From positions 1 to 51,266 of the IMG/VR virus record IMGVR_UViG_3300011116_001197: a stretch of DNA of 51,266 bases; one strand, written 5' to 3'. Both the position numbers and the translations under genes were made by a program. Shown here piece after piece: positions 1 through 51,266 of the stretch. Each line of letters starts with the position of its first letter. Within the stretch, counting starts at the first letter, position 1. The notes beneath the pieces were generated by a model that did not search any database, was not told the origin of the DNA, and saw nothing but the letters and a program-made list of their open reading frames with translations. The stretch is from a virus.

Positions 1-1
1 G

Positions 2-1213
2 TTCCTCGTAGTATCGGCTTCTGCTTTCTCGTCGTGGACAACCGCAGGCGTCGCAGCAGACCTTACCTCGGTCGAACAAATCGCAGTTGTTGGCCTCGGT
101 GCAGGCGCAGGCAACGCAGTTGCAGTACCAGCCCGTTACCAAGGTGGCGTAGGCGTACTCAACTTCCGTCGTTACAACCAACGTGGCAACTGGGTTGAAG
201 CAGGTACAGCATCAAGCTTCACAGTTGATCCATTCAACGGTTCACACGTTCTTTTTGCTCTCGCAGTATCGAATGGCGGCGCACTTCCATCGGGTCTTGG
301 TAATGTAACAACACAAATCACAGCATCAGCACCAATCGCTGACACACTCAGCGCAAATGCAGATGGCTCGGTACTCACAATCCCATCGTTTGAATCAAAC
401 TTCAACGGTGCAGATTCGTCACCACGTATCCCAGACGTAGACATCAAGATCGATTCAGTTTCAGTAACGGCAACAACCCGTAAGCTCCGTGCACGTTGGT
501 CGCCAGAAATGGCCCAAGACCTCACAGCTTACTACTCAATCGACGTAGAAGCAGAACTCACCAACATCCTCAGTGAAATGATCACCTTGGATATTGACCG
601 TGAAATTCTAAACGACCTTATCACACAAGCTCAAGCAGCTAACTACTTCTGGAGCCGTGCCCCAGGCCGTTTCGTCAACAAGTACACAGGTACAGAAGTT
701 GCTCGTACCAACACCGTATACCCCGGTCCACAATTCACAGGCACAGTTCGTGAATGGTACGAAACACTCGTTGAAACCATCACAGACGTTGCCAACGTCA
801 TCCACAAGAAGACCCTCCGTGGCTCGGGTAACTTTATCGTCTGCTCGCCAGAAGTCGGAACCATTCTTGAAGCAACAGTTGCATACCGTGCAAACTACAA
901 GATTGATTCAGACGGCCAAGTTCGTGACAACATGAGCATCGGCGCAGAAGCAGTCGGTACAGTAAACGGTCGCTACTCAGTGTTCGTTGACCCATACTTC
1001 CCAGTAAACAAGATCCTCGTCGGTCTTAAGGGTTCAACCTTCCTCGAAAGCGGTTATATCTACGCTCCATACGTGCCACTAATCCTCACACCCGTGATCT
1101 ACGGTCAAGAGGACTTTACACCACGTAAGGGCATCATGACCCGCTACGGCAAGAAGATGGTACGTGCCGACTTCTACGGTACAGTCACCTGCCTCGATAT
1201 GGCCGTTATTTGA
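2..1213 (+). CDS. Major capsid protein, gp23-like (5' partial)
   Basis: The frame is open from the first bases of the window to the TGA at 1211-1213, so the N terminus lies upstream; about 403 residues are present. The C-terminal part matches the gp23 pattern of T4-type phages: a TRKLRARWSPEMAQDL segment followed by IDVEAEL, then NILSEMIT and a DREIL helix, later GNFIVCSPEV, a VFVDPYFPVNKILVGLKG strand and YIYAPYVPL, ending near MTRYG. These are known landmarks of the gp23 C-terminal domain. It forms the hexameric head shell and in T4 needs a GroEL-type chaperonin to fold, which is relevant to the GroEL-like gene at 37496-38866. A hairpin terminator follows. Portal, prohead protease and scaffold genes would be expected upstream, outside the window. 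Confidence 0.9.
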   Translation, partial: FLVVSASAFSSWTTAGVAADLTSVEQIAVVGLGAGAGNAVAVPARYQGGVGVLNFRRYNQRGNWVEAGTASSFTVDPFNGSHVLFALAVSNGGALPSGLGNVTTQITASAPIADTLSANADGSVLTIPSFESNFNGADSSPRIPDVDIKIDSVSVTATTRKLRARWSPEMAQDLTAYYSIDVEAELTNILSEMITLDIDREILNDLITQAQAANYFWSRAPGRFVNKYTGTEVARTNTVYPGPQFTGTVREWYETLVETITDVANVIHKKTLRGSGNFIVCSPEVGTILEATVAYRANYKIDSDGQVRDNMSIGAEAVGTVNGRYSVFVDPYFPVNKILVGLKGSTFLESGYIYAPYVPLILTPVIYGQEDFTPRKGIMTRYGKKMVRADFYGTVTCLDMAVI

Positions 1214-1240
1214 AAAAGCCCTGAAAAGCTAGGATAGTAA

Positions 1241-1271
1241 AGAAGGAGCGGGTCAAAAACCCGCTCCTTCT
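1241..1271 (+). terminator. Hairpin terminator after the capsid gene
   Basis: A perfect 13-bp inverted repeat (AGAAGGAGCGGGT / ACCCGCTCCTTCT) with a 5-nt loop lies 28 nt after the capsid stop. The downstream tract is only moderately T-rich (GCATTTATA), so it could also act as an mRNA-stabilising 3' end. Confidence 0.75.
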
Positions 1272-1329
1272 GCATTTATAAACCTACAAAATAAAAAAGG
1301 TTATATCCAAAAAAGTCCTTGTATGATTG

Positions 1330-1689
1330 TTATGAAATTTTTTTCATTTTCATTAATATTTTAGCAGCATCCATTACAACATCGGGATTTTCTTTGTGCC
1401 AATTTCCCAAATGACCTACGTTTAGATGACATAGGTTTTCCTTGCCTTCGCAAAGAACGATTAAGTTTTTTACATCAAGTTCAAGTTCTGGATGTAAATG
1501 AAAAGGTTTAATGTGATGAACTTGCAAATGTTTTGTTGCTCCACAAGCGGCGCATGATGGACAAGTTAATAGAAAATGCTTACGAACGGTTTCCCAGCGG
1601 CTTGAACGAACGGATAGGGGTTTGCCCTGTATTTTCTCTTTGAAGGCTTTAAAAAGTCTCTTAATCAATTTATTGATCTCCTGTGACAT
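1330..1689 (-). CDS. HNH endonuclease-like protein
   Basis: A 119-residue protein read against the flanking late genes. It has a basic N terminus, then CPSCAACG (CxxC-type zinc pair), the HNH core LQVHHIKPF, an N-L-I-V-L-C element and a further Cys/His segment (LCHLNVGHLGNWH). This is the usual layout of small phage HNH nucleases, many of which are free-standing homing endonucleases. Its position just after the capsid gene, reversed relative to its neighbours, fits a mobile nuclease inserted between structural genes. It could alternatively be a packaging-associated HNH protein, but those usually sit beside terminase. Its start lies 8 nt from the divergent gene at 1698. Confidence 0.75.
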   Translation of the reverse strand: MSQEINKLIKRLFKAFKEKIQGKPLSVRSSRWETVRKHFLLTCPSCAACGATKHLQVHHIKPFHLHPELELDVKNLIVLCEGKENLCHLNVGHLGNWHKENPDVVMDAAKILMKMKKIS

Positions 1690-1697
1690 AAATATTA

Positions 1698-2945
1698 ATG
1701 ATGAAACACAGGAATTGGTCTATGATTTTAGAAGGTGGAAACGTTTTCAAAGATAAGAAGACAGGCGAAGAATTTACACAAAGAATTAATCAAGAAGATG
1801 TGCTTCCAACAGTTAAATGGTTGGAAGCTCAAACGGGTTTAAATCTTGTTGATAACATGCTTGGAACAACGGGCAAGAAGTCTTCAAGTGGAGACTTAGA
1901 TCTTGGTGTTGATGAAAGTCAAATTTCTAAAGATGAACTTGTTTCTAAGTTACTAACAATTAAAGATGTTGGTAAAGATGATGTTAAAAAGAGTGGAAGC
2001 AATGTTCACTTGAAGACACCTATTGCTGGAGATCCTTCTAAGGGATTTGTTCAAACAGACTTTATGTTTGGAAATCCAGAGTGGATGAAGTTCTCTATGC
2101 AGGGTGGTGGACACAACTCACCTTATCGTGGAACACATAAACATATTCTTCTTGCCAGTATTGCCAAGGCAACAAAATCAGGAGAGCATCCAGAAGGTAT
2201 GAAGTGGTCATATCTAAATGGTCTTGTAGACAGAGCAACAAATGAAATCGTTTCAAAAGATCCAAACGAGATAGCAGAAATACTGCTTGGATCTGGTTAT
2301 ACAGGTTCAGATCTTTCTAACGTTGAAACAATTGTTAATGGGATTAAGGACCGCCCAGAGTTTGATGAACTTGTTGCGGAAGCAAATGAAACTTTTGCAA
2401 AAGATAAGTCACACCCAGTACCTCCCGTTACTCGTTCTGTAGGAATGTTACAAGAAGGTTTGGAAGCTCGTATTCAACATCCAGAAGACATGATTTACTG
2501 GGAGGGTTCAAGAGGGGCACAGAAGGCCGTAAACGCCTTATTAGGGCTTGCAGAAAATGCTCCCACAACAACTACCGTTAAATGGGATGGATCGCCTGCA
2601 ATCGTTTTTGGCGTGGACAGAAACGGCAAGTTTATTCTTACTGACAAGGGTGGGTTTACTGTCAAGAGTTATAAGGGACGTTCAGAGACACCAGAAGAAC
2701 TTGAGCAGATGTTTTTATCTCGCCAGAACAAGCCAGGAAAAACTCTTACGCCAGAATATGCATCTTTTGCTTCTGGAATGCGTGCAATTTTTGAACCTTT
2801 CCGTCAAGCTTTACAAAATGTAGAGCCGGGAACTTATTTTAAAGGTGACTTGCTTTACATGAAGCAACCGCAGGTTGTTGATGGAAGTTACCAGTTTAAA
2901 CCAAACGTTGTGACATATCGTGTGCCTGTTGATTCGGAACTATGA
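1698..2945 (+). CDS. DUF6267-like nucleotidyltransferase/ligase-like protein, N-terminal part (ends at in-frame TGA)
   Basis: This 415-residue ORF is the first part of a longer gene. Residues about 50-75 carry GDLDLGVD, resembling the G-x-DxD metal site of polymerase-beta-type nucleotidyltransferases. Around residue 297, VKWDGSPAIVFG looks like the KxDG adenylation motif of the ligase superfamily, with a later FKGDLLYM strand. Similar multi-domain proteins occur in marine T4-like phages (the DUF6267 group, as I recall it). The N terminus MMKHRNWSMILE-GG ends in a possible T4 gp21-type cleavage site (I-x-E before G). The TGA at 2943-2945 falls where homologous sequence would continue: the same frame stays open for another 510 codons. 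See the next two entries. Confidence 0.65.
   Translation: MMKHRNWSMILEGGNVFKDKKTGEEFTQRINQEDVLPTVKWLEAQTGLNLVDNMLGTTGKKSSSGDLDLGVDESQISKDELVSKLLTIKDVGKDDVKKSGSNVHLKTPIAGDPSKGFVQTDFMFGNPEWMKFSMQGGGHNSPYRGTHKHILLASIAKATKSGEHPEGMKWSYLNGLVDRATNEIVSKDPNEIAEILLGSGYTGSDLSNVETIVNGIKDRPEFDELVAEANETFAKDKSHPVPPVTRSVGMLQEGLEARIQHPEDMIYWEGSRGAQKAVNALLGLAENAPTTTTVKWDGSPAIVFGVDRNGKFILTDKGGFTVKSYKGRSETPEELEQMFLSRQNKPGKTLTPEYASFASGMRAIFEPFRQALQNVEPGTYFKGDLLYMKQPQVVDGSYQFKPNVVTYRVPVDSEL
2943..2945 (+). other. In-frame TGA interrupting a continuous 926-codon frame
   Basis: The reading frame that starts at 1698 and the one that ends at 4475 are the same frame, separated only by this TGA (context GAA CTA TGA GGC GAG). 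The 39 codons between it and the next ATG (3063) read as normal protein (GEIGQSYVGVVIHGL...). One base change (for example GGA to TGA) would create it. Other genes here end in TGA, so the code is standard. Nonsense mutation, assembly error or stop-codon readthrough are all possible. Confidence 0.85.
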
Positions 2946-3062
2946 GGCGAGATTGGTCAAAGTTATGTTGGTGTTGTTATTCATGGTTTAATAAAAGAAG
3001 ATGAAGCGGGAACTCTTCAAGATGAATCTTTAGAAAGTGCAAGTCAATATTTTAAAGGAGAT

Positions 3063-4475
3063 ATGTCTACTGGTGGATTATTAACTGGTCGAGTGTTTAT
3101 CTTTGCTCCTGTGTTTGTTAACCAAGCTCCAAAGTTTGAAATGGACATGGTAAAGGTTGCCGAACGAGTTCAAGCTAGAGTAGAGTCAAGTGCAAGTTCA
3201 ATAGATCAGCTTCTTGATGAAGCTATGCTTACAGCAAAGAAGATAAAAGATCTGCCAGATGTTTTGTACTCTTACACAAATTCTAAAGCCGATAATTTTG
3301 CTTCTGTTTCTCTTGATGATTTTGAGGGGTGGGTAACAACCAATCAAAAGTTAACAAAGCAAAAGATTGCAAACTTACTTCAGTATATTTCTGAGCATCG
3401 TGATGGGTTTGCTGCTTTGTTTGATATTGTTAAAGCCATTGAAGGTCTTAAGAACAAACTTGTTTCACAACTTGATAAGCAAAATACATCAATTAAAGCA
3501 TTTATTGGGAATGTTCCCGGTGGTGAAGGATATGTTACAAAAGGTGACGATTCTCTTTTAAAGTTGGTTAATCGTGGTGGATTTACTGCTGCCAATCGTG
3601 CTTTAATTCGTGAACAAACTGAGGGGTTGAAACGTATTGGATTTTATCCTGGGGCATTTAAACCATTTCACCGTGGCCATTATGAAAGCATTCTTGCGGC
3701 AAAAGAAAATTTGGATAAACTTTTTGTGATTGCCTCTGCTGGTGATCGTATTCGTGAAGGTGAGTTTCCTTTAAGTGGTGAAGCTTCTCAAATTTATCTT
3801 GACAGATATATTAAACCAGCCTTACTTTCTCAAGGAATCGAATTGATTGTTTCTGTTAAATCACCTGTTAAAGTTGCAATTGATACAGCAAAAGCCGATT
3901 ATGACAATGACCCAGAAGCTGAAGTATCTTTCTTTGCTGGCGTGGAAGACATAGGCAGAATTAATCCTGCAACTCTTCAACGCAATCTTCCAAATCTTTT
4001 TGCGGCAGGAAGAGTTCATGCAAAACAAACAGAAACAATCATGGGCTCGGAAACGATTCGTGTATCTGGAACAGGTGCAAGAAGAGCTTTAGAAGCTGCG
4101 GATTTGAATGCGTTTAAGGAATCTTTGCCTGATATACCAGAAGTTCAAAGAGATGCTGCAAAGATTATGGAACTGTTTATCAAAGATAGTCCAAACGTGC
4201 TTGTTAGAGCTCAAGAAAAAGAAGCAGCTAAAAAGAAAGTTAAAGTCAAGATGAAAACAGAAGAATTGTTGGCTGAAATGATTTCGCTACTCATTCAAGA
4301 AGAAATTTTATTGGAAAAGAAAAAGCGTAAAGGCCGTGTCCACTTTCCACCAGAAGTAGAAAAGATTATCAAGACAAAACTCAAAAAGCAATACAAGGGA
4401 AATCCAGAAGCCATGTATGCTACCGCAACAAAAATTATGAAAAAAATGGGTCTAAAGAAAATTTCAAAAGAATGA
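3063..4475 (+). CDS. HxGH cytidylyltransferase-like domain protein (C-terminal part of the interrupted gene)
   Basis: 470 residues if translation restarts at the ATG at 3063; reading through the TGA would join it to the 1698 ORF. Around residues 190-205, FYPGAFKPFHRGHYESI contains the GxFxPxHxGH signature of the NMNAT/PPAT-type nucleotidyltransferases, with an ISGTxxR-like IRVSGTGARRALEA about 145 residues later. The last 75 residues are lysine-rich and end in KKMGLKKISKE. AAAGGAG lies just upstream of ATG 3063, but only about 2 nt separate them, and these bases also encode FKGD, so re-initiation is uncertain. Together with the upstream half the gene would have three nucleotide-transfer domains. 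Substrate unknown. Confidence 0.65.
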   Translation: MSTGGLLTGRVFIFAPVFVNQAPKFEMDMVKVAERVQARVESSASSIDQLLDEAMLTAKKIKDLPDVLYSYTNSKADNFASVSLDDFEGWVTTNQKLTKQKIANLLQYISEHRDGFAALFDIVKAIEGLKNKLVSQLDKQNTSIKAFIGNVPGGEGYVTKGDDSLLKLVNRGGFTAANRALIREQTEGLKRIGFYPGAFKPFHRGHYESILAAKENLDKLFVIASAGDRIREGEFPLSGEASQIYLDRYIKPALLSQGIELIVSVKSPVKVAIDTAKADYDNDPEAEVSFFAGVEDIGRINPATLQRNLPNLFAAGRVHAKQTETIMGSETIRVSGTGARRALEAADLNAFKESLPDIPEVQRDAAKIMELFIKDSPNVLVRAQEKEAAKKKVKVKMKTEELLAEMISLLIQEEILLEKKKRKGRVHFPPEVEKIIKTKLKKQYKGNPEAMYATATKIMKKMGLKKISKE

Positions 4476-4478
4476 AGT

Positions 4479-4486
4479 TACTTATA
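4479..4486 (+). promoter_or_regulatory. Late-promoter-like octamer TACTTATA
   Basis: Matches the recurring CTANTTAT motif. It lies 38 nt upstream of the ATG at 4525, with a small hairpin (TAGGTT/AACCTA, 4490-4507) and an AAAGGAG ribosome-binding site in between. Confidence 0.5.
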
Positions 4487-4524
4487 GCTTAGGTTAAACA
4501 GAACCTATTAAAAGGAGATTTAAT

Positions 4525-4749
4525 ATGAAAGTAACAGTCAAACAACTCAAGGCATTGATTCGTGAAGCCGCAGAAGAAGCAATGGCAGAATGTGGTTATG
4601 AAGAAGAAACCGTAAAAGAAGCAAAGAAGGAAGAAAAAGAAGAAGTTAAGAAAGAATCAACTGAAGAAGCCGCACTACAAGAAGCCGTAGTGGCAGCTTA
4701 TCGTGCTGGTCTTCGTCGTGGCCGTGCAACAGCCACTCGCCGTCGCTGA
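4525..4749 (+). CDS. Small charged protein with capsid-targeting-like N terminus
   Basis: 74 residues in three parts: an amphipathic N-terminal helix KVTVKQLKALIRE-AAEEA, a lysine/glutamate-rich middle (about residues 28-55), and a very basic tail RRGRATATRRR. The LIRE-A segment fits the T4 prohead protease rule ([LI]-x-E before a small residue), and the arginine tail could bind DNA. By analogy with T4 internal/core proteins it may be packaged in the head, but no homologue is recognised. It has a good AAAGGAG ribosome-binding site and its own putative late promoter and terminator, so it is a single-gene unit. Confidence 0.6.
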   Translation: MKVTVKQLKALIREAAEEAMAECGYEEETVKEAKKEEKEEVKKESTEEAALQEAVVAAYRAGLRRGRATATRRR

Positions 4750-4780
4750 ATTTTTTTTCGTTAATTCATAATTATAACTG

Positions 4781-4820
4781 GAGGGTTTAAGGGCTGTGCC
4801 CTTGAGCCCTCTCGTTTTTT
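4781..4820 (+). terminator. Rho-independent terminator between convergent genes
   Basis: GAGGGTTTAAGGGC and GCCCTTGAGCCCTC pair with only two weak positions around a TGT loop, followed by CGTTTTTT. The T run overlaps the stop codon of the convergent HAD gene. Confidence 0.8.
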
Positions 4821-5505
4821 ATGCTTCAACAATACGAGAACGAATACGAAGAGTATCGCCAAAACGTTCTAACAAGTCTGGATCTTTTCGTAGATCAGCA
4901 ACGGCTTTAACATTTAGAGGGCTGTCGTCAAAAAATTCAACTTGAGGAATGTCCCTGTTTAACATTGCTTGTTTGATCCAGTTGCTTTTTGCTAAGGGAT
5001 CACTGCTGTCCAAAGTTTTTACTGGGATATCAATATCCAAACTACGGAGAAACTTACGAATATGTGGATTAGCTTCATGTCCTCTTGCTGTTAAGATTAC
5101 AGCAGGAATTCCATCGTCTTCTCTAAGTTTTTTGACAATGTTTTGTAAGATATCAAACGTTTGATTAATAATTTGCGGATCAACGACTTCGGCAAAATCG
5201 CTATAATCAAACTTGTAGGTTCGATCAGGATTGTTTCCAATTACATCGGATTTGAATCTTGCGTATTGTGCTGGGGTAATAGAAAACGTTTGCAATTCTT
5301 TTTCGGTGATCTTGTCCAGTTCAATTACACGCACTTTGCTATTTGTTTTTGCAAGAGTATCATCAAAATCAAACACACGTAAGGTGCGTAATCCTGAACG
5401 GTTTGATCTGACACCAAGTTTTTCATATTCTTGGCTATGAATTTCTAAAAGGCAGACAGTTATCTCATCACGTATGATCTGTTTTAACTGTTTTAAATGG
5501 TTCAT
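4819..5505 (-). CDS. HAD-superfamily phosphatase
   Basis: 228 residues. Motif I is RVFDFDDTLAKT (nucleophile Asp46, acid Asp48), motif II is VILTARG, and motif IV is VEFFDDSPLNV, with lysines in between (SNWIKQ) that could serve motif III. This is a complete HAD phosphohydrolase active site, resembling the phosphatase half of polynucleotide kinase/phosphatase and related phage nucleotidases; the substrate is unknown. The N terminus MNHLKQLKQIIRDEI resembles the amphipathic leader of several other proteins here. It is convergent with the gene at 4525 and divergent from 5530. Confidence 0.8.
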   Translation of the reverse strand: MNHLKQLKQIIRDEITVCLLEIHSQEYEKLGVRSNRSGLRTLRVFDFDDTLAKTNSKVRVIELDKITEKELQTFSITPAQYARFKSDVIGNNPDRTYKFDYSDFAEVVDPQIINQTFDILQNIVKKLREDDGIPAVILTARGHEANPHIRKFLRSLDIDIPVKTLDSSDPLAKSNWIKQAMLNRDIPQVEFFDDSPLNVKAVADLRKDPDLLERFGDTLRIRSRIVEA

Positions 5506-5512
5506 AGTTTTA

Positions 5513-5520
5513 TACTTATA
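5513..5520 (+). promoter_or_regulatory. Late-promoter-like octamer TACTTATA
   Basis: Lies 9 nt before the ATG at 5530. The opposite strand reads TATAAGTA, close to the T4 late consensus, so the site could also serve the divergent HAD gene. Confidence 0.5.
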
Positions 5521-5529
5521 GTTAAATAT

Positions 5530-6789
5530 ATGAGCACGTTCAACACAACTTTACATCCTACTCCGTTTGGTTTTTATGACAAATATCAACTTTTCCAACA
5601 AGACGCCGATGCAATGGTTGTATTTGTTCTCCGTACTCTTGGTGAAGATGTTTTAGGGGTTGAACTCACCAAGCAAATGATCTGGTCTAACTTTGAAGCT
5701 GCTACTCGTGAGTTTAACGGATTGATGATCGAATATCAAAACAAAAGTAACTTATCTTCACTTCTTGGTATGCCAACAGGAAGTTTAGACCAAAACGGTA
5801 ACAACTCAATCAACATCTCTGACATGTATGTTCAACAAAACTTGGAGTTCTTAAAGAATCTATCTGCTCCATATGCCGGTATGGTCGGGTTCAGCCAAAC
5901 CGAAGCAACATATAGTGGATCAATTAAATTGACATCAGGAAGGCAAGATTATGATCTTTACAATGATTTGCTTGATCCTGTTACTGGAGCGCCTCTATAT
6001 TCCTTGCAACCAACGGGAAGTGTAACAAACATTGAAGTTGTTGAAGTATACCACAATGCTCCTGTTCAATACATCTTCAACTCAAACCTTGCATCAAACT
6101 TCGTTGCAACGGGTCTTCCAGTTGAATCATATATTCCAGACACACGTTTCTATGTTCTTCCATTGTTTGAAGACGTTCTTCGTGGTGGTATGTTAGAAAC
6201 AGCACAACGCATTCGTCGTTCGCATTATTCTTATAAGATTTCTGGCCGTCAGATTCGTGTGTTCCCAACACCTAACAACTTAATGCCAGCATTTAATGAT
6301 AGACTTTGGGTACGTGTACGTTTTGCCCGTGGACCATTTCCAACAATAGCAAATACCTTGGTAACAAATGGTTCTTCTTATCAAGTAACGGGCTCTGGTA
6401 CTGGTGGTGCTTTTCAAAACGATGTAATTTATGGTGTTAACGGCCCATTCAACGCACCATTTGGTCCATTGAACTATAATTCATTGAACATGTGGAGTAG
6501 AAACTGGATTGCTCAAATGACTCTTGCTTTGTCTACAGTCCAGCTTGGACGTATTCGCACTAAGTTTAAAACAATCCCTGTTCCCGGTGCTGAAGTTACT
6601 TTGAATGGTGATGATCTTATTTCTAATGGTAAAGAAGATAAAGATAAGTTGATGACGACTTTAAAAGAAACTCTAGATAACCTTACCTTTGATAAGATTG
6701 CGGAAAGAGACGCTGCCCGTGCAGAAAACATGGTTAAACAACTTGCATATGTTCCCATGCCCCCAAAATATGCAATATTTATAGCCTAG
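5530..6789 (+). CDS. Neck / head-completion protein, gp13-like
   Basis: 419 residues from the ATG at 5530; an upstream in-frame ATG at 5497 would overlap the divergent gene and the promoter-like motif, so I prefer 5530. The C-terminal third (WIAQMTLALSTVQLGRIRTKF, then VTLNGDDLISNGKEDKDKL and a helical tail) has the pattern I associate with gp13-type neck proteins of T4-like phages. Gene order supports this: it is followed by gp14-like, gp15-like, sheath and tube genes. In T4, gp13 and gp14 close the portal after DNA packaging. No strong Shine-Dalgarno sequence is visible. Confidence 0.6.
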   Translation: MSTFNTTLHPTPFGFYDKYQLFQQDADAMVVFVLRTLGEDVLGVELTKQMIWSNFEAATREFNGLMIEYQNKSNLSSLLGMPTGSLDQNGNNSINISDMYVQQNLEFLKNLSAPYAGMVGFSQTEATYSGSIKLTSGRQDYDLYNDLLDPVTGAPLYSLQPTGSVTNIEVVEVYHNAPVQYIFNSNLASNFVATGLPVESYIPDTRFYVLPLFEDVLRGGMLETAQRIRRSHYSYKISGRQIRVFPTPNNLMPAFNDRLWVRVRFARGPFPTIANTLVTNGSSYQVTGSGTGGAFQNDVIYGVNGPFNAPFGPLNYNSLNMWSRNWIAQMTLALSTVQLGRIRTKFKTIPVPGAEVTLNGDDLISNGKEDKDKLMTTLKETLDNLTFDKIAERDAARAENMVKQLAYVPMPPKYAIFIA

Positions 6790-6842
6790 CGAAACAAAAC
6801 AGGACCAATTCTGGTAAATTAAATCAAATAAATGGTTGGAGG

Positions 6843-6850
6843 CTATTTAT
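6843..6850 (+). promoter_or_regulatory. Late-promoter-like octamer CTATTTAT
   Basis: Exact match to the recurring motif, 11 nt before the ATG at 6862. It lies inside the longer reading that would start at 6832, which argues for the shorter start. Confidence 0.5.
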
Positions 6851-6861
6851 CGGTAATACCC

Positions 6862-7788
6862 ATGACAAGAATAGCAACAGAATTGGCTCAGAAAATTGTA
6901 GCCGGAACAGCAGAAGGAATTGATACTGCAAACCTTTATATTGCTGTTCAAAAAATTGATAATGATACTATCACAGTTGAATACGGCTATAAGAATGAAC
7001 AAAAAATTCCTGTTAGTCTTTTTGGTGTGATGTATGGAATTGATAAAAAACCCGTAGCGGGCGGTCAAACAAAACTATCAGGCGAAGTTATTGGGCGACT
7101 TGCAACATCTAAACCAGAAACAGCAAAAGGTGAATGTAGAAGTTCTTATATTATTGAATATTCTGTTGTAAATTCTCCCGGTGGTTGGGGCAGATTGCTT
7201 TATTATGTTCTAATGCATTATGCAGGAAACCATGGCATAACAGCAGACAGAGTAAAAAGCTCTGGTGCAGCCGTGTCTGCATGGAATAGATTGTGGGAAG
7301 ATTCAGAAGTCAATAAACTACCTCTTGATGATTTTTATGATCCATTTACACCAGAAAAATCTGATGATTGCAATTTAGCTTCTTCTGGAGCATACGGAGA
7401 AAAAGAATTAGAAAAGAATGCAGAAGCTGCAAGAAAAGAAAGAGCACTTCATTCAACAGAAGCTCATAAATGGAACCGTTTTCTTAGAGGATATGAAAAA
7501 GCTCAAGAACACGAAGAAGATCCAGACGCTCCAGAACAAACACCGGAACAAAAGGCTGAGCGAGCTGAAAAATATAAAAAAGAAAAGGCTTCAAAGTTGA
7601 ATTATGTTTATGTGGCTGACTCAAGAGATGCGGTAAGTATTTTAAGCGATGCAGGCAAACTATCTTTTAATGGTAAATTTACACCTAAACAAAAAACAGT
7701 TGCACCAACCGCAACAAGGACTAACGTGCCACAACCAATATCTTTAAGAGAAGAATATTCTTTGTTAGCCATGTTATACGGTGACTGA
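6862..7788 (+). CDS. Acetyltransferase-like (GNAT-like) phage protein
   Basis: 308 residues from 6862 (MTRIATELAQKIV); a start at 6832 would add ten residues. The middle (about 95-160) reads YIIEYSVVNSPGGWGRLLYY, then LMHYAGNHGITADRVKSS and AVSAWNRLWED. This resembles the compact acetyltransferase-like domain of T4-type phages, with a glycine turn at the acetyl-CoA position and a conserved Asp-Arg. The second half is charged and helical (KALEKNAEAARKER-type sequence and a Glu-rich stretch) and ends ISLREEYSLLAMLYGD. The gene sits between neck genes 2 nt before the gp14-like gene, so it may be a virion component. The family assignment is moderate. Confidence 0.5.
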   Translation: MTRIATELAQKIVAGTAEGIDTANLYIAVQKIDNDTITVEYGYKNEQKIPVSLFGVMYGIDKKPVAGGQTKLSGEVIGRLATSKPETAKGECRSSYIIEYSVVNSPGGWGRLLYYVLMHYAGNHGITADRVKSSGAAVSAWNRLWEDSEVNKLPLDDFYDPFTPEKSDDCNLASSGAYGEKELEKNAEAARKERALHSTEAHKWNRFLRGYEKAQEHEEDPDAPEQTPEQKAERAEKYKKEKASKLNYVYVADSRDAVSILSDAGKLSFNGKFTPKQKTVAPTATRTNVPQPISLREEYSLLAMLYGD

Positions 7789-7790
7789 TC

Positions 7791-8519
7791 ATGGCAAGAT
7801 TATTTGTTGGACAACGTGAAGTTCAGTTTATCAATGACATTGGAAAAGAACTTATAAAAGATGTTGTAGGACAGTTCATAAACTACTTTCCTGTTTCTAC
7901 CATTAAAAGTGATGTTCATGCCATTTACAACGAAGCAATTCAAAAGATTTTTGAGAATCCAATTCGAATTTTAGCTCTTGTTGGTATGCCTGAGTATGCC
8001 AGCAAAACAACAAACTTTGGTCCTGATTTAGAAGCAAAGCTTGAAGTTTTAATTCAATATCGTGATCTTCAAGATAAAAATGTTATCTTAACAGAAGGTG
8101 ATTTTTTCACATATGACGATGTGTTGTATGAGATTATCACTGTGACAAACGCAGGAAAGAATATCTTTGGGTTAGCTGAGTATAACACAGCATGGAAAAT
8201 AACAGCACGCAATGCACGTTTGAGTCAATTTGATATACCAAACTATCCACCACCTCGTCTAATTTCTCCAGATGCTGTGCAAACTGTGTTTGAACAACAA
8301 CGTGGTTTGAAAGTAACAAGCGATGGACAAGCCACAGGCGATGTACGTGAAATGCGTGATCGTCTTAAAGAACAAATGGCACCAATCGCTCTTGGAACCG
8401 GTGCAAGAAAAGTGGAACAGAACACTGGGGATGATGGAGACTTCATTCAAGGGAACGATGCAATTTCATTCAACAATGATCCTTTGCCTCCAAAAAAGGG
8501 TATCTACGACGAAGATTAA
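7791..8519 (+). CDS. Neck protein, gp14-like
   Basis: 242 residues. The pattern TEGDFFTYDDVLYEI, then VTNAGKNIFGLAEYNTAWKI and ARNARLSQFDI parallels the T4 gp14 core, where an EGD-hydrophobic-YEI segment is followed by a phenylalanine-rich turn and KITA. The N-terminal half has YNEAIQKIFENPIRI and a FGPDLEAK element. The C terminus is acidic. In T4, gp14 joins gp13 in the neck that receives the tail. Its position directly before a gp15-like gene supports the call. Confidence 0.65.
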   Translation: MARLFVGQREVQFINDIGKELIKDVVGQFINYFPVSTIKSDVHAIYNEAIQKIFENPIRILALVGMPEYASKTTNFGPDLEAKLEVLIQYRDLQDKNVILTEGDFFTYDDVLYEIITVTNAGKNIFGLAEYNTAWKITARNARLSQFDIPNYPPPRLISPDAVQTVFEQQRGLKVTSDGQATGDVREMRDRLKEQMAPIALGTGARKVEQNTGDDGDFIQGNDAISFNNDPLPPKKGIYDED

Positions 8520-8524
8520 TGCTC

Positions 8525-8532
8525 TACTTATA
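8525..8532 (+). promoter_or_regulatory. Late-promoter-like octamer TACTTATA
   Basis: Part of CTACTTATAAGGTATG; ends 4 nt before the ATG at 8537. If used as a -10 element, the RNA would begin at about the start codon. Confidence 0.5.
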
Positions 8533-8536
8533 AGGT

Positions 8537-9748
8537 ATGACCACAAGACAAAACGTACCTTACATTGAAGGCAAAGAACAGCTACCAACAGGGTATGATA
8601 CACAAAACAATGACCCTTCCACCTTTTCTATTCCTCCTTGCGGAATAGAAGATGTAGACATGGCTGTTCATGCTTTGTTTGATACGGATATAAAGTTTCA
8701 TCCATATCAAGCAATGGTCGGTTCGCAAAAAGAAATCAATGTTAAGAAACCATTCGTGATCTTTGCAACAGGCGAAAGATTTGCAATGGCTAAAAGATTA
8801 AAACCATTCCGTGATAGAAATGGGTTTTTATTGCTTCCAGCTATCTCTATTCGCCGCACAGGCATTGAACAACAACATAACGATGTCTTTCAGGGCGAGT
8901 TAACAATTAAACGTAGGCTTGATGAATCAGATGTTGATTATCAACAACTAATCAATCGCTTTGCTTTTAAAAACATTCCTAATCCACCTGGAAGTTTAAG
9001 AGAAACAAAAGATATAAACTCTAAAGCTCCATCAATTCGTGAAGGAATGCTGTTGGATGATAGAGATCCTAGTCTCAATGGTAATCACGTATATGAAGTT
9101 ATAGCGATTCCCTTTCCTCAATTTTATACAGCAACCTATGAAGTTGTGTTTTGGACAACATATACACAGCACATGAACTATATGATTGAAACCTTGTTTG
9201 CAAGCCAGATTGTTCCCGGTAAAGGTTTTTATCTAAAGACAGAAAAAGGATATTGGTTTTCTGCGCTTGTTGATCCATCAATGAAAGCTCAGGATAACTT
9301 TGAGGATATTACTGAAGGCGAGAGAATAGTCAAATACAGTTTTGAATTAACAGTCCGTGGATTTTTGCTTGCTCCTCAAGGATTAGGACAACGTGTGCCA
9401 TTTAAACGTTACCTCTCTGCTGTAAACATTTCTTTTGAGACTATAGAAACACCCGGTACACCACTTAGTCAACCAGCAATAGATCGTTATAACGAAACAA
9501 AAAAAGAACCTACTAACACAAATCCATTCGTTCTTACAGATATAGAACAAGATCCTATAACACAAGAAAAACCAATCACGGATCAAAAAATCGTGTTTAG
9601 CAGAGAATACAGAGATCTAACAGGTCAGAAACGTACCAAGTACGTAACTCAGACTTCTAACAATCAAAAACGAGGAGAAACAGTTTACACGGCATCGGAT
9701 CAACAAGTTCTCCAACAGTTTTTTGCCGACAAAACAAAAGGCTATTAA
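8537..9748 (+). CDS. Tail terminator / sheath stabiliser, gp15-like
   Basis: 403 residues. Three landmarks resemble T4 gp15 in the same order: LLLPAISIRRTGIEQQHN (the LPRINL region), VIAIPFPQFYTATYEVVFW with TTYTQHMNYMIETLF (the YELSIFTRYEDDMFQIVEQIL region), and ERIVKYSFELTVRGFLLAP (the RIEWSLTFEVNGWMYPP region). gp15 caps the tail and binds the neck and the last sheath ring. The protein is longer than T4 gp15 (272 residues), with a polar C-terminal extension from about residue 290. It is directly upstream of the sheath genes. Confidence 0.7.
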   Translation: MTTRQNVPYIEGKEQLPTGYDTQNNDPSTFSIPPCGIEDVDMAVHALFDTDIKFHPYQAMVGSQKEINVKKPFVIFATGERFAMAKRLKPFRDRNGFLLLPAISIRRTGIEQQHNDVFQGELTIKRRLDESDVDYQQLINRFAFKNIPNPPGSLRETKDINSKAPSIREGMLLDDRDPSLNGNHVYEVIAIPFPQFYTATYEVVFWTTYTQHMNYMIETLFASQIVPGKGFYLKTEKGYWFSALVDPSMKAQDNFEDITEGERIVKYSFELTVRGFLLAPQGLGQRVPFKRYLSAVNISFETIETPGTPLSQPAIDRYNETKKEPTNTNPFVLTDIEQDPITQEKPITDQKIVFSREYRDLTGQKRTKYVTQTSNNQKRGETVYTASDQQVLQQFFADKTKGY

Positions 9749-9783
9749 GTAGCAGATATTCAGATTTCCTATGCCTTTAAAGT

Positions 9784-9793
9784 AAACCGGTTT
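9784..9793. other. 10-bp palindrome AAACCGGTTT
   Basis: A perfect palindrome between the gp15-like gene and the sheath promoter-like motif. It may be an operator or nothing; no second copy was noticed. Confidence 0.25.
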
Positions 9794-9800
9794 TTAATCT

Positions 9801-9808
9801 CTATTTAT
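9801..9808 (+). promoter_or_regulatory. Late-promoter-like octamer CTATTTAT (sheath 1)
   Basis: Exact motif match 37 nt before the sheath ATG, leaving room for the GCGAGG ribosome-binding site. Confidence 0.6.
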
Positions 9809-9845
9809 GCCGTAGACCTATAGCCCATAAAAGCGAGGATAAACT

Positions 9846-12800
9846 ATGCCAGAAACAGTATTAAAAGCCCCGAATTATTTTGATCGTGAAATTGATCTAA
9901 CAGAGAGAACAACGCCAGTAGGAGGCGTTCCAGCAACCGTCATTGGTGCGGCTGATAGAGGCCCAGCCTTCACTCCAGTAAGTGTTGGTAGTTTCACCGA
10001 TTTTGAAAACAAGTTTGGTACACTTGATCCAAAACTTGTTGGTCCATATGCAGTTCAAAAATACTTTGAAGCAAAAGGATCAGAGCTTGCTTCCGTAAAC
10101 TACATTCGTCTTCTTGGATGTGGCGCAAATGCTACAGATGCAGATATTTCTGCAACACAAACATTTGGAACCGTAAAAAATGCAGGTATGAAAATCAGCG
10201 GCAGCGGACTACCAATTTCTGCTGATGCCTCTGGTTCTCTTTCTGGAAGAGTACAGTTTCTTGTAGCCAAGCACTCGCTACGTGTAAATGAATCGTTTGG
10301 CTTCCCAGTTTTCTCGGAAAACAACAGCTACACAACCACAAACGATCATACTCCAAGCGCAGTTGATAACGATACAGTTAAACTTGTTCGTGCTGTGCTC
10401 TTTACTACACCAGATGCACGCTTCATGGTTGGTAGCGGCTCAACAAGTGAAGCAGCTTATGATGTAAATCAAATTCTTGCAGGAACAAACAACTTTGAAG
10501 CAGCATTCGTTGGAACAGAAGGAGCATTGCAAGGTAAGTTTAAACTTATTCTTTCTTCTTCTGATGGTGCAAGCTTTGCAAGCGACGACAGCGTTGCAGG
10601 CATCAAGGTTCTTACAGCATCTTTGAACCCAACAAGTGATCAATATGTTGGTAAGATTCTAAACACAAACCCAGAAAACTTTGCAGAAAAGAAACATCTT
10701 CTTTATCTTGATTATGCAGTTGACGATGAAGTAGCTACCCTTTCTTCAAGCTTGGCCGCAACTCATGAACCAACAGTTGCCATCCTTTCTGGTTCAAGCA
10801 ATGTTGCAACTACAGGCGTTACATTTGGTGAAGCATTTGGTTACTTCAACACACGCTACACAACTCCAAAAACACCATACTTCATATCCCAACCTTTCGG
10901 TGGATTTGAATATGATTTGTTCTACGTTGAAGCTCTAGATGATGGTGATTATGCAAACAACAAAATCAAAGTAAGCGTTGCAAACCTTCAAGCTTCTACA
11001 AATCCAAGTACAGTCATTGGAACCTTCTCAATCCAAGTTCGTGCTTTTGGTGATTCGGATGCAGAACCACAATTGCTAGAAGTATTCAACAATTTGTCTC
11101 TTGACCCAAACAGCGACAACTATGTTATCAAAGTTATTGGTGATAAAAAGACACGTTTTGACTTCGATCAACTAAATCCAACAGATCGTAGTTTGGTAGT
11201 CACAGGCAAATACGGAAATCGCAGCAAGTATATTCGTGTAATTCCAAGCACACAACTTGAATCCGGCGAAGTGCCAGAAAAAGCTCTTCCATTTGGTTTC
11301 CGTGGTCACCAAATGCTTTTGACCAACGTAAATCTTGCCGATACCGGAGTTGCACCAGCCCTTGCACATATTGCAGGTGTTTCTGCCAGCGCAGCAACAA
11401 ACGGTGCGCTTCTCTCAGGTTCAATCGTTCCACCTGTTCCATTCCGTTTTACTGTAACACGTAACCCACTTGCCACAGATAGCTCGGCTTCAGGGGCACC
11501 AGGAACACAAACCCTTACAGATGCTCGTCTATATTGGGGTGTCAAATTTGAACGTAACAACAATGACGTTCTTAACGTCAACGTCAACGTTGAACCAAAC
11601 TTGCTTGTTGAAAGCTTCACCAAGTTCTCTGGCATTGAGAAACTAAACGTCCTCACGGTTGGATCGGACTCTGACGTTCTCAACGACAACAAGTTTACTC
11701 TTGCAAAGGTGGCTTTGGGTACAACTACAGCCGTATATGATCTAACCAATTCGGTTGGAACATACATGAGAGAAGCAGCATATTTGCGTGACGCCGCTCT
11801 TAATCCTTCAACCTATGTTGCATCAAACTATGGTGACCGTGTAACATTTGCTTCGCTTCTAAACAGCGGCTCGGCAATCTTGTTCAACAACTTCTCGCCA
11901 TACGCTAAGTTCACAACCTTCTTGCAAGGCGGCTGGAATGGCGTAAACATATTCGACAAGGAAGCTGCACGCTTTACAGATCGTTCAACTTCTGTACGTC
12001 AAGGTGGAACAAAATACGGTCTTGCTCATCCAAATTATGTTTCCCCAGGCGCTAACGGTGTGAACTACACTGGTGCAGGTTCACTTGGAGCAGAAAACAG
12101 CAACGTTATTGCATATCGTACAGCAGTACAAATTGCTACAAACCCAAGCATTGCCAACAACAACATCTTGCTTATCCCCGGTCAACGTGATCCACTGGTA
12201 ACAGATTATGTTTTGGAAAAGAACTTGGAATACGCTCTTTCGTTCTACCCAATGGATATTGAATCGTTTGACAAGAACGGTATCACAAATGGTCGTATCT
12301 TTGATGGCGATACCGGCAGATTTGTTTCGATTCCACAAACAACAAACATCTTTGTTGCCCGTGCAGTAGACAACAACGCAGCCGCAGCTTACTTCCCAAA
12401 CATTGTAATCGACGATAGCGTGAACACTCGCCGTGTGACACTTCCAGCATCGGTTGCAGCACTATCTGCTCTTGCTTATAACGACCGTGTGAAGTTCCCA
12501 TGGTTTGCACCAGCAGGATTTGATCGTGGTTCGCTCTCCTTTGTTCAACTTACCTCGGTAAGAGTAAACCAAGCAGATCGTAATGCTCTTTACGATGCAA
12601 ACATTAACCCAATCGTTAAATTCCCTGGAGAGAACTACGTGTTCTTCTCACAAAACACCTTGCAACAAGCAAACAGTGCTCTAGAGTCTATCAACGTTAA
12701 ACGCATGTTGCTTGAAGTGAAACGTCAAATTGTTGCTATTGGCAACCGTATTCTCTTCGAACAAAACACACCAGATCTACGTGCTCGCTTTGTCAATGAA

Positions 12801-12998
12801 GCAGCTATCGTTCTTGCCGGTGTTCAACTCCGTCAAGGTATCGAGAAGTTCCTCGTTATCTGCGATCAACGTAACAACACATCGGAAGATGTTAATGGAA
12901 ACCGCATGAATGCACAAATTCGCATTCTTCCAACTAGAGCAATTGAATACATTGTAATGGACTTCATTGTTCTACCTAGCGGTGTTCAACTAGGCTGA
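9846..12998 (+). CDS. Tail sheath protein 1, gp18-like
   Basis: 1050 residues, against about 660 in T4. The N terminus APNYFDREIDLTERT, then ATVIGAADRGPAFTPVSVGS and FTDFENKFG is typical of contractile sheath proteins. The C-terminal core (from about residue 930) has INVKRMLLEVKRQIVAIGN, FLVICDQRNNT and AIEYIVMDFIVLP, the part that builds the sheath and is conserved across contractile tails. The extra length lies in the middle, presumably surface domains. It has a GCGAGG ribosome-binding site and is followed by a terminator, so it can be expressed separately from its paralogue at 13096. Confidence 0.92.
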   Translation: MPETVLKAPNYFDREIDLTERTTPVGGVPATVIGAADRGPAFTPVSVGSFTDFENKFGTLDPKLVGPYAVQKYFEAKGSELASVNYIRLLGCGANATDADISATQTFGTVKNAGMKISGSGLPISADASGSLSGRVQFLVAKHSLRVNESFGFPVFSENNSYTTTNDHTPSAVDNDTVKLVRAVLFTTPDARFMVGSGSTSEAAYDVNQILAGTNNFEAAFVGTEGALQGKFKLILSSSDGASFASDDSVAGIKVLTASLNPTSDQYVGKILNTNPENFAEKKHLLYLDYAVDDEVATLSSSLAATHEPTVAILSGSSNVATTGVTFGEAFGYFNTRYTTPKTPYFISQPFGGFEYDLFYVEALDDGDYANNKIKVSVANLQASTNPSTVIGTFSIQVRAFGDSDAEPQLLEVFNNLSLDPNSDNYVIKVIGDKKTRFDFDQLNPTDRSLVVTGKYGNRSKYIRVIPSTQLESGEVPEKALPFGFRGHQMLLTNVNLADTGVAPALAHIAGVSASAATNGALLSGSIVPPVPFRFTVTRNPLATDSSASGAPGTQTLTDARLYWGVKFERNNNDVLNVNVNVEPNLLVESFTKFSGIEKLNVLTVGSDSDVLNDNKFTLAKVALGTTTAVYDLTNSVGTYMREAAYLRDAALNPSTYVASNYGDRVTFASLLNSGSAILFNNFSPYAKFTTFLQGGWNGVNIFDKEAARFTDRSTSVRQGGTKYGLAHPNYVSPGANGVNYTGAGSLGAENSNVIAYRTAVQIATNPSIANNNILLIPGQRDPLVTDYVLEKNLEYALSFYPMDIESFDKNGITNGRIFDGDTGRFVSIPQTTNIFVARAVDNNAAAAYFPNIVIDDSVNTRRVTLPASVAALSALAYNDRVKFPWFAPAGFDRGSLSFVQLTSVRVNQADRNALYDANINPIVKFPGENYVFFSQNTLQQANSALESINVKRMLLEVKRQIVAIGNRILFEQNTPDLRARFVNEAAIVLAGVQLRQGIEKFLVICDQRNNTSEDVNGNRMNAQIRILPTRAIEYIVMDFIVLPSGVQLG

Positions 12999-13024
12999 AA
13001 CCACTCTTAACTTAAGAGGAAAGA

Positions 13025-13056
13025 AAACTGCTGCTGAAAGGCAGCAGTTTTTTTTT
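13025..13056 (+). terminator. Rho-independent terminator between the two sheath genes
   Basis: CTGCTGC (13028-13034) pairs with GCAGCAG (13041-13047) across a TGAAAG loop, followed by nine T residues; flanking A/T pairs extend the stem. Confidence 0.9.
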
Positions 13057-13062
13057 ATTCCG

Positions 13063-13070
13063 CTATTTAT
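13063..13070 (+). promoter_or_regulatory. Late-promoter-like octamer CTATTTAT (sheath 2)
   Basis: Exact match, immediately after the terminator and 25 nt before the second sheath ATG, with TTAGGAG as ribosome-binding site. The terminator-promoter pair makes a separate transcription unit likely. Confidence 0.6.
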
Positions 13071-13095
13071 GGATAACGTTTAGGAGATTAACAAA

Positions 13096-16000
13096 ATGGC
13101 AAACGTATTCAGAAGTGCTGGCGTTATAGCAAACGAAATCGACATCAGCGGTCAAACAATCAACCTCACACCAACAGGCATTCCTGCTTGTGTGATTTCA
13201 CCAACAGTTCAAGGCCCTGCCTTTGTTCCAGTTTTCACAACAACATTGTCGCAATGGGCAAATATTTTTGGTGGAATAAATGCAAACACTCCACTAGGCT
13301 TTTTATCAGCCCGTGAATGGTTTGGTAACACATCAACACCACTTGTTCAAGTACGTGTTCTTGGAGCTGGTGATGGCTCTGCTAAGCAATCAAATGGAAC
13401 TGTTACATCTGCTGGTTTCGTTGTGGGTGCCAAGCAACCACAAGGCGAAGGCAACCTCGGAAACAACTCATATGCAACGGTAGGTTCCGTCACAGGTTCG
13501 GCGTATGTTCTTGGTTGTTTCATGAGTCAATCGGTTGGTTCAACTGTTTTCTCTGATGCTGGACTCCAAAGCTCAACTGCTGCTACTCCAATTGTTCGTG
13601 GTGTTTTGTTTGCTCCTTCTGGTGTTGTGCTCCGTCTCTCCTCGGCAGCAGCGCCTTCAGCAGCACCAGCATCTTCGTTTATCGCATCCGAATCAAGTTT
13701 CAGTGGTGCATTCACAGGCTCTGTAGAACTTGCAGGTGGTCAGCAAAACTTTGTTATGATTCTTAACGGCCACAAAGGTCTAGATCTCAAATATCCAAAC
13801 GTTTTGACCGCAAGCTTTGACCCACAAGCAATCAACTACTTTGCTTCTGTACTCAACACAGATCCACTAAAAACAGAACAAGCTGGCCACTTGCTTTATA
13901 GCAACTTTGATCTCTTCTCAGCCATGGCTGTTCCAACCGGTTCCGGTATCGTTGTTGCAGAAAGCGGCTCTGCATTTGGAACCGCTCAAAACATCGCATT
14001 CTTGGTTCCAAGCTCCGGTTCTGCTGCAACCCATACTTCCAACAAGTTCTCAACAACAACTCCAAACATGGAAAACTTTGGAACACGTTACGAACATGCA
14101 TTCTCTTCATGGGTTATCTCGCAAAACTTCGGTGGAACTTACTACAACCTTTTCCGTTTCCATCACCTTTCAGATGGTGAAAGCAGCAACGGAAGTGTCA
14201 AACTCTCTGTTTTAAACATTCGCCCAGGAATTCCAACACAACCATACGGAACATTTGATGTTCTTGTTCGTCGTTTTGATGACCGTGATGAAGTTGGTGC
14301 TCTTGTAATTCTGGAATCGTTTACAAACTTGACACTTGACCCATCCAGCCCAAATTACATTGCAAAACGTATCGGTACACAAACCACATTCTTTAACTTT
14401 GATACCGATTCACAGTCACAAAAAGTTACAACAGTTGGTGATTATCCAAACCAATCACGTTATGTACGTGTGGAAGTAATGCCAGAAGTTGATTCGGGTG
14501 AACTTGATGCTTCAATCGTACCATTCGGTTTCCGTGGTCCACAACACCTTGTAACAGGTGGTTCAAGCTCACTTTACAACATCAAACAAGGTGACTTGCT
14601 TGATCCTGCCTTCCCATACTTCGCAGCAGCCGCTGGAGACGTTCCTCTATACAATGCTGCACAACCACCTGTTCCAATGCGCCTAAGTCTTAAAAAAGCA
14701 GCAGCAAGCTCTGGTGTGGATACAAACTTCTACTGGGGTGTTCACTTCCAAAACGAAACAAGTGTAGCAGATCCAAATGGTAGCACAATTTATAACCCAA
14801 GCTTTGATGGTTTTACCAAATATTATCCAGACCTTGGTGCAGCGGGTGAAGTAAAATTTGCTGTATACGATAATCATGGTATAGCAGCTACAGCAGATAG
14901 CGGCATTCTTGATAGCGACAAGTTCAACAACAACCTCTTCTGTCTTGACAAAGTTCGTATTGTAACAGGAAGCACAGGACTTCCAGATACCTCGGTAACT
15001 GGTCTTCTTAACTGGTCTTATGTTCGTGCCGGTGGAATTACACCAAGTTCAGCAGGTAGAGCACTACAACCAAGCGACCTAACAGGAAACGCTTCCGTAC
15101 AAGCTCTTGCTAAATTCTCGTTCTACCTTGAACGTGGATTTGATGGTGTGCGTGTGTTTGATACCAACACTCGTTACCTAACAAACACTGCCGTTGCTCA
15201 AGAACTTTTGTTCACAAGCCGTGGTCTTACCGCTGGTCCAACCGTAGCAAGCTACATGACTTCACTTGGAATAATTTCGGATGTGAACGATGTAAGCATC
15301 CAACTTCTAACTGTTCCAGGTATCCGTGATCGTTATATAACAGATGCTGCAATCACTGCCGTTGAACAAGATCGTTTTGATTGCTTCTACATCATGGACC
15401 CAGAACAATGCGACACAGGTGGTTTGATCCTCACAGGTTCAGCAGTTGACGGTATCAGCGTAACACAAACCTCGCAAAACTTTGTGAGCCGTGCTGTTAA
15501 CAGTTCGTTTGCTGCGACCTACTTCCCAGACGTAAACATTCGTCTAGACAACGGTGTAACTTACCGTGTTCCACCATCTGTTGCAGTTCTTGGTGCATAT
15601 GCTAAGAATGATACAGTTGGCCAACCATTCAACGCACCAGCAGGCTACAACCGTGGCACACTAAGCAACGTAACTGATTTCGGTATTCGTCTTAACAAAG
15701 AACAAACCGATTCACTTTACGTCGCACGTATCAACCCACTTCTTTCGAAGCAAGGAGTTGGCCCAGTTGTTTGGGGTCAAAAGACTCTTCTCAACAAAGA
15801 TAGCTTGCTCAACCGTGTCAACGTAAGAAGACTCTTGATTGCAATTCGTCGTGAAGTTCGTCAAGTCGCAAACCAATTCCTCTTCGAACCAGCACAAGCT
15901 TCAACACTTGCTTCGTTTAACGCAGCAGTTCAACCAATCATGGCACGTTATCAAGCCCGTGGTGGTGTAGAGAAATACAAGGTTATAATTGACTCAACAA

Positions 16001-16128
16001 CCACAACACAAGCAGATCTTGATAACAAAACAATTCGTGGCAAGATCTTCCTTATCCCAACAACCTCGTTGGAATTCTTGTCCATCGACTTCGTGGTAAC
16101 AAACCGCAATAACTTTGTGGGTGGTTGA
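13096..16128 (+). CDS. Tail sheath protein 2, gp18-like paralogue
   Basis: 1010 residues, paralogous to the preceding gene over its whole length. The N-terminal landmark QGPAFVPVFTTTLSQW matches RGPAFTPVSVGSFTDF of sheath 1; SGELDASIVPFGFRGPQ matches SGEVPEKALPFGFRGHQ; and the C-terminal block LLNRVNVRRLLIAIRREVRQ, then SLEFLSIDFVV, is shared. The middle regions differ greatly. Both copies keep the conserved sheath core, so both could enter the contractile tail as alternating or regional subunits. It has its own promoter-like motif and ribosome-binding site. Confidence 0.92.
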   Translation: MANVFRSAGVIANEIDISGQTINLTPTGIPACVISPTVQGPAFVPVFTTTLSQWANIFGGINANTPLGFLSAREWFGNTSTPLVQVRVLGAGDGSAKQSNGTVTSAGFVVGAKQPQGEGNLGNNSYATVGSVTGSAYVLGCFMSQSVGSTVFSDAGLQSSTAATPIVRGVLFAPSGVVLRLSSAAAPSAAPASSFIASESSFSGAFTGSVELAGGQQNFVMILNGHKGLDLKYPNVLTASFDPQAINYFASVLNTDPLKTEQAGHLLYSNFDLFSAMAVPTGSGIVVAESGSAFGTAQNIAFLVPSSGSAATHTSNKFSTTTPNMENFGTRYEHAFSSWVISQNFGGTYYNLFRFHHLSDGESSNGSVKLSVLNIRPGIPTQPYGTFDVLVRRFDDRDEVGALVILESFTNLTLDPSSPNYIAKRIGTQTTFFNFDTDSQSQKVTTVGDYPNQSRYVRVEVMPEVDSGELDASIVPFGFRGPQHLVTGGSSSLYNIKQGDLLDPAFPYFAAAAGDVPLYNAAQPPVPMRLSLKKAAASSGVDTNFYWGVHFQNETSVADPNGSTIYNPSFDGFTKYYPDLGAAGEVKFAVYDNHGIAATADSGILDSDKFNNNLFCLDKVRIVTGSTGLPDTSVTGLLNWSYVRAGGITPSSAGRALQPSDLTGNASVQALAKFSFYLERGFDGVRVFDTNTRYLTNTAVAQELLFTSRGLTAGPTVASYMTSLGIISDVNDVSIQLLTVPGIRDRYITDAAITAVEQDRFDCFYIMDPEQCDTGGLILTGSAVDGISVTQTSQNFVSRAVNSSFAATYFPDVNIRLDNGVTYRVPPSVAVLGAYAKNDTVGQPFNAPAGYNRGTLSNVTDFGIRLNKEQTDSLYVARINPLLSKQGVGPVVWGQKTLLNKDSLLNRVNVRRLLIAIRREVRQVANQFLFEPAQASTLASFNAAVQPIMARYQARGGVEKYKVIIDSTTTTQADLDNKTIRGKIFLIPTTSLEFLSIDFVVTNRNNFVGG

Positions 16129-16194
16129 GCGGGTTCTCACAAAGAAATATAAACAAGTTAATATTTACAAATAGAGTTTACAGGAGAATTCAAA

Positions 16195-16686
16195 ATGGCC
16201 CAGACACTATCAGTACCTGAAATGCTTCCGGCGAAGTTTACGCCCACAATGAAGCGTCACTTTATCTTCGCTATTGAAGGTATTGACGCATTCCTAATCA
16301 AGACAGCAGCCCGTCCAGAAATTTCAACAGAAGAAGTTACGATCAACTGGATGAACGCAACACGTTATGTCGCAGGTAAAACAACCTTCGGCACACTTGC
16401 TTGCACCCTCCACGATCCAATTGCTCCTTCGGGCGCACAGCAAGTAATGGAATGGATTCGTCTTTGCTACGAATCTGTGTCAGGTCGTGCCGGTTACCCA
16501 GACTTTTACAAGCGTGACATTCAACTCAAGCTTGTAGATCCAGTTGGTACAGTAATCCAACTTTGGGATATCAAGGGTGCATTCTGCACAACCGCTGGCT
16601 TCGGTGATCTTTCATATGAAGACGGTTCGGCAATGAACGAAATTTCTCTTACAATCCGTTTTGATAACTGCGTCATGCAATATTGA
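16195..16686 (+). CDS. Tail tube protein, gp19-like
   Basis: 163 residues, the usual size for T4-type tube proteins. It begins MAQTLSVPEMLPAKFTPTMK and carries HFIFAIEGIDAFLIKTAARP, STEEVTINWMNATRYVAG and a C-terminal SAMNEISLTIRFDNCVMQY; the strand pattern and the position directly after the sheath genes identify the tube. It polymerises inside the sheath to form the DNA channel. The ribosome-binding site CAGGAG is strong, and an imperfect promoter-like sequence (ATATTTAC, 16161-16168) lies upstream. Confidence 0.88.
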   Translation: MAQTLSVPEMLPAKFTPTMKRHFIFAIEGIDAFLIKTAARPEISTEEVTINWMNATRYVAGKTTFGTLACTLHDPIAPSGAQQVMEWIRLCYESVSGRAGYPDFYKRDIQLKLVDPVGTVIQLWDIKGAFCTTAGFGDLSYEDGSAMNEISLTIRFDNCVMQY

Positions 16687-16710
16687 CAGCAAGTTTTTCA
16701 AAAAATCCTT

Positions 16711-16718
16711 TACTTATT
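16711..16718 (+). promoter_or_regulatory. Late-promoter-like octamer TACTTATT
   Basis: Motif match 25 nt before the ATG at 16744. Confidence 0.4.
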
Positions 16719-16736
16719 TCCTCTTAAAAAATATCA

Positions 16737-16762
16737 TGGTGTTATGGACAATCATAACACCA
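16737..16762 (+). promoter_or_regulatory. Hairpin enclosing the start codon at 16744
   Basis: TGGTGTTATG and CATAACACCA form a perfect 10-bp stem with a 6-nt loop. The ATG lies in the 5' arm and no clear Shine-Dalgarno precedes it, so the structure may limit translation. Confidence 0.6.
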
Positions 16763-17082
16763 GTGATTCTTCTGAAGAAATCTCGCTCCACAGTTATAAC
16801 TGGGATAACTTTTCTTTCTTTGATACCACAAAGCACAAGATCCATTTGTTTTTTACATGGATGTTTTGTAGACTTTTTGGAATCCACGATTGGAATGTTT
16901 TGATCACTCCATGGGCATTCTCAGATATCAAAACTCTACAGGATTTCCAAAAGCATCGGGCTAATAAGTTTAAGTGTTCTTGTTGTGGTCTTGTAAAGCA
17001 TTACAACGAAGTAACTCTAAATGCGGCAGAAAAAATTGGTTATAACTTCCATACACGACGATATTTTAAAACCAACACATAA
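16744..17082 (+). CDS. Hypothetical protein with CxCC cysteine cluster
   Basis: 112 residues, not recognised. An aromatic N-terminal half (FFTWMFCRLFGIHDWNVLI) is followed by KFKCSCCGLVKHYNEV, a zinc-knuckle-like cysteine cluster, and a basic aromatic C terminus (YNFHTRRYFKTNT). A single CxCC is not a complete four-ligand zinc site unless the earlier Cys or nearby His contributes. It lies between the tube gene and 17124, with its own promoter-like octamer and its start codon inside a hairpin. Confidence 0.55.
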   Translation: MDNHNTSDSSEEISLHSYNWDNFSFFDTTKHKIHLFFTWMFCRLFGIHDWNVLITPWAFSDIKTLQDFQKHRANKFKCSCCGLVKHYNEVTLNAAEKIGYNFHTRRYFKTNT

Positions 17083-17099
17083 AAACAAACAGAAGGGTG

Positions 17100-17107
17100 T
17101 ATTTATT
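17100..17107 (+). promoter_or_regulatory. Late-promoter-like octamer TATTTATT
   Basis: Motif match 16 nt before the ATG at 17124, with ACGAGG as ribosome-binding site. Confidence 0.5.
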
Positions 17108-17123
17108 TACCAACGAGGTTTAA

Positions 17124-18170
17124 ATGAATACATCGATGAAATCACAAGTTAGAGCAGCCCGTAAAGCTCGCTTGCAAGAGCTTAACAGCTTGATTGTAGA
17201 AGCAAAAAAAGTTTGTTTCCTCAAAGAAAACAAACATCTCCCATCTTATCAAAAAAAAGCAAGACACTTCATTAGCGAATATCATCGTCTTGTTGGAGCC
17301 TATGGTGCTCTTTTGATGTTGGAATTTTATGAAAAGGGAACAAAAGAAACCCTTGCTATTTTAAAAACAATCGAACAAAACAACGCTGACAACGAGATTG
17401 GTAGATTCCTTGGAACCCTAAACATGGGTGATCTCGTCGCTGCTATGGACGCAATTTCAGGTGAAGAGACTGCTGCAACAACGGCTGCTGGTGGTTTTAA
17501 GGCTGGGAAAAACACCGCTCATGCTGGTTATGGTTCAGGTGGTTATGGTGCTGTTGGCAGTGGCGGCACTTATGGCACTATGGAAGAAGATCTTTCAGAA
17601 GATATTATTCGTGAAGGCTTGTTTGGTTTTGGTAACAAAAAAGTAGAAGAACCATATTATCCACAAGCAAACGTTGTTCGTGATGCTTCTGGCAAAAAAG
17701 TTGGACAACTTACTCCTGCCATGCAAACCTCAAAAGGTCGTGCATCAGAATTGACAAAAAACAGAGAAGAACTGGTTGACGAATATCAAAAAGAAATGCC
17801 AAAAGTTATAAGCTTTATTAATGCTTATCTCGGCCTTTTTAGCGACGAAAACAAAGCAAAACTTAAAGCCCCCAAAGGTTTCTTTGGTACAAGTCCTGCT
17901 GCGGGATTGGCTCAAAAAGAATTTGCTAAAGTCCCAGGATTTAATGCAAAAAGACTTGCTTCTGAAGTAACAGAAGATCCAGATCTGGTTGACAATAATA
18001 TTGGAATGGCAACTAATCCAAGTAATTTCGAAGCTTTGACTTCTCTTGAAGACACTATGCAAAAAGTTCAAGGCAGAGCTCTAAAGAGCTTTGGCTCTCG
18101 TGTTGTTGACATGTTTTCATCCATTGGTGGCAACCCAAGTCGTATGAACACCATGTTCTCCAGAAGATAA
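17124..18170 (+). CDS. Hypothetical virion-type protein with LIVE-A leader
   Basis: 348 residues, no family recognised. The N terminus is a basic helix (SQVRAARKARLQELNSLIVE-A) ending in a possible prohead protease site. A Gly/Ala/Tyr-rich low-complexity linker spans about residues 115-155, after which EDIIRE-GLFGFG offers a second [LI]-x-E-G site. The remainder is a charged helical domain ending GGNPSRMNTMFSRR. Two cleavage-like sites flanking a flexible linker suggest a processed internal head protein, but this is inference. It follows the tail tube gene with its own promoter-like element. Confidence 0.55.
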   Translation: MNTSMKSQVRAARKARLQELNSLIVEAKKVCFLKENKHLPSYQKKARHFISEYHRLVGAYGALLMLEFYEKGTKETLAILKTIEQNNADNEIGRFLGTLNMGDLVAAMDAISGEETAATTAAGGFKAGKNTAHAGYGSGGYGAVGSGGTYGTMEEDLSEDIIREGLFGFGNKKVEEPYYPQANVVRDASGKKVGQLTPAMQTSKGRASELTKNREELVDEYQKEMPKVISFINAYLGLFSDENKAKLKAPKGFFGTSPAAGLAQKEFAKVPGFNAKRLASEVTEDPDLVDNNIGMATNPSNFEALTSLEDTMQKVQGRALKSFGSRVVDMFSSIGGNPSRMNTMFSRR

Positions 18171-18214
18171 TAATCTAAATTTAGCCACTTAATACCAAAA
18201 AATATCTCTTTATA

Positions 18215-18246
18215 TTCCTCCCCATGTGTGTTATCCTGGGGAGGAA
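18215..18246 (+). promoter_or_regulatory. Hairpin before the HDAC-like gene
   Basis: TTCCTCCCCA and TGGGGAGGAA form a perfect 10-bp stem with a 12-nt loop. Its 3' arm holds a strong GGGGAGGA sequence, and AGAGAGG follows before the ATG at 18260. It may end the upstream transcript and/or modulate translation. Confidence 0.6.
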
Positions 18247-18259
18247 AGAGAGGTTTTAC

Positions 18260-19117
18260 ATGGAAAAGTTGGCTATCTTTTACAATCCTGCACAAACTGT
18301 TCGTGACAATTCATCTTTTTCTCCATCGGCGGGGAAGCCGGAACATGTTGTAAACTTGTTTAGCAAGAATGCAAGAGTAAAGGTTGTATCAACTTGGAAT
18401 CCTCTTAGCGAACAAGATATCTGTGTTGCTCATGATCCTCAAATGGTGCGAGATATTCTTTCGTGTGAACGATCAAACGGATTTGGTAATAAGTTGCCTT
18501 CTGTGGCCGCTAGCTTGCCTTATACAACCGGCAGTTTCTTTTATGCGGCCAAGTATGCAATCGAAAATAAAACTGTCTCAATGAGCCCCACAAGCGGTTT
18601 TCATCACAGTGGATATGATAGCTGCCATGGCTTTTGTACTTTTAATGGCTTGATGATTGCTGCTTTCCTATTGCAGCAGCGTTTGGGAATTCAACAAGTT
18701 GGAATTGTTGATTTTGATGCCCATTATGGTGATGGGACCGTTGATATTATTGAAACCGTTAAGGGAGGTAAAGAGTTGATTGAACATCTTACCTTTGGTG
18801 GTTTCTCTTCAAGGAACATGAATTTTAACAAGTGGCTTGATGGTTTGGAAGATTCTCTGACTGAGCAGTTTTATAATTCAGATGTAATGTTCTATCAAGC
18901 TGGTGCAGATCCACATATTGAAGATCCTTTGGGTGGGTATCTAACTACCCAGCAAATGCATCGCCGGGACGAAATTGTTTTCAAGGTTGCTAGGAAGCTT
19001 GGAAAGCCAATTGTTTGGAACCTTGCGGGTGGATATCAAACTCCACTAAAGAAGGTTCTGGACATTCATCAAAACACGCTTCATGCTTGCATTGATTATT
19101 ACCTCGATGCAACGTAA
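18260..19117 (+). CDS. Histone deacetylase / acetylpolyamine amidohydrolase family enzyme
   Basis: 285 residues from the ATG at 18260, which follows AGAGAGG; an upstream ATG (18224) lies in the hairpin. All HDAC-superfamily landmarks are in order: SGFHHSGYDSCHGFCTFNG (the paired histidines and GFCxFN), VGIVDFDAHYGDGT (the zinc-binding DxDxH), QAGADPHIEDPLGG (the second zinc Asp) and NLAGGY (the catalytic tyrosine turn). It should be an active zinc deacetylase. Family substrates include acetyl-lysine and acetylated polyamines; which applies cannot be told. An acetyltransferase-like gene (6862) and an Hc1-like gene (39530) also occur here. It overlaps the next gene by 11 nt. Confidence 0.88.
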   Translation: MEKLAIFYNPAQTVRDNSSFSPSAGKPEHVVNLFSKNARVKVVSTWNPLSEQDICVAHDPQMVRDILSCERSNGFGNKLPSVAASLPYTTGSFFYAAKYAIENKTVSMSPTSGFHHSGYDSCHGFCTFNGLMIAAFLLQQRLGIQQVGIVDFDAHYGDGTVDIIETVKGGKELIEHLTFGGFSSRNMNFNKWLDGLEDSLTEQFYNSDVMFYQAGADPHIEDPLGGYLTTQQMHRRDEIVFKVARKLGKPIVWNLAGGYQTPLKKVLDIHQNTLHACIDYYLDAT

Positions 19118-19433
19118 GAAACGAACAGGTGAAAAGCTAATAAAAACCTCATGTGAGGTTTGTAGTTTTTCTAATCCTGCTGCCCTACACATTCATCATA
19201 TAATTCCCCAGTGTGATCCACGCTGTTCAAACAACTTGAATAACTTAGCTGTTTTGTGTTCTCTTTGCCATAATCTTGTTCATACTGGAGACATTACTAT
19301 CATAGGCGTATATTCCAGTACAGTGGGTAGAAAGCTTGGGTGGTTTCGCAAAGGGGAGACTCCTCCTTTAGAGCGAGAACATTGGAAAATCAAACCCGAA
19401 GATAATCCTCTTGTATTAAGAAAACAGTCATGA
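19107..19433 (+). CDS. HNH endonuclease-like protein
   Basis: 108 residues from the ATG at 19107, overlapping the HDAC-like gene end. It has SCEVC, then LHIHHIIPQ (the HNH histidines), NNLNNLAVLCSLCHNLVH (the N and the second CxxC) and a basic C terminus. This is a complete zinc-supported HNH nuclease, different from the one at 1330. Small HNH genes overlapping the end of another gene are often mobile. It could also act in DNA processing; nothing here decides. Confidence 0.78.
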   Translation: MQRKKRTGEKLIKTSCEVCSFSNPAALHIHHIIPQCDPRCSNNLNNLAVLCSLCHNLVHTGDITIIGVYSSTVGRKLGWFRKGETPPLEREHWKIKPEDNPLVLRKQS

Positions 19434-19436
19434 TCT

Positions 19437-19444
19437 CTATTTAA
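19437..19444 (+). promoter_or_regulatory. Late-promoter-like octamer CTATTTAA abutting a start codon
   Basis: Ends 5 nt before the ATG at 19450, which has no Shine-Dalgarno. Predicted transcription start falls on or beside the ATG. The same 14-nt pattern CTAYTTAAGATTCA recurs before the gene at 20913. Confidence 0.5.
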
Positions 19445-19449
19445 GATTC

Positions 19450-19797
19450 ATGGTTTATTTAACAGAAATTCTGTTTACAGAGAAGGCAGTAACTGCAAAG
19501 GTCAAGTCCGAGAAGTTCGCTTCAAAGGTGCGGGATGATGTTTATCCATCTTTGATTAAACAAGCAAAATTTGTTTTAGATTTGATGAACAATAACAAAC
19601 GTCCTACAGACAAAAATGTTCTTGACCAGATGAATTACTACATGACTAAGTACAAGGGTGTGAATCCAATAGAATCTACAGATTCGTATGGGGTTGCATT
19701 AATTCTTGGTTACTTGATCAAGGATGAAAAAAAAGCTTCGGCAGCAAAGCGTTACTATAAAAGCCTAATTGATGCTTGGATGAAAAGCCGGACATAA
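19450..19797 (+). CDS. Hypothetical protein
   Basis: 115 residues, helical and lysine-rich, no family recognised. N terminus MVYLTEILFTEKAV; later LIKQAKFVLDLMNN and a C-terminal ALILGYLIKDEKKASAAKRYY. No ribosome-binding site is visible, but a promoter-like octamer ends 5 nt upstream, so a leaderless mRNA is possible. The EILFTE segment recalls the ILFE leaders at 26829 and 27607. Confidence 0.6.
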   Translation: MVYLTEILFTEKAVTAKVKSEKFASKVRDDVYPSLIKQAKFVLDLMNNNKRPTDKNVLDQMNYYMTKYKGVNPIESTDSYGVALILGYLIKDEKKASAAKRYYKSLIDAWMKSRT

Positions 19798-19799
19798 GA

Positions 19800-19807
19800 T
19801 ACTTATC
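19800..19807 (+). promoter_or_regulatory. Late-promoter-like octamer TACTTATC
   Basis: Motif match 18 nt before the ATG at 19826; AAAGGA lies between. Confidence 0.5.
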
Positions 19808-19825
19808 GGTAAAGGATATAGCAAC

Positions 19826-20137
19826 ATGGACACCAAGACACGTACACAACTAAAAGCTGCCATCAAGGAAGCTCTAGATATTGATCAGCTTATGCTTACA
19901 GCCGGTGAGTCTGGCGAGCTTCGTGCTTATAACAAGAAAATTGAAACGTTCTTAAATGAAACGTTTGAGAATGCTGACAAGCTTGCATCCGAGGGCGAAG
20001 AACTTCTTCGTGAAAATTATCTAAACAATCCAACTGCTACAGAACGTAAGCGTATTGTTACAGCATTGATTGGTTATCTTCGTGAAACACGTAACAGCGT
20101 AGGCAACGTACTACGTTTGCGTTACTTGATTGGTTAA
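19826..20137 (+). CDS. Hypothetical helical protein with AIKE-A leader
   Basis: 103 residues, mostly helical. The N terminus RTQLKAAIKE-ALDI matches the amphipathic leader plus [LI]-x-E-A pattern of other genes here. The rest (FLNETFENADKLASEGEELL and KRIVTALIGYLRETRNSVGN) is helical and charged. No family recognised; it may be a small internal or core protein. Its stop overlaps by 4 nt the end of the convergent membrane-protein gene. Confidence 0.6.
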   Translation: MDTKTRTQLKAAIKEALDIDQLMLTAGESGELRAYNKKIETFLNETFENADKLASEGEELLRENYLNNPTATERKRIVTALIGYLRETRNSVGNVLRLRYLIG

Positions 20138-20496
20138 TTCATATCTATCGGCGTTTGATCGCTGCCTTCTTCCTCTTCTCTTTGTTTAATTCTGATACCA
20201 AAGGGAAATTTCTTTAAAGTTTCATTGACGATTTCAATCGCCATTGCTGCTGTGCGTTGTACTTCTGCCATAAAACCAAGAGCCGCAACACGAGCAATGA
20301 TATAAACAAATGTCAATATTCCTACGGCATTTCCAAATCCCATGTAAGGAATATTTGGAAACATATGTCGTAGAGACACGTTCCAAGATGTTTTAAGAAC
20401 GTAGCTCCCAGCTACCCAGAGAATAAGATCCCATAGGAATGAAGCTGCTTGTTTTGTTTCTTGTTCTGTAGGTTGTTTTTCTTTTTTTTCAGTCAT
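20134..20496 (-). CDS. Hypothetical membrane protein
   Basis: 120 residues with two hydrophobic segments (about SFLWDLILWVAGSYVL and GNAVGILTFVYIIARVAAL), a polar N terminus rich in Lys/Glu, and a charged C-terminal tail with a Glu run. Two-helix topology is likely. It could be a membrane effector or a lysis-related protein, but no family is recognised. It is on the minus strand among plus-strand genes, with AGGAG upstream of the start. Confidence 0.6.
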   Translation of the reverse strand: MTEKKEKQPTEQETKQAASFLWDLILWVAGSYVLKTSWNVSLRHMFPNIPYMGFGNAVGILTFVYIIARVAALGFMAEVQRTAAMAIEIVNETLKKFPFGIRIKQREEEEGSDQTPIDMN

Positions 20497-20504
20497 ATAA
20501 ACTC

Positions 20505-20512
20505 CTAGTTAT
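20505..20512 (+). promoter_or_regulatory. Late-promoter-like octamer CTAGTTAT
   Basis: The CTAG variant, also found at 32529 and 44271. It lies 20 nt before the ATG at 20533. Confidence 0.4.
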
Positions 20513-20532
20513 GTTTACTCTAACATATCAAC

Positions 20533-20760
20533 ATGGAAAATGAAAATGTAGAGATTGGATCGCTTTATCAAATTAAAAATACAGAGTTTGATGGTTTAGG
20601 TTATGTATCTTCTAACAAAATCATTATGTTGACTTCCATTGAACAATTGAATGGTATATACAGAGATGGAAAGTCTGTTTGGTCTAGTCGGGGTTTTTAT
20701 TTATCTGGTGACGTTGCCATTCATATCTTTACATTAGACCAACTGGAGAAGGTAGCGTGA
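20533..20760 (+). CDS. Small hypothetical protein
   Basis: 75 residues, not recognised; likely a small beta-rich fold (SLYQIKNTEFDGLGYVSSNK, SRGFYLSGDVAIHIF). No ribosome-binding site is evident. It is followed 4 nt later by a tiny membrane-protein ORF and may form a unit with it. Confidence 0.5.
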   Translation: MENENVEIGSLYQIKNTEFDGLGYVSSNKIIMLTSIEQLNGIYRDGKSVWSSRGFYLSGDVAIHIFTLDQLEKVA

Positions 20761-20764
20761 ACAA

Positions 20765-20863
20765 ATGGACAGTTTAGACAAAATTGTTGTGTTTATGAAT
20801 TTCGTTGTTTTGGGGTTGACCTGTCTTATCTTTGTTGGAACGATCTTTTTCCCAAAGCTTTAG
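20765..20863 (+). CDS. Putative single-span membrane microprotein
   Basis: 32 residues: MDSLDKIVVFMN followed by a hydrophobic span (FVVLGLTCLIFVGTIFF) and PKL. It begins 4 nt after the preceding stop. It fits a small membrane protein, but at this length chance cannot be excluded. Confidence 0.4.
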   Translation: MDSLDKIVVFMNFVVLGLTCLIFVGTIFFPKL

Positions 20864-20882
20864 AAAAAAACACTGGTAAATC

Positions 20883-20890
20883 TACTTAAG
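20883..20890 (+). promoter_or_regulatory. Late-promoter-like octamer TACTTAAG
   Basis: Within CTACTTAAGATTCAGGAG, 22 nt before the ATG at 20913; the ribosome-binding site follows directly. Confidence 0.45.
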
Positions 20891-20912
20891 ATTCAGGAGT
20901 ATCAAAACCAAC

Positions 20913-21224
20913 ATGAGCCTTAGATATGCAAATCCACTCCGCAGCGAGTTTCGTGATGATAGCAGTATGCGTGCGATTCAAGAGCACCAAGCTACCAAGA
21001 ATCTTTTTGTGAAGTATTATCCAAAATTCTTTAAACGTGAAGATGTACACGGTGACTTTGTTGCCGTTCAACGTGAACTAAAAGCAACCTTGCCTGCTGC
21101 ACGTATCATCAAAGAAGATATCGATTCTTCCTGCGCTCGGATTCAATTTGATGTATCCCCATCGGAAGAAGTTCTTCTTGAACGTATCCTTGCAAAACGT
21201 GGGTTTGTAACTACATCCCGTTGA
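20913..21224 (+). CDS. Hypothetical protein
   Basis: 103 residues, not recognised. Mixed alpha/beta with a basic N-terminal half (NPLRSEFRDDSSMRAIQEH, FVKYYPKFFKRED) and a C-terminal SPSEEVLLERILAKRGFVTT. The CAGGAG ribosome-binding site and upstream octamer support real expression. It abuts the convergent small gene at 21225. Confidence 0.6.
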   Translation: MSLRYANPLRSEFRDDSSMRAIQEHQATKNLFVKYYPKFFKREDVHGDFVAVQRELKATLPAARIIKEDIDSSCARIQFDVSPSEEVLLERILAKRGFVTTSR

Positions 21225-21389
21225 TTATTTCTTTTGGTTTACAACCAAAGAACATTCCACAGTTAACTGATCATAAAATCCAACAATACCTTTCAAAGAA
21301 GCCAAAACAAGTCTTGTCTTGGCTTCTGTATCCAGGTTTTTATATAACTTCATCAAAACATCTGGGTTTGTAATGTCCAACGTGGTCAT
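21225..21389 (-). CDS. Small hypothetical protein in the intergenic gap
   Basis: A 54-residue frame on the minus strand exactly fills the gap, its TAA adjoining the stop of 20913. Sequence is protein-like (MTTLDITNPDVLMKLYKNLD, then ARLVLASLKGIVGFYDQLTV-type helices). TATAAT lies upstream on the same strand, but no clear ribosome-binding site. Confidence 0.5.
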   Translation of the reverse strand: MTTLDITNPDVLMKLYKNLDTEAKTRLVLASLKGIVGFYDQLTVECSLVVNQKK

Positions 21390-21427
21390 GTGGTTATATT
21401 ATAATTACAGTTACGGAGCTGATTAAA

Positions 21428-22324
21428 ATGTCTAAAATTAATGAAGATAATGGTAGCCAACAGTGGTTTGATGCAACAATGCGCTCACGTATGCAGCAAA
21501 GGGCTGTTACGAAACAACATAATAATCAAAGATCAAATTCTTGTTTGGATCAAAAGGTAAACACTCAACCACAACAACCTGCGGAAATTAATGATCCATA
21601 TATCAAAAACCTTGTTGAGTCTCGTCAACAACAACCATTTTATTCTCCTGCTCACCTTGGTAGTGTCGGATTGGATCGTTCAAGGGGTGGAGATTATGAA
21701 GTCAATATTGATATGGACTCTTTCCAAAATGCAATTCAAAAAAAGCAAATAGAAATGGGAATCCCATCTCAAGTTCCAGAAGCAGATTTAAATCAAATCT
21801 TTGGAAAACAAAACGGGCAAGCACCTCTTCCCGGCATTCATCAACATCAACCTCAAATCCAACCACAAGGTAACAATCAAACTGTTACCTTATTGGAAGG
21901 TTATCCTGTTTATCGTCCCATTCATCAAGCTTATGGAAATGGAATGATTCTAGCAAGAGAAATCGGTGTTGTGAACACGCAACTTGCAACTCAGCAATTC
22001 ATTGCTCGTAACAATGTAAACGTTTATGTTATTCCTCAACATCAAACGCAGGTAAACATTCAAGAGATCCAAAACAATCCACACCTAATGACTTCTTTGG
22101 TGGAACTACAATCTCCACCAATGTCATCACTTGGTCCTCTACTTGTTGCAAGAGAAGCAATAAATGGTGGTAATGGAACATATGCCGGTGGTCGTCAACT
22201 AATAACCGATCAACGTCATTATCAATATCAAGCTCCACAACAACAATACCATCAACCTGCACAACCTCCTCCTTCAACAAAACAATATGGGGTTCCTTTT
22301 CGTCGTGGCATTCTGAAAGGTTGA
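21428..22324 (+). CDS. Gln/Pro/Asn-rich hypothetical protein
   Basis: 298 residues, no family recognised. The ends are low-complexity, with many Gln, His and Pro (HQHQPQIQPQGNNQ and YQAPQQQYHQPAQPPP); the middle (about 150-235) looks folded, with TLLEGYPVYRPIHQAYGNG and MILAREIGVV. Probably a flexible structural or scaffold-type protein. The TACGGAG ribosome-binding site is good. It is followed 4 nt after its stop by the gene at 22329, so the two are probably cotranscribed. Confidence 0.6.
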   Translation: MSKINEDNGSQQWFDATMRSRMQQRAVTKQHNNQRSNSCLDQKVNTQPQQPAEINDPYIKNLVESRQQQPFYSPAHLGSVGLDRSRGGDYEVNIDMDSFQNAIQKKQIEMGIPSQVPEADLNQIFGKQNGQAPLPGIHQHQPQIQPQGNNQTVTLLEGYPVYRPIHQAYGNGMILAREIGVVNTQLATQQFIARNNVNVYVIPQHQTQVNIQEIQNNPHLMTSLVELQSPPMSSLGPLLVAREAINGGNGTYAGGRQLITDQRHYQYQAPQQQYHQPAQPPPSTKQYGVPFRRGILKG

Positions 22325-22328
22325 TAGA

Positions 22329-23015
22329 ATGCAAGAAGACCTTACCCTTCTGGAAGTTACGCCAGACCACATTACTTTAGTTCCTATTAGTAAACCATAT
22401 TGTAGCATCTTAGAAGAAGTTGCAAAAGAGGAAGATGAATCTTTGGCTGTTTGCCGTGTTATTATTCAAGACAAAACAGATCACGGTGTCACATTACCTG
22501 CTCGTCTTGTAGATGATGGAAAACATGTTTCTTTTATTCTACCAGAACAACTTTGCATTTTTAACCCAAAACAAACATATATTCTTAAAGTTGAAGTCTT
22601 GCTTGAAACTCAACTGCTTACTCCAGCTCTAGCATCGTGTAAAATCAACCTAGAAGGCTTAATAGAGCCAGAAGAAGATTTAGACGAACAAACATCCGAA
22701 GAGAAAACAGAAGCCACTAATGAGGCTCCTGATGCCTTTGACGATGATTCCGCTCTTGATGCAGTTCTTGAAGCTGTTGCCCCGATTCCAAGGCAGCAAG
22801 TTAAAAAAACAAAAGTTGAAGATATTGTAAAACAGTTAGATGAAGAGTTTGTTAAGAACGCATTATGGAAATCATCTACGCAAACCACTCCACAACCAAA
22901 AATGCAGATGGCTCCAATGCCCGTTATGAGAGCACCAGAGCCACCTAGTTTATCTCCAGAGCAGTTAGCTATCAAACAGAAGATGAAAAATCTTCTGCGT
23001 AATATGCTCAGCTAA
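22329..23015 (+). CDS. Hypothetical protein, beta domain plus acidic linker
   Basis: 228 residues. The N-terminal ~115 residues look like a beta-sandwich (LTLLEVTPDHITLVPISKPY, VCRVIIQDKTDHGV, TYILKVEVLLETQLL). An acidic linker follows (EEDLDEQTSEEKTEA), then a proline/methionine-rich stretch and a C-terminal basic helix (AIKQKMKNLLRNMLS). No family recognised. It overlaps the convergent gene at 23008 by 8 nt. Confidence 0.6.
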   Translation: MQEDLTLLEVTPDHITLVPISKPYCSILEEVAKEEDESLAVCRVIIQDKTDHGVTLPARLVDDGKHVSFILPEQLCIFNPKQTYILKVEVLLETQLLTPALASCKINLEGLIEPEEDLDEQTSEEKTEATNEAPDAFDDDSALDAVLEAVAPIPRQQVKKTKVEDIVKQLDEEFVKNALWKSSTQTTPQPKMQMAPMPVMRAPEPPSLSPEQLAIKQKMKNLLRNMLS

Positions 23016-23661
23016 CAAAGAGAACTTCTGCATCCTTCAGGTTTGGACCATCAACTGACGAATCAAAAGATAGATTGCGTTCAGAGTTGTTGTTGTCTAC
23101 ACATTCCATACGTAGAATCTTGTTCTCGTGAACAAACGAGGTTACTCGCCATTCACCCGTAAGAGGAGAGTTCACTCCACGACCCGTAAGACGAAATACA
23201 CTATCTGGGTTATTCGCAAGAACATCACCTAGAGCAGTTGCGACTTTCTCTCCAATCGCTGTGCTTGCAGATACCTTTGCTTCACGCTTTGAGGTGCGAG
23301 CTACGGGAGCAGTAGCAGTACCATCAGAACGGATTGCACGGGGTTTTGGAGTACGATTGGACTCCGCTGGATCTTCCAGCCCATGAACCTTACCATTCAC
23401 GGTCATGGTAGAAATATATTCAGAAGTCCCGGTCCCAAGCGCACGCTGCTTGCCATCAACCTCAAGCGCACCAAAAGTAGTTTCTGGATTGCTTACGGAC
23501 TGAATCTCAATAACCCGAGAACCTCCACGTCCTCGACCTACCTTGGAAGCAAGGACATTGTAATCTCCTGTAAGGGCACAGAAAGGCTCATTAAAAGCGA
23601 TGTTGATGGTTTGGCCAGCGTTGATTGTCTCAAGAACCGAGTGAAGAATATTCTTATCCAT
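23008..23661 (-). CDS. Hypothetical protein with two related beta domains
   Basis: 217 residues. The N-terminal half (AFNEPFCALTGDYNVLASKV, RVIEIQSVSNPET) and C-terminal half (FRLTGRGVNSPLTGEWRVTS, ILRMECVDNNN) share a pattern of F-x-LTG, then strand, basic turn and strand ending in (S/D)NxE/N, so they may be an internal duplication. A Pro/Arg/Ala-rich linker joins them. Function unknown. It has AAGGTAGG upstream of the start and heads a run of minus-strand genes towards 22995. Confidence 0.6.
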   Translation of the reverse strand: MDKNILHSVLETINAGQTINIAFNEPFCALTGDYNVLASKVGRGRGGSRVIEIQSVSNPETTFGALEVDGKQRALGTGTSEYISTMTVNGKVHGLEDPAESNRTPKPRAIRSDGTATAPVARTSKREAKVSASTAIGEKVATALGDVLANNPDSVFRLTGRGVNSPLTGEWRVTSFVHENKILRMECVDNNNSERNLSFDSSVDGPNLKDAEVLFVS

Positions 23662-23712
23662 GATTTACCTACCTTGTTTTTATTAGAACAGTTATTGTGT
23701 TGTGGGTTAGTG

Positions 23713-23988
23713 TTATGCGCTGTAAATCTTTACAGCACGGAGTTTAGGAATATTGTTTACGTTTACGTTACAAACCTGATGATCGGATAGCCATTCAATC
23801 GTACCAAAAACCTTGTAGTAACGAATACCTGTTGGTGATATCATCATCTTACCAACTTTGTAAGTCTCACCAAGTTCAAAGATAGTACCGTTATAAACCG
23901 ACTCATATCTTTGAGAGAGTGTAACCGTTCCAAGATCTGTGTCTGGAACCTTAGTGGCTGACAGTCTTGTTACCTTTTCTTTACTCAT
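23713..23988 (-). CDS. Small hypothetical protein
   Basis: 91 residues, beta-rich (LGTVTLSQRYESVYNGTIFE, YKVGKMMISPTGIRYYKVFG), not recognised. Upstream on the same strand TTGATA and TAGAGT are spaced by 17 nt, a possible sigma70-type promoter overlapping the end of the previous gene. Confidence 0.6.
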   Translation of the reverse strand: MSKEKVTRLSATKVPDTDLGTVTLSQRYESVYNGTIFELGETYKVGKMMISPTGIRYYKVFGTIEWLSDHQVCNVNVNNIPKLRAVKIYSA

Positions 23989-23997
23989 GTTTCTACT

Positions 23998-24282
23998 CTA
24001 CCAAACCTCTTCAGGATTATCAAGGCTTTTTTCTTTTTCTTTTTTCGACTGATTTTCCCAGATAAATTCTGGGTGTTCGGCGCTTTGCTCTTCAATAAAA
24101 TTTTCTACAGCAGTTTCAACCAAATCTTCAGGGAGTCCCAACTTGTTTTCTTCAACCAAATGAAGCAAATCGGTAATAACATCCCGAGCAAGAGAAAAAT
24201 CTGTGCCACCATATTCCGTTTCTGAACGGTACATTAGTAGGATTTTTTCTGCTCGCTCAATAGATTCTAAGATTGGGGTCAT
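23998..24282 (-). CDS. Small acidic hypothetical protein
   Basis: 94 residues from MTPILESIERAEKILL, chosen because GAGG lies 8-11 nt upstream; a 14-residue extension is possible. It is helical and acidic (DVITDLLHLVEENKLG, TAVENFIEEQSAEH), C terminus KEKEKSLDNPEEVW. No family recognised. Its ribosome-binding site lies at a hairpin and a sigma70-like promoter is directly upstream. Confidence 0.6.
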   Translation of the reverse strand: MTPILESIERAEKILLMYRSETEYGGTDFSLARDVITDLLHLVEENKLGLPEDLVETAVENFIEEQSAEHPEFIWENQSKKEKEKSLDNPEEVW

Positions 24283-24313
24283 GTTCCATACCTCGATTTG
24301 GTTGGTATGGAAC
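24283..24313 (-). promoter_or_regulatory. Hairpin at the ribosome-binding site of the 23998-24282 gene
   Basis: GTTCCATACC and GGTATGGAAC form a perfect 10-bp stem with an 11-nt loop, adjacent to the start codon. The minus-strand GAGG sits at the loop/3'-arm border, so folding would partly hide it. Confidence 0.6.
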
Positions 24314-24314
24314 A

Positions 24315-24343
24315 ACTTTACCATAGGGTTCGGAATAAGTCAA
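24315..24343 (-). promoter_or_regulatory. Sigma70-like promoter (minus strand)
   Basis: On the minus strand TTGACT (24343-24338), a 17-nt spacer and TAAAGT (24320-24315). Transcription would start near 24308, inside the hairpin's first arm. Confidence 0.5.
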
Positions 24344-24360
24344 AGAATATTTTTTGATTT

Positions 24361-24621
24361 TTAGATAAGCTCTACGTCGGCGGGATCAATTAGTTCTACC
24401 AGTATGCTGTTTGTTGGTAAATCAAACTTTACCACAAGAGGAACATGCCAAATTGGATGACTTTCAGTTCTACGTTTAAAAGCTACCGCACGTTCAAACT
24501 CTAAAAGAACTTGATGTTGAACCATTGGTGTTAATGGTTTATGTAGAAATTGTGAATGCAACACATCCAAATAATGATTTAAAACTTTATACCAATAGTT
24601 TCTTGCTACTCTAATGCTCAT
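24361..24621 (-). CDS. Small hypothetical protein downstream of purA
   Basis: 86 residues, helical then beta (NYWYKVLNHYLDVLHSQFLH, LVVKFDLPTNSILVELIDP). Not recognised. Its ATG overlaps the purA stop (ATGA), so it is translationally coupled to adenylosuccinate synthase and may be functionally linked. Confidence 0.6.
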   Translation of the reverse strand: MSIRVARNYWYKVLNHYLDVLHSQFLHKPLTPMVQHQVLLEFERAVAFKRRTESHPIWHVPLVVKFDLPTNSILVELIDPADVELI

Positions 24622-25727
24622 AGAACAATCATATCTTCTCTTTCTGGAGATGTTGAGATGTGTGACACTTTTGTTTTTAGTGCTCGTTCAATCATATTGA
24701 TGTAATCCATAGCTTTTTCTGGAAGTTTATGGCCATCACGCATTCCTTTTGTTGATGTATTCCATCCTTGCATAGTGTGGTATTCACTCCGCAATACGCA
24801 CACCGGGATTTTATCGAAACTATCAAGCACATCTAGTTTTGTTATAACAATATCATCCACTCCGTTAAGTGTGCAAGCATAACGCAAATCAGGCATATTC
24901 AACCATCCGCAGCGACGGTTTCTTCCTGTTGTTGTTCCATATTCCCCACCAAGCTCTCTTAGCTTGTTTCCAATGTCGTTAGCTTGTTCTGCTGGGAATG
25001 GACCCTCGCCCACCCGTGTTGTATATGCTTTAACAACACCAATCACTTTACGCAAAGCTTTGTGGTTTAATCCTGTACCTGTCAGGGCAGCACCAATCGT
25101 GCAATTGGAAGAAGTAACGTATGGATAGGTGCCATGATCGATGTCTAGCATTGTGCCTTGTGCACCCTCTAGAAGAATATTAGCGCCGCTTGTATGAGCA
25201 TTACGAAGCAAGTCTTGGGTATCGCAAATAAATGGTCTAATAATCTCACAGACTTCACGAAACGTATCATACACTTCGATATCACCTTTTAGAATATCTT
25301 CGATTCGAAGACCTGTACGGCGCATTTTGGCAGCATAAGTTGGACCAATGCCTCGGCCTGTTGTTCCTACGACATACCCTGTGGCACGATCTTCTTCGAC
25401 AGTTTTTGGAGTGATCAGGTGAGCAGCATGAGAAATAAACAAACGACCTTTTAGTGACGACGGTCCACCATGTTCTTCGATTTCCTTTGCTAGTTGGAAA
25501 AGATCAACAACACAACCATTTCCAATAACGTTATTCACATAAGGACGAAGAACTCCAGAAGGAAGAGCATGAACAGCAGTACGATGACCATTTACAACAA
25601 GTGTATGTCCAGCGTTGTTGCCTCCATGGAAACGTACAACATATTCATAGTTCTTAGCTAGATAATCTACTACTTTACCTTTCCCTTCATCCCCGTAGGA
25701 TAGCCCAAGGACCACATCAGCAGGCAT
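24618..25727 (-). CDS. purA: Adenylosuccinate synthase (PurA-type)
   Basis: 369 residues. It catalyses IMP + Asp + GTP to adenylosuccinate in AMP synthesis. The N-terminal P-loop-like GLSYGDEGKGKVVD keeps the catalytic Asp of GDEGKGK; FHGGNNAGHTL, GNGCVVDLFQL, GTTGRGIGPTY, LLEGAQGTMLDIDHGTYPYVTSS-type and TTGRNRRCGWLN motifs follow in normal order. It is short compared with bacterial PurA (about 430) and nearer the archaeal length. Phage PurZ, which makes the 2-aminoadenine precursor, replaces that Asp with Ser or similar, so this is not an obvious PurZ. It would raise adenine nucleotide supply. The endonuclease gene ends just upstream and a relic of the purA start lies beyond it. Confidence 0.93.
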   Translation of the reverse strand: MPADVVLGLSYGDEGKGKVVDYLAKNYEYVVRFHGGNNAGHTLVVNGHRTAVHALPSGVLRPYVNNVIGNGCVVDLFQLAKEIEEHGGPSSLKGRLFISHAAHLITPKTVEEDRATGYVVGTTGRGIGPTYAAKMRRTGLRIEDILKGDIEVYDTFREVCEIIRPFICDTQDLLRNAHTSGANILLEGAQGTMLDIDHGTYPYVTSSNCTIGAALTGTGLNHKALRKVIGVVKAYTTRVGEGPFPAEQANDIGNKLRELGGEYGTTTGRNRRCGWLNMPDLRYACTLNGVDDIVITKLDVLDSFDKIPVCVLRSEYHTMQGWNTSTKGMRDGHKLPEKAMDYINMIERALKTKVSHISTSPEREDMIVL

Positions 25728-25731
25728 ATTT

Positions 25732-26625
25732 TTACTCTTTTACTTTCTCAAACTTTTTGCAGTTTAGTTTTTTGTTATTGTTGTCGTTTATAATGAACAC
25801 GAACTCGTATGAGTTTTGTGAACAGTATTCTTTTGCTGCTTGGTTTTTTGCATCAACCAAGTCTTTGAACTTAGAATACCAGTAAGTGCTTTTGATCTCA
25901 ACTATTTTTTTCTTTCCATTCACTTCGACTTGAAAATCAGGAAAATAGCGATGTTTTTCTCCATTGTGTTCATATTCAACGCATGGACCGTTTTCTACAT
26001 CGATATTGTTTGATTCACAATAATCAACGAACAGTTTTTCATAGCTCCCCTGAACAATGATATCTTTGCCGAACTTGGTTTGATAACGTTTTGCTTTTGC
26101 TCTGCCGCCGCCGTTTAATGCTGCTTTTGCTGCTATTTCTTTATGGTGCATTGGATTTGAAGCACCATATTTTTCTTGCCATGTTTCTTGTTTTTTTGCA
26201 AGTATGTTTTTTGCTTGCGACGGATTATCAACGCCGTAGTTTTGCAGGCATGTTGCTTTCTTTTTATCCTTTACATCTTGTAACTTCGAAGGATTATCTA
26301 CCCCGTATTTTTGCAATAAAGTTTGTTTGCTTTTCTCTTTTATTGGTTGTAACTCAAATCGATTCTTCACACCTTCGGTTTTTTGAAGCATAGCAGATGA
26401 AAACACATAAGCGCATTTTCTAGAACATGTTTTGAGATACCCAACACCACCTTGACGAAAAGATGTAGATTTTTTACATATCAAACATTTACCTTCATCT
26501 TGTTTGCGAAGATAAAGATCGTAATACTCTTGAAATGATTTGTTATGTTTTACTCTTAGATGTGAGCCGAAATAGTTTTTATGGCAAACATACCCACATT
26601 CAACGCATTCTGTTTGATTAGACAT
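25732..26625 (-). CDS. PD-(D/E)XK homing-type endonuclease
   Basis: 297 residues from MSNQTECVECGYV, preceded by AGAGGT; the longer frame begins with TTG. N-terminal zinc-finger-like region: CVECGYVCHKNYFGSHLRVKH, here read as C-x2-C and H-x4-H, then CLICKKS and CSRKC. Three DNA-binding-type repeats follow, each with LQKYGVDNPSK / LQNYGVDNPSQ / QEKYGASNPMH. The C-terminal nuclease has GSYEKLFVDYC, YFPDFQVEV and KKIVEIKSTYW, matching E...PD-(x)n-ExK. This layout is seen in phage homing endonucleases. It ends 4 nt before purA and is flanked upstream by a copy of the purA start, implying invasion of that gene. Confidence 0.78.
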   Translation of the reverse strand: MSNQTECVECGYVCHKNYFGSHLRVKHNKSFQEYYDLYLRKQDEGKCLICKKSTSFRQGGVGYLKTCSRKCAYVFSSAMLQKTEGVKNRFELQPIKEKSKQTLLQKYGVDNPSKLQDVKDKKKATCLQNYGVDNPSQAKNILAKKQETWQEKYGASNPMHHKEIAAKAALNGGGRAKAKRYQTKFGKDIIVQGSYEKLFVDYCESNNIDVENGPCVEYEHNGEKHRYFPDFQVEVNGKKKIVEIKSTYWYSKFKDLVDAKNQAAKEYCSQNSYEFVFIINDNNNKKLNCKKFEKVKE

Positions 26626-26648
26626 ATAACCTCTAATCAATAACTAGT

Positions 26649-26708
26649 TTATTCTAATAAAAAACCTTCATCACCATATTGTAAACCCAATACCACATCA
26701 GCAGGCAT
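26649..26708 (-). pseudogene. Relic of the original purA 5' end
   Basis: From ATG at 26708 the minus strand reads 15 codons, MPADVVLGLQYGDEG, then FLLE and a stop. The intact purA begins MPADVVLGLSYGDEGKGK. Nucleotides are identical over the first 17 and over GATGAAGG, but differ at several third positions between. An AAGGA ribosome-binding site precedes it, so it was (and may still be) a functional start. Confidence 0.85.
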
Positions 26709-26730
26709 ATAATGTTCCTTTTTTAACCTT

Positions 26731-26759
26731 TCTATATTATCTTAACAATCGATAACCAA
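26731..26759 (-). promoter_or_regulatory. Possible sigma70-like promoter of the original purA unit
   Basis: On the minus strand TTGGTT, a 17-nt spacer and TATAGA, upstream of the purA relic and the endonuclease. The boxes are weak. Confidence 0.35.
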
Positions 26760-26816
26760 AACATAAAAGGATTATAGGTTAGTGGAACATAACCAAGAGA
26801 AGGGAAGGGAGGGATG

Positions 26817-26824
26817 TATTTACT
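26817..26824 (+). promoter_or_regulatory. Late-promoter-like octamer TATTTACT abutting a start codon
   Basis: An imperfect motif match that ends 4 nt before the ATG at 26829, after a GGGAAGGGAGGG purine tract. Confidence 0.35.
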
Positions 26825-26828
26825 GATT

Positions 26829-27605
26829 ATGATTAAATTGTTAAATATATTGTTTGAAGTTGACAGTTGGGATGATTATGATATCGATATCAGAACGGGC
26901 AAGCTTATTCCAAAAGCTTCTGCTCCAGTAAAACCAAAACAAGAACCAGACGAACCCGAAGGTGGTGTGCTTGGCAAATATGTTTTTGGAGATATTAGAA
27001 AAAATCTTGGGCAAAACATTGAGCAAGAAGCTGACACTCAGTTAGAAAAAGATATCTATAACGCACTTGTTTTCTATACATCGTTTAACACCAAAACCAA
27101 CTTAAATCGAGTTGCCTTGAAAATGAAAGAGATAAGCGATTCTGGAAAGTATCGTGAGTATTTTTCTGTTCCTTCTGCAACGGCATGGCGAGTTTTGATT
27201 GACATATCGAAGTCAAATCTTGAGAATATTCTTGGCAAGGAACCTAACAAAGATCTTGGTGTAGAAAGCAGTGGGATTATAGCTCCAAGAAGCGATTCAA
27301 GTTTCACTGGTTGGACACTTGATCCTAAAGCTACGATTAAAATCTATAGTCAAGCAAGATTTGAATCTGTTTCCAAAGAAAGTTCTGATGGTTATATAGT
27401 TCTCGCAAAGTGCGAGACAACCTCGAACGATTTCTTTTTCAACGTTGACGCTGCGATGAAATATATTTCTGTAGGTGGTTCACCTTATGATTATCAAAAA
27501 GAAGTGTTAGCTTATGGGACTGTTAATGCATCCGGTGTTGCTTACATGAAAAAGAAAGATATAAAACACAATCCAGTTCAAGAGCTACTAAAGCTACTTA
27601 TGTGA
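26829..27605 (+). CDS. Putative ADP-ribosyltransferase with capsid-targeting-like leader
   Basis: 258 residues. I chose ATG 26829 over 26814 because MIKLLNILFEVD then matches the next gene's MTKLYNILFETG. The leader ends in ILFE, a T4 gp21-type site; T4 Alt, an injected ADP-ribosyltransferase, has a similar leader (ELITELFDE). Possible R-S-E elements: TAWRVLIDIS (Arg121), SFTGWTLDP (158-166, the STS-like strand) and YDYQKEVLAYG (Q223-x-E225, the catalytic ExE/QxE turn). Such enzymes transfer ADP-ribose from NAD to host proteins. The call is by motif only; the overall sequence is diverged. It is 1 nt from the next gene. Confidence 0.55.
   Translation: MIKLLNILFEVDSWDDYDIDIRTGKLIPKASAPVKPKQEPDEPEGGVLGKYVFGDIRKNLGQNIEQEADTQLEKDIYNALVFYTSFNTKTNLNRVALKMKEISDSGKYREYFSVPSATAWRVLIDISKSNLENILGKEPNKDLGVESSGIIAPRSDSSFTGWTLDPKATIKIYSQARFESVSKESSDGYIVLAKCETTSNDFFFNVDAAMKYISVGGSPYDYQKEVLAYGTVNASGVAYMKKKDIKHNPVQELLKLLM
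27595..27602 (+). promoter_or_regulatory. Late-promoter-like octamer TACTTATG abutting a start codon
   Basis: CTACTTATG covers the end of the ADP-ribosyltransferase-like gene and ends 4 nt before the ATG at 27607. Confidence 0.4.
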
Positions 27606-27606
27606 C

Positions 27607-27834
27607 ATGACCAAACTATATAATATACTTTTCGAAACAGGTCCATCTGCTCAAAGTGCTATTCCAACTCTGGGAGATGATCCGAGAAGAGTTTCCAGAA
27701 CAGGTGTTGCTGCACAAGATGCTGGGTTTTTAGACATAGTTGACACAATGGACTTGGACGTGGACAGTCCAGAAGATGATTGGGATTTTACGTTTCCAGA
27801 AGAAGATAAAATGAGAAACAAGATAACCCGGTAA
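27607..27834 (+). CDS. Small acidic protein with ILFE capsid-targeting-like leader
   Basis: 75 residues. The leader MTKLYNILFE-TG is near-identical in pattern to the preceding gene's; the rest is disordered and acidic (DIVDTMDLDVDSPEDDWDF, FPEEDK). By analogy with T4 internal proteins IPI-III it could be packaged and injected. No ribosome-binding site is evident. Confidence 0.6.
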   Translation: MTKLYNILFETGPSAQSAIPTLGDDPRRVSRTGVAAQDAGFLDIVDTMDLDVDSPEDDWDFTFPEEDKMRNKITR

Positions 27835-27840
27835 GTTCTA

Positions 27841-27848
27841 TATTTATG
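27841..27848 (+). promoter_or_regulatory. Late-promoter-like octamer TATTTATG
   Basis: Lies 17 nt before the ATG at 27866; AAAGGTG serves as ribosome-binding site. Confidence 0.5.
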
Positions 27849-27865
27849 AGCAAAGGTGTAAGCGC

Positions 27866-28720
27866 ATGACCACAAAAATGTTAGACAAAGAACGTTTGCA
27901 AAAAGTTATTCAAGAAGCTGTTGGCAATGTACTCGGGAATAGCGGAGTCTTAGAAAAGCCTGTAATAAAGCAGGTTGTTGATGCTGGTAAAAAGCTGTTA
28001 AAAGAAGCTGTTATCATCATGCCAAGAACTTTTGTGATGAAAGGTGATGTGCAATCACCAACAACAAAAGAAAATCATGAAAAACTTTACAAGAGCTATG
28101 TTGACAGTTTCAATAAAATCTCCAGTAAATTAGATACAGTTTCTCGCAACGATGCAGACAACAACAACGATTCAGAGTTCCGTAGATTAAAACAAGATGA
28201 AGTTCATAACATGAACGGTGTTAAGCTTCATGAACTTTACTTTACAAACTCTGGGGATCTCAACAGTGAGATTCGTGCTGATTCTATTCCCTTCATGAGA
28301 TTATCAAGAGATTGGGGAACGTTTGATCAATGGCAAATAGATTTCCGTGCTTGTGGCATGGCTGCAAGAGAAGGTTGGACTGTTTGTTATTACGATCCAT
28401 TTAAACAACGTTATTTCAATACCTTCATTGAAGGCCACACAATGCATTTACCTTTGATGTGCATTCCTGTCCTTGTGATTGATACATGGCATCATGCTTG
28501 GTTTTATGATTTCCCCGGCGAGAAGATGGAGTATCTCAACAGAAGCATGAGAGAAATTAACTGGAACGTTGTGGAGATGCGAATGCTCGCCGCTGAGATG
28601 GCAAAACTTCAACAAGTTTATGCTATTCAACCAACTATCGGTAGTGACAAAGAAGAACGCAGTATAACACTTGGATCTTCTGCTATGCCTCCAGTTGAAG
28701 TTTTGGCAGGTAAACTATGA
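27866..28720 (+). CDS. Fe/Mn superoxide dismutase-like protein with VIQE-A leader
   Basis: 284 residues. After a leader (LDKERLQKVIQE-AVGNVLG) and linker, the sequence follows the Fe/Mn-SOD fold. KENHEKLYKSYVDSFN fits the first helix (ligand His71), HNMNGVKLHELYFTN the second (His122), WGTFDQWQIDFRACG the domain junction, and VLVIDTWHHAWFYDF the DxWxH signature (Asp206, His210), followed by MREINWNVVEMRM like WNVVNWDEVEKRY. All four metal ligands are therefore present, so enzyme activity is plausible. The leader would allow capsid packaging and delivery with the DNA. It overlaps the next start by 4 nt. Confidence 0.72.
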   Translation: MTTKMLDKERLQKVIQEAVGNVLGNSGVLEKPVIKQVVDAGKKLLKEAVIIMPRTFVMKGDVQSPTTKENHEKLYKSYVDSFNKISSKLDTVSRNDADNNNDSEFRRLKQDEVHNMNGVKLHELYFTNSGDLNSEIRADSIPFMRLSRDWGTFDQWQIDFRACGMAAREGWTVCYYDPFKQRYFNTFIEGHTMHLPLMCIPVLVIDTWHHAWFYDFPGEKMEYLNRSMREINWNVVEMRMLAAEMAKLQQVYAIQPTIGSDKEERSITLGSSAMPPVEVLAGKL

Positions 28721-29418
28721 TTAGAGGAACTATTCGCCGCAAGAATGACTTTTTACTTCTTCGTGAACAAGACGAAGAAAGCAAGGGACCACCATATACC
28801 CCTCCACCAGAACGTATTCTACAACAACCAAACGTTGCAGATTCGGTGACAGAAAAAAATGCATCGATTGATCAGATCATTGATCGTTATCTTCTTCAAT
28901 ACGAAAAAGAATCTGTTCCTCTAAACGGTGAACCAGTTGTATCTGGCCCAAAACAAATCGGTGAAAACAAACTTTCGCTTGTAAGTTATCTTTTTGAACA
29001 AGATGCACCTCCCGTTGGGGATGCTCCTGCTGGGGGCGACGCACCAGCCGATACTGGGGGTGATACTGGCGGTGATGATGCTGGCGATAGCACAGAGCCT
29101 GGAGCAGCGGCAGAAGTGGCCCCGGTGCCTTTTATTAACATTCGTAAGTTTGCTCAAGGTGTAGCAAGATTGGTAAACAATTACCGTTCTTTGGTAGATC
29201 CAGAAACTGTTATATTGAATCGTGCGATGTACTATGTTGCAAAGAACTATTCTGCTCGCCTTGCAAAAGAACTAATGAGTATTCTTCAACGTGACTTTGA
29301 CCTTACTCCAAAAACACCTATGGAAAAAGAAGAACAAACACCAAAAGCACCAACGGCAGCCAATTCTGGCCCTGATAGCGGTGGTGGAGTTCCTTCGGGT
29401 GGTAGCTCAACGAAGTAG
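28717..29418 (+). CDS. Hypothetical protein with Gly/Asp/Ala linker
   Basis: 233 residues, translationally coupled to the SOD-like gene (ATGA). It has an N terminus FLLLRE-QDEE and, near residue 90, SYLFE-QDAPP: both end in [LF]-x-E before QD, like the leaders elsewhere. A low-complexity Gly/Asp/Ala/Pro stretch spans about residues 95-135. The helical C-terminal domain (FINIRKFAQGVARLVNNYRS, RAMYYVAKNYSARLAKELM) precedes a Ser/Gly tail. Family unknown; probably a head-associated or processed protein. Confidence 0.6.
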   Translation: MIRGTIRRKNDFLLLREQDEESKGPPYTPPPERILQQPNVADSVTEKNASIDQIIDRYLLQYEKESVPLNGEPVVSGPKQIGENKLSLVSYLFEQDAPPVGDAPAGGDAPADTGGDTGGDDAGDSTEPGAAAEVAPVPFINIRKFAQGVARLVNNYRSLVDPETVILNRAMYYVAKNYSARLAKELMSILQRDFDLTPKTPMEKEEQTPKAPTAANSGPDSGGGVPSGGSSTK

Positions 29419-29421
29419 TAT

Positions 29422-29712
29422 ATGTCAATTAAGCAACTTGAAGAACGTGTCAAGTTTGGTCTTTGGTTTTTGCTTCCCAAAGCTTCTTTGATTGCTTGTA
29501 AACGTTACTTGTTTGAGAACGGCATTTCTCTTCAAGAATTCTTTTCTCAAGCCATCATGATGGTTGAAAATAAAGATCCAGCAATAAAACCTTTGCTTGA
29601 AGCAGCAAAAACAAACCGTCTTGCTAACAATAAGAAACAAATGGTGTTTACTAACTCCAAGTCAATTTATAACGCCTTGGAAAGTAAAGACCCACTCAAG
29701 AGCAAGGAGTAA
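29422..29712 (+). CDS. Small hypothetical protein
   Basis: 96 residues, helical and basic (MSIKQLEERVKFGLWFLLPK, KPLLEAAKTNRLANNKKQMV). Begins 3 nt after the preceding stop, in an operon. Not recognised. Confidence 0.6.
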   Translation: MSIKQLEERVKFGLWFLLPKASLIACKRYLFENGISLQEFFSQAIMMVENKDPAIKPLLEAAKTNRLANNKKQMVFTNSKSIYNALESKDPLKSKE

Positions 29713-29717
29713 GAGCA

Positions 29718-30077
29718 ATGCCTCCTAAGAAGAAAAAAGAACCAGAAGTATCTGTTGAAGAGTCTGAGGTAGCAGCAATTAAAACAGAGGTGAATATCTC
29801 TGAGCTTTTTGAAAAGTTACGTGAGTTTGATAACAAGGTTCTCCTAGAACGACTTCAGGTTCTGGAGCGTAGTATAACTTTATTATACAAAGAGCAGTTA
29901 AACAATCGTTTGATTTTGAATGAGATACAACAAAACGTTTCATATCTTTCGGTTGCTCAGGAAGAGTTGTTAAACAGCATGGGTCTTTCAATAGAAACTG
30001 TGAATCAATCATCAGAAGATGAAGAACAAGAGGACAAACATTCCTCTTCTGAAAGTGTTGATAAAAAATGGAACTGA
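29718..30077 (+). CDS. Coiled-coil hypothetical protein
   Basis: 119 residues: a lysine-rich start (MPPKKKKEPEV), a central heptad-rich helix (LFEKLREFDNKVLLERLQVL and NRLILNEIQQNVSYL) and an acidic Ser/Glu tail. A trimer- or dimer-forming coiled coil is likely. It has an AAGGAG ribosome-binding site and overlaps the spanin-like gene by 10 nt. Confidence 0.6.
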   Translation: MPPKKKKEPEVSVEESEVAAIKTEVNISELFEKLREFDNKVLLERLQVLERSITLLYKEQLNNRLILNEIQQNVSYLSVAQEELLNSMGLSIETVNQSSEDEEQEDKHSSSESVDKKWN

Positions 30078-30511
30078 CTTTGTTAAAAATTAAAACCGGT
30101 TTTGCTATGTTTTGGAGTTTTTTAAAACTCCATTGGGCTCAATTGTTTTTGATTTTTGGTGCCTTTTATGTGATTATTTTCGTAAAGAGAAAAGAAGATT
30201 TGTTACAATCGTTGCTTCAACAACGTGCATCTGTTGAAGCAACTCATACTGCAAACATAAATCAACTACAAACAGCATTACAACAAGAAATAGAAAAACG
30301 TCAGCAAGTTGAAAACCGTTACGCTGAAATGATTGCAAGTATAAAAAAGGACAATGATGAAGCCATAGCTAAGTTGGCAAACCAAAGAGAAAAAGACATA
30401 AAAGAAATAATGGTGTTGTACCATAATGATCCACTTGCAATGGCCACCGCAGTCAGCACAACGTTCAATATCCCAATCGTTCACTTCCCAGAAGTAAACC
30501 CTCGACCATGA
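30068..30511 (+). CDS. Inner-membrane spanin-like protein (Rz-like)
   Basis: 147 residues with one N-terminal membrane span (WAQLFLIFGAFYVIIFV), then a positively charged turn and a long periplasmic coiled coil (about residues 45-120), ending in HFPEVNPRP. This is the architecture of i-spanins, which pair with an outer-membrane lipoprotein to fuse the two membranes at lysis. The next gene, overlapping by 4 nt, encodes a lipoprotein, as in Rz/Rz1 pairs. The coiled-coil gene upstream overlaps it too. Confidence 0.65.
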   Translation: MELTLLKIKTGFAMFWSFLKLHWAQLFLIFGAFYVIIFVKRKEDLLQSLLQQRASVEATHTANINQLQTALQQEIEKRQQVENRYAEMIASIKKDNDEAIAKLANQREKDIKEIMVLYHNDPLAMATAVSTTFNIPIVHFPEVNPRP

Positions 30512-31098
30512 AAACTCTTTTTCTTTCTTCAATTTTAATTGCTTTTGGTTGTGCTTCTACAAGTCAAACTGTTAGGTCATATGCAAGTGTTCCAGCGCCT
30601 GTTCAATCTGCAATTGACATGACGGTTTATAACCCTCCTACTCTACCAACAGACATCCGTTCTATTCGTATTCAAACTTACCAGTATCCATCTGTTGCCG
30701 GTGCTGCGGTCGCTCCGATTGAACAAGGTCGTGCTGTAACCACAACATTTAATGGAATATGCCTAAATGCCGCAGCCCAAGCAACAATTGAATCTGATAT
30801 TAATACAACACTTAGAACAGACGAGATCAATCGTCTTACAAGTCTTGGACTTCTTGGAGCAACAGCAATCCGAGATATTTCAATTGCCAGGAATGACGCA
30901 GCAATTCAACGTGCTTTTTTTGAAGCTCAAATTAGAGATAGAGATGATCAAGTAAACTCTGCCAATCAAATTATTCGCAACTTGGAAAACAACAGTGGTT
31001 CTGGAGTTTTAAACGTTTTACGAACTGTTGGTTGGATTAGTGGTGGTGTTGTTTTGGGGATTGCTGTTAGCGGCGTGTATGTATTATTAACCCACTAA
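30508..31098 (+). CDS. Lipoprotein, possible outer-membrane spanin
   Basis: 196 residues. The N terminus MKTLFLSSILIAFGCAS is a lipoprotein signal with Cys15 (lipobox AFGC). A long polar region follows, and, unusually, a C-terminal hydrophobic span (ISGGVVLGIAVSGVYVLLT). It overlaps the i-spanin-like gene by 4 nt, so an o-spanin role is plausible, but known o-spanins are usually shorter and proline-rich with no second span. It might instead bridge membranes on its own like a u-spanin. Confidence 0.55.
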   Translation: MKTLFLSSILIAFGCASTSQTVRSYASVPAPVQSAIDMTVYNPPTLPTDIRSIRIQTYQYPSVAGAAVAPIEQGRAVTTTFNGICLNAAAQATIESDINTTLRTDEINRLTSLGLLGATAIRDISIARNDAAIQRAFFEAQIRDRDDQVNSANQIIRNLENNSGSGVLNVLRTVGWISGGVVLGIAVSGVYVLLTH

Positions 31099-31117
31099 CG
31101 ACAAGGAGTTAATTGTC

Positions 31118-31360
31118 ATGGAATTACTTTTAAAAAACAGTGACGGCAAACCAAGTCTAAGTTTTACAATGGTTTACATGGTTTTTTTTGTTTCTCTTCT
31201 ATGGTTCACACTTTCAATGTTTGAAATCCCACACGTAAAAGGTTTTGATGTAACCACAGCTTCTGGATTTCTTACACCTCTTATAGCTCTTTACTTTGGT
31301 CGCCGCTGGAGTGATTCTCGAAACAGCACAAGTGAAGAAGGTGGTTCTGGTAACTCTTAA
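31118..31360 (+). CDS. Holin candidate
   Basis: 80 residues with two hydrophobic segments (FTMVYMVFFVSLLWFTLSMF and TASGFLTPLIALYF), a basic RRW turn and a polar Ser/Gly-rich tail. Two-span class II-type holin topology, next to spanin-like genes and near the endolysin. The ribosome-binding site is AAGGAG. The role is inferred from topology and place only. Confidence 0.6.
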   Translation: MELLLKNSDGKPSLSFTMVYMVFFVSLLWFTLSMFEIPHVKGFDVTTASGFLTPLIALYFGRRWSDSRNSTSEEGGSGNS

Positions 31361-31403
31361 TCACAAAACACCTATAAACAAAGCGTTTTTGAAAGATCAA
31401 CAC

Positions 31404-31411
31404 TATTTATA
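31404..31411 (+). promoter_or_regulatory. Late-promoter-like octamer TATTTATA
   Basis: Full motif (CTATTTATA context) 41 nt before the ATG at 31453. Confidence 0.55.
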
Positions 31412-31413
31412 AT

Positions 31414-31439
31414 CAGATGCACTGTATGTTTTGCATCTG
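31414..31439 (+). promoter_or_regulatory. 5' UTR hairpin before 31453
   Basis: CAGATGCA and TGCATCTG form a perfect 8-bp stem with a 10-nt loop, 2 nt after the promoter-like octamer and just before AAAGGA. It may protect the mRNA 5' end. Confidence 0.5.
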
Positions 31440-31452
31440 AAAGGATTTGTTT

Positions 31453-31743
31453 ATGCTAACCGGTAAAGAATATCTGGATAGTGTTGACGCCGCTATTCAA
31501 GAAGAAATAGATACCGAGTTACAAAGACTTCAGTATTTTCTAAAAGCAAACGCCCGTGTTCACAACACACGGTTTCCTTTTTTATTCCCAGTAAAGAACT
31601 GCCGCTTTGAAGTTATTGAAGCTTTGGCTGCACATCTAACTGAAGCAGGATGGAACGTAGAAAAGGGCAAAGAATACTTGCAAATCATGCCTACAAAAGT
31701 AATGCCGTCTTCGGCACCTCACCCTCCATTTCCTCGCAAGTAA
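31453..31743 (+). CDS. Hypothetical protein
   Basis: 96 residues from ATG 31453 (MLTGKEYLDSVDAAIQEEI), with AAAGGA upstream. Helical N-terminal half, then CRFEVIEALAAHLTEAGWNV and a proline-rich C terminus. It resembles small phage proteins of unknown role; no family assigned. Confidence 0.6.
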   Translation: MLTGKEYLDSVDAAIQEEIDTELQRLQYFLKANARVHNTRFPFLFPVKNCRFEVIEALAAHLTEAGWNVEKGKEYLQIMPTKVMPSSAPHPPFPRK

Positions 31744-31758
31744 AACAAAATGCATTCT

Positions 31759-31766
31759 TATTTATA
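31759..31766 (+). promoter_or_regulatory. Late-promoter-like octamer TATTTATA (pilin-like gene)
   Basis: Full motif 13 nt before the ATG at 31780, with TTGGAGG between. Confidence 0.55.
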
Positions 31767-31779
31767 GTTGGAGGCTTCT

Positions 31780-31947
31780 ATGAATAAGTTAATAAAAAAC
31801 ACCGATGGACTTTCAACAGTTGAATATGTGATTATTCTCATGCTGATCGCCGTGGTTGGTATTGTTGCTTGGAGAACATTTGGAAATACAGTTGTTGGTA
31901 AAATCAATGCTGGCAACAGTCAAATAAGCGGCTTAGGTGGAACCTAA
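31780..31947 (+). CDS. Flp/Tad-type (type IVb) pilin-like protein
   Basis: A 55-residue protein, too short for most gene callers. After a short basic leader ending NTDG, the sequence LSTVEYVIIL begins a hydrophobic helix (to about residue 31), then a small soluble tail (FGNTVVGKINAGNSQ, ISGLGG). The Gly before a prepilin-peptidase site, Glu at mature position 5 and the Glu-Tyr pair are hallmarks of Flp pilins. The leader is the right length. Good TTGGAGG ribosome-binding site and a full promoter-like octamer indicate real, probably late expression. It could alternatively be a small lysis membrane protein that only resembles a pilin. Confidence 0.72.
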   Translation: MNKLIKNTDGLSTVEYVIILMLIAVVGIVAWRTFGNTVVGKINAGNSQISGLGGT

Positions 31948-31969
31948 AAGTTTTTTCTTTAACAAAATA

Positions 31970-31977
31970 TACTTATT
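31970..31977 (+). promoter_or_regulatory. Late-promoter-like octamer TACTTATT
   Basis: 34 nt before the ATG at 32012, with a strong GTAGGAGG ribosome-binding site. Confidence 0.5.
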
Positions 31978-32011
31978 CACAAACCTAAAGAAAAGGTAGG
32001 AGGATTTTAAC

Positions 32012-32494
32012 ATGTCAGTTTCAACAACAATCGACTCAACACTAGGCGTAGTTTCAACGGTAGATGCAGCCGGTGCTACAAGTGCAGTTACAATTTCACA
32101 AGCAACAACTCTTTCTGGTGATGTTTCACTTTCAAGCGTTGCTTCTTTGCTTTTGAAATCATTAGCAGTTACACCAACTGGAACAAACTTGGCTACTGCT
32201 GCTGCTCTAACAACAGGTTATACACTTTATCTTCTTGGCGCAGGAGCAGCAGATACAGGTGTTAAGCTTTCAGCAGCACCAACATTAGGTCAAATTGTTG
32301 TGGTCCTTAACACAACAGTTAACCAGAAAAAAGTTTATCCAGCATCAGGTGGAATCATTGGTGCTGGTAATGCTGGTGATGCAATTGTGCTAACTTCAGT
32401 AGTTGCAGGTACATCAAGAGGTGGAGCAATTCTCGTATGTTCAGATGCTACCGCTGGTGCTACAAAATGGCATCACTTTGCAGTAGTAGCCTGA
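32012..32494 (+). CDS. Ala/Thr/Ser-rich structural-type protein
   Basis: 160 residues, rich in small residues. N-terminal repeats resemble fibre or decoration sequence (TISQATTLSGDVSLSSVASL), and the second half appears to be a beta domain (GQIVVVLNTTVNQKKVYPAS, GGAILVCSDAT, KWHHFAVVA). It resembles capsid-decoration or fibre-tip proteins, but no family is recognised. A very strong ribosome-binding site suggests high late expression. It precedes the endolysin. Confidence 0.6.
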   Translation: MSVSTTIDSTLGVVSTVDAAGATSAVTISQATTLSGDVSLSSVASLLLKSLAVTPTGTNLATAAALTTGYTLYLLGAGAADTGVKLSAAPTLGQIVVVLNTTVNQKKVYPASGGIIGAGNAGDAIVLTSVVAGTSRGGAILVCSDATAGATKWHHFAVVA

Positions 32495-32516
32495 TACTAA
32501 CCTAATTTAAAAATTT

Positions 32517-32552
32517 GAGAACCTCCTGCTAGTTATCTGGTAGGAGGTTCTC
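32517..32552 (+). promoter_or_regulatory. RBS-sequestering hairpin with promoter-like octamer in the loop
   Basis: GAGAACCTCCT (32517-32527) pairs perfectly with AGGAGGTTCTC (32542-32552), hiding the endolysin Shine-Dalgarno AGGAGG. The 14-nt loop contains CTAGTTAT (32529-32536), a variant of the late-promoter motif. A transcript starting there would lack the first arm and leave the ribosome-binding site free. Confidence 0.75.
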
Positions 32553-32554
32553 TT

Positions 32555-33367
32555 ATGTCTATAATCCTAAATGAACAACTAATACAAGTTCCTGGTGTAA
32601 AAACCGTATCTTGGAAAGATCCAGAAGCGCAAGCTCTTGGTTTAAAAGAAGTATCGCACAAAAGCCCACGCAACACATGGCTTCGTGGCATCGTTTGTCA
32701 TACCATTCATGGTAAACTTGGCAAACTACTTCCCGGTCTTGGACCAGATACTAGTATTGACATTGCTCAAGCGAAATATCAAGTCAACACAACCCGTGAA
32801 GTTTCCTGGGATTTTACTTGTGATATGAATGGTGATTGGCTTGTTCAAAACGATCCAGCAAGATACTATACATGGCAAGCAACAAGTGTCAACGGTTACT
32901 CCTGTGGTTTTGAACTAGTTCAACATGATAACGGTGATCTTTATGAAGGTCAGATTGCCAAAGCTGTACAGTTTATTGATTTCTTAACAGCTAAACTTGG
33001 TATTCAACGTCAGATTCCATGGGATATGAAAAACAACTGTCCTCCAAAGGGTACAATCAGTCGTATTGCTGGCCCTAACAGTGGTAGAGATGTTATTGGA
33101 GTCTATTGTCATTATCATCAAACTACAAACCGTGGACAAGGTGATCCCGGCCCTTGGTTGCAACAAGCTCTCAAAGCTGCTGGATATGAAACCTATGCAT
33201 TCGATGGAGATGACGATAAAGCGGTCTGGAAGGCTCGTCAGAAGGCTTTAGGGTTTACTGACAAGGATTGTGATGGTGTTCCCGGTCCTGCCACTGTAAG
33301 GGCTTTAAAAGCCTCTGGCAAGGCACATGGTATGTGGATTAAACGTCCTATTGACGACTTGATTTAA
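32555..33367 (+). CDS. Endolysin, N-acetylmuramoyl-L-alanine amidase
   Basis: 270 residues. An Amidase_2/PGRP-like fold is shown by GIVCHTIHG (zinc His49), GYSCGFELVQ and GVYCHYHQTTNRGQGDPGPWL-type sequence (second zinc His and the K/R-x-DPGP loop). It cuts the amide between N-acetylmuramate and L-alanine in peptidoglycan. The C-terminal ~55 residues (FDGDDDKAVWKARQKALG, DCDGVPGPATVRALKAS) look like a peptidoglycan-binding helical domain (DG-x2-GP-x-T). It has no signal peptide, so it needs a holin. Its RBS is inside a hairpin. Confidence 0.85.
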   Translation: MSIILNEQLIQVPGVKTVSWKDPEAQALGLKEVSHKSPRNTWLRGIVCHTIHGKLGKLLPGLGPDTSIDIAQAKYQVNTTREVSWDFTCDMNGDWLVQNDPARYYTWQATSVNGYSCGFELVQHDNGDLYEGQIAKAVQFIDFLTAKLGIQRQIPWDMKNNCPPKGTISRIAGPNSGRDVIGVYCHYHQTTNRGQGDPGPWLQQALKAAGYETYAFDGDDDKAVWKARQKALGFTDKDCDGVPGPATVRALKASGKAHGMWIKRPIDDLI

Positions 33368-33408
33368 CCATTTTATATAATAAGCAACAAAACGATACTG
33401 GAGGGAAC

Positions 33409-33645
33409 ATGAAAATTTCAGCCAGTATTGAACGCTCATATCATAAACGTAACGACGGATTGTATCAAGAAGTGATTAGTCACCTTGTTCACTTTGAAGA
33501 TCATACAGGAGCTAGAAAAACAAAACTAGATCGCACAGAACTTGGGTTGATTTATCAAGAAAACACAACTCATAATTCATTTGGTGGAACTGTTTTGATT
33601 AAAGAAAATGGTGTTGAAAAAAGACTTATTGTGGTTAACAGATAG
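33409..33645 (+). CDS. Small hypothetical protein
   Basis: 78 residues, predicted beta-strand rich and basic (MKISASIERSYHKRNDGLYQ, GGTVLIKENGVEKRLIVVN). Good GGAGGG ribosome-binding site. No family recognised. It ends next to the convergent gene at 33647. Confidence 0.6.
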   Translation: MKISASIERSYHKRNDGLYQEVISHLVHFEDHTGARKTKLDRTELGLIYQENTTHNSFGGTVLIKENGVEKRLIVVNR

Positions 33646-33646
33646 A

Positions 33647-34327
33647 CTATAAAATAACAATTGGCCCAGCTATCTGAAAAGGGATGTATGCGATCAATTT
33701 TCTTTCCCCTTCGTTAAAAACTGGCTTACCTTCTGTTACCCACAACTGAGCACCATCTATTTCTGATACTAATCCTTTTCGCAATCCATTGGATGTTGTA
33801 CTTCTAGAGACAGACGGTTCATTTTCTTTGAATGCTTTTAGTTTCTCTGTATCTTTCAGAAGTAAGTTAGAAACAAGTTCTTTGAGTAAAGAAGTACGAA
33901 AGATACCAATTTCACCTTGTCTATTAGACACAACGTAGATTTCTGATGCGCCTAACAAGTCTCTACCAATAATATCAGCGTCAAAATCTTTTCTTACTTC
34001 AAAGATAACATCATCTCCAGTTTGAACTCGTTGTTTAATCTGGATTGCTACGCTTTGTTTAAAGCCAACAAATCTCGGATCGGTAAAGGAGATAAATCCA
34101 TCTAGCTTAAACCTTGTATCTTGTTGAAGACTTGGTAGTTGTACCTCTCCAAGAGTTTTAAGCTTTTGAATGATTTCATTCTCAAACTGTTTTCCAATAT
34201 TTACCCGAAGTTTTGTTGGTAAATCTTTAATAGACGCTTTGGGTTGCGGGCTTCTATCTCCCTCTGCCAAGGCTTGTTTCTTTTTTAAGATTGATTGTTT
34301 AAAGAGATTCAGAACATTTTTATTCAT
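33647..34327 (-). CDS. Nuclease-like protein (possible PD-(D/E)XK fold) with ALAE-G leader
   Basis: 226 residues. The middle (about 45-115) reads IGKQFENEIIQKLKTLG, RFKLDGFISF and VAIQIKQRVQTGDDVIFEV: an early Glu, then Asp, then QxK, which could be a PD-(D/E)XK-like nuclease core. Later strands (ASEIYVVSNRQGEIGIFRT) fit a restriction-endonuclease-type fold. The N terminus is basic (LFKQSILKKKQALAE-GD) and ends in a possible prohead protease site. The call is tentative. It is the last of a run of minus-strand genes. Confidence 0.4.
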   Translation of the reverse strand: MNKNVLNLFKQSILKKKQALAEGDRSPQPKASIKDLPTKLRVNIGKQFENEIIQKLKTLGEVQLPSLQQDTRFKLDGFISFTDPRFVGFKQSVAIQIKQRVQTGDDVIFEVRKDFDADIIGRDLLGASEIYVVSNRQGEIGIFRTSLLKELVSNLLLKDTEKLKAFKENEPSVSRSTTSNGLRKGLVSEIDGAQLWVTEGKPVFNEGERKLIAYIPFQIAGPIVIL

Positions 34328-34374
34328 TTTACCCAGTTACAAAGGTAACATAAAAGATAGGTAAAATTAAAGTT

Positions 34375-34701
34375 TTAACCAAGAAGAATTTTTTTACCGG
34401 TGGTTGGTTGGTTGTCAACGATTAACTTGCTATCTTCAATAGTATCTTTACACTCTCCAACAACTTTTGCAATCTTCATCATTGAATCACGATTCTCAAG
34501 TTCCAATGAAAGCAGATAGATCAAATAAAGCTTCATACGTTGCGAAACACCAAAGTCATTGATCGTTTTAACAATCCCACGGCATTGCATACGTTTTTCT
34601 TTTGAAAGTTTTGTTTCGACATAGTTCGGAACAATATAAGCTTCACCTTCGACGGCTTGGCTTTCATCTGTCAGCATACTATCAAATTGTTTATCGCTCA
34701 T
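34375..34701 (-). CDS. Hypothetical protein
   Basis: 108 residues, helical (LIYLLSLELENRDSMMKIAK), acidic N terminus. Not recognised. Its start overlaps the stop of 34698-35156 by ATGA, so the two are translationally coupled. Confidence 0.6.
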   Translation of the reverse strand: MSDKQFDSMLTDESQAVEGEAYIVPNYVETKLSKEKRMQCRGIVKTINDFGVSQRMKLYLIYLLSLELENRDSMMKIAKVVGECKDTIEDSKLIVDNQPTTGKKILLG

Positions 34702-35156
34702 ACGTCCTCGGTAGAAAATGTGTTAATAGTCCAAAGTGTCTTACCAGCAATCAAAAGGTACTTGCCATATTTTTCGCCACCTTCTTCTTCTATTGTTAAG
34801 ATAATAGGTTTTTCCCATCTTTCATTTTCATACACAAACTTTACTTCTTGCCATGTTGGAAGTTCTAGATTGTAGATCGAAAGAAGATCAACAAGCTTTG
34901 GTGGCAACTGAGTTTTTATTTCATCTATTGTTGGCAGGTTGGGTGCAGTTTCTCTTTTTAAAGATTGAGAAGCCCCAACTTCAACAACACGATGAACAGC
35001 TCCACAGTTATTGCATTTAGCAAAATGTGGTTTGATACTTCCGTCATCATTTATAATGGAAAATACAATGAACTTATGAAAAACAGGAGGATCTATCAAT
35101 TCAAACTGTTTTAGAATGCAGTTACATTCAACAAGATGTTTGATGAATTCAGGCAT
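34698..35156 (-). CDS. Hypothetical zinc-ribbon-like protein
   Basis: 152 residues. Cys pairs occur as VECNCIL and KCNNCGAVHRVVEVG; these could form a zinc site. A C-terminal beta domain (PIILTIEEEGGEKYGKYLLI, LWTINTF) follows. No family assigned. In the upstream region on the same strand TTTGAAAAAT recurs as before 35552 and 36806. Confidence 0.6.
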   Translation of the reverse strand: MPEFIKHLVECNCILKQFELIDPPVFHKFIVFSIINDDGSIKPHFAKCNNCGAVHRVVEVGASQSLKRETAPNLPTIDEIKTQLPPKLVDLLSIYNLELPTWQEVKFVYENERWEKPIILTIEEEGGEKYGKYLLIAGKTLWTINTFSTEDV

Positions 35157-35207
35157 GGAATTTTATAAGTGAGAAAATGACAAGTAAAAGAACAGCAACC
35201 AGATTTT

Positions 35208-35552
35208 TCAAACTGAGAAGGTTGCGGTCTTTACTCCTTTTTTTGGAGGAGTAGTAGTCTCCTTTGCCTTTACTACTGGCGGTGGTGAAGTAGGGTTTTC
35301 TTCACCAACATAAGCATCAAGTTCCTGTTTGATGTTTCTGTGAAAATGATCAAGTCCATTCATTTCAAACTCTGTAATAGACGCTTGCATTGTAGTAAGC
35401 AAAGCATTTAGAACATCTGGTTCAACCGGGATTTCGTTTCTGCGAACATAGATGTTTAGTCGATCATATACGCCTTCGGAAATAGATCGAACAAAACGAT
35501 GAATTTCTTGTTCGATCTTTGTGTCTAGTTTTACTCTGGTTTGGTCACTCAT
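35208..35552 (-). CDS. Hypothetical helical protein
   Basis: 114 residues: helices (KIEQEIHRFVRSISEGVYDR, LNALLTTMQASITEFEMN) then a Pro/Lys/Thr tail. Not recognised. GTTGAAAAAT (35591-35582) lies upstream on the same strand. Confidence 0.6.
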   Translation of the reverse strand: MSDQTRVKLDTKIEQEIHRFVRSISEGVYDRLNIYVRRNEIPVEPDVLNALLTTMQASITEFEMNGLDHFHRNIKQELDAYVGEENPTSPPPVVKAKETTTPPKKGVKTATFSV

Positions 35553-35620
35553 AAATTAATCCTCGTAGCTATGCTATAATGATTTTTCAACCTCAAGTAA
35601 ATGTATTGTTTTGTAGAGAA

Positions 35621-36115
35621 TTATTTTGAATGCTTGTTTGCTACACCACTTGCAACAAAGGAAAATGGTTTAAGAACAGCTTCAAAACCAGACGCTACAA
35701 CATATCCACGCAATTGATCTGAAAACATTGATGTTAGTTCTCCGGTGTTTGGTGGTGAGGCATCAATATGAACAATGGGTTTACGACCGGTTTTTTCTTG
35801 AATATCAGTTACCAGTTCGATAGCAAGTGTTGTTTCGTGAAACATGCGAGCACGTACACGCACTGGATATGTGCCTTTAAACTCACGACGATTTTGTTCT
35901 GAGGTGCTATAATAATAAAATCCACCTCTTCCCTTTTCATAAAGGCACACCACCGTAATAAACCTATAAAAATGTCCATGAAGGTGGGAATCAACACCAA
36001 CAATTAATTCATAATTGCTTGGTGTAGCCATAAAAGAACTGCATTTGGTGTTGATCCAATCAAACAAGGCAACATCGTCGATTGTGTTTCCGTCTCCATC
36101 TTTCCAGTTACGCAT
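35621..36115 (-). CDS. YkuK/DUF458-like RNase H-fold protein
   Basis: 164 residues. YELIVGVDSHLHGHFYRFIT, then VCLYEKGRGGFYYYST, PIVHIDASPPNTGELTSMF and GYVVASGFEAVLKPFSFVAS match the pattern of the DUF458 family: VGxDS near the start, a GGxxYY strand, IDxSP, and KPxSxxA before a final AxxxSK. The family is predicted to have an RNase H-like nuclease fold with carboxylate ligands (VDS, HID). Biochemical role unknown; a DNA/RNA repair role is often supposed. It lies in a minus-strand cluster 16 nt from the YkgJ-like gene. Confidence 0.7.
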   Translation of the reverse strand: MRNWKDGDGNTIDDVALFDWINTKCSSFMATPSNYELIVGVDSHLHGHFYRFITVVCLYEKGRGGFYYYSTSEQNRREFKGTYPVRVRARMFHETTLAIELVTDIQEKTGRKPIVHIDASPPNTGELTSMFSDQLRGYVVASGFEAVLKPFSFVASGVANKHSK

Positions 36116-36131
36116 GATTTTTTACTTTCTT

Positions 36132-36806
36132 TTATCTCATTTTTTGCCAGCGATTTGGATGCGGGCTAGCCTTTACAAGATAGTTCGTTTGGATGTATTG
36201 ACAATAGTAAGTCCGGCACATTTTTGGACGTACTTCATAAATGGTACACTTATAAGATTGAGGATTCATAAATTTACAAGCATATCTTGGTCCAATAACC
36301 TGGAATCGAAGCATTGGGTATGCTGTTGGTTGTTGAAAGATGTTATTGTTATTACTTTCTCTAAACAGCGTTTCTCCAATAATTTTTCCTTCTTCATAAT
36401 CAATAACAAGATCTTGTCGTGTAAAAGGAATACCTTTATTCCTAAACCATTTAACAGTATCCTGAATCCAATGTTCATCTTTCACTGAATCAATTGGTCC
36501 AAGAATATGTTCCAAATCAAAAGGATCTAAATGGCAGCAAGCTCCTTTTAAACCTTCAACTCCACAACAATTGCCAAGACAAGTGCTCATTGCTTCTTTG
36601 TCTGTCCAATGCTTTCGTTGATCAACAGGTTTTGATTGCCAATCTTGGTTCCAGTTTAAGTTTAATACAGGCAAATAATACCTGTCATTTGGAGACTTTT
36701 TAGGTTGTTCTGGTTTATCTTCAACTTGGTTTGACGTTGAATTTGCTGTTTGTTTGTCGAGTTGCATTAGCTCATCGACAGAAATGCTTTTCTTTTTTAG
36801 TTCCAT
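36132..36806 (-). CDS. YkgJ-type cysteine-cluster protein
   Basis: 224 residues. After a polar N-terminal tail, CLGNCCGVEGLKGACCHL and later ACKFMNPQSYKCTIYEVRP followed by KMCRTYYC give the spaced cysteines of the YkgJ/FliB-type metal-cluster family (zinc or iron chelating), including the C-x-IYExRP-x2-C signature. The function of the family is not settled. It begins a minus-strand run and has a TTGAAA-17-TATGCT promoter-like arrangement upstream. Confidence 0.72.
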   Translation of the reverse strand: MELKKKSISVDELMQLDKQTANSTSNQVEDKPEQPKKSPNDRYYLPVLNLNWNQDWQSKPVDQRKHWTDKEAMSTCLGNCCGVEGLKGACCHLDPFDLEHILGPIDSVKDEHWIQDTVKWFRNKGIPFTRQDLVIDYEEGKIIGETLFRESNNNNIFQQPTAYPMLRFQVIGPRYACKFMNPQSYKCTIYEVRPKMCRTYYCQYIQTNYLVKASPHPNRWQKMR

Positions 36807-36815
36807 GTTAACTCC

Positions 36816-36844
36816 AGCATAATCCTTCGTATAACATTTTTCAA
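36816..36844 (-). promoter_or_regulatory. Sigma70-like promoter (minus strand)
   Basis: On the minus strand TTGAAA, 17 nt and TATGCT, 10 nt before the ATG at 36806. The GTTGAAAAAT element also occurs upstream of 35552 and, with one change, of 35156. Confidence 0.5.
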
Positions 36845-36864
36845 CGCATTTGTTATTATCCCGC

Positions 36865-36872
36865 TACTTATA
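36865..36872 (+). promoter_or_regulatory. Late-promoter-like octamer TACTTATA
   Basis: Motif match 18 nt before the ATG at 36891; ACGGAG serves as ribosome-binding site. Confidence 0.5.
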
Positions 36873-36890
36873 GGAAAACGGAGCTACTGT

Positions 36891-37499
36891 ATGGCCACAA
36901 AGTTAAGTGAAATCTATCGCAAACATCAAGCAGAAAAACTTATGGAAGTTCGTGTTAGCTTGCTTGAAAAAGGTGTGTACCCATTTGATGCATTCCTAAA
37001 AGAACACAGTCAAACAATTAGCACTGCTGATAAAATTGAACGCTTAGAAACTGTTTCTGAAGCCTTTAAAGCTAATGTACCAACCCTTTATATGTTTGTA
37101 AAGGCAAATACAAATACACTGCTAGAAAGCAACACAAAAGCAGAAAATATTGAATCTGCAATGATCAACTATGCTTTCTTGTCAGAAGCTCTTGGTAAAT
37201 GCGTAAAAGAAGCAGTAAAAATATTAGCTACCAAACACGATAACAAACAAAGCTTAGCTAGCGTTTATCGTAAAGATGCAGTTAAACTTCTGGAGTTTTG
37301 TGTTAAACGTTCAGAAACACACAAGCTTGTAGAAGGTGATACTACCCTTGTAGTAAAGAATCTTGCAACAGAACTAGCTTCACTTCCTATTTCTTCACTT
37401 GTTCAACTCTGTGAAAGCGTTCCAGCAATTCCTCTGTATCTCTCTCGCAAGAATCACGATACTCTTGCTTGCTCAATTCTGGAAACCCTTAAAGGTTAA
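36891..37499 (+). CDS. Hypothetical helical protein
   Basis: 202 residues, almost all alpha-helix (KLSEIYRKHQAEKLMEVRVS, AEKAFKANVPTLYMFVKAN-like, ALGKCVKEAVKILATKHDN). No family recognised. It is convergent with the GroEL-like gene, overlapping its end by 4 nt. It may belong to the virion given its late-type promoter motif. Confidence 0.6.
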   Translation: MATKLSEIYRKHQAEKLMEVRVSLLEKGVYPFDAFLKEHSQTISTADKIERLETVSEAFKANVPTLYMFVKANTNTLLESNTKAENIESAMINYAFLSEALGKCVKEAVKILATKHDNKQSLASVYRKDAVKLLEFCVKRSETHKLVEGDTTLVVKNLATELASLPISSLVQLCESVPAIPLYLSRKNHDTLACSILETLKG

Positions 37500-38866
37500 T
37501 CCTTCATCAAAGCCCCGGCGCTAGTAAAATAGCCCGCAGCTAGATCCGCAGCAAATCCACAAGCAAAATATGGTAGGACACTAGCAACTTTAACATCTAG
37601 GTTTCCTATTAATTCCTTGTGAACTTTCTGCCAAACTTGATTCAAGTTTTCAACTTTAACAGTAGAAGGTTCAATAAACCCATAAGTGTATGTTGTTCTG
37701 CAAACTCTAATCGCATTGTCGATAGAGGCTTTTCTCTTTGCACTGTCTTTTTTTGGAAGAGTAATAGTAACAACATGTGCCAACAAGTTTTGTATTCTTT
37801 TTGTTGTTAAATCGGCAAGGTCTGTAACTACAGCGTTTTCTTGTTGCTCTTTTCTACGAATATTCAAGTAATTCAAGTGAGACAGCACTCTGCCACGGGT
37901 GCTGCTATTATGCAAAGTCAAAACATTGCTCGTAATAGAAACACGTTCAACTGTAGGTAGTTGATCATAATCGACATACATGAGCATTTCACCTTTTAAA
38001 GTGCTTAGTACATCGCCGCCTGCTACAGCAGAAATATCGTTTAAAACATTCAAAGCTTCAAGGGATTGCTGAAGGCGTATTGGCATCACATCAAATACAC
38101 CACGACTGTTGTTGTTCCAAATGGTAGCGATAACCTCTTCAGAGAAACCTTGAGCGACAATTATAAATGGATTCTTTGTTTCAAAACTTTTTGATAAAAG
38201 CTTGTCCATTTCTGATACCTTTTCAATCAAACCATCAACAAGAAGAACTTTTACGTTTGATCGATTCCATGTACCAATAGCAGGAATAAATCCCTTGAAT
38301 GGCTGAACAAGAAAGTTGTAACCAAATTGTAATTCGACAACAATATTGTCGCCATTACCTTCTTCTACTACAACGTTTCCTTCAATACCGGCAAGTTTGG
38401 TTGCTTCCTTTACGACAGACGCAACAATAACATCACCAGAGACTTCATCAATCAAGTTATCAATATCTGAGGGAGATGCTGGAGAACATACTCTGAGAAT
38501 ATTATTTAGGTATTTTTCCTTCTCTTCTTGGTTATGTTCCACTAGGGTTTGATACCTGAGATTTTCTGTCTTAACATACTCTTTTGCAAACAGATCAAAG
38601 GCACGAAGAAAATAAATGCTACTTCCATGACATTTTAGTTCAAGTTGAAAACACATTTGAGCTAACTCGCTAAAAAGCATACGCTCCCAGTTGTTTTCTG
38701 GAGTGAGTAAATTTACAAGTAATTGATAAGAATTTTTTTGCAAATAGGTTCTGTTTTGGTTTATCGCTAACTCTATCTTTTCAAGGTTGTTTTTTAGCTT
38801 AAAAAGTGCTTTTAGCAAGCTGTTTTCGGTGGTTTTTTTATCGACAAAAATATTGTTTGAAGACAT
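37496..38866 (-). CDS. Degenerate GroEL-like chaperonin
   Basis: 456 residues from ATG 38866, which has AAAGGA upstream; the longer frame back to 39142 overlaps another gene. Residues 162-292 follow the GroEL apical domain: GNVVVEEGNGDN, VELQFGYNFL, VKVLLVDGLIEKVSEM, NPFIIVAQGFSEEVIATIW, RGVFDV and LNDISAVAGGDVL, then the intermediate/second hinge KRIQNLLAHVVTITLPKK with KRKASIDNAIRVCR. The ATP motif GDGTTTATVLA is replaced by about CHGSSIYFLRA (79-89), and GroEL Asp398 aligns with Asn384. The TLGPKG and GGG motifs are absent and the C-terminal equatorial part is shortened. It therefore probably does not hydrolyse ATP. Functions: substrate-binding or host-GroEL modifier. Confidence 0.72.
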   Translation of the reverse strand: MSSNNIFVDKKTTENSLLKALFKLKNNLEKIELAINQNRTYLQKNSYQLLVNLLTPENNWERMLFSELAQMCFQLELKCHGSSIYFLRAFDLFAKEYVKTENLRYQTLVEHNQEEKEKYLNNILRVCSPASPSDIDNLIDEVSGDVIVASVVKEATKLAGIEGNVVVEEGNGDNIVVELQFGYNFLVQPFKGFIPAIGTWNRSNVKVLLVDGLIEKVSEMDKLLSKSFETKNPFIIVAQGFSEEVIATIWNNNSRGVFDVMPIRLQQSLEALNVLNDISAVAGGDVLSTLKGEMLMYVDYDQLPTVERVSITSNVLTLHNSSTRGRVLSHLNYLNIRRKEQQENAVVTDLADLTTKRIQNLLAHVVTITLPKKDSAKRKASIDNAIRVCRTTYTYGFIEPSTVKVENLNQVWQKVHKELIGNLDVKVASVLPYFACGFAADLAAGYFTSAGALMKD

Positions 38867-38888
38867 GAGATTCCTTTGTAAAATACTA

Positions 38889-38896
38889 TATTTATA
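38889..38896 (+). promoter_or_regulatory. Late-promoter-like TATTTATA, palindromic context
   Basis: Within CTATATTTATAG between divergent genes. The reverse strand reads TATAAATA, an exact T4 late consensus, so it may serve the gene at 38913 and/or the GroEL-like gene. Confidence 0.5.
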
Positions 38897-38912
38897 GCAA
38901 AGAGGTAATGTA

Positions 38913-39455
38913 ATGGCTACGACTTCCGAAAAAGAACTCCTTGAAACTCTAATCAAGAAAATGGGTGAATCCTCTGCCCTGAATGGAGGTTTTGACAAGT
39001 TGTGCTTGATGATCGAGCACATACAAGAAAAACAGGAAGAATCAAGCAAGAAACTTGATAAAGTTTCGGAAGCTTTGTACGATCCAAACAGCGGCCTCTT
39101 TTCCCGTGTTAAAGCTATTGAAAGCAAACTGGACACAAACATTGAAGAGCTTGAAAAAAAGGTTCGTGTGGTTCCAGATGTAAAAAGTGAAGTTCATGAC
39201 TTGAAACTTGATGTTCAAGAAATGAAAAAGTTTAAACAAATGATTGAAGATATCTCAGGTAAACAACTAGAAGAAATAGCCAGTCTTAAAAAATTTAAAA
39301 CAACGATGGAAGAAATTGCCGGTAGACAACTGGAAGAAATTTCAACCATTGTTAGACTCCGTAAAAACCTATCAAACATTTATTGGGCACTCACACTTTC
39401 TATGATCGGTGCTGCTCTAACAACTCTTTTCAACATCATAAAACATGTAAATTAG
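38913..39455 (+). CDS. Coiled-coil protein with C-terminal membrane anchor
   Basis: 180 residues. Heptad-rich (HIQEKQEESSKKLDKVSEAL, ELEKKVRVVPDVKSEV), with a direct internal repeat: MKKFKQMIEDISGKQLEEIA and LKKFKTTMEEIAGRQLEEIS. A C-terminal hydrophobic span (WALTLSMIGAALTTLFNII) anchors it to membrane. No family recognised; it could be a spanin-like or membrane-associated morphogenesis protein. Good AGAGG ribosome-binding site. Confidence 0.65.
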   Translation: MATTSEKELLETLIKKMGESSALNGGFDKLCLMIEHIQEKQEESSKKLDKVSEALYDPNSGLFSRVKAIESKLDTNIEELEKKVRVVPDVKSEVHDLKLDVQEMKKFKQMIEDISGKQLEEIASLKKFKTTMEEIAGRQLEEISTIVRLRKNLSNIYWALTLSMIGAALTTLFNIIKHVN

Positions 39456-39482
39456 CTATCACACCTATACAAACGCCAGTTT

Positions 39483-39490
39483 GATTTATA
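39483..39490 (+). promoter_or_regulatory. Weak late-promoter-like GATTTATA
   Basis: Imperfect match to the octamer 39 nt before the ATG at 39530. Confidence 0.3.
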
Positions 39491-39529
39491 CCATAACTGA
39501 TAACCCTTTAATTTTAGGAGAAATTAGTT

Positions 39530-39751
39530 ATGAGTGATTCACGTTTGGCCTTGGATGTTTGGTCTGAGTTTAAGCTTCTAGTAGAACAAGTTGAAGAAGA
39601 CGTACACAAGAATGCAACAAAGGGCAACCTTTCAGCAGGTGTTCGTGTCCGTAAGGGCGTTCGTAAGCTCCGTACTCTTGGTGCGGAACTTATCAAGGCA
39701 ACCCAAGATGCCGACAATGCCCGCAAGGATGATCGTAAGTCAGCAGAATGA
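39530..39751 (+). CDS. Hc1-like histone-like protein
   Basis: 73 residues: LLVEQVEEDVHKNATKGN, then SAGVRVRKGVRKLRTLGAEL and a lysine-rich end. The KGN-x-(A/S)-AG-x-RVRK-x2-RKL-x2-L pattern is that of the Hc1 histone H1-like family (chlamydial Hc1 and many short bacterial and phage relatives), a helical hairpin that binds DNA. It may condense or coat phage or host DNA. A strong AGGAG ribosome-binding site and a terminator make it an isolated, probably highly expressed unit. It is the best candidate substrate for the HDAC-like enzyme here, though this is speculation. Confidence 0.7.
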   Translation: MSDSRLALDVWSEFKLLVEQVEEDVHKNATKGNLSAGVRVRKGVRKLRTLGAELIKATQDADNARKDDRKSAE

Positions 39752-39785
39752 GAAGGTTGGAGTAACAACTCCATGTTTGAAAAAG

Positions 39786-39812
39786 AAGGGTGGCATTTAG
39801 CCACCCTTTTTT
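39786..39812 (+). terminator. Rho-independent terminator
   Basis: AAGGGTGGC pairs with GCCACCCTT around ATTTA, followed by TTTT. It closes the Hc1-like unit before phoH. Confidence 0.9.
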
Positions 39813-39823
39813 GTTTGATACTC

Positions 39824-39831
39824 TACTTAAA
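39824..39831 (+). promoter_or_regulatory. Late-promoter-like octamer TACTTAAA
   Basis: Motif variant 15 nt before the ATG at 39847, right after the terminator. Confidence 0.45.
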
Positions 39832-39846
39832 GAACGGAAACCACTG

Positions 39847-41268
39847 ATGAAAAAAACATATATTCTAGACACAAACGTTCTTCTTTCTGATAGCAATTCG
39901 CTTTTTGGTTTTGAAGAACATGATCTGGTCATCCCTTTGATCGTACTTGAAGAGCTTGATCGTCACAAAGATCGTCAAGATGAAGTGGGTCGCAATGCCC
40001 GTGAAGTTGTTCGTAAGCTGGCAGACCTTACAAAAGTAAACAAAGACTTTAAAACAGGTATCCCACTCGGAAAAAATCTGGGTATTTTAAAGATCCTTTC
40101 AATTGAAGATATCTTTCCAGATCATGTTCCCCACAAACTCCCAATGGAACTTGAGACAAAGAAAAGTGGTGATAATACCATTGCTCAGTTCTGTGTTAAC
40201 TACATTGCCAAGAACAGCACAGAGGTTGTTGCTTTGGTCACTCGTGACACCATCCTGCGGCTTAAAGCACAGGCTCTAGGGGTTGCCTGTGAAGATTACC
40301 GTAAGTTCAACGTTGCTTCCTCTGTAGGGGCTTTATATTCGGGCGTGAGGGTAATTGAACGAGAAGACGTAAATGTCAACGAGTTCTATGCAAATGAAGA
40401 CTATCATCTTCCAGAAGATATTACAGCAGACATGTTTCCAAACCAGTTTGTGATTTTAAAGAGTGGCCAGAAGTCTGCTATGGCTCGCTTTATTAACAAA
40501 ACCTTGCCATTAAAGAAGTTGTCAGAAATCCAAGGTAAACTCTCTCCAAGAAACAAAGAACAAGAGTTTGCAAGAGAACTGCTTTATGATCCAACGGTTA
40601 AGTTGGTTACTCTTGCAGGGCAAGCTGGAACAGGGAAAACTCTTTGTGCTATTGACGCAGGTCTTGAGCAAGTTTTAAACACAAAAACATATCGCTCTCT
40701 TGTTATCTGCCGTCCTGTTATGCCGCTTGGTAAAGACATTGGTTTTCTTCCCGGTGATCTAAATGAAAAACTGGAGCCATGGCTTGCACCAATAAAGGAT
40801 AACTTACGCTTTCTTCTTGGAGCTTATGGTTCTAACCCTCCTGCTTCTGCTGGCAAACGTAACAGCAAGTTTGTAGCCGAAGATCGTAAAAGCAAGTTTG
40901 TAGCCGAAGATCGTAAAAGCAAGTTTGATGAGCAGGTTCTACAAAGCTACTTTGAAGAAGGTATCATCGAAGTTCAAGCTCTTACCTTTATTCGTGGCCG
41001 CTCTATCGCCAACGCTTTCATCATCATCGATGAAACACAAAACACAAACCTACATGAAATCAAAACGATTCTTACTCGTGTAGGTGAAAACACCAAGATT
41101 GTTCTTACAGGAGATCCAGAACAAATCGATAATACCTATGTGGACAGTGTAAGCAATGGTTTGTCTATCGTTGCAGAACGGTTTAAGACTCATTCGATTG
41201 CCGGACACATCCAACTAATTAAAGGTGAACGCTCCGCATTGGCAACTCTCGCATCAAATACTCTTTAG
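39847..41268 (+). CDS. phoH: PIN-PhoH ATPase (PhoH2-type)
   Basis: 473 residues from ATG 39847 (MKKTYILDTNVLLSD). The frame extends to 39790, but that lies in the terminator. The N-terminal PIN domain has DTNVLL, LEELDRHK and DNTIAQ, with DTI and DYRKF later: the acidic PIN RNase site. The C-terminal PhoH ATPase has Walker A GQAGTGKTL, Walker B FIIIDETQN, and GDPEQIDN. Combined PIN-PhoH proteins act as RNA unwinding nucleases in bacteria and occur in many phages. A 9-residue repeat (SKFVAEDRK, two full copies) is inserted between Walker A and B. Confidence 0.9.
   Translation: MKKTYILDTNVLLSDSNSLFGFEEHDLVIPLIVLEELDRHKDRQDEVGRNAREVVRKLADLTKVNKDFKTGIPLGKNLGILKILSIEDIFPDHVPHKLPMELETKKSGDNTIAQFCVNYIAKNSTEVVALVTRDTILRLKAQALGVACEDYRKFNVASSVGALYSGVRVIEREDVNVNEFYANEDYHLPEDITADMFPNQFVILKSGQKSAMARFINKTLPLKKLSEIQGKLSPRNKEQEFARELLYDPTVKLVTLAGQAGTGKTLCAIDAGLEQVLNTKTYRSLVICRPVMPLGKDIGFLPGDLNEKLEPWLAPIKDNLRFLLGAYGSNPPASAGKRNSKFVAEDRKSKFVAEDRKSKFDEQVLQSYFEEGIIEVQALTFIRGRSIANAFIIIDETQNTNLHEIKTILTRVGENTKIVLTGDPEQIDNTYVDSVSNGLSIVAERFKTHSIAGHIQLIKGERSALATLASNTL
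40864..40926 (+). repeat. 27-bp tandem repeat inside phoH
   Basis: Unit AGCAAGTTTGTAGCCGAAGA plus TCGTAAA occurs at 40864-40890 and 40891-40917, perfectly identical, with a partial third (AGCAAGTTT) at 40918. It is in frame and encodes SKFVAEDRK. Identity at the DNA level implies recent duplication. Confidence 0.95.
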
Positions 41269-41352
41269 TTTGTAAAACCTGATGTTTCTCCCATATACTA
41301 GTCTCCCATATTCTATAAACAACACATTCTTCACTAAACCCAGCTTGATCTA

Positions 41353-41360
41353 TACTTAAT
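41353..41360 (+). promoter_or_regulatory. Late-promoter-like octamer TACTTAAT
   Basis: Ends 10 nt before the ATG at 41371. The 100 nt between phoH and this gene otherwise show nothing recognisable. Confidence 0.45.
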
Positions 41361-41370
41361 TGTATAAAAT

Positions 41371-42078
41371 ATGGCTGGATACAACCCAAATAAAAAGAAG
41401 AAGACATATTCTTACAACCGCTCGCAGCCATCAAAAATTGTTGCCACCATTGTTAATGGTCAGGTTGAATATTTTGATGAAACGCTGGTTACGGTTGATA
41501 AGCCATACTATATTCTTGATGTTCCAAACAGCCAAGGATTAAAACCACCAGCACCTCCTGTTATCGCTCAATACGATGAAGATGTGATTGACTTTCTTTG
41601 GACCGACACAAAAACCGTACCTTTTAACATTAGATTCTCACATTCTCCTTATCTGACTTTGGAAGTTCTTCCTGCTGATGGTATGGAAAACATTGCATTT
41701 TTTGCAAGCAACTTATCAACAACAGGGTTTATTGCGAATGTGTCGGCACCTTTTAGTGGTCAGTTGGTATATCGTGCAATTGTTTCGCCAACGTTCCCAG
41801 TTATTGTTGAGCGTGTAGTTGTTAGTAATTCATTTTATTACACAGCTTCTGCTGGTTCAGTTCCACCGGGAGTTGCCGATTCGTTCACAGCAACATATGC
41901 ACAACTTTCACCAGCAACATATCCAACACACATATTCTTTACACCAATAGATGATAACAACAATGGAGATGCTGATGTGGCAGTGATTGAAACTGGCTCT
42001 ATTGGGTTGACCACTACGGCAGTTACATACTCTGCACCAATATATAATTCTGTGCATTACCTTGCAGTGAAGTCATAA
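41371..42078 (+). CDS. Hypothetical structural-type protein
   Basis: 235 residues, beta-rich (KIVATIVNGQVEYFDETLVT, FNIRFSHSPYLTLEVLPADG, LVYRAIVSPTFPVIVERVVV), basic N terminus NPNKKKKTYSYN. Ends shortly before the fibre gene at 42100, with which it is probably cotranscribed. It may be a fibre connector or baseplate-associated protein; family unknown. Confidence 0.6.
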   Translation: MAGYNPNKKKKTYSYNRSQPSKIVATIVNGQVEYFDETLVTVDKPYYILDVPNSQGLKPPAPPVIAQYDEDVIDFLWTDTKTVPFNIRFSHSPYLTLEVLPADGMENIAFFASNLSTTGFIANVSAPFSGQLVYRAIVSPTFPVIVERVVVSNSFYYTASAGSVPPGVADSFTATYAQLSPATYPTHIFFTPIDDNNNGDADVAVIETGSIGLTTTAVTYSAPIYNSVHYLAVKS

Positions 42079-42099
42079 GAGCGGGAGAAGTGATCTAAA

Positions 42100-44247
42100 A
42101 TGGCATACGATTTTCGTGCAAATCAAGTAAGACTCAACAGGATCATCTCCTCGGGCTCGATCCCGATTATCATTTATCCTGCATCTAGTGCTACAAACTT
42201 TCAAGGTGGTAAAAACTTTCCCGATCCCGGTTCCGATGTTTTCCTATTTATTTCTGGTTCTTCTACCGCAAAAACTGCCTTTGGCGGTGATGTCGTTGTT
42301 TCGGGTTCTTTGGCAAACGGCCAAGATGTAACAATAACCGGTTTATACTCTCACGCCGAAGGTGTTAGTACTATAGCTACAGGGATTGGATCACATGCCG
42401 AAGGTCTTGGAAATTTTGCTGGTGGTGATTATTCACACGTTGAAGGAAACGGAAACGCTGCATATGCGTATGGAGCTCACGCTGAAGGTAATGGAGCTCA
42501 AGCATGGGCTCAAAACTCTCATGCAGAAGGTAACGGAACACGTACATATGGTTTGTACTCTCATGCCGAAGGCTGGGCCTCAGAAACATATGGAACCGGT
42601 TCTTTTGCTGTTGGTTTATACACCATTGCTTCTGGTGCGATTGATGGAGTTTTTCCTCCCACAACAACTCAAGCTGCTTTTGGTAAGTACAACCTACCCA
42701 ACAACACAACATCTTTGCTTGTTGTTGGTGACGGTTTAGATGCCTTAAATCGTCACGATGTTTTAAGAGTTAACTCTGGATCTGTTGAAGTTACAGGATC
42801 ATTTAAAGTACTTGGTGGTATTACTGGTTCTTTAAGTGGCACAATATCTGGCAATCCTTTCATTGTTGCTGGTTCAAACATAACCACAAACTATAACTCT
42901 CTTGGTCAATGGGAGATTACAGGTTCTGCTGGTGGTGGTGGTTCAAACTTTTGGACAGAACTTGATGCGACGACGATATACACAACCAGTTCTGTTCGTG
43001 TTGCTGGTTTGTCTGCTTCTCTTGGAGTGATTATTACAGGTAGTTTCATTCAAGGACAACCAGGATTTGTGTTTGCGACCGGAACAAATGCTTTTGCCCA
43101 TGGTGGATGGGGTGGCTCTGGTATAGGTGTTGAAGCCCGTGGGAACTATTCTCATGCCGAAGGTGGAAGCACAATAACAACTGTAGGTGCTACATTTGCT
43201 CATGCCGAAGGCAGTTCCACACAAGCACAGGCACAAGCTGCTCACGCAGAGGGTGAAGGTACTGATGCGTCTGGTACAGCTTCGCATACAGAAGGTTATC
43301 AAACAACTGCTGAATATCGTTGGAGCCATGCCGAAGGTTATCAAACACATGCCCGTGGAGATGCATCGCACACTGAGGGCAATAATACAATAACTACAAA
43401 CACTTGCGCTCACGCAGAAGGTATTAACACCACTGCGGCTGGCCTTTATTCACACACAGAAGGTAACTCAACCCATACTACTGATGATGGAGCACATGCT
43501 GAAGGTTATAACACACAAGCAACAAACAAATATGCTCACGCAGAAGGGGATTCAACCGTTGCTGCTGGTAGAGCTTCTCATGCGGGTGGTTTAGAAACCG
43601 AAGCACATGCAGACTACCAGACTGTTGTAGGTAGATTCAACGTAGCTAGTAATGCCACTTCATTATTTGTTGTTGGCGATGGTGCAAGCTCTGGAACAAG
43701 ACACGACATACTTCGTGTTAATACAGGTTGTGTAGAAGTCACAGGTTCTCTTGCTGTAAATGGTGGTATCACAGGTTCTCTTCGTTATACCAACAACACA
43801 ACTCCATATCTTGTTGGCAGTGGAATAACTGTCAATTATAACGGTTTAGGACAATACGAGTTATCTGCTTCCGGTGGAACGATTAATAACTCTACAACGG
43901 TTACAGGAGATGGGACTAATCGTGGTTCTGGATCGATAGGTGGATTGTTTGGTATCGCTGGTAGCCAAATTGGAAAATATGAAGTTCAAGTTGTTGCCAT
44001 GGAATCAACCGGCGTTGATAGTGCAGCATGGAAGTTTAGTGTTTCTGCTTTCTCGTCTTCACTAAATACTTTTTCTATGCTGGGTGTAAACGAATTAACT
44101 TTTGATCATACTTCAAATGCAGCTTCATGGGATGTAAACTTTAATGATTCTGGACAGATAGAAGTTACAGGATCAACAGGTGGAACATTTTTCTATACGC
44201 AAATAACTGCTAAAATGATTGCAAGTTATGGTTCGGTTATATTCTGA
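42100..44247 (+). CDS. Tail fibre protein with HAEG head-type repeats
   Basis: 715 residues. The N terminus YDFRANQVRLNRIISSG matches that of the 47492 protein (VDFRADQVQVNKLIATG), a likely shared tail-attachment module. Two blocks of a ~14-residue repeat (SHAEG, AHAEG, SHTEG; 6 and 11 copies) resemble the left-handed head repeats of YadA-like trimeric adhesins. Each block is followed by a conserved cap (FNVASNATSLFVVGDG, or its equivalent after block 1). Later GSLSGTISGNPFIVAGSNI-type modules are shared by the other fibre genes. A trimeric receptor-binding fibre is the likely role. RBS GGGAGAAG. Confidence 0.82.
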   Translation: MAYDFRANQVRLNRIISSGSIPIIIYPASSATNFQGGKNFPDPGSDVFLFISGSSTAKTAFGGDVVVSGSLANGQDVTITGLYSHAEGVSTIATGIGSHAEGLGNFAGGDYSHVEGNGNAAYAYGAHAEGNGAQAWAQNSHAEGNGTRTYGLYSHAEGWASETYGTGSFAVGLYTIASGAIDGVFPPTTTQAAFGKYNLPNNTTSLLVVGDGLDALNRHDVLRVNSGSVEVTGSFKVLGGITGSLSGTISGNPFIVAGSNITTNYNSLGQWEITGSAGGGGSNFWTELDATTIYTTSSVRVAGLSASLGVIITGSFIQGQPGFVFATGTNAFAHGGWGGSGIGVEARGNYSHAEGGSTITTVGATFAHAEGSSTQAQAQAAHAEGEGTDASGTASHTEGYQTTAEYRWSHAEGYQTHARGDASHTEGNNTITTNTCAHAEGINTTAAGLYSHTEGNSTHTTDDGAHAEGYNTQATNKYAHAEGDSTVAAGRASHAGGLETEAHADYQTVVGRFNVASNATSLFVVGDGASSGTRHDILRVNTGCVEVTGSLAVNGGITGSLRYTNNTTPYLVGSGITVNYNGLGQYELSASGGTINNSTTVTGDGTNRGSGSIGGLFGIAGSQIGKYEVQVVAMESTGVDSAAWKFSVSAFSSSLNTFSMLGVNELTFDHTSNAASWDVNFNDSGQIEVTGSTGGTFFYTQITAKMIASYGSVIF
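42346..42590 (+). repeat. HAEG repeat block 1 (coding)
   Basis: Six repeats of about 14 residues ending in (S/A)H(A/V)EG in the 42100 gene, diverged at the DNA level but conserved in protein. Confidence 0.85.
43147..43605 (+). repeat. HAEG repeat block 2 (coding)
   Basis: Eleven repeats of about 14 residues with the HAEG/HTEG motif in the 42100 gene, ending in HAGG. Confidence 0.85.
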
Positions 44248-44270
44248 TATTTAAATGAAGGACTTAATCA

Positions 44271-44278
44271 CTAGTTAT
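44271..44278 (+). promoter_or_regulatory. Late-promoter-like octamer CTAGTTAT
   Basis: 37 nt before the ATG at 44316. Same CTAG variant as in the endolysin hairpin. Confidence 0.45.
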
Positions 44279-44280
44279 AG

Positions 44281-44303
44281 CTGATCCACATTGCTTGGAT
44301 CAG
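44281..44303 (+). promoter_or_regulatory. Hairpin next to the RBS of 44316
   Basis: CTGATCC and GGATCAG form a 7-bp stem with a 9-nt loop; the 3' arm touches the GGAGG ribosome-binding site. Confidence 0.5.
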
Positions 44304-44315
44304 GAGGATTAAGTC

Positions 44316-45302
44316 ATGGCTTTAAAGCGTAAAACGCACCTGAATCTAAGTGGTTCCCACCATACCTTGGATTCAGACAATGCATTCGTTGGTGGAACAG
44401 TATATGTAACAGGCTCTGTTTCCGCATCCATAGATGTTTCCGCTCAAGGAAAATTATATGTTCAAGGTGCAACACAACTCACTGGTGCTGTAAATCTAGC
44501 CAGCACACTTTCAGCTTCCGGCGGTATCAGTACAGCAGGAAGTTTACAAGTTGGTAGCAATGCGTTTGTTACGGGCTCGTTGCAAGTAACTGGCTCTGCT
44601 TATTTTCAACAGATTACAGGTTCGATTAGCGGCACTCTTGGTGGTCTACCATTCCTGGTGAATGGTGGAAACATGGGTGGTGTGAACTATAATAGTTCAA
44701 CAGGCCAATGGGAACTTACCGGCTCCGCTGGGACAAGCGTAGTAGGTGCTAACGGACAAATCCAGTTTAATGCTGATGGCGTTCACGGCGCAAGCTCTGA
44801 CTTGGTTTTCTATTCAGCAAGCTTTGGTCAATTTCCAGCAGGAACGCTTATTGTTCCAACAGCTTCGATTGATAGTGCCCTGTTTATTCAAGGAATAAAC
44901 GTAACTCCAATTTATAAAAACACTAACACAGTTAATCCCGGTGGAACAGCTAATATTCCATCAGCAGATTTCCTAAAATTTACAGATTTTCTTGGTCAAT
45001 CACTTGGAAACTACTCAATCGCAGCATTCGATTTTACAATTGTTGCTGTTGCTGAAACCAGTGACAACTATGCATCATGGAACTTTACTACAACAGGTAT
45101 CAAAGATTCAACAGGTGCAACTAAGCTTATTGACTACCTCGAAGTTTCTCAAGGTAGCTCAGGCTCAGATGGTGATACATGGGCCGTAAACATCTATGAT
45201 AATATGTCTGTTGGTCTTACTGGGTCAACAACACAAACTGTTCAGTGGTGGATGAAGTCTTCCATGAAAGCAGCCCTTTCCGGTTCTGACACAAGATTCT
45301 AA
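44316..45302 (+). CDS. Fibre / tail-associated structural protein
   Basis: 328 residues. Its N-terminal half carries the shared fibre module (LYVQGATQLTGAVNLASTLS, then ASGGISTAGSLQVG and SISGTLGGLPFLVNGGN), followed by a GQIQFNADGVHGASSDL element. The C-terminal ~130 residues (FLGQSLGNYSIAAFDFTIVA, ASWNFTTTG) resemble the C terminus of the 42100 protein. It is likely a shorter fibre subunit or tip. It shares the LQVTGS-type strand repeats with its neighbours. Confidence 0.7.
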   Translation: MALKRKTHLNLSGSHHTLDSDNAFVGGTVYVTGSVSASIDVSAQGKLYVQGATQLTGAVNLASTLSASGGISTAGSLQVGSNAFVTGSLQVTGSAYFQQITGSISGTLGGLPFLVNGGNMGGVNYNSSTGQWELTGSAGTSVVGANGQIQFNADGVHGASSDLVFYSASFGQFPAGTLIVPTASIDSALFIQGINVTPIYKNTNTVNPGGTANIPSADFLKFTDFLGQSLGNYSIAAFDFTIVAVAETSDNYASWNFTTTGIKDSTGATKLIDYLEVSQGSSGSDGDTWAVNIYDNMSVGLTGSTTQTVQWWMKSSMKAALSGSDTRF

Positions 45303-45318
45303 TAGTCGAATATAAAAG

Positions 45319-45340
45319 CCCATAAGATTGTACTTATGGG
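45319..45340 (+). promoter_or_regulatory. Hairpin overlapping the promoter-like motif before 45342
   Basis: CCCATAAG (45319-45326) and CTTATGGG (45333-45340) form a perfect 8-bp stem. The octamer TACTTATG (45331-45338) lies in its loop and 3' arm, 3 nt before the ATG at 45342. Confidence 0.5.
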
Positions 45341-45341
45341 C

Positions 45342-47420
45342 ATGACTATACCCCAAAGTAAACCTCTCTTAATAAATCTAGAAGTCAATAACAAGGCATA
45401 CGATTTACCTACAACTGCTAGTGCTGTAGGCATAGACCTCAATACCGGAAAACAACTATATTACAATACCAGTTCGCTTGGTTGGACAAACCAAGAAACT
45501 ATCACCGCAAGTTATGGTATCTTTTCACAAAACGTAACTGCATCAAACTTACTTCTTACAGGCAATCCCGGTAAAATAGTAAACGAAGTTGGCCCATTGT
45601 TGATTAGTAGTTCACTTGGCATCACTACAAGCGGTTCTATTATCTTCTCTGGTTCACGATCAGATTTAGGGACAGAACAAGTTTCTGTTCTTGTAAATGG
45701 CGATATATTCGTTTCTGGTGGTATTGGCACAAACGATTACCTCCAGCTAAAACCCGTAAGCCTGCTTCGCATTCCAACAAACACAACAGCTTCTTACATC
45801 TATACATCTGGTTCTACCAATGACCTTTACTTTACACAATACAGCGGACCATATACCAACACAACACGTTTGCGTTGGTTGGAAGGAAGTTTGTCAACAG
45901 GTTTGTTGAATGGTGGCGTTCTTTCAACAACCAACGGAACCACAGCATTCAATGTTTCTTCTGGAAGCGGTATTATTGTAAGTTTCAACGCATCTACAGC
46001 AACAGATCCTTATCCAACTATTAAGAAAATAGATTGGCCAACCTCTAGCAGCATCCCGCTCTATAACATTGGTTCATCTTTAATCACGTATGTTGGTATT
46101 GATAACGACGGTAAAGTAATCCAGCGTTCAACTCCTTTTGCACAAACCGATTATCAAAGCTATATTAAACTTGGACGTATTCTACATCAAGCTGGTTCTG
46201 TAACAAACGGCTCCATTACTTCTCCTGCTGTTGCATATGGTACAACAACTTGGAACGAAGATTTTAACCGTTCATTTGGACCTTTAAAGATTTCTGGTCA
46301 CGTTCTTGCACCTTCTGGTTCTGGAGTAACACTAGCTCTTACAAAGAGTGCTGGAGATGCTTACGTAGCGGGTAGAAACTACACTGTAGATCCAAATAGT
46401 CCAAACCTTGTTCTTGGTTCTGTTGAAGGCGCACAACTAACTTCTAAAATCTTTCGCATATACAGCGATAGTTCTGGTAATCCAACCATCTTAAACAATG
46501 GAAATGCTGGTTTCACAGCTATAGACCCAACTCAATATAATCCTGGGAGCTTAGGAGTTTTACAAGCTGTAGGCTCTGGTAAAGTAACAATCCAGAGAGT
46601 ATATTGGTTTCCCAACTCCGTAAACAAAGCTTTTTATGTATACTATGGAACAACTGAATATGCCACGCTTGATTCAGCACAATCATCTATTCCAACAGAT
46701 CAGTTTATTGAAGGAAACAACACGATTGGAGAAGCTATTCTTGTTGCTTACATAATCGTTGCTTATAACGCTACAAACTTAAATGTAGGAGCACAGGCTC
46801 GTATTCTTCAAGCTGGATTGTTTCGAAACAACGGTGTGGGCGGCGGCGGGGGAGGATCAACAAACCCCGGCGGACTTGACACGTATGTTCAGTTTAATAA
46901 CAACGGAACCTTTGGTGGTGATGCTGATTTTACTTTTAACACAGGAACAAACACTCTCACTATAACAAACCTAAATGTCACAAATGTCACAAATGAAAAT
47001 GGAAACGTTAACCTTGGGAATGCTCCGTCCGATTTAATCGCTGTTTCTGGTAACTTAGTATTTGGTGAATATGGGCAACAAATAACTTTAGCTACCGGAA
47101 TTGATGGTGGAACAACCAACTTTGATTTTTCTGGTGCAACCATTTTCTATGTTTCTGGCGCAACAAGTGATGGCACATGGAACGTTACCAACGTACCAAC
47201 CGTAGACAAAATTGCCAGTAAAATAAAGTTTGTGATCGACCAAGGCACAGTTGCTCATAGTGCTTCTGCTTACCAGTTCAATGGCTCTTCAATCACAGTA
47301 AAATGGGAGAATGGAACAATCCCAACAGGAACAGTAAACCATACAGATGTTATAGAGTTCGATGCTTACCATAGTGGTTCTGGTTGGAATATCTTGGGTT
47401 CTATGAAAACATTTGCTTGA
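45342..47420 (+). CDS. Large fibre protein
   Basis: 692 residues from ATG 45342 (an in-frame ATG 6 nt earlier is inside the hairpin). A central ~350-residue module, with ATTWNEDFNRSFGPLKISGH-like sequence, YTVDPNSPN, TIQRVYWFPNSVNKAFYVYY and GLDTYVQFNNNGTFGG, is closely related to one in the 47492 protein, so the two genes arose by duplication or module exchange. A GGGGGG turn links it to the C-terminal domain (DGTWNVTNVPTVDKIASKIK, VIEFDAYHSGSGWNILGS). Probably a trimeric tail fibre or baseplate fibre. Little or no leader is available for a ribosome-binding site. Confidence 0.75.
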   Translation: MTIPQSKPLLINLEVNNKAYDLPTTASAVGIDLNTGKQLYYNTSSLGWTNQETITASYGIFSQNVTASNLLLTGNPGKIVNEVGPLLISSSLGITTSGSIIFSGSRSDLGTEQVSVLVNGDIFVSGGIGTNDYLQLKPVSLLRIPTNTTASYIYTSGSTNDLYFTQYSGPYTNTTRLRWLEGSLSTGLLNGGVLSTTNGTTAFNVSSGSGIIVSFNASTATDPYPTIKKIDWPTSSSIPLYNIGSSLITYVGIDNDGKVIQRSTPFAQTDYQSYIKLGRILHQAGSVTNGSITSPAVAYGTTTWNEDFNRSFGPLKISGHVLAPSGSGVTLALTKSAGDAYVAGRNYTVDPNSPNLVLGSVEGAQLTSKIFRIYSDSSGNPTILNNGNAGFTAIDPTQYNPGSLGVLQAVGSGKVTIQRVYWFPNSVNKAFYVYYGTTEYATLDSAQSSIPTDQFIEGNNTIGEAILVAYIIVAYNATNLNVGAQARILQAGLFRNNGVGGGGGGSTNPGGLDTYVQFNNNGTFGGDADFTFNTGTNTLTITNLNVTNVTNENGNVNLGNAPSDLIAVSGNLVFGEYGQQITLATGIDGGTTNFDFSGATIFYVSGATSDGTWNVTNVPTVDKIASKIKFVIDQGTVAHSASAYQFNGSSITVKWENGTIPTGTVNHTDVIEFDAYHSGSGWNILGSMKTFA

Positions 47421-47441
47421 TAAAAATCGTCTTATCAACCC

Positions 47442-47470
47442 TTGAGCTATTTTGATTGTTTGAGCTATTT
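47442..47470 (+). repeat. Direct repeat TTGAGCTATTT carrying the promoter-like motif
   Basis: TTGAGCTATTT occurs at 47442-47452 and again at 47460-47470 (18-bp spacing) upstream of the 47492 gene; the second continues as CTATTTAG, a late-promoter-like octamer (47465-47472). Confidence 0.7.
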
Positions 47471-47472
47471 AG
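47465..47472 (+). promoter_or_regulatory. Late-promoter-like octamer CTATTTAG
   Basis: 19 nt before the ATG at 47492, with CAGGAT between; duplicated in part 18 bp upstream. Confidence 0.45.
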
Positions 47473-47491
47473 ACTCAACAGGATATAACAC

Positions 47492-50400
47492 ATGGCAAAC
47501 TCAGTAGACTTTCGTGCAGACCAAGTACAAGTAAACAAACTTATTGCAACAGGAAGCAACGCAGGATCAACCGAAGCAATTCTTGTATATGGTATCACAA
47601 ACCAAACATCTCCACTAAACCAAGGCAACATAGATGCTACCAAGTTTCCAACAGGAAGCATTGGTTCTGATGTTTTCCTGTATGTGTCTGGTGGTATTGG
47701 TGGTAAAAATGTTCCCGGTGGAGCTATCTCAGTATTCGGCGGTGATCTCCACGTTTCTGGTGGTCTTACCGTTGATGGTCCGTTTGGTGGAACAATCGCA
47801 AACGCTATTAATGCTCTTACCGCAAGTCTTGTTTCTGGCTCTGTTATTGCTCTTACACCAATCACAGGAACTCTCAGTGGAACTCTTGGTGGTCTACCAT
47901 TCATCATCGCCGGTCCAAACGTAAGAACAAACTATTATGAATCAACTGGGCAATGGGCTGTAACAGCTTCTCTTACAGGCGCTGGAGTAACTCCCGGTGG
48001 AGCAGATGGTCAGATCCAATGGAATAATACAAACAACTTTGATGGACTCTCTGTTCTAACCTTTGATGGTTCAACACTTCAAGGAACAGGTAGTTTCTCT
48101 GGTAGTTTTCAAGGAACATTCTCTGGTGTAGCCGCAAATGCTGTAACTGCTTCATTTGCAACCACAGCAAGTTTTGCTTCCCAAGCATTGTCATCCAGTT
48201 ATGCACATAATGCCTTATCAGCTTCTTATGCGGATAACGCTCTTTCGGCTAGTTATGCTTCTCAGGCATTATCAGCAAGCTATGCAGACAATGCTCTCTC
48301 AGCGTCTTATGCCTCACAAGCTCTTTCAGCTTCATATGCCGATAATGCACTATCCGCTTCGTATGCATCTCAAGCACTCTCAGCCTCCTACGCAGATAAT
48401 GCTCTTTCTGCATCTTACGCTTCTCAAGCCTTGTCGGCAAGTTATGCTGATAATGCACTTTCTGCCTCATATGCTTCACAAGCACTTTCTGCTAGCTATG
48501 CAGATTTTGCTCTCTCTGCTTCTCATGCTGATTATGCCGACGCAGCAGGAACAGCTTCTGTAGCTCTTTCAAGTATTCAATGGCAAGATGGTGGTAACAA
48601 ACTAGCTACAACCTCTTCTGTAGCCCTTGCTGGTGCTCTTGGAACAGGATACTTTGCTGATAACGTAGATCCAGCAATCAACTTGTTTGTGTCAGGCGCA
48701 GCCGTTATTGGTGGAAATCTTATTGTTTCTGGCGCTCTTGAAACAGATACAATCCTTGGTAACACACTTCAAGGTTCAAAAATAACAACAGATTATATTG
48801 AACTTGTAAATGTTGTTGATGAACCTGTTCCTTCAGTGAATGGAACATATCTTTATACTTCTGGTTCAACAAACGATCTTTACATTGTTCATAACAATAG
48901 CGCACTAAACAAAACCAACTTCCGTTGGGTTGAAAACTCTCTTGGAACAGGTCTTCTTCAAGGTGGTATTCTTTCAACAGAGCCTGGAACAACAACATTC
49001 AGTGTAACCGCTGGTGAAGGTATCATCCTATCGTACAATGCTACGACTTCTTCTGTTCCAGATGCAACAATCAAAAAAGTTGATTGGAGTGCTTTTACAA
49101 GCCAATCTCTAACATACATCAGCAGTGACCCACAAACCTTTATTGGTATCAGTGACACAGGTGCATTGTTCCAACAAACAACACCATTTACTGCTGACCA
49201 ATACGCTCTTTATATTCTACTTGGTCGTGTTCTACATGTTTCTGGAGCAACAACATATGGCATAGCAAACCAACCAAGAGTTGCGTATGGTCAATCAAGC
49301 TGGAACGGAGACTTTGCTCGTTCGTTCGGTCCTCTAAAACTTTCTGGCCACGTTCTTGCAGCATCTGGTTCAAGTCTCAGTCTTGTAAAAACAGGTGGTT
49401 CTGCATATGTTGAAGGTAAGAACTACGCTGTAGATCCAAACAACCCAAACGTTGTTCTTCCATCTTCTGACGGTCCAGTTACTGTTTCTAAACTTTTCCG
49501 TCAATATGTTTCTGGATCAGATTCAACCGCTATTATAATAGACACAAACGGTGGTACTGGTTTCACCGACATTGATCCAAACAACTATAACCCAAGCAAT
49601 GCAGGAACACTTACACCAGTAACTCCCGGTAGATTTACTATCCAAAGAGTTTATTGGGCTCCAAACAGCTCAACAAATGCTTTCTGGGTATATTACGGTA
49701 GCGGTGAATATAACTCACTTACAGAAGCTCAAGCAGGTATCCCAACAGAAATCTTCCAAGAAGGTACAAACACCATAGGTGCAACGATCCTTGTTGGAAA
49801 CATTCTGGTAGCAAGCGGAGCAACAGATCTATCAAATCCAGCACAAGCTCAGTTTGTTCAAGGTGGTTTGTTCCGTGGATCTGGAACAGGTATCGGTGGT
49901 GCCGGTGGTGCTACAGTTCCTGGTGGTCTTGACACCTACGTTCAGTTCAATGATGGTGGTAGTACATTCGGTGGTGATCCCGGCTTTACCTACAATAAGA
50001 CTACCAACACACTATCAGTTGAAAACATCACTTCAACAACTATAACAGCTTCAACTGGTATCTCTTCTTCTGGAACCTTGTCAGTTGGTGGCAACACAGT
50101 TCTTACAACTGTTACCGCATCAAATCTAAACATCACGGGAACCTTTACATCAGCAGGCCCTGTAATCGCTTCTGGGGGCCTTTCTGGGTCACTACAAAAA
50201 CTTGCTGATGGAAGTGATTATCTTGTTGCTGGACCGAATATAACGGTCAATACAGCCTCTAGCGGTCAAGTTTCTATCACTGGTTCTATTGGCGGTAGCG
50301 ATACTCAAATCCAATACAATAATAATGGTTTGTTTGGTGGAGTATCAACCCTTACCTATAATGGTTCACTCTTGCAAGGCACAGGTAGTTTCTCTGGTTC

Positions 50401-51266
50401 ATTTGCAGGAACTCTTGATGGTACAGCAAGTTATGCCACAAATGCTGGGGATGCAAGCACAGTAGGCGGTCAATCACTATCTGGTCTTGCTCAACTTAAT
50501 GTAAGCAACACATTTACACAGAATAATGTGTTTACAACAGCGACAGGTAGCTTTTCTGGCAGTTATCAAGGCGTGTTGACAGGAACAGCAAGTTATGCTT
50601 TGACTGCTACTTTTGCAGAAAACTCAAACTTGCTTGATGGTTTGCATTCATATCAGTACGCACAACTTGCAGCAAACAACACATTTGCTGGTGACAACAT
50701 CTTCCAGTTCGGTCTTTCTGGCTCTCTACAAAAACTTGCAGATGGAACACCTTATCTTGCAGCAGGACCAAACATCACAATCAACACAGCATCAAATGGT
50801 CAGGTAAGAATCACAGGTTCTATTGGAGGCACCAACACACAACTTCAATACAATAACAATGGATTGTTTGGTGGTGTATCTGTTCTTACATACAACGGAA
50901 CAACACTCCAAGGTACAGGTAGTTTTTCTGGTAGCTTCCAAGGCAACTTGACAGGTACAGCAAGTTTTGCTTCAAATGCTGGATTGTTGAACAACCTTGC
51001 TGACACGGCATTTGCTAAACTTGCTTCAGCAAATACATTCACACAAACAAACGCATTTGCAGCGGTGACAGCAACTTCAGTTTCTTCATCTGGAAACGTA
51101 TCTGCTCAAGGTAACTTGTTTGTTCAAGGAGCAACGCAGCTTACAGGTGCAGTAAACCTTGGCAGCACATTGTCTGCATCTGGTCAGATCTCAACAGCTA
51201 ACAATCTTCGTGTACAAGGAACAACACAGCTTACAGGCGCAGTAAACGTAGGTGGACAACTTACAG
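47492..51266 (+). CDS. Very large repetitive tail fibre protein (3' partial)
   Basis: At least 1258 residues, open to the window end. Order: N-terminal attachment module (VDFRADQVQVNKLI), GTLGGLPFIIAGPN link, 13-unit ALSASYA repeat (about residues 232-348), a ~350-residue module related to the 45342 protein (WNGDFARSFGPLKLSGHVL, GLDTYVQFNDGGSTFGG), then recurring GSLQKLADG / GPNITVNTASSGQV / IQYNNNGLFGG / LQGTGSFSGSFQG / GTASYA units. The same LFVQGATQLTGAVNL stretch as in 44316 appears near the end. Such repetitive strand-rich sequence is typical of trimeric phage fibres, with the tip beyond the window. Confidence 0.82.
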   Translation, partial: MANSVDFRADQVQVNKLIATGSNAGSTEAILVYGITNQTSPLNQGNIDATKFPTGSIGSDVFLYVSGGIGGKNVPGGAISVFGGDLHVSGGLTVDGPFGGTIANAINALTASLVSGSVIALTPITGTLSGTLGGLPFIIAGPNVRTNYYESTGQWAVTASLTGAGVTPGGADGQIQWNNTNNFDGLSVLTFDGSTLQGTGSFSGSFQGTFSGVAANAVTASFATTASFASQALSSSYAHNALSASYADNALSASYASQALSASYADNALSASYASQALSASYADNALSASYASQALSASYADNALSASYASQALSASYADNALSASYASQALSASYADFALSASHADYADAAGTASVALSSIQWQDGGNKLATTSSVALAGALGTGYFADNVDPAINLFVSGAAVIGGNLIVSGALETDTILGNTLQGSKITTDYIELVNVVDEPVPSVNGTYLYTSGSTNDLYIVHNNSALNKTNFRWVENSLGTGLLQGGILSTEPGTTTFSVTAGEGIILSYNATTSSVPDATIKKVDWSAFTSQSLTYISSDPQTFIGISDTGALFQQTTPFTADQYALYILLGRVLHVSGATTYGIANQPRVAYGQSSWNGDFARSFGPLKLSGHVLAASGSSLSLVKTGGSAYVEGKNYAVDPNNPNVVLPSSDGPVTVSKLFRQYVSGSDSTAIIIDTNGGTGFTDIDPNNYNPSNAGTLTPVTPGRFTIQRVYWAPNSSTNAFWVYYGSGEYNSLTEAQAGIPTEIFQEGTNTIGATILVGNILVASGATDLSNPAQAQFVQGGLFRGSGTGIGGAGGATVPGGLDTYVQFNDGGSTFGGDPGFTYNKTTNTLSVENITSTTITASTGISSSGTLSVGGNTVLTTVTASNLNITGTFTSAGPVIASGGLSGSLQKLADGSDYLVAGPNITVNTASSGQVSITGSIGGSDTQIQYNNNGLFGGVSTLTYNGSLLQGTGSFSGSFAGTLDGTASYATNAGDASTVGGQSLSGLAQLNVSNTFTQNNVFTTATGSFSGSYQGVLTGTASYALTATFAENSNLLDGLHSYQYAQLAANNTFAGDNIFQFGLSGSLQKLADGTPYLAAGPNITINTASNGQVRITGSIGGTNTQLQYNNNGLFGGVSVLTYNGTTLQGTGSFSGSFQGNLTGTASFASNAGLLNNLADTAFAKLASANTFTQTNAFAAVTATSVSSSGNVSAQGNLFVQGATQLTGAVNLGSTLSASGQISTANNLRVQGTTQLTGAVNVGGQLT
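48185..48535 (+). repeat. 13 tandem 27-bp coding repeats (ALSASYADN / ALSASYASQ)
   Basis: Thirteen consecutive 9-residue units; for most of the array DN- and SQ-ending units alternate, giving a 54-bp higher-order period. DNA copies differ mostly at synonymous positions while the protein is almost constant. Confidence 0.95.

Follow-up and report, generated by a model that had tools for sequence, protein, structure and literature searches.

In the Flp/Fap pilins of Tad (type IVc) pili, cryo-EM of Caulobacter PilA has placed Glu5 and Tyr6 in hydrogen bonds within the filament core (PMC11067988), and Thr33 and Thr51 of the same protein contact the phage PhiCb5. Phage products that act on host pili have also been described; a protein of the filamentous phage Pf inhibits type IV pili (T4P) (PMC8764522), and phage proteins act on PilB (PMC11436027). 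In the freely accessible literature that was searched, there was no described case of a phage-encoded pilin or Flp pilin, and INPHARED contained no convincing phage match to Caulobacter PilA or to the pilin reported here. This pilin is encoded by a phage contig, and the reading that we prefer, at a probability of about 0.62, is that it is a host-matched prepilin that enters the Tad pilus system of the host late in infection.

The window (the whole stretch of DNA that was analysed, 51,266 nucleotides, positions 1 to 51,266 of IMG/VR record IMGVR_UViG_3300011116_001197) belongs to a large tailed phage with a contractile tail, in which a major head protein, sheath, tube, PhoH and a GroEL-like protein were recognised. 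The pilin gene was initially annotated in a slot between a holin candidate and the endolysin, and this position was borne out, with a gene for a 98-residue protein (p98) before the pilin and one for a 160-residue protein (p160) after it. The features of the region, in window coordinates, are as follows.

30068 to 30511, plus strand: Rz-like spanin (inner membrane); phrog_739, E=1.9e-4
30508 to 31098, plus strand: lipoprotein-like, outer spanin candidate; Cys after a signal-like N terminus, weak phrog_890 lipoprotein match
31118 to 31360, plus strand: holin candidate, 80 aa, two hydrophobic (TM) segments; no Pfam or PHROG match
31404 to 31411, plus strand: promoter-like TATTTATA before p98; CTATTTATA in 4/4 phages in the alignment
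31453 to 31743, plus strand: p98, 98 aa from a TTG start, soluble, paired with the pilin; no convincing Pfam match
31759 to 31766, plus strand: promoter-like TATTTATA, 13 nt before the pilin ATG, with GGAGG in between
31780 to 31947, plus strand: Flp/Tad prepilin, 55 aa (leader 1-10, mature 11-55); near-identity to Tad-locus pilins and Pfam Flp_Fap at 17.9 bits
31780 to 31809, plus strand: prepilin leader MNKLIKNTDG with Gly-1; from the sequence and the invariant columns G10, E15 and Y16
32012 to 32494, plus strand: p160, 160 aa, between pilin and endolysin; conserved in 6/6 phages
32555 to 33367, plus strand: endolysin, amidase_2-like with a peptidoglycan-binding domain; domain matches

The product of the pilin frame consists of the leader MNKLIKNTDG followed by LSTVEYVIILMLIAVVGIVAWRTFGNTVVGKINAGNSQISGLGGT, a mature part of 45 residues. 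The leader is basic, 10 aa long and has Gly at -1, which puts the expected cleavage between G10 and L11. At mature positions 5 and 6 are Glu and Tyr (LSTVEY), and the columns of G10, E15 and Y16 are invariant across 22 aligned pilin sequences. From sequence and hydropathy, the protein has a single hydrophobic N-terminal helix (top 19-residue Kyte-Doolittle mean of 2.49) and lacks a globular domain, and a GGAGG ribosome-binding site lies directly 5' of the ATG. The Flp-type leader, the Gly at the cleavage point, Glu5 with its neighbouring Tyr, the helix and the strong ribosome-binding site that had been read from the letters are thus all present. Against Pfam Flp_Fap (PF04964) the window pilin scored 17.9 bits, below the curated cut-off of 32.2 bits, which has no discriminating power in this clade as genuine Tad-locus pilins of Myxococcota themselves score 14-21 bits. 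A profile of the window pilin family aligned with Caulobacter PilA (8u1k) at E=0.0024.

A scan of genome contigs returned 22 relatives of the window pilin, all of them in MAGs of Myxococcota or 'Deltaproteobacteria'. The nearest, L005 and L007, are identical to it at 44 of 45 mature residues, the hydrophilic C terminus included, so that one conservative residue separates the phage and host pilins. The leaders of the host pilins are longer than the 10-aa phage leader. After the pilin gene in the L007 genome come genes for an A24 prepilin peptidase, TadE, RcpC/CpaB, a secretin, an FHA-T2SSE ATPase and a T2SSF protein, and judged by gene content this is a complete, standard Tad locus. A search for Tad loci in likely hosts, proposed at the outset, therefore found one around the cognate pilin gene in Myxococcota. 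The match to bacterial Tad pilins, together with synteny in three other phage contigs, means that 31780-31947 is a real gene, far beyond chance. That its product is a Flp/Tad pilin, either a copy or a mimic of that of the host, is strongly supported by the same 44 residues and by variation that matches host type. From pilin similarity alone, the host of the phage is probably a myxobacteria-like member of the Myxococcota. One host genome (G005) also has a second, orphan flp at L006:4983-5156 (G005:C129), which adjoins a serine/threonine kinase-like gene, differs by one mature residue from the Tad-locus copy in L008 and has no recognised Tad genes around it.

M. xanthus kills prey with a Tad-like Kil pilus that is made with Flp pilins (PMC12075869), and the host genomes of this analysis likewise come from Myxococcota and have Tad loci. 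The phage pilin might therefore act as, or together with, a Kil-type Flp (the major pilin KilP or the adapters KilK or KilO) and so maintain or change contact-dependent killing by a predatory myxobacterial host. The cognate host pilin could belong to a Kil-type or to an adhesive Tad system, however, the hosts are uncultured and may or may not be predators, and we consider this link to predation unlikely.

The initial annotation had allowed that the product could be a small lysis membrane protein. A pinholin or antiholin that merely resembles a pilin would suit the slot between holin and endolysin and the single hydrophobic helix, but it would not be expected to be nearly identical to Tad pilins as far as the hydrophilic C terminus; furthermore, a separate holin candidate with two TM segments is present, and similarity of the pilin to a holin or antiholin family, which was to have counted against the pilin reading, was not seen in Pfam or PHROGs. 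The equivalent position was inspected in related phages. The pilin lies in the identical slot in the window and in three other phage contigs, L002 (a 260-kb contig), L003 and L004, whereas L100 (a 119-kb contig) and L101 have the spanin, lipoprotein, holin, p160 and endolysin in unchanged order without pilin or p98. P98 directly precedes the pilin in 4/4 phages, and both are missing in 2/2 of these relatives. Because the relatives retain the whole lysis module without the two genes, pilin and p98 form an accessory cassette and are not a core lysis part. The suggestion of a small lysis protein is accordingly unsupported; it was excluded on the presence/absence pattern and the homology to Tad pilins, and we rate it as very improbable. 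P98 is a candidate functional partner of the pilin, judging by their pairing. Its family gave nothing reliable in Pfam or PHROGs, one member matching a late-transcription coactivator at E=0.02, and an AF2 model of p160 was uninformative (pLDDT 44).

Despite the near-identity of the proteins, the window pilin gene and the host gene share a nucleotide identity of 0.71 and a third-position identity of 0.25, and the synonymous difference between phage and host pilins is saturated (ps about 1) at a dN of 0.06. The window has a GC content of 0.40 compared with 0.67-0.71 in the host contigs, and the pilin codons are AT-rich and phage-like. Between the window and L002 and L003, the dN/dS of the mature pilin is about 0.04, and its dS (0.5-0.8) is like that of the endolysin (0.7-0.9; window versus L002 or L003). 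The low mature dN/dS and the saturated synonymous sites indicate that the amino-acid sequence is held by selection, and the phage apparently requires a faithful copy of a part of a host surface filament. Phages acquire host genes, and the host-like sequence could in principle reflect a freshly captured passenger without function, but the saturated third positions rule out a recent capture. Such a passenger would also not be expected to have phage-like codons, to be under this constraint among phages or to share its slot in four of them, and we regard the explanation as extremely improbable.

The fate of the gene in L003 also speaks against a passenger. There, a GIY-YIG-like homing endonuclease gene (4024-4935, minus strand; the GIY-YIG label is our reading of the sequence and not a database match) interrupts the pilin gene after codon 14. 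Within the pilin region L003:3991-5168, a 5' remnant, MNKLIKDTKGLSTV, lies upstream of the insertion, and past the insertion there is a new start, with the leader and cleavage Gly present a second time in diverged form. The leader and cleavage site have thus been rebuilt, and an intact prepilin is retained. An Rfam search detected no intron at the endonuclease site. A parallel arrangement is seen in L004:3298-5223, where, after the endolysin, come a GIY-YIG-like gene (4105-4923, minus strand) and then a duplicated fragment of the endolysin C terminus (4969-5223).

Two types of host pilin were distinguished, type A (L005-L008) and type B (L010, L011, L013 and L014), with seven fixed differences at positions 11, 19, 27, 33, 36, 37 and 40. 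The pilins of the window, L002 and L003 are type A at 7/7 of these positions and that of L004 is type B at 7/7; at position 44, an eighth A/B difference, the three A-type phages agree and L004 does not. A pilin tree (30 sequences, 55 columns) places the phage pilins by host type and rejects their monophyly (AU p=0.017), which from 55 columns is a moderate case against a single phage clade. In a tree of nine core phage genes, the window and L004 group together, and L002 and L003 are apart. As the core tree groups the phages otherwise, pilin type does not track phage lineage, and on the sequences compared it is host type with which the pilin goes. The pilin tree, and its disagreement with the core tree, speak against one capture followed by vertical descent; the type matching could stem from recapture, from exchange between phages or from selection for a match to the host.

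Two of the host-type differences, mature positions 19 and 37, correspond in our own mapping by mature position to Thr33 and Thr51 of Caulobacter PilA, the residues that contact PhiCb5. This raises superinfection exclusion, in which late flooding of the membrane with pilin, or co-assembly into the pilus, would block or mask Tad pili that this phage or its competitors use as a receptor. In Caulobacter, Tad pili serve phages as receptors (PMC11067988), and other phages are known to block pili against rivals (PMC8764522; PMC11436027). A filament mixed from proteins that are one conservative residue apart, as are the window and L005/L007 pilins, would however look unchanged, and the known pilus-based exclusion proteins are inhibitors and not pilins. 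We therefore consider exclusion possible but somewhat unlikely.

The initial annotation had placed a full late-promoter octamer before the gene. The exact TATTTATA occurs four times in the window compared with 1.8 expected, a count reached in 11/100 shuffles, and as this enrichment is not significant it was set aside as a late promoter. The relaxed form TAYTTATA is enriched (8 versus 3.3 expected; 2/100 shuffles), and 8/8 of its sites (window 4479-38896) are found where plus-strand genes begin, in most cases 5-49 nt and often 5-19 nt upstream, so it is likely to be a phage promoter element. The pilin is preceded by TATTTATA or TACTTATA in the window, L002 and L003, and in the latter two the homologous TACTTATAA stands ahead of the gene. 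That the site 13 nt before the pilin ATG acts as a promoter is plausible but not certain, due to its being very close to the ribosome-binding site.

In the preferred reading, the prepilin, which is of Myxococcota origin, would be made late in infection and inserted into the inner membrane. There the A24 (TadV/FppA-type) prepilin peptidase of the host would cleave it after Gly10, and the processed pilin would join the host pilin pool that the host Tad machine polymerises; expression, processing and co-assembly are all inferred. Since its mature sequence hardly differs from that of the host, the phage pilin would act inside the host pilus, either supplying it or competing there, and not as a lysis protein or an unrelated poison. 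The related phage contigs searched, which are possibly incomplete, yielded no A24 peptidase, RcpC or TadE; this is consistent with reliance on host machinery, and a self-contained phage Tad system was rejected. The preferred but unproven benefit is that the infected cell is kept supplied with Tad pilin, by which the phage would control pilus-dependent surface contact or receptor display. The location in the lysis module is an odd place for such a supply and is a point against it.

A processed pilin in the membrane would by itself be sufficient for another explanation, in which a larger inner-membrane reservoir of pilin acts through c-di-GMP to alter host attachment and motility. In a Caulobacter model (summarised in PMC11067988), retracted pilins interact with PleC and raise c-di-GMP. 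Such signalling is not known from Myxococcota, and the host-matched, exposed C-terminal residues would not obviously be required for it, which makes it quite unlikely.

For described phages, the view that pilins are unusual cargo holds, yet two unrelated IMG/VR contigs bear Flp genes. G081 (91.8 kb, with portal, tail and UvsX genes) encodes a Flp that scores 74 bits, over the cut-off, and shares nothing with the window by phmmer. G085 (77 kb, with GroEL, DnaE, ribonucleotide reductase and endolysin genes) has both Flp and TadE genes over their cut-offs, and GroEL is all that it has in common with the window. The G081 Flp (L107:9912-10088, G081:C1) is of alphaproteobacterial type, and the Flp and TadE pseudopilin genes of G085 are about 0.9 kb apart (L108:438-1941, G085:C1). 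For three further Flp matches (L095-L097), which are found at the edges of contigs or next to non-phage genes, host DNA is a possible source.

Three other genes of the window are of note. The GroEL-like protein (37496-39142, minus strand; phrog_5725) is divergent, and its likeness is confined to residues 295-491. An adenylosuccinate synthase (24618-25727, minus strand) scored 449 bits with PurA, over the cut-off, and 140 with PurZ, below the cut-off, so a PurZ (Z-genome) reading was rejected; in PHROGs, its family bears the label of the 2-amino variant. A fibre-like protein (47492-51265) has a long array of near-identical ALSASYA-type repeats and is open at the contig end.

More broadly, and tentatively, since we would sooner doubt than assert it, a lineage of large phages may keep a host-matched Tad major pilin as a standing mimic. 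The mimic would track the diversification of host pilins, perhaps driven by pilus-using phages, and the phage would display or recycle its own pilin via the host Tad machine and so control a receptor or predation organelle. If this is true, the separate Flp (and Flp with TadE) genes in unrelated phages would make mimicry a general strategy. The pilin offers a testable system in which phage-host co-evolution can be read from seven residues, and for phages that have not been cultured it is a candidate marker of host range.

Compared with the Flp/Fap pilins of Tad pili (PF04964; Caulobacter PilA, PDB 8u1k and 8u2b, and Myxococcota Flp), the phage pilin is alike in length, leader, Gly-1, Glu5-Tyr6, helix and 45-residue mature part, but its gene is AT-rich, lies in a late module and has no other Tad gene found with it, and its leader is shorter than those of the host proteins. 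KilP, KilK and KilO of M. xanthus (PMC12075869), here compared by description only, are likewise Myxococcota Flp pilins with a G/XXXXE motif that need a Tad-like machine; they differ in being chromosomal, and KilP has 97 aa. With the moron or auxiliary genes of large tailed phages, the phage pilin shares a host gene under purifying selection, but it is a subunit of a surface filament matched to host type and not a metabolic enzyme. The Pf inhibitor and the proteins acting on PilB are, similarly to the phage pilin, phage products aimed at the host pilus system; they are, however, unrelated type IV pilus inhibitors, whereas here the phage product is the pilin itself. Against the known ability of phages to shut down or mask the pili of their hosts, carriage of the pilus subunit itself, nearly identical to that of the host despite fully diverged DNA and matched to the host pilin type, suggests a new way to handle a host surface machine.
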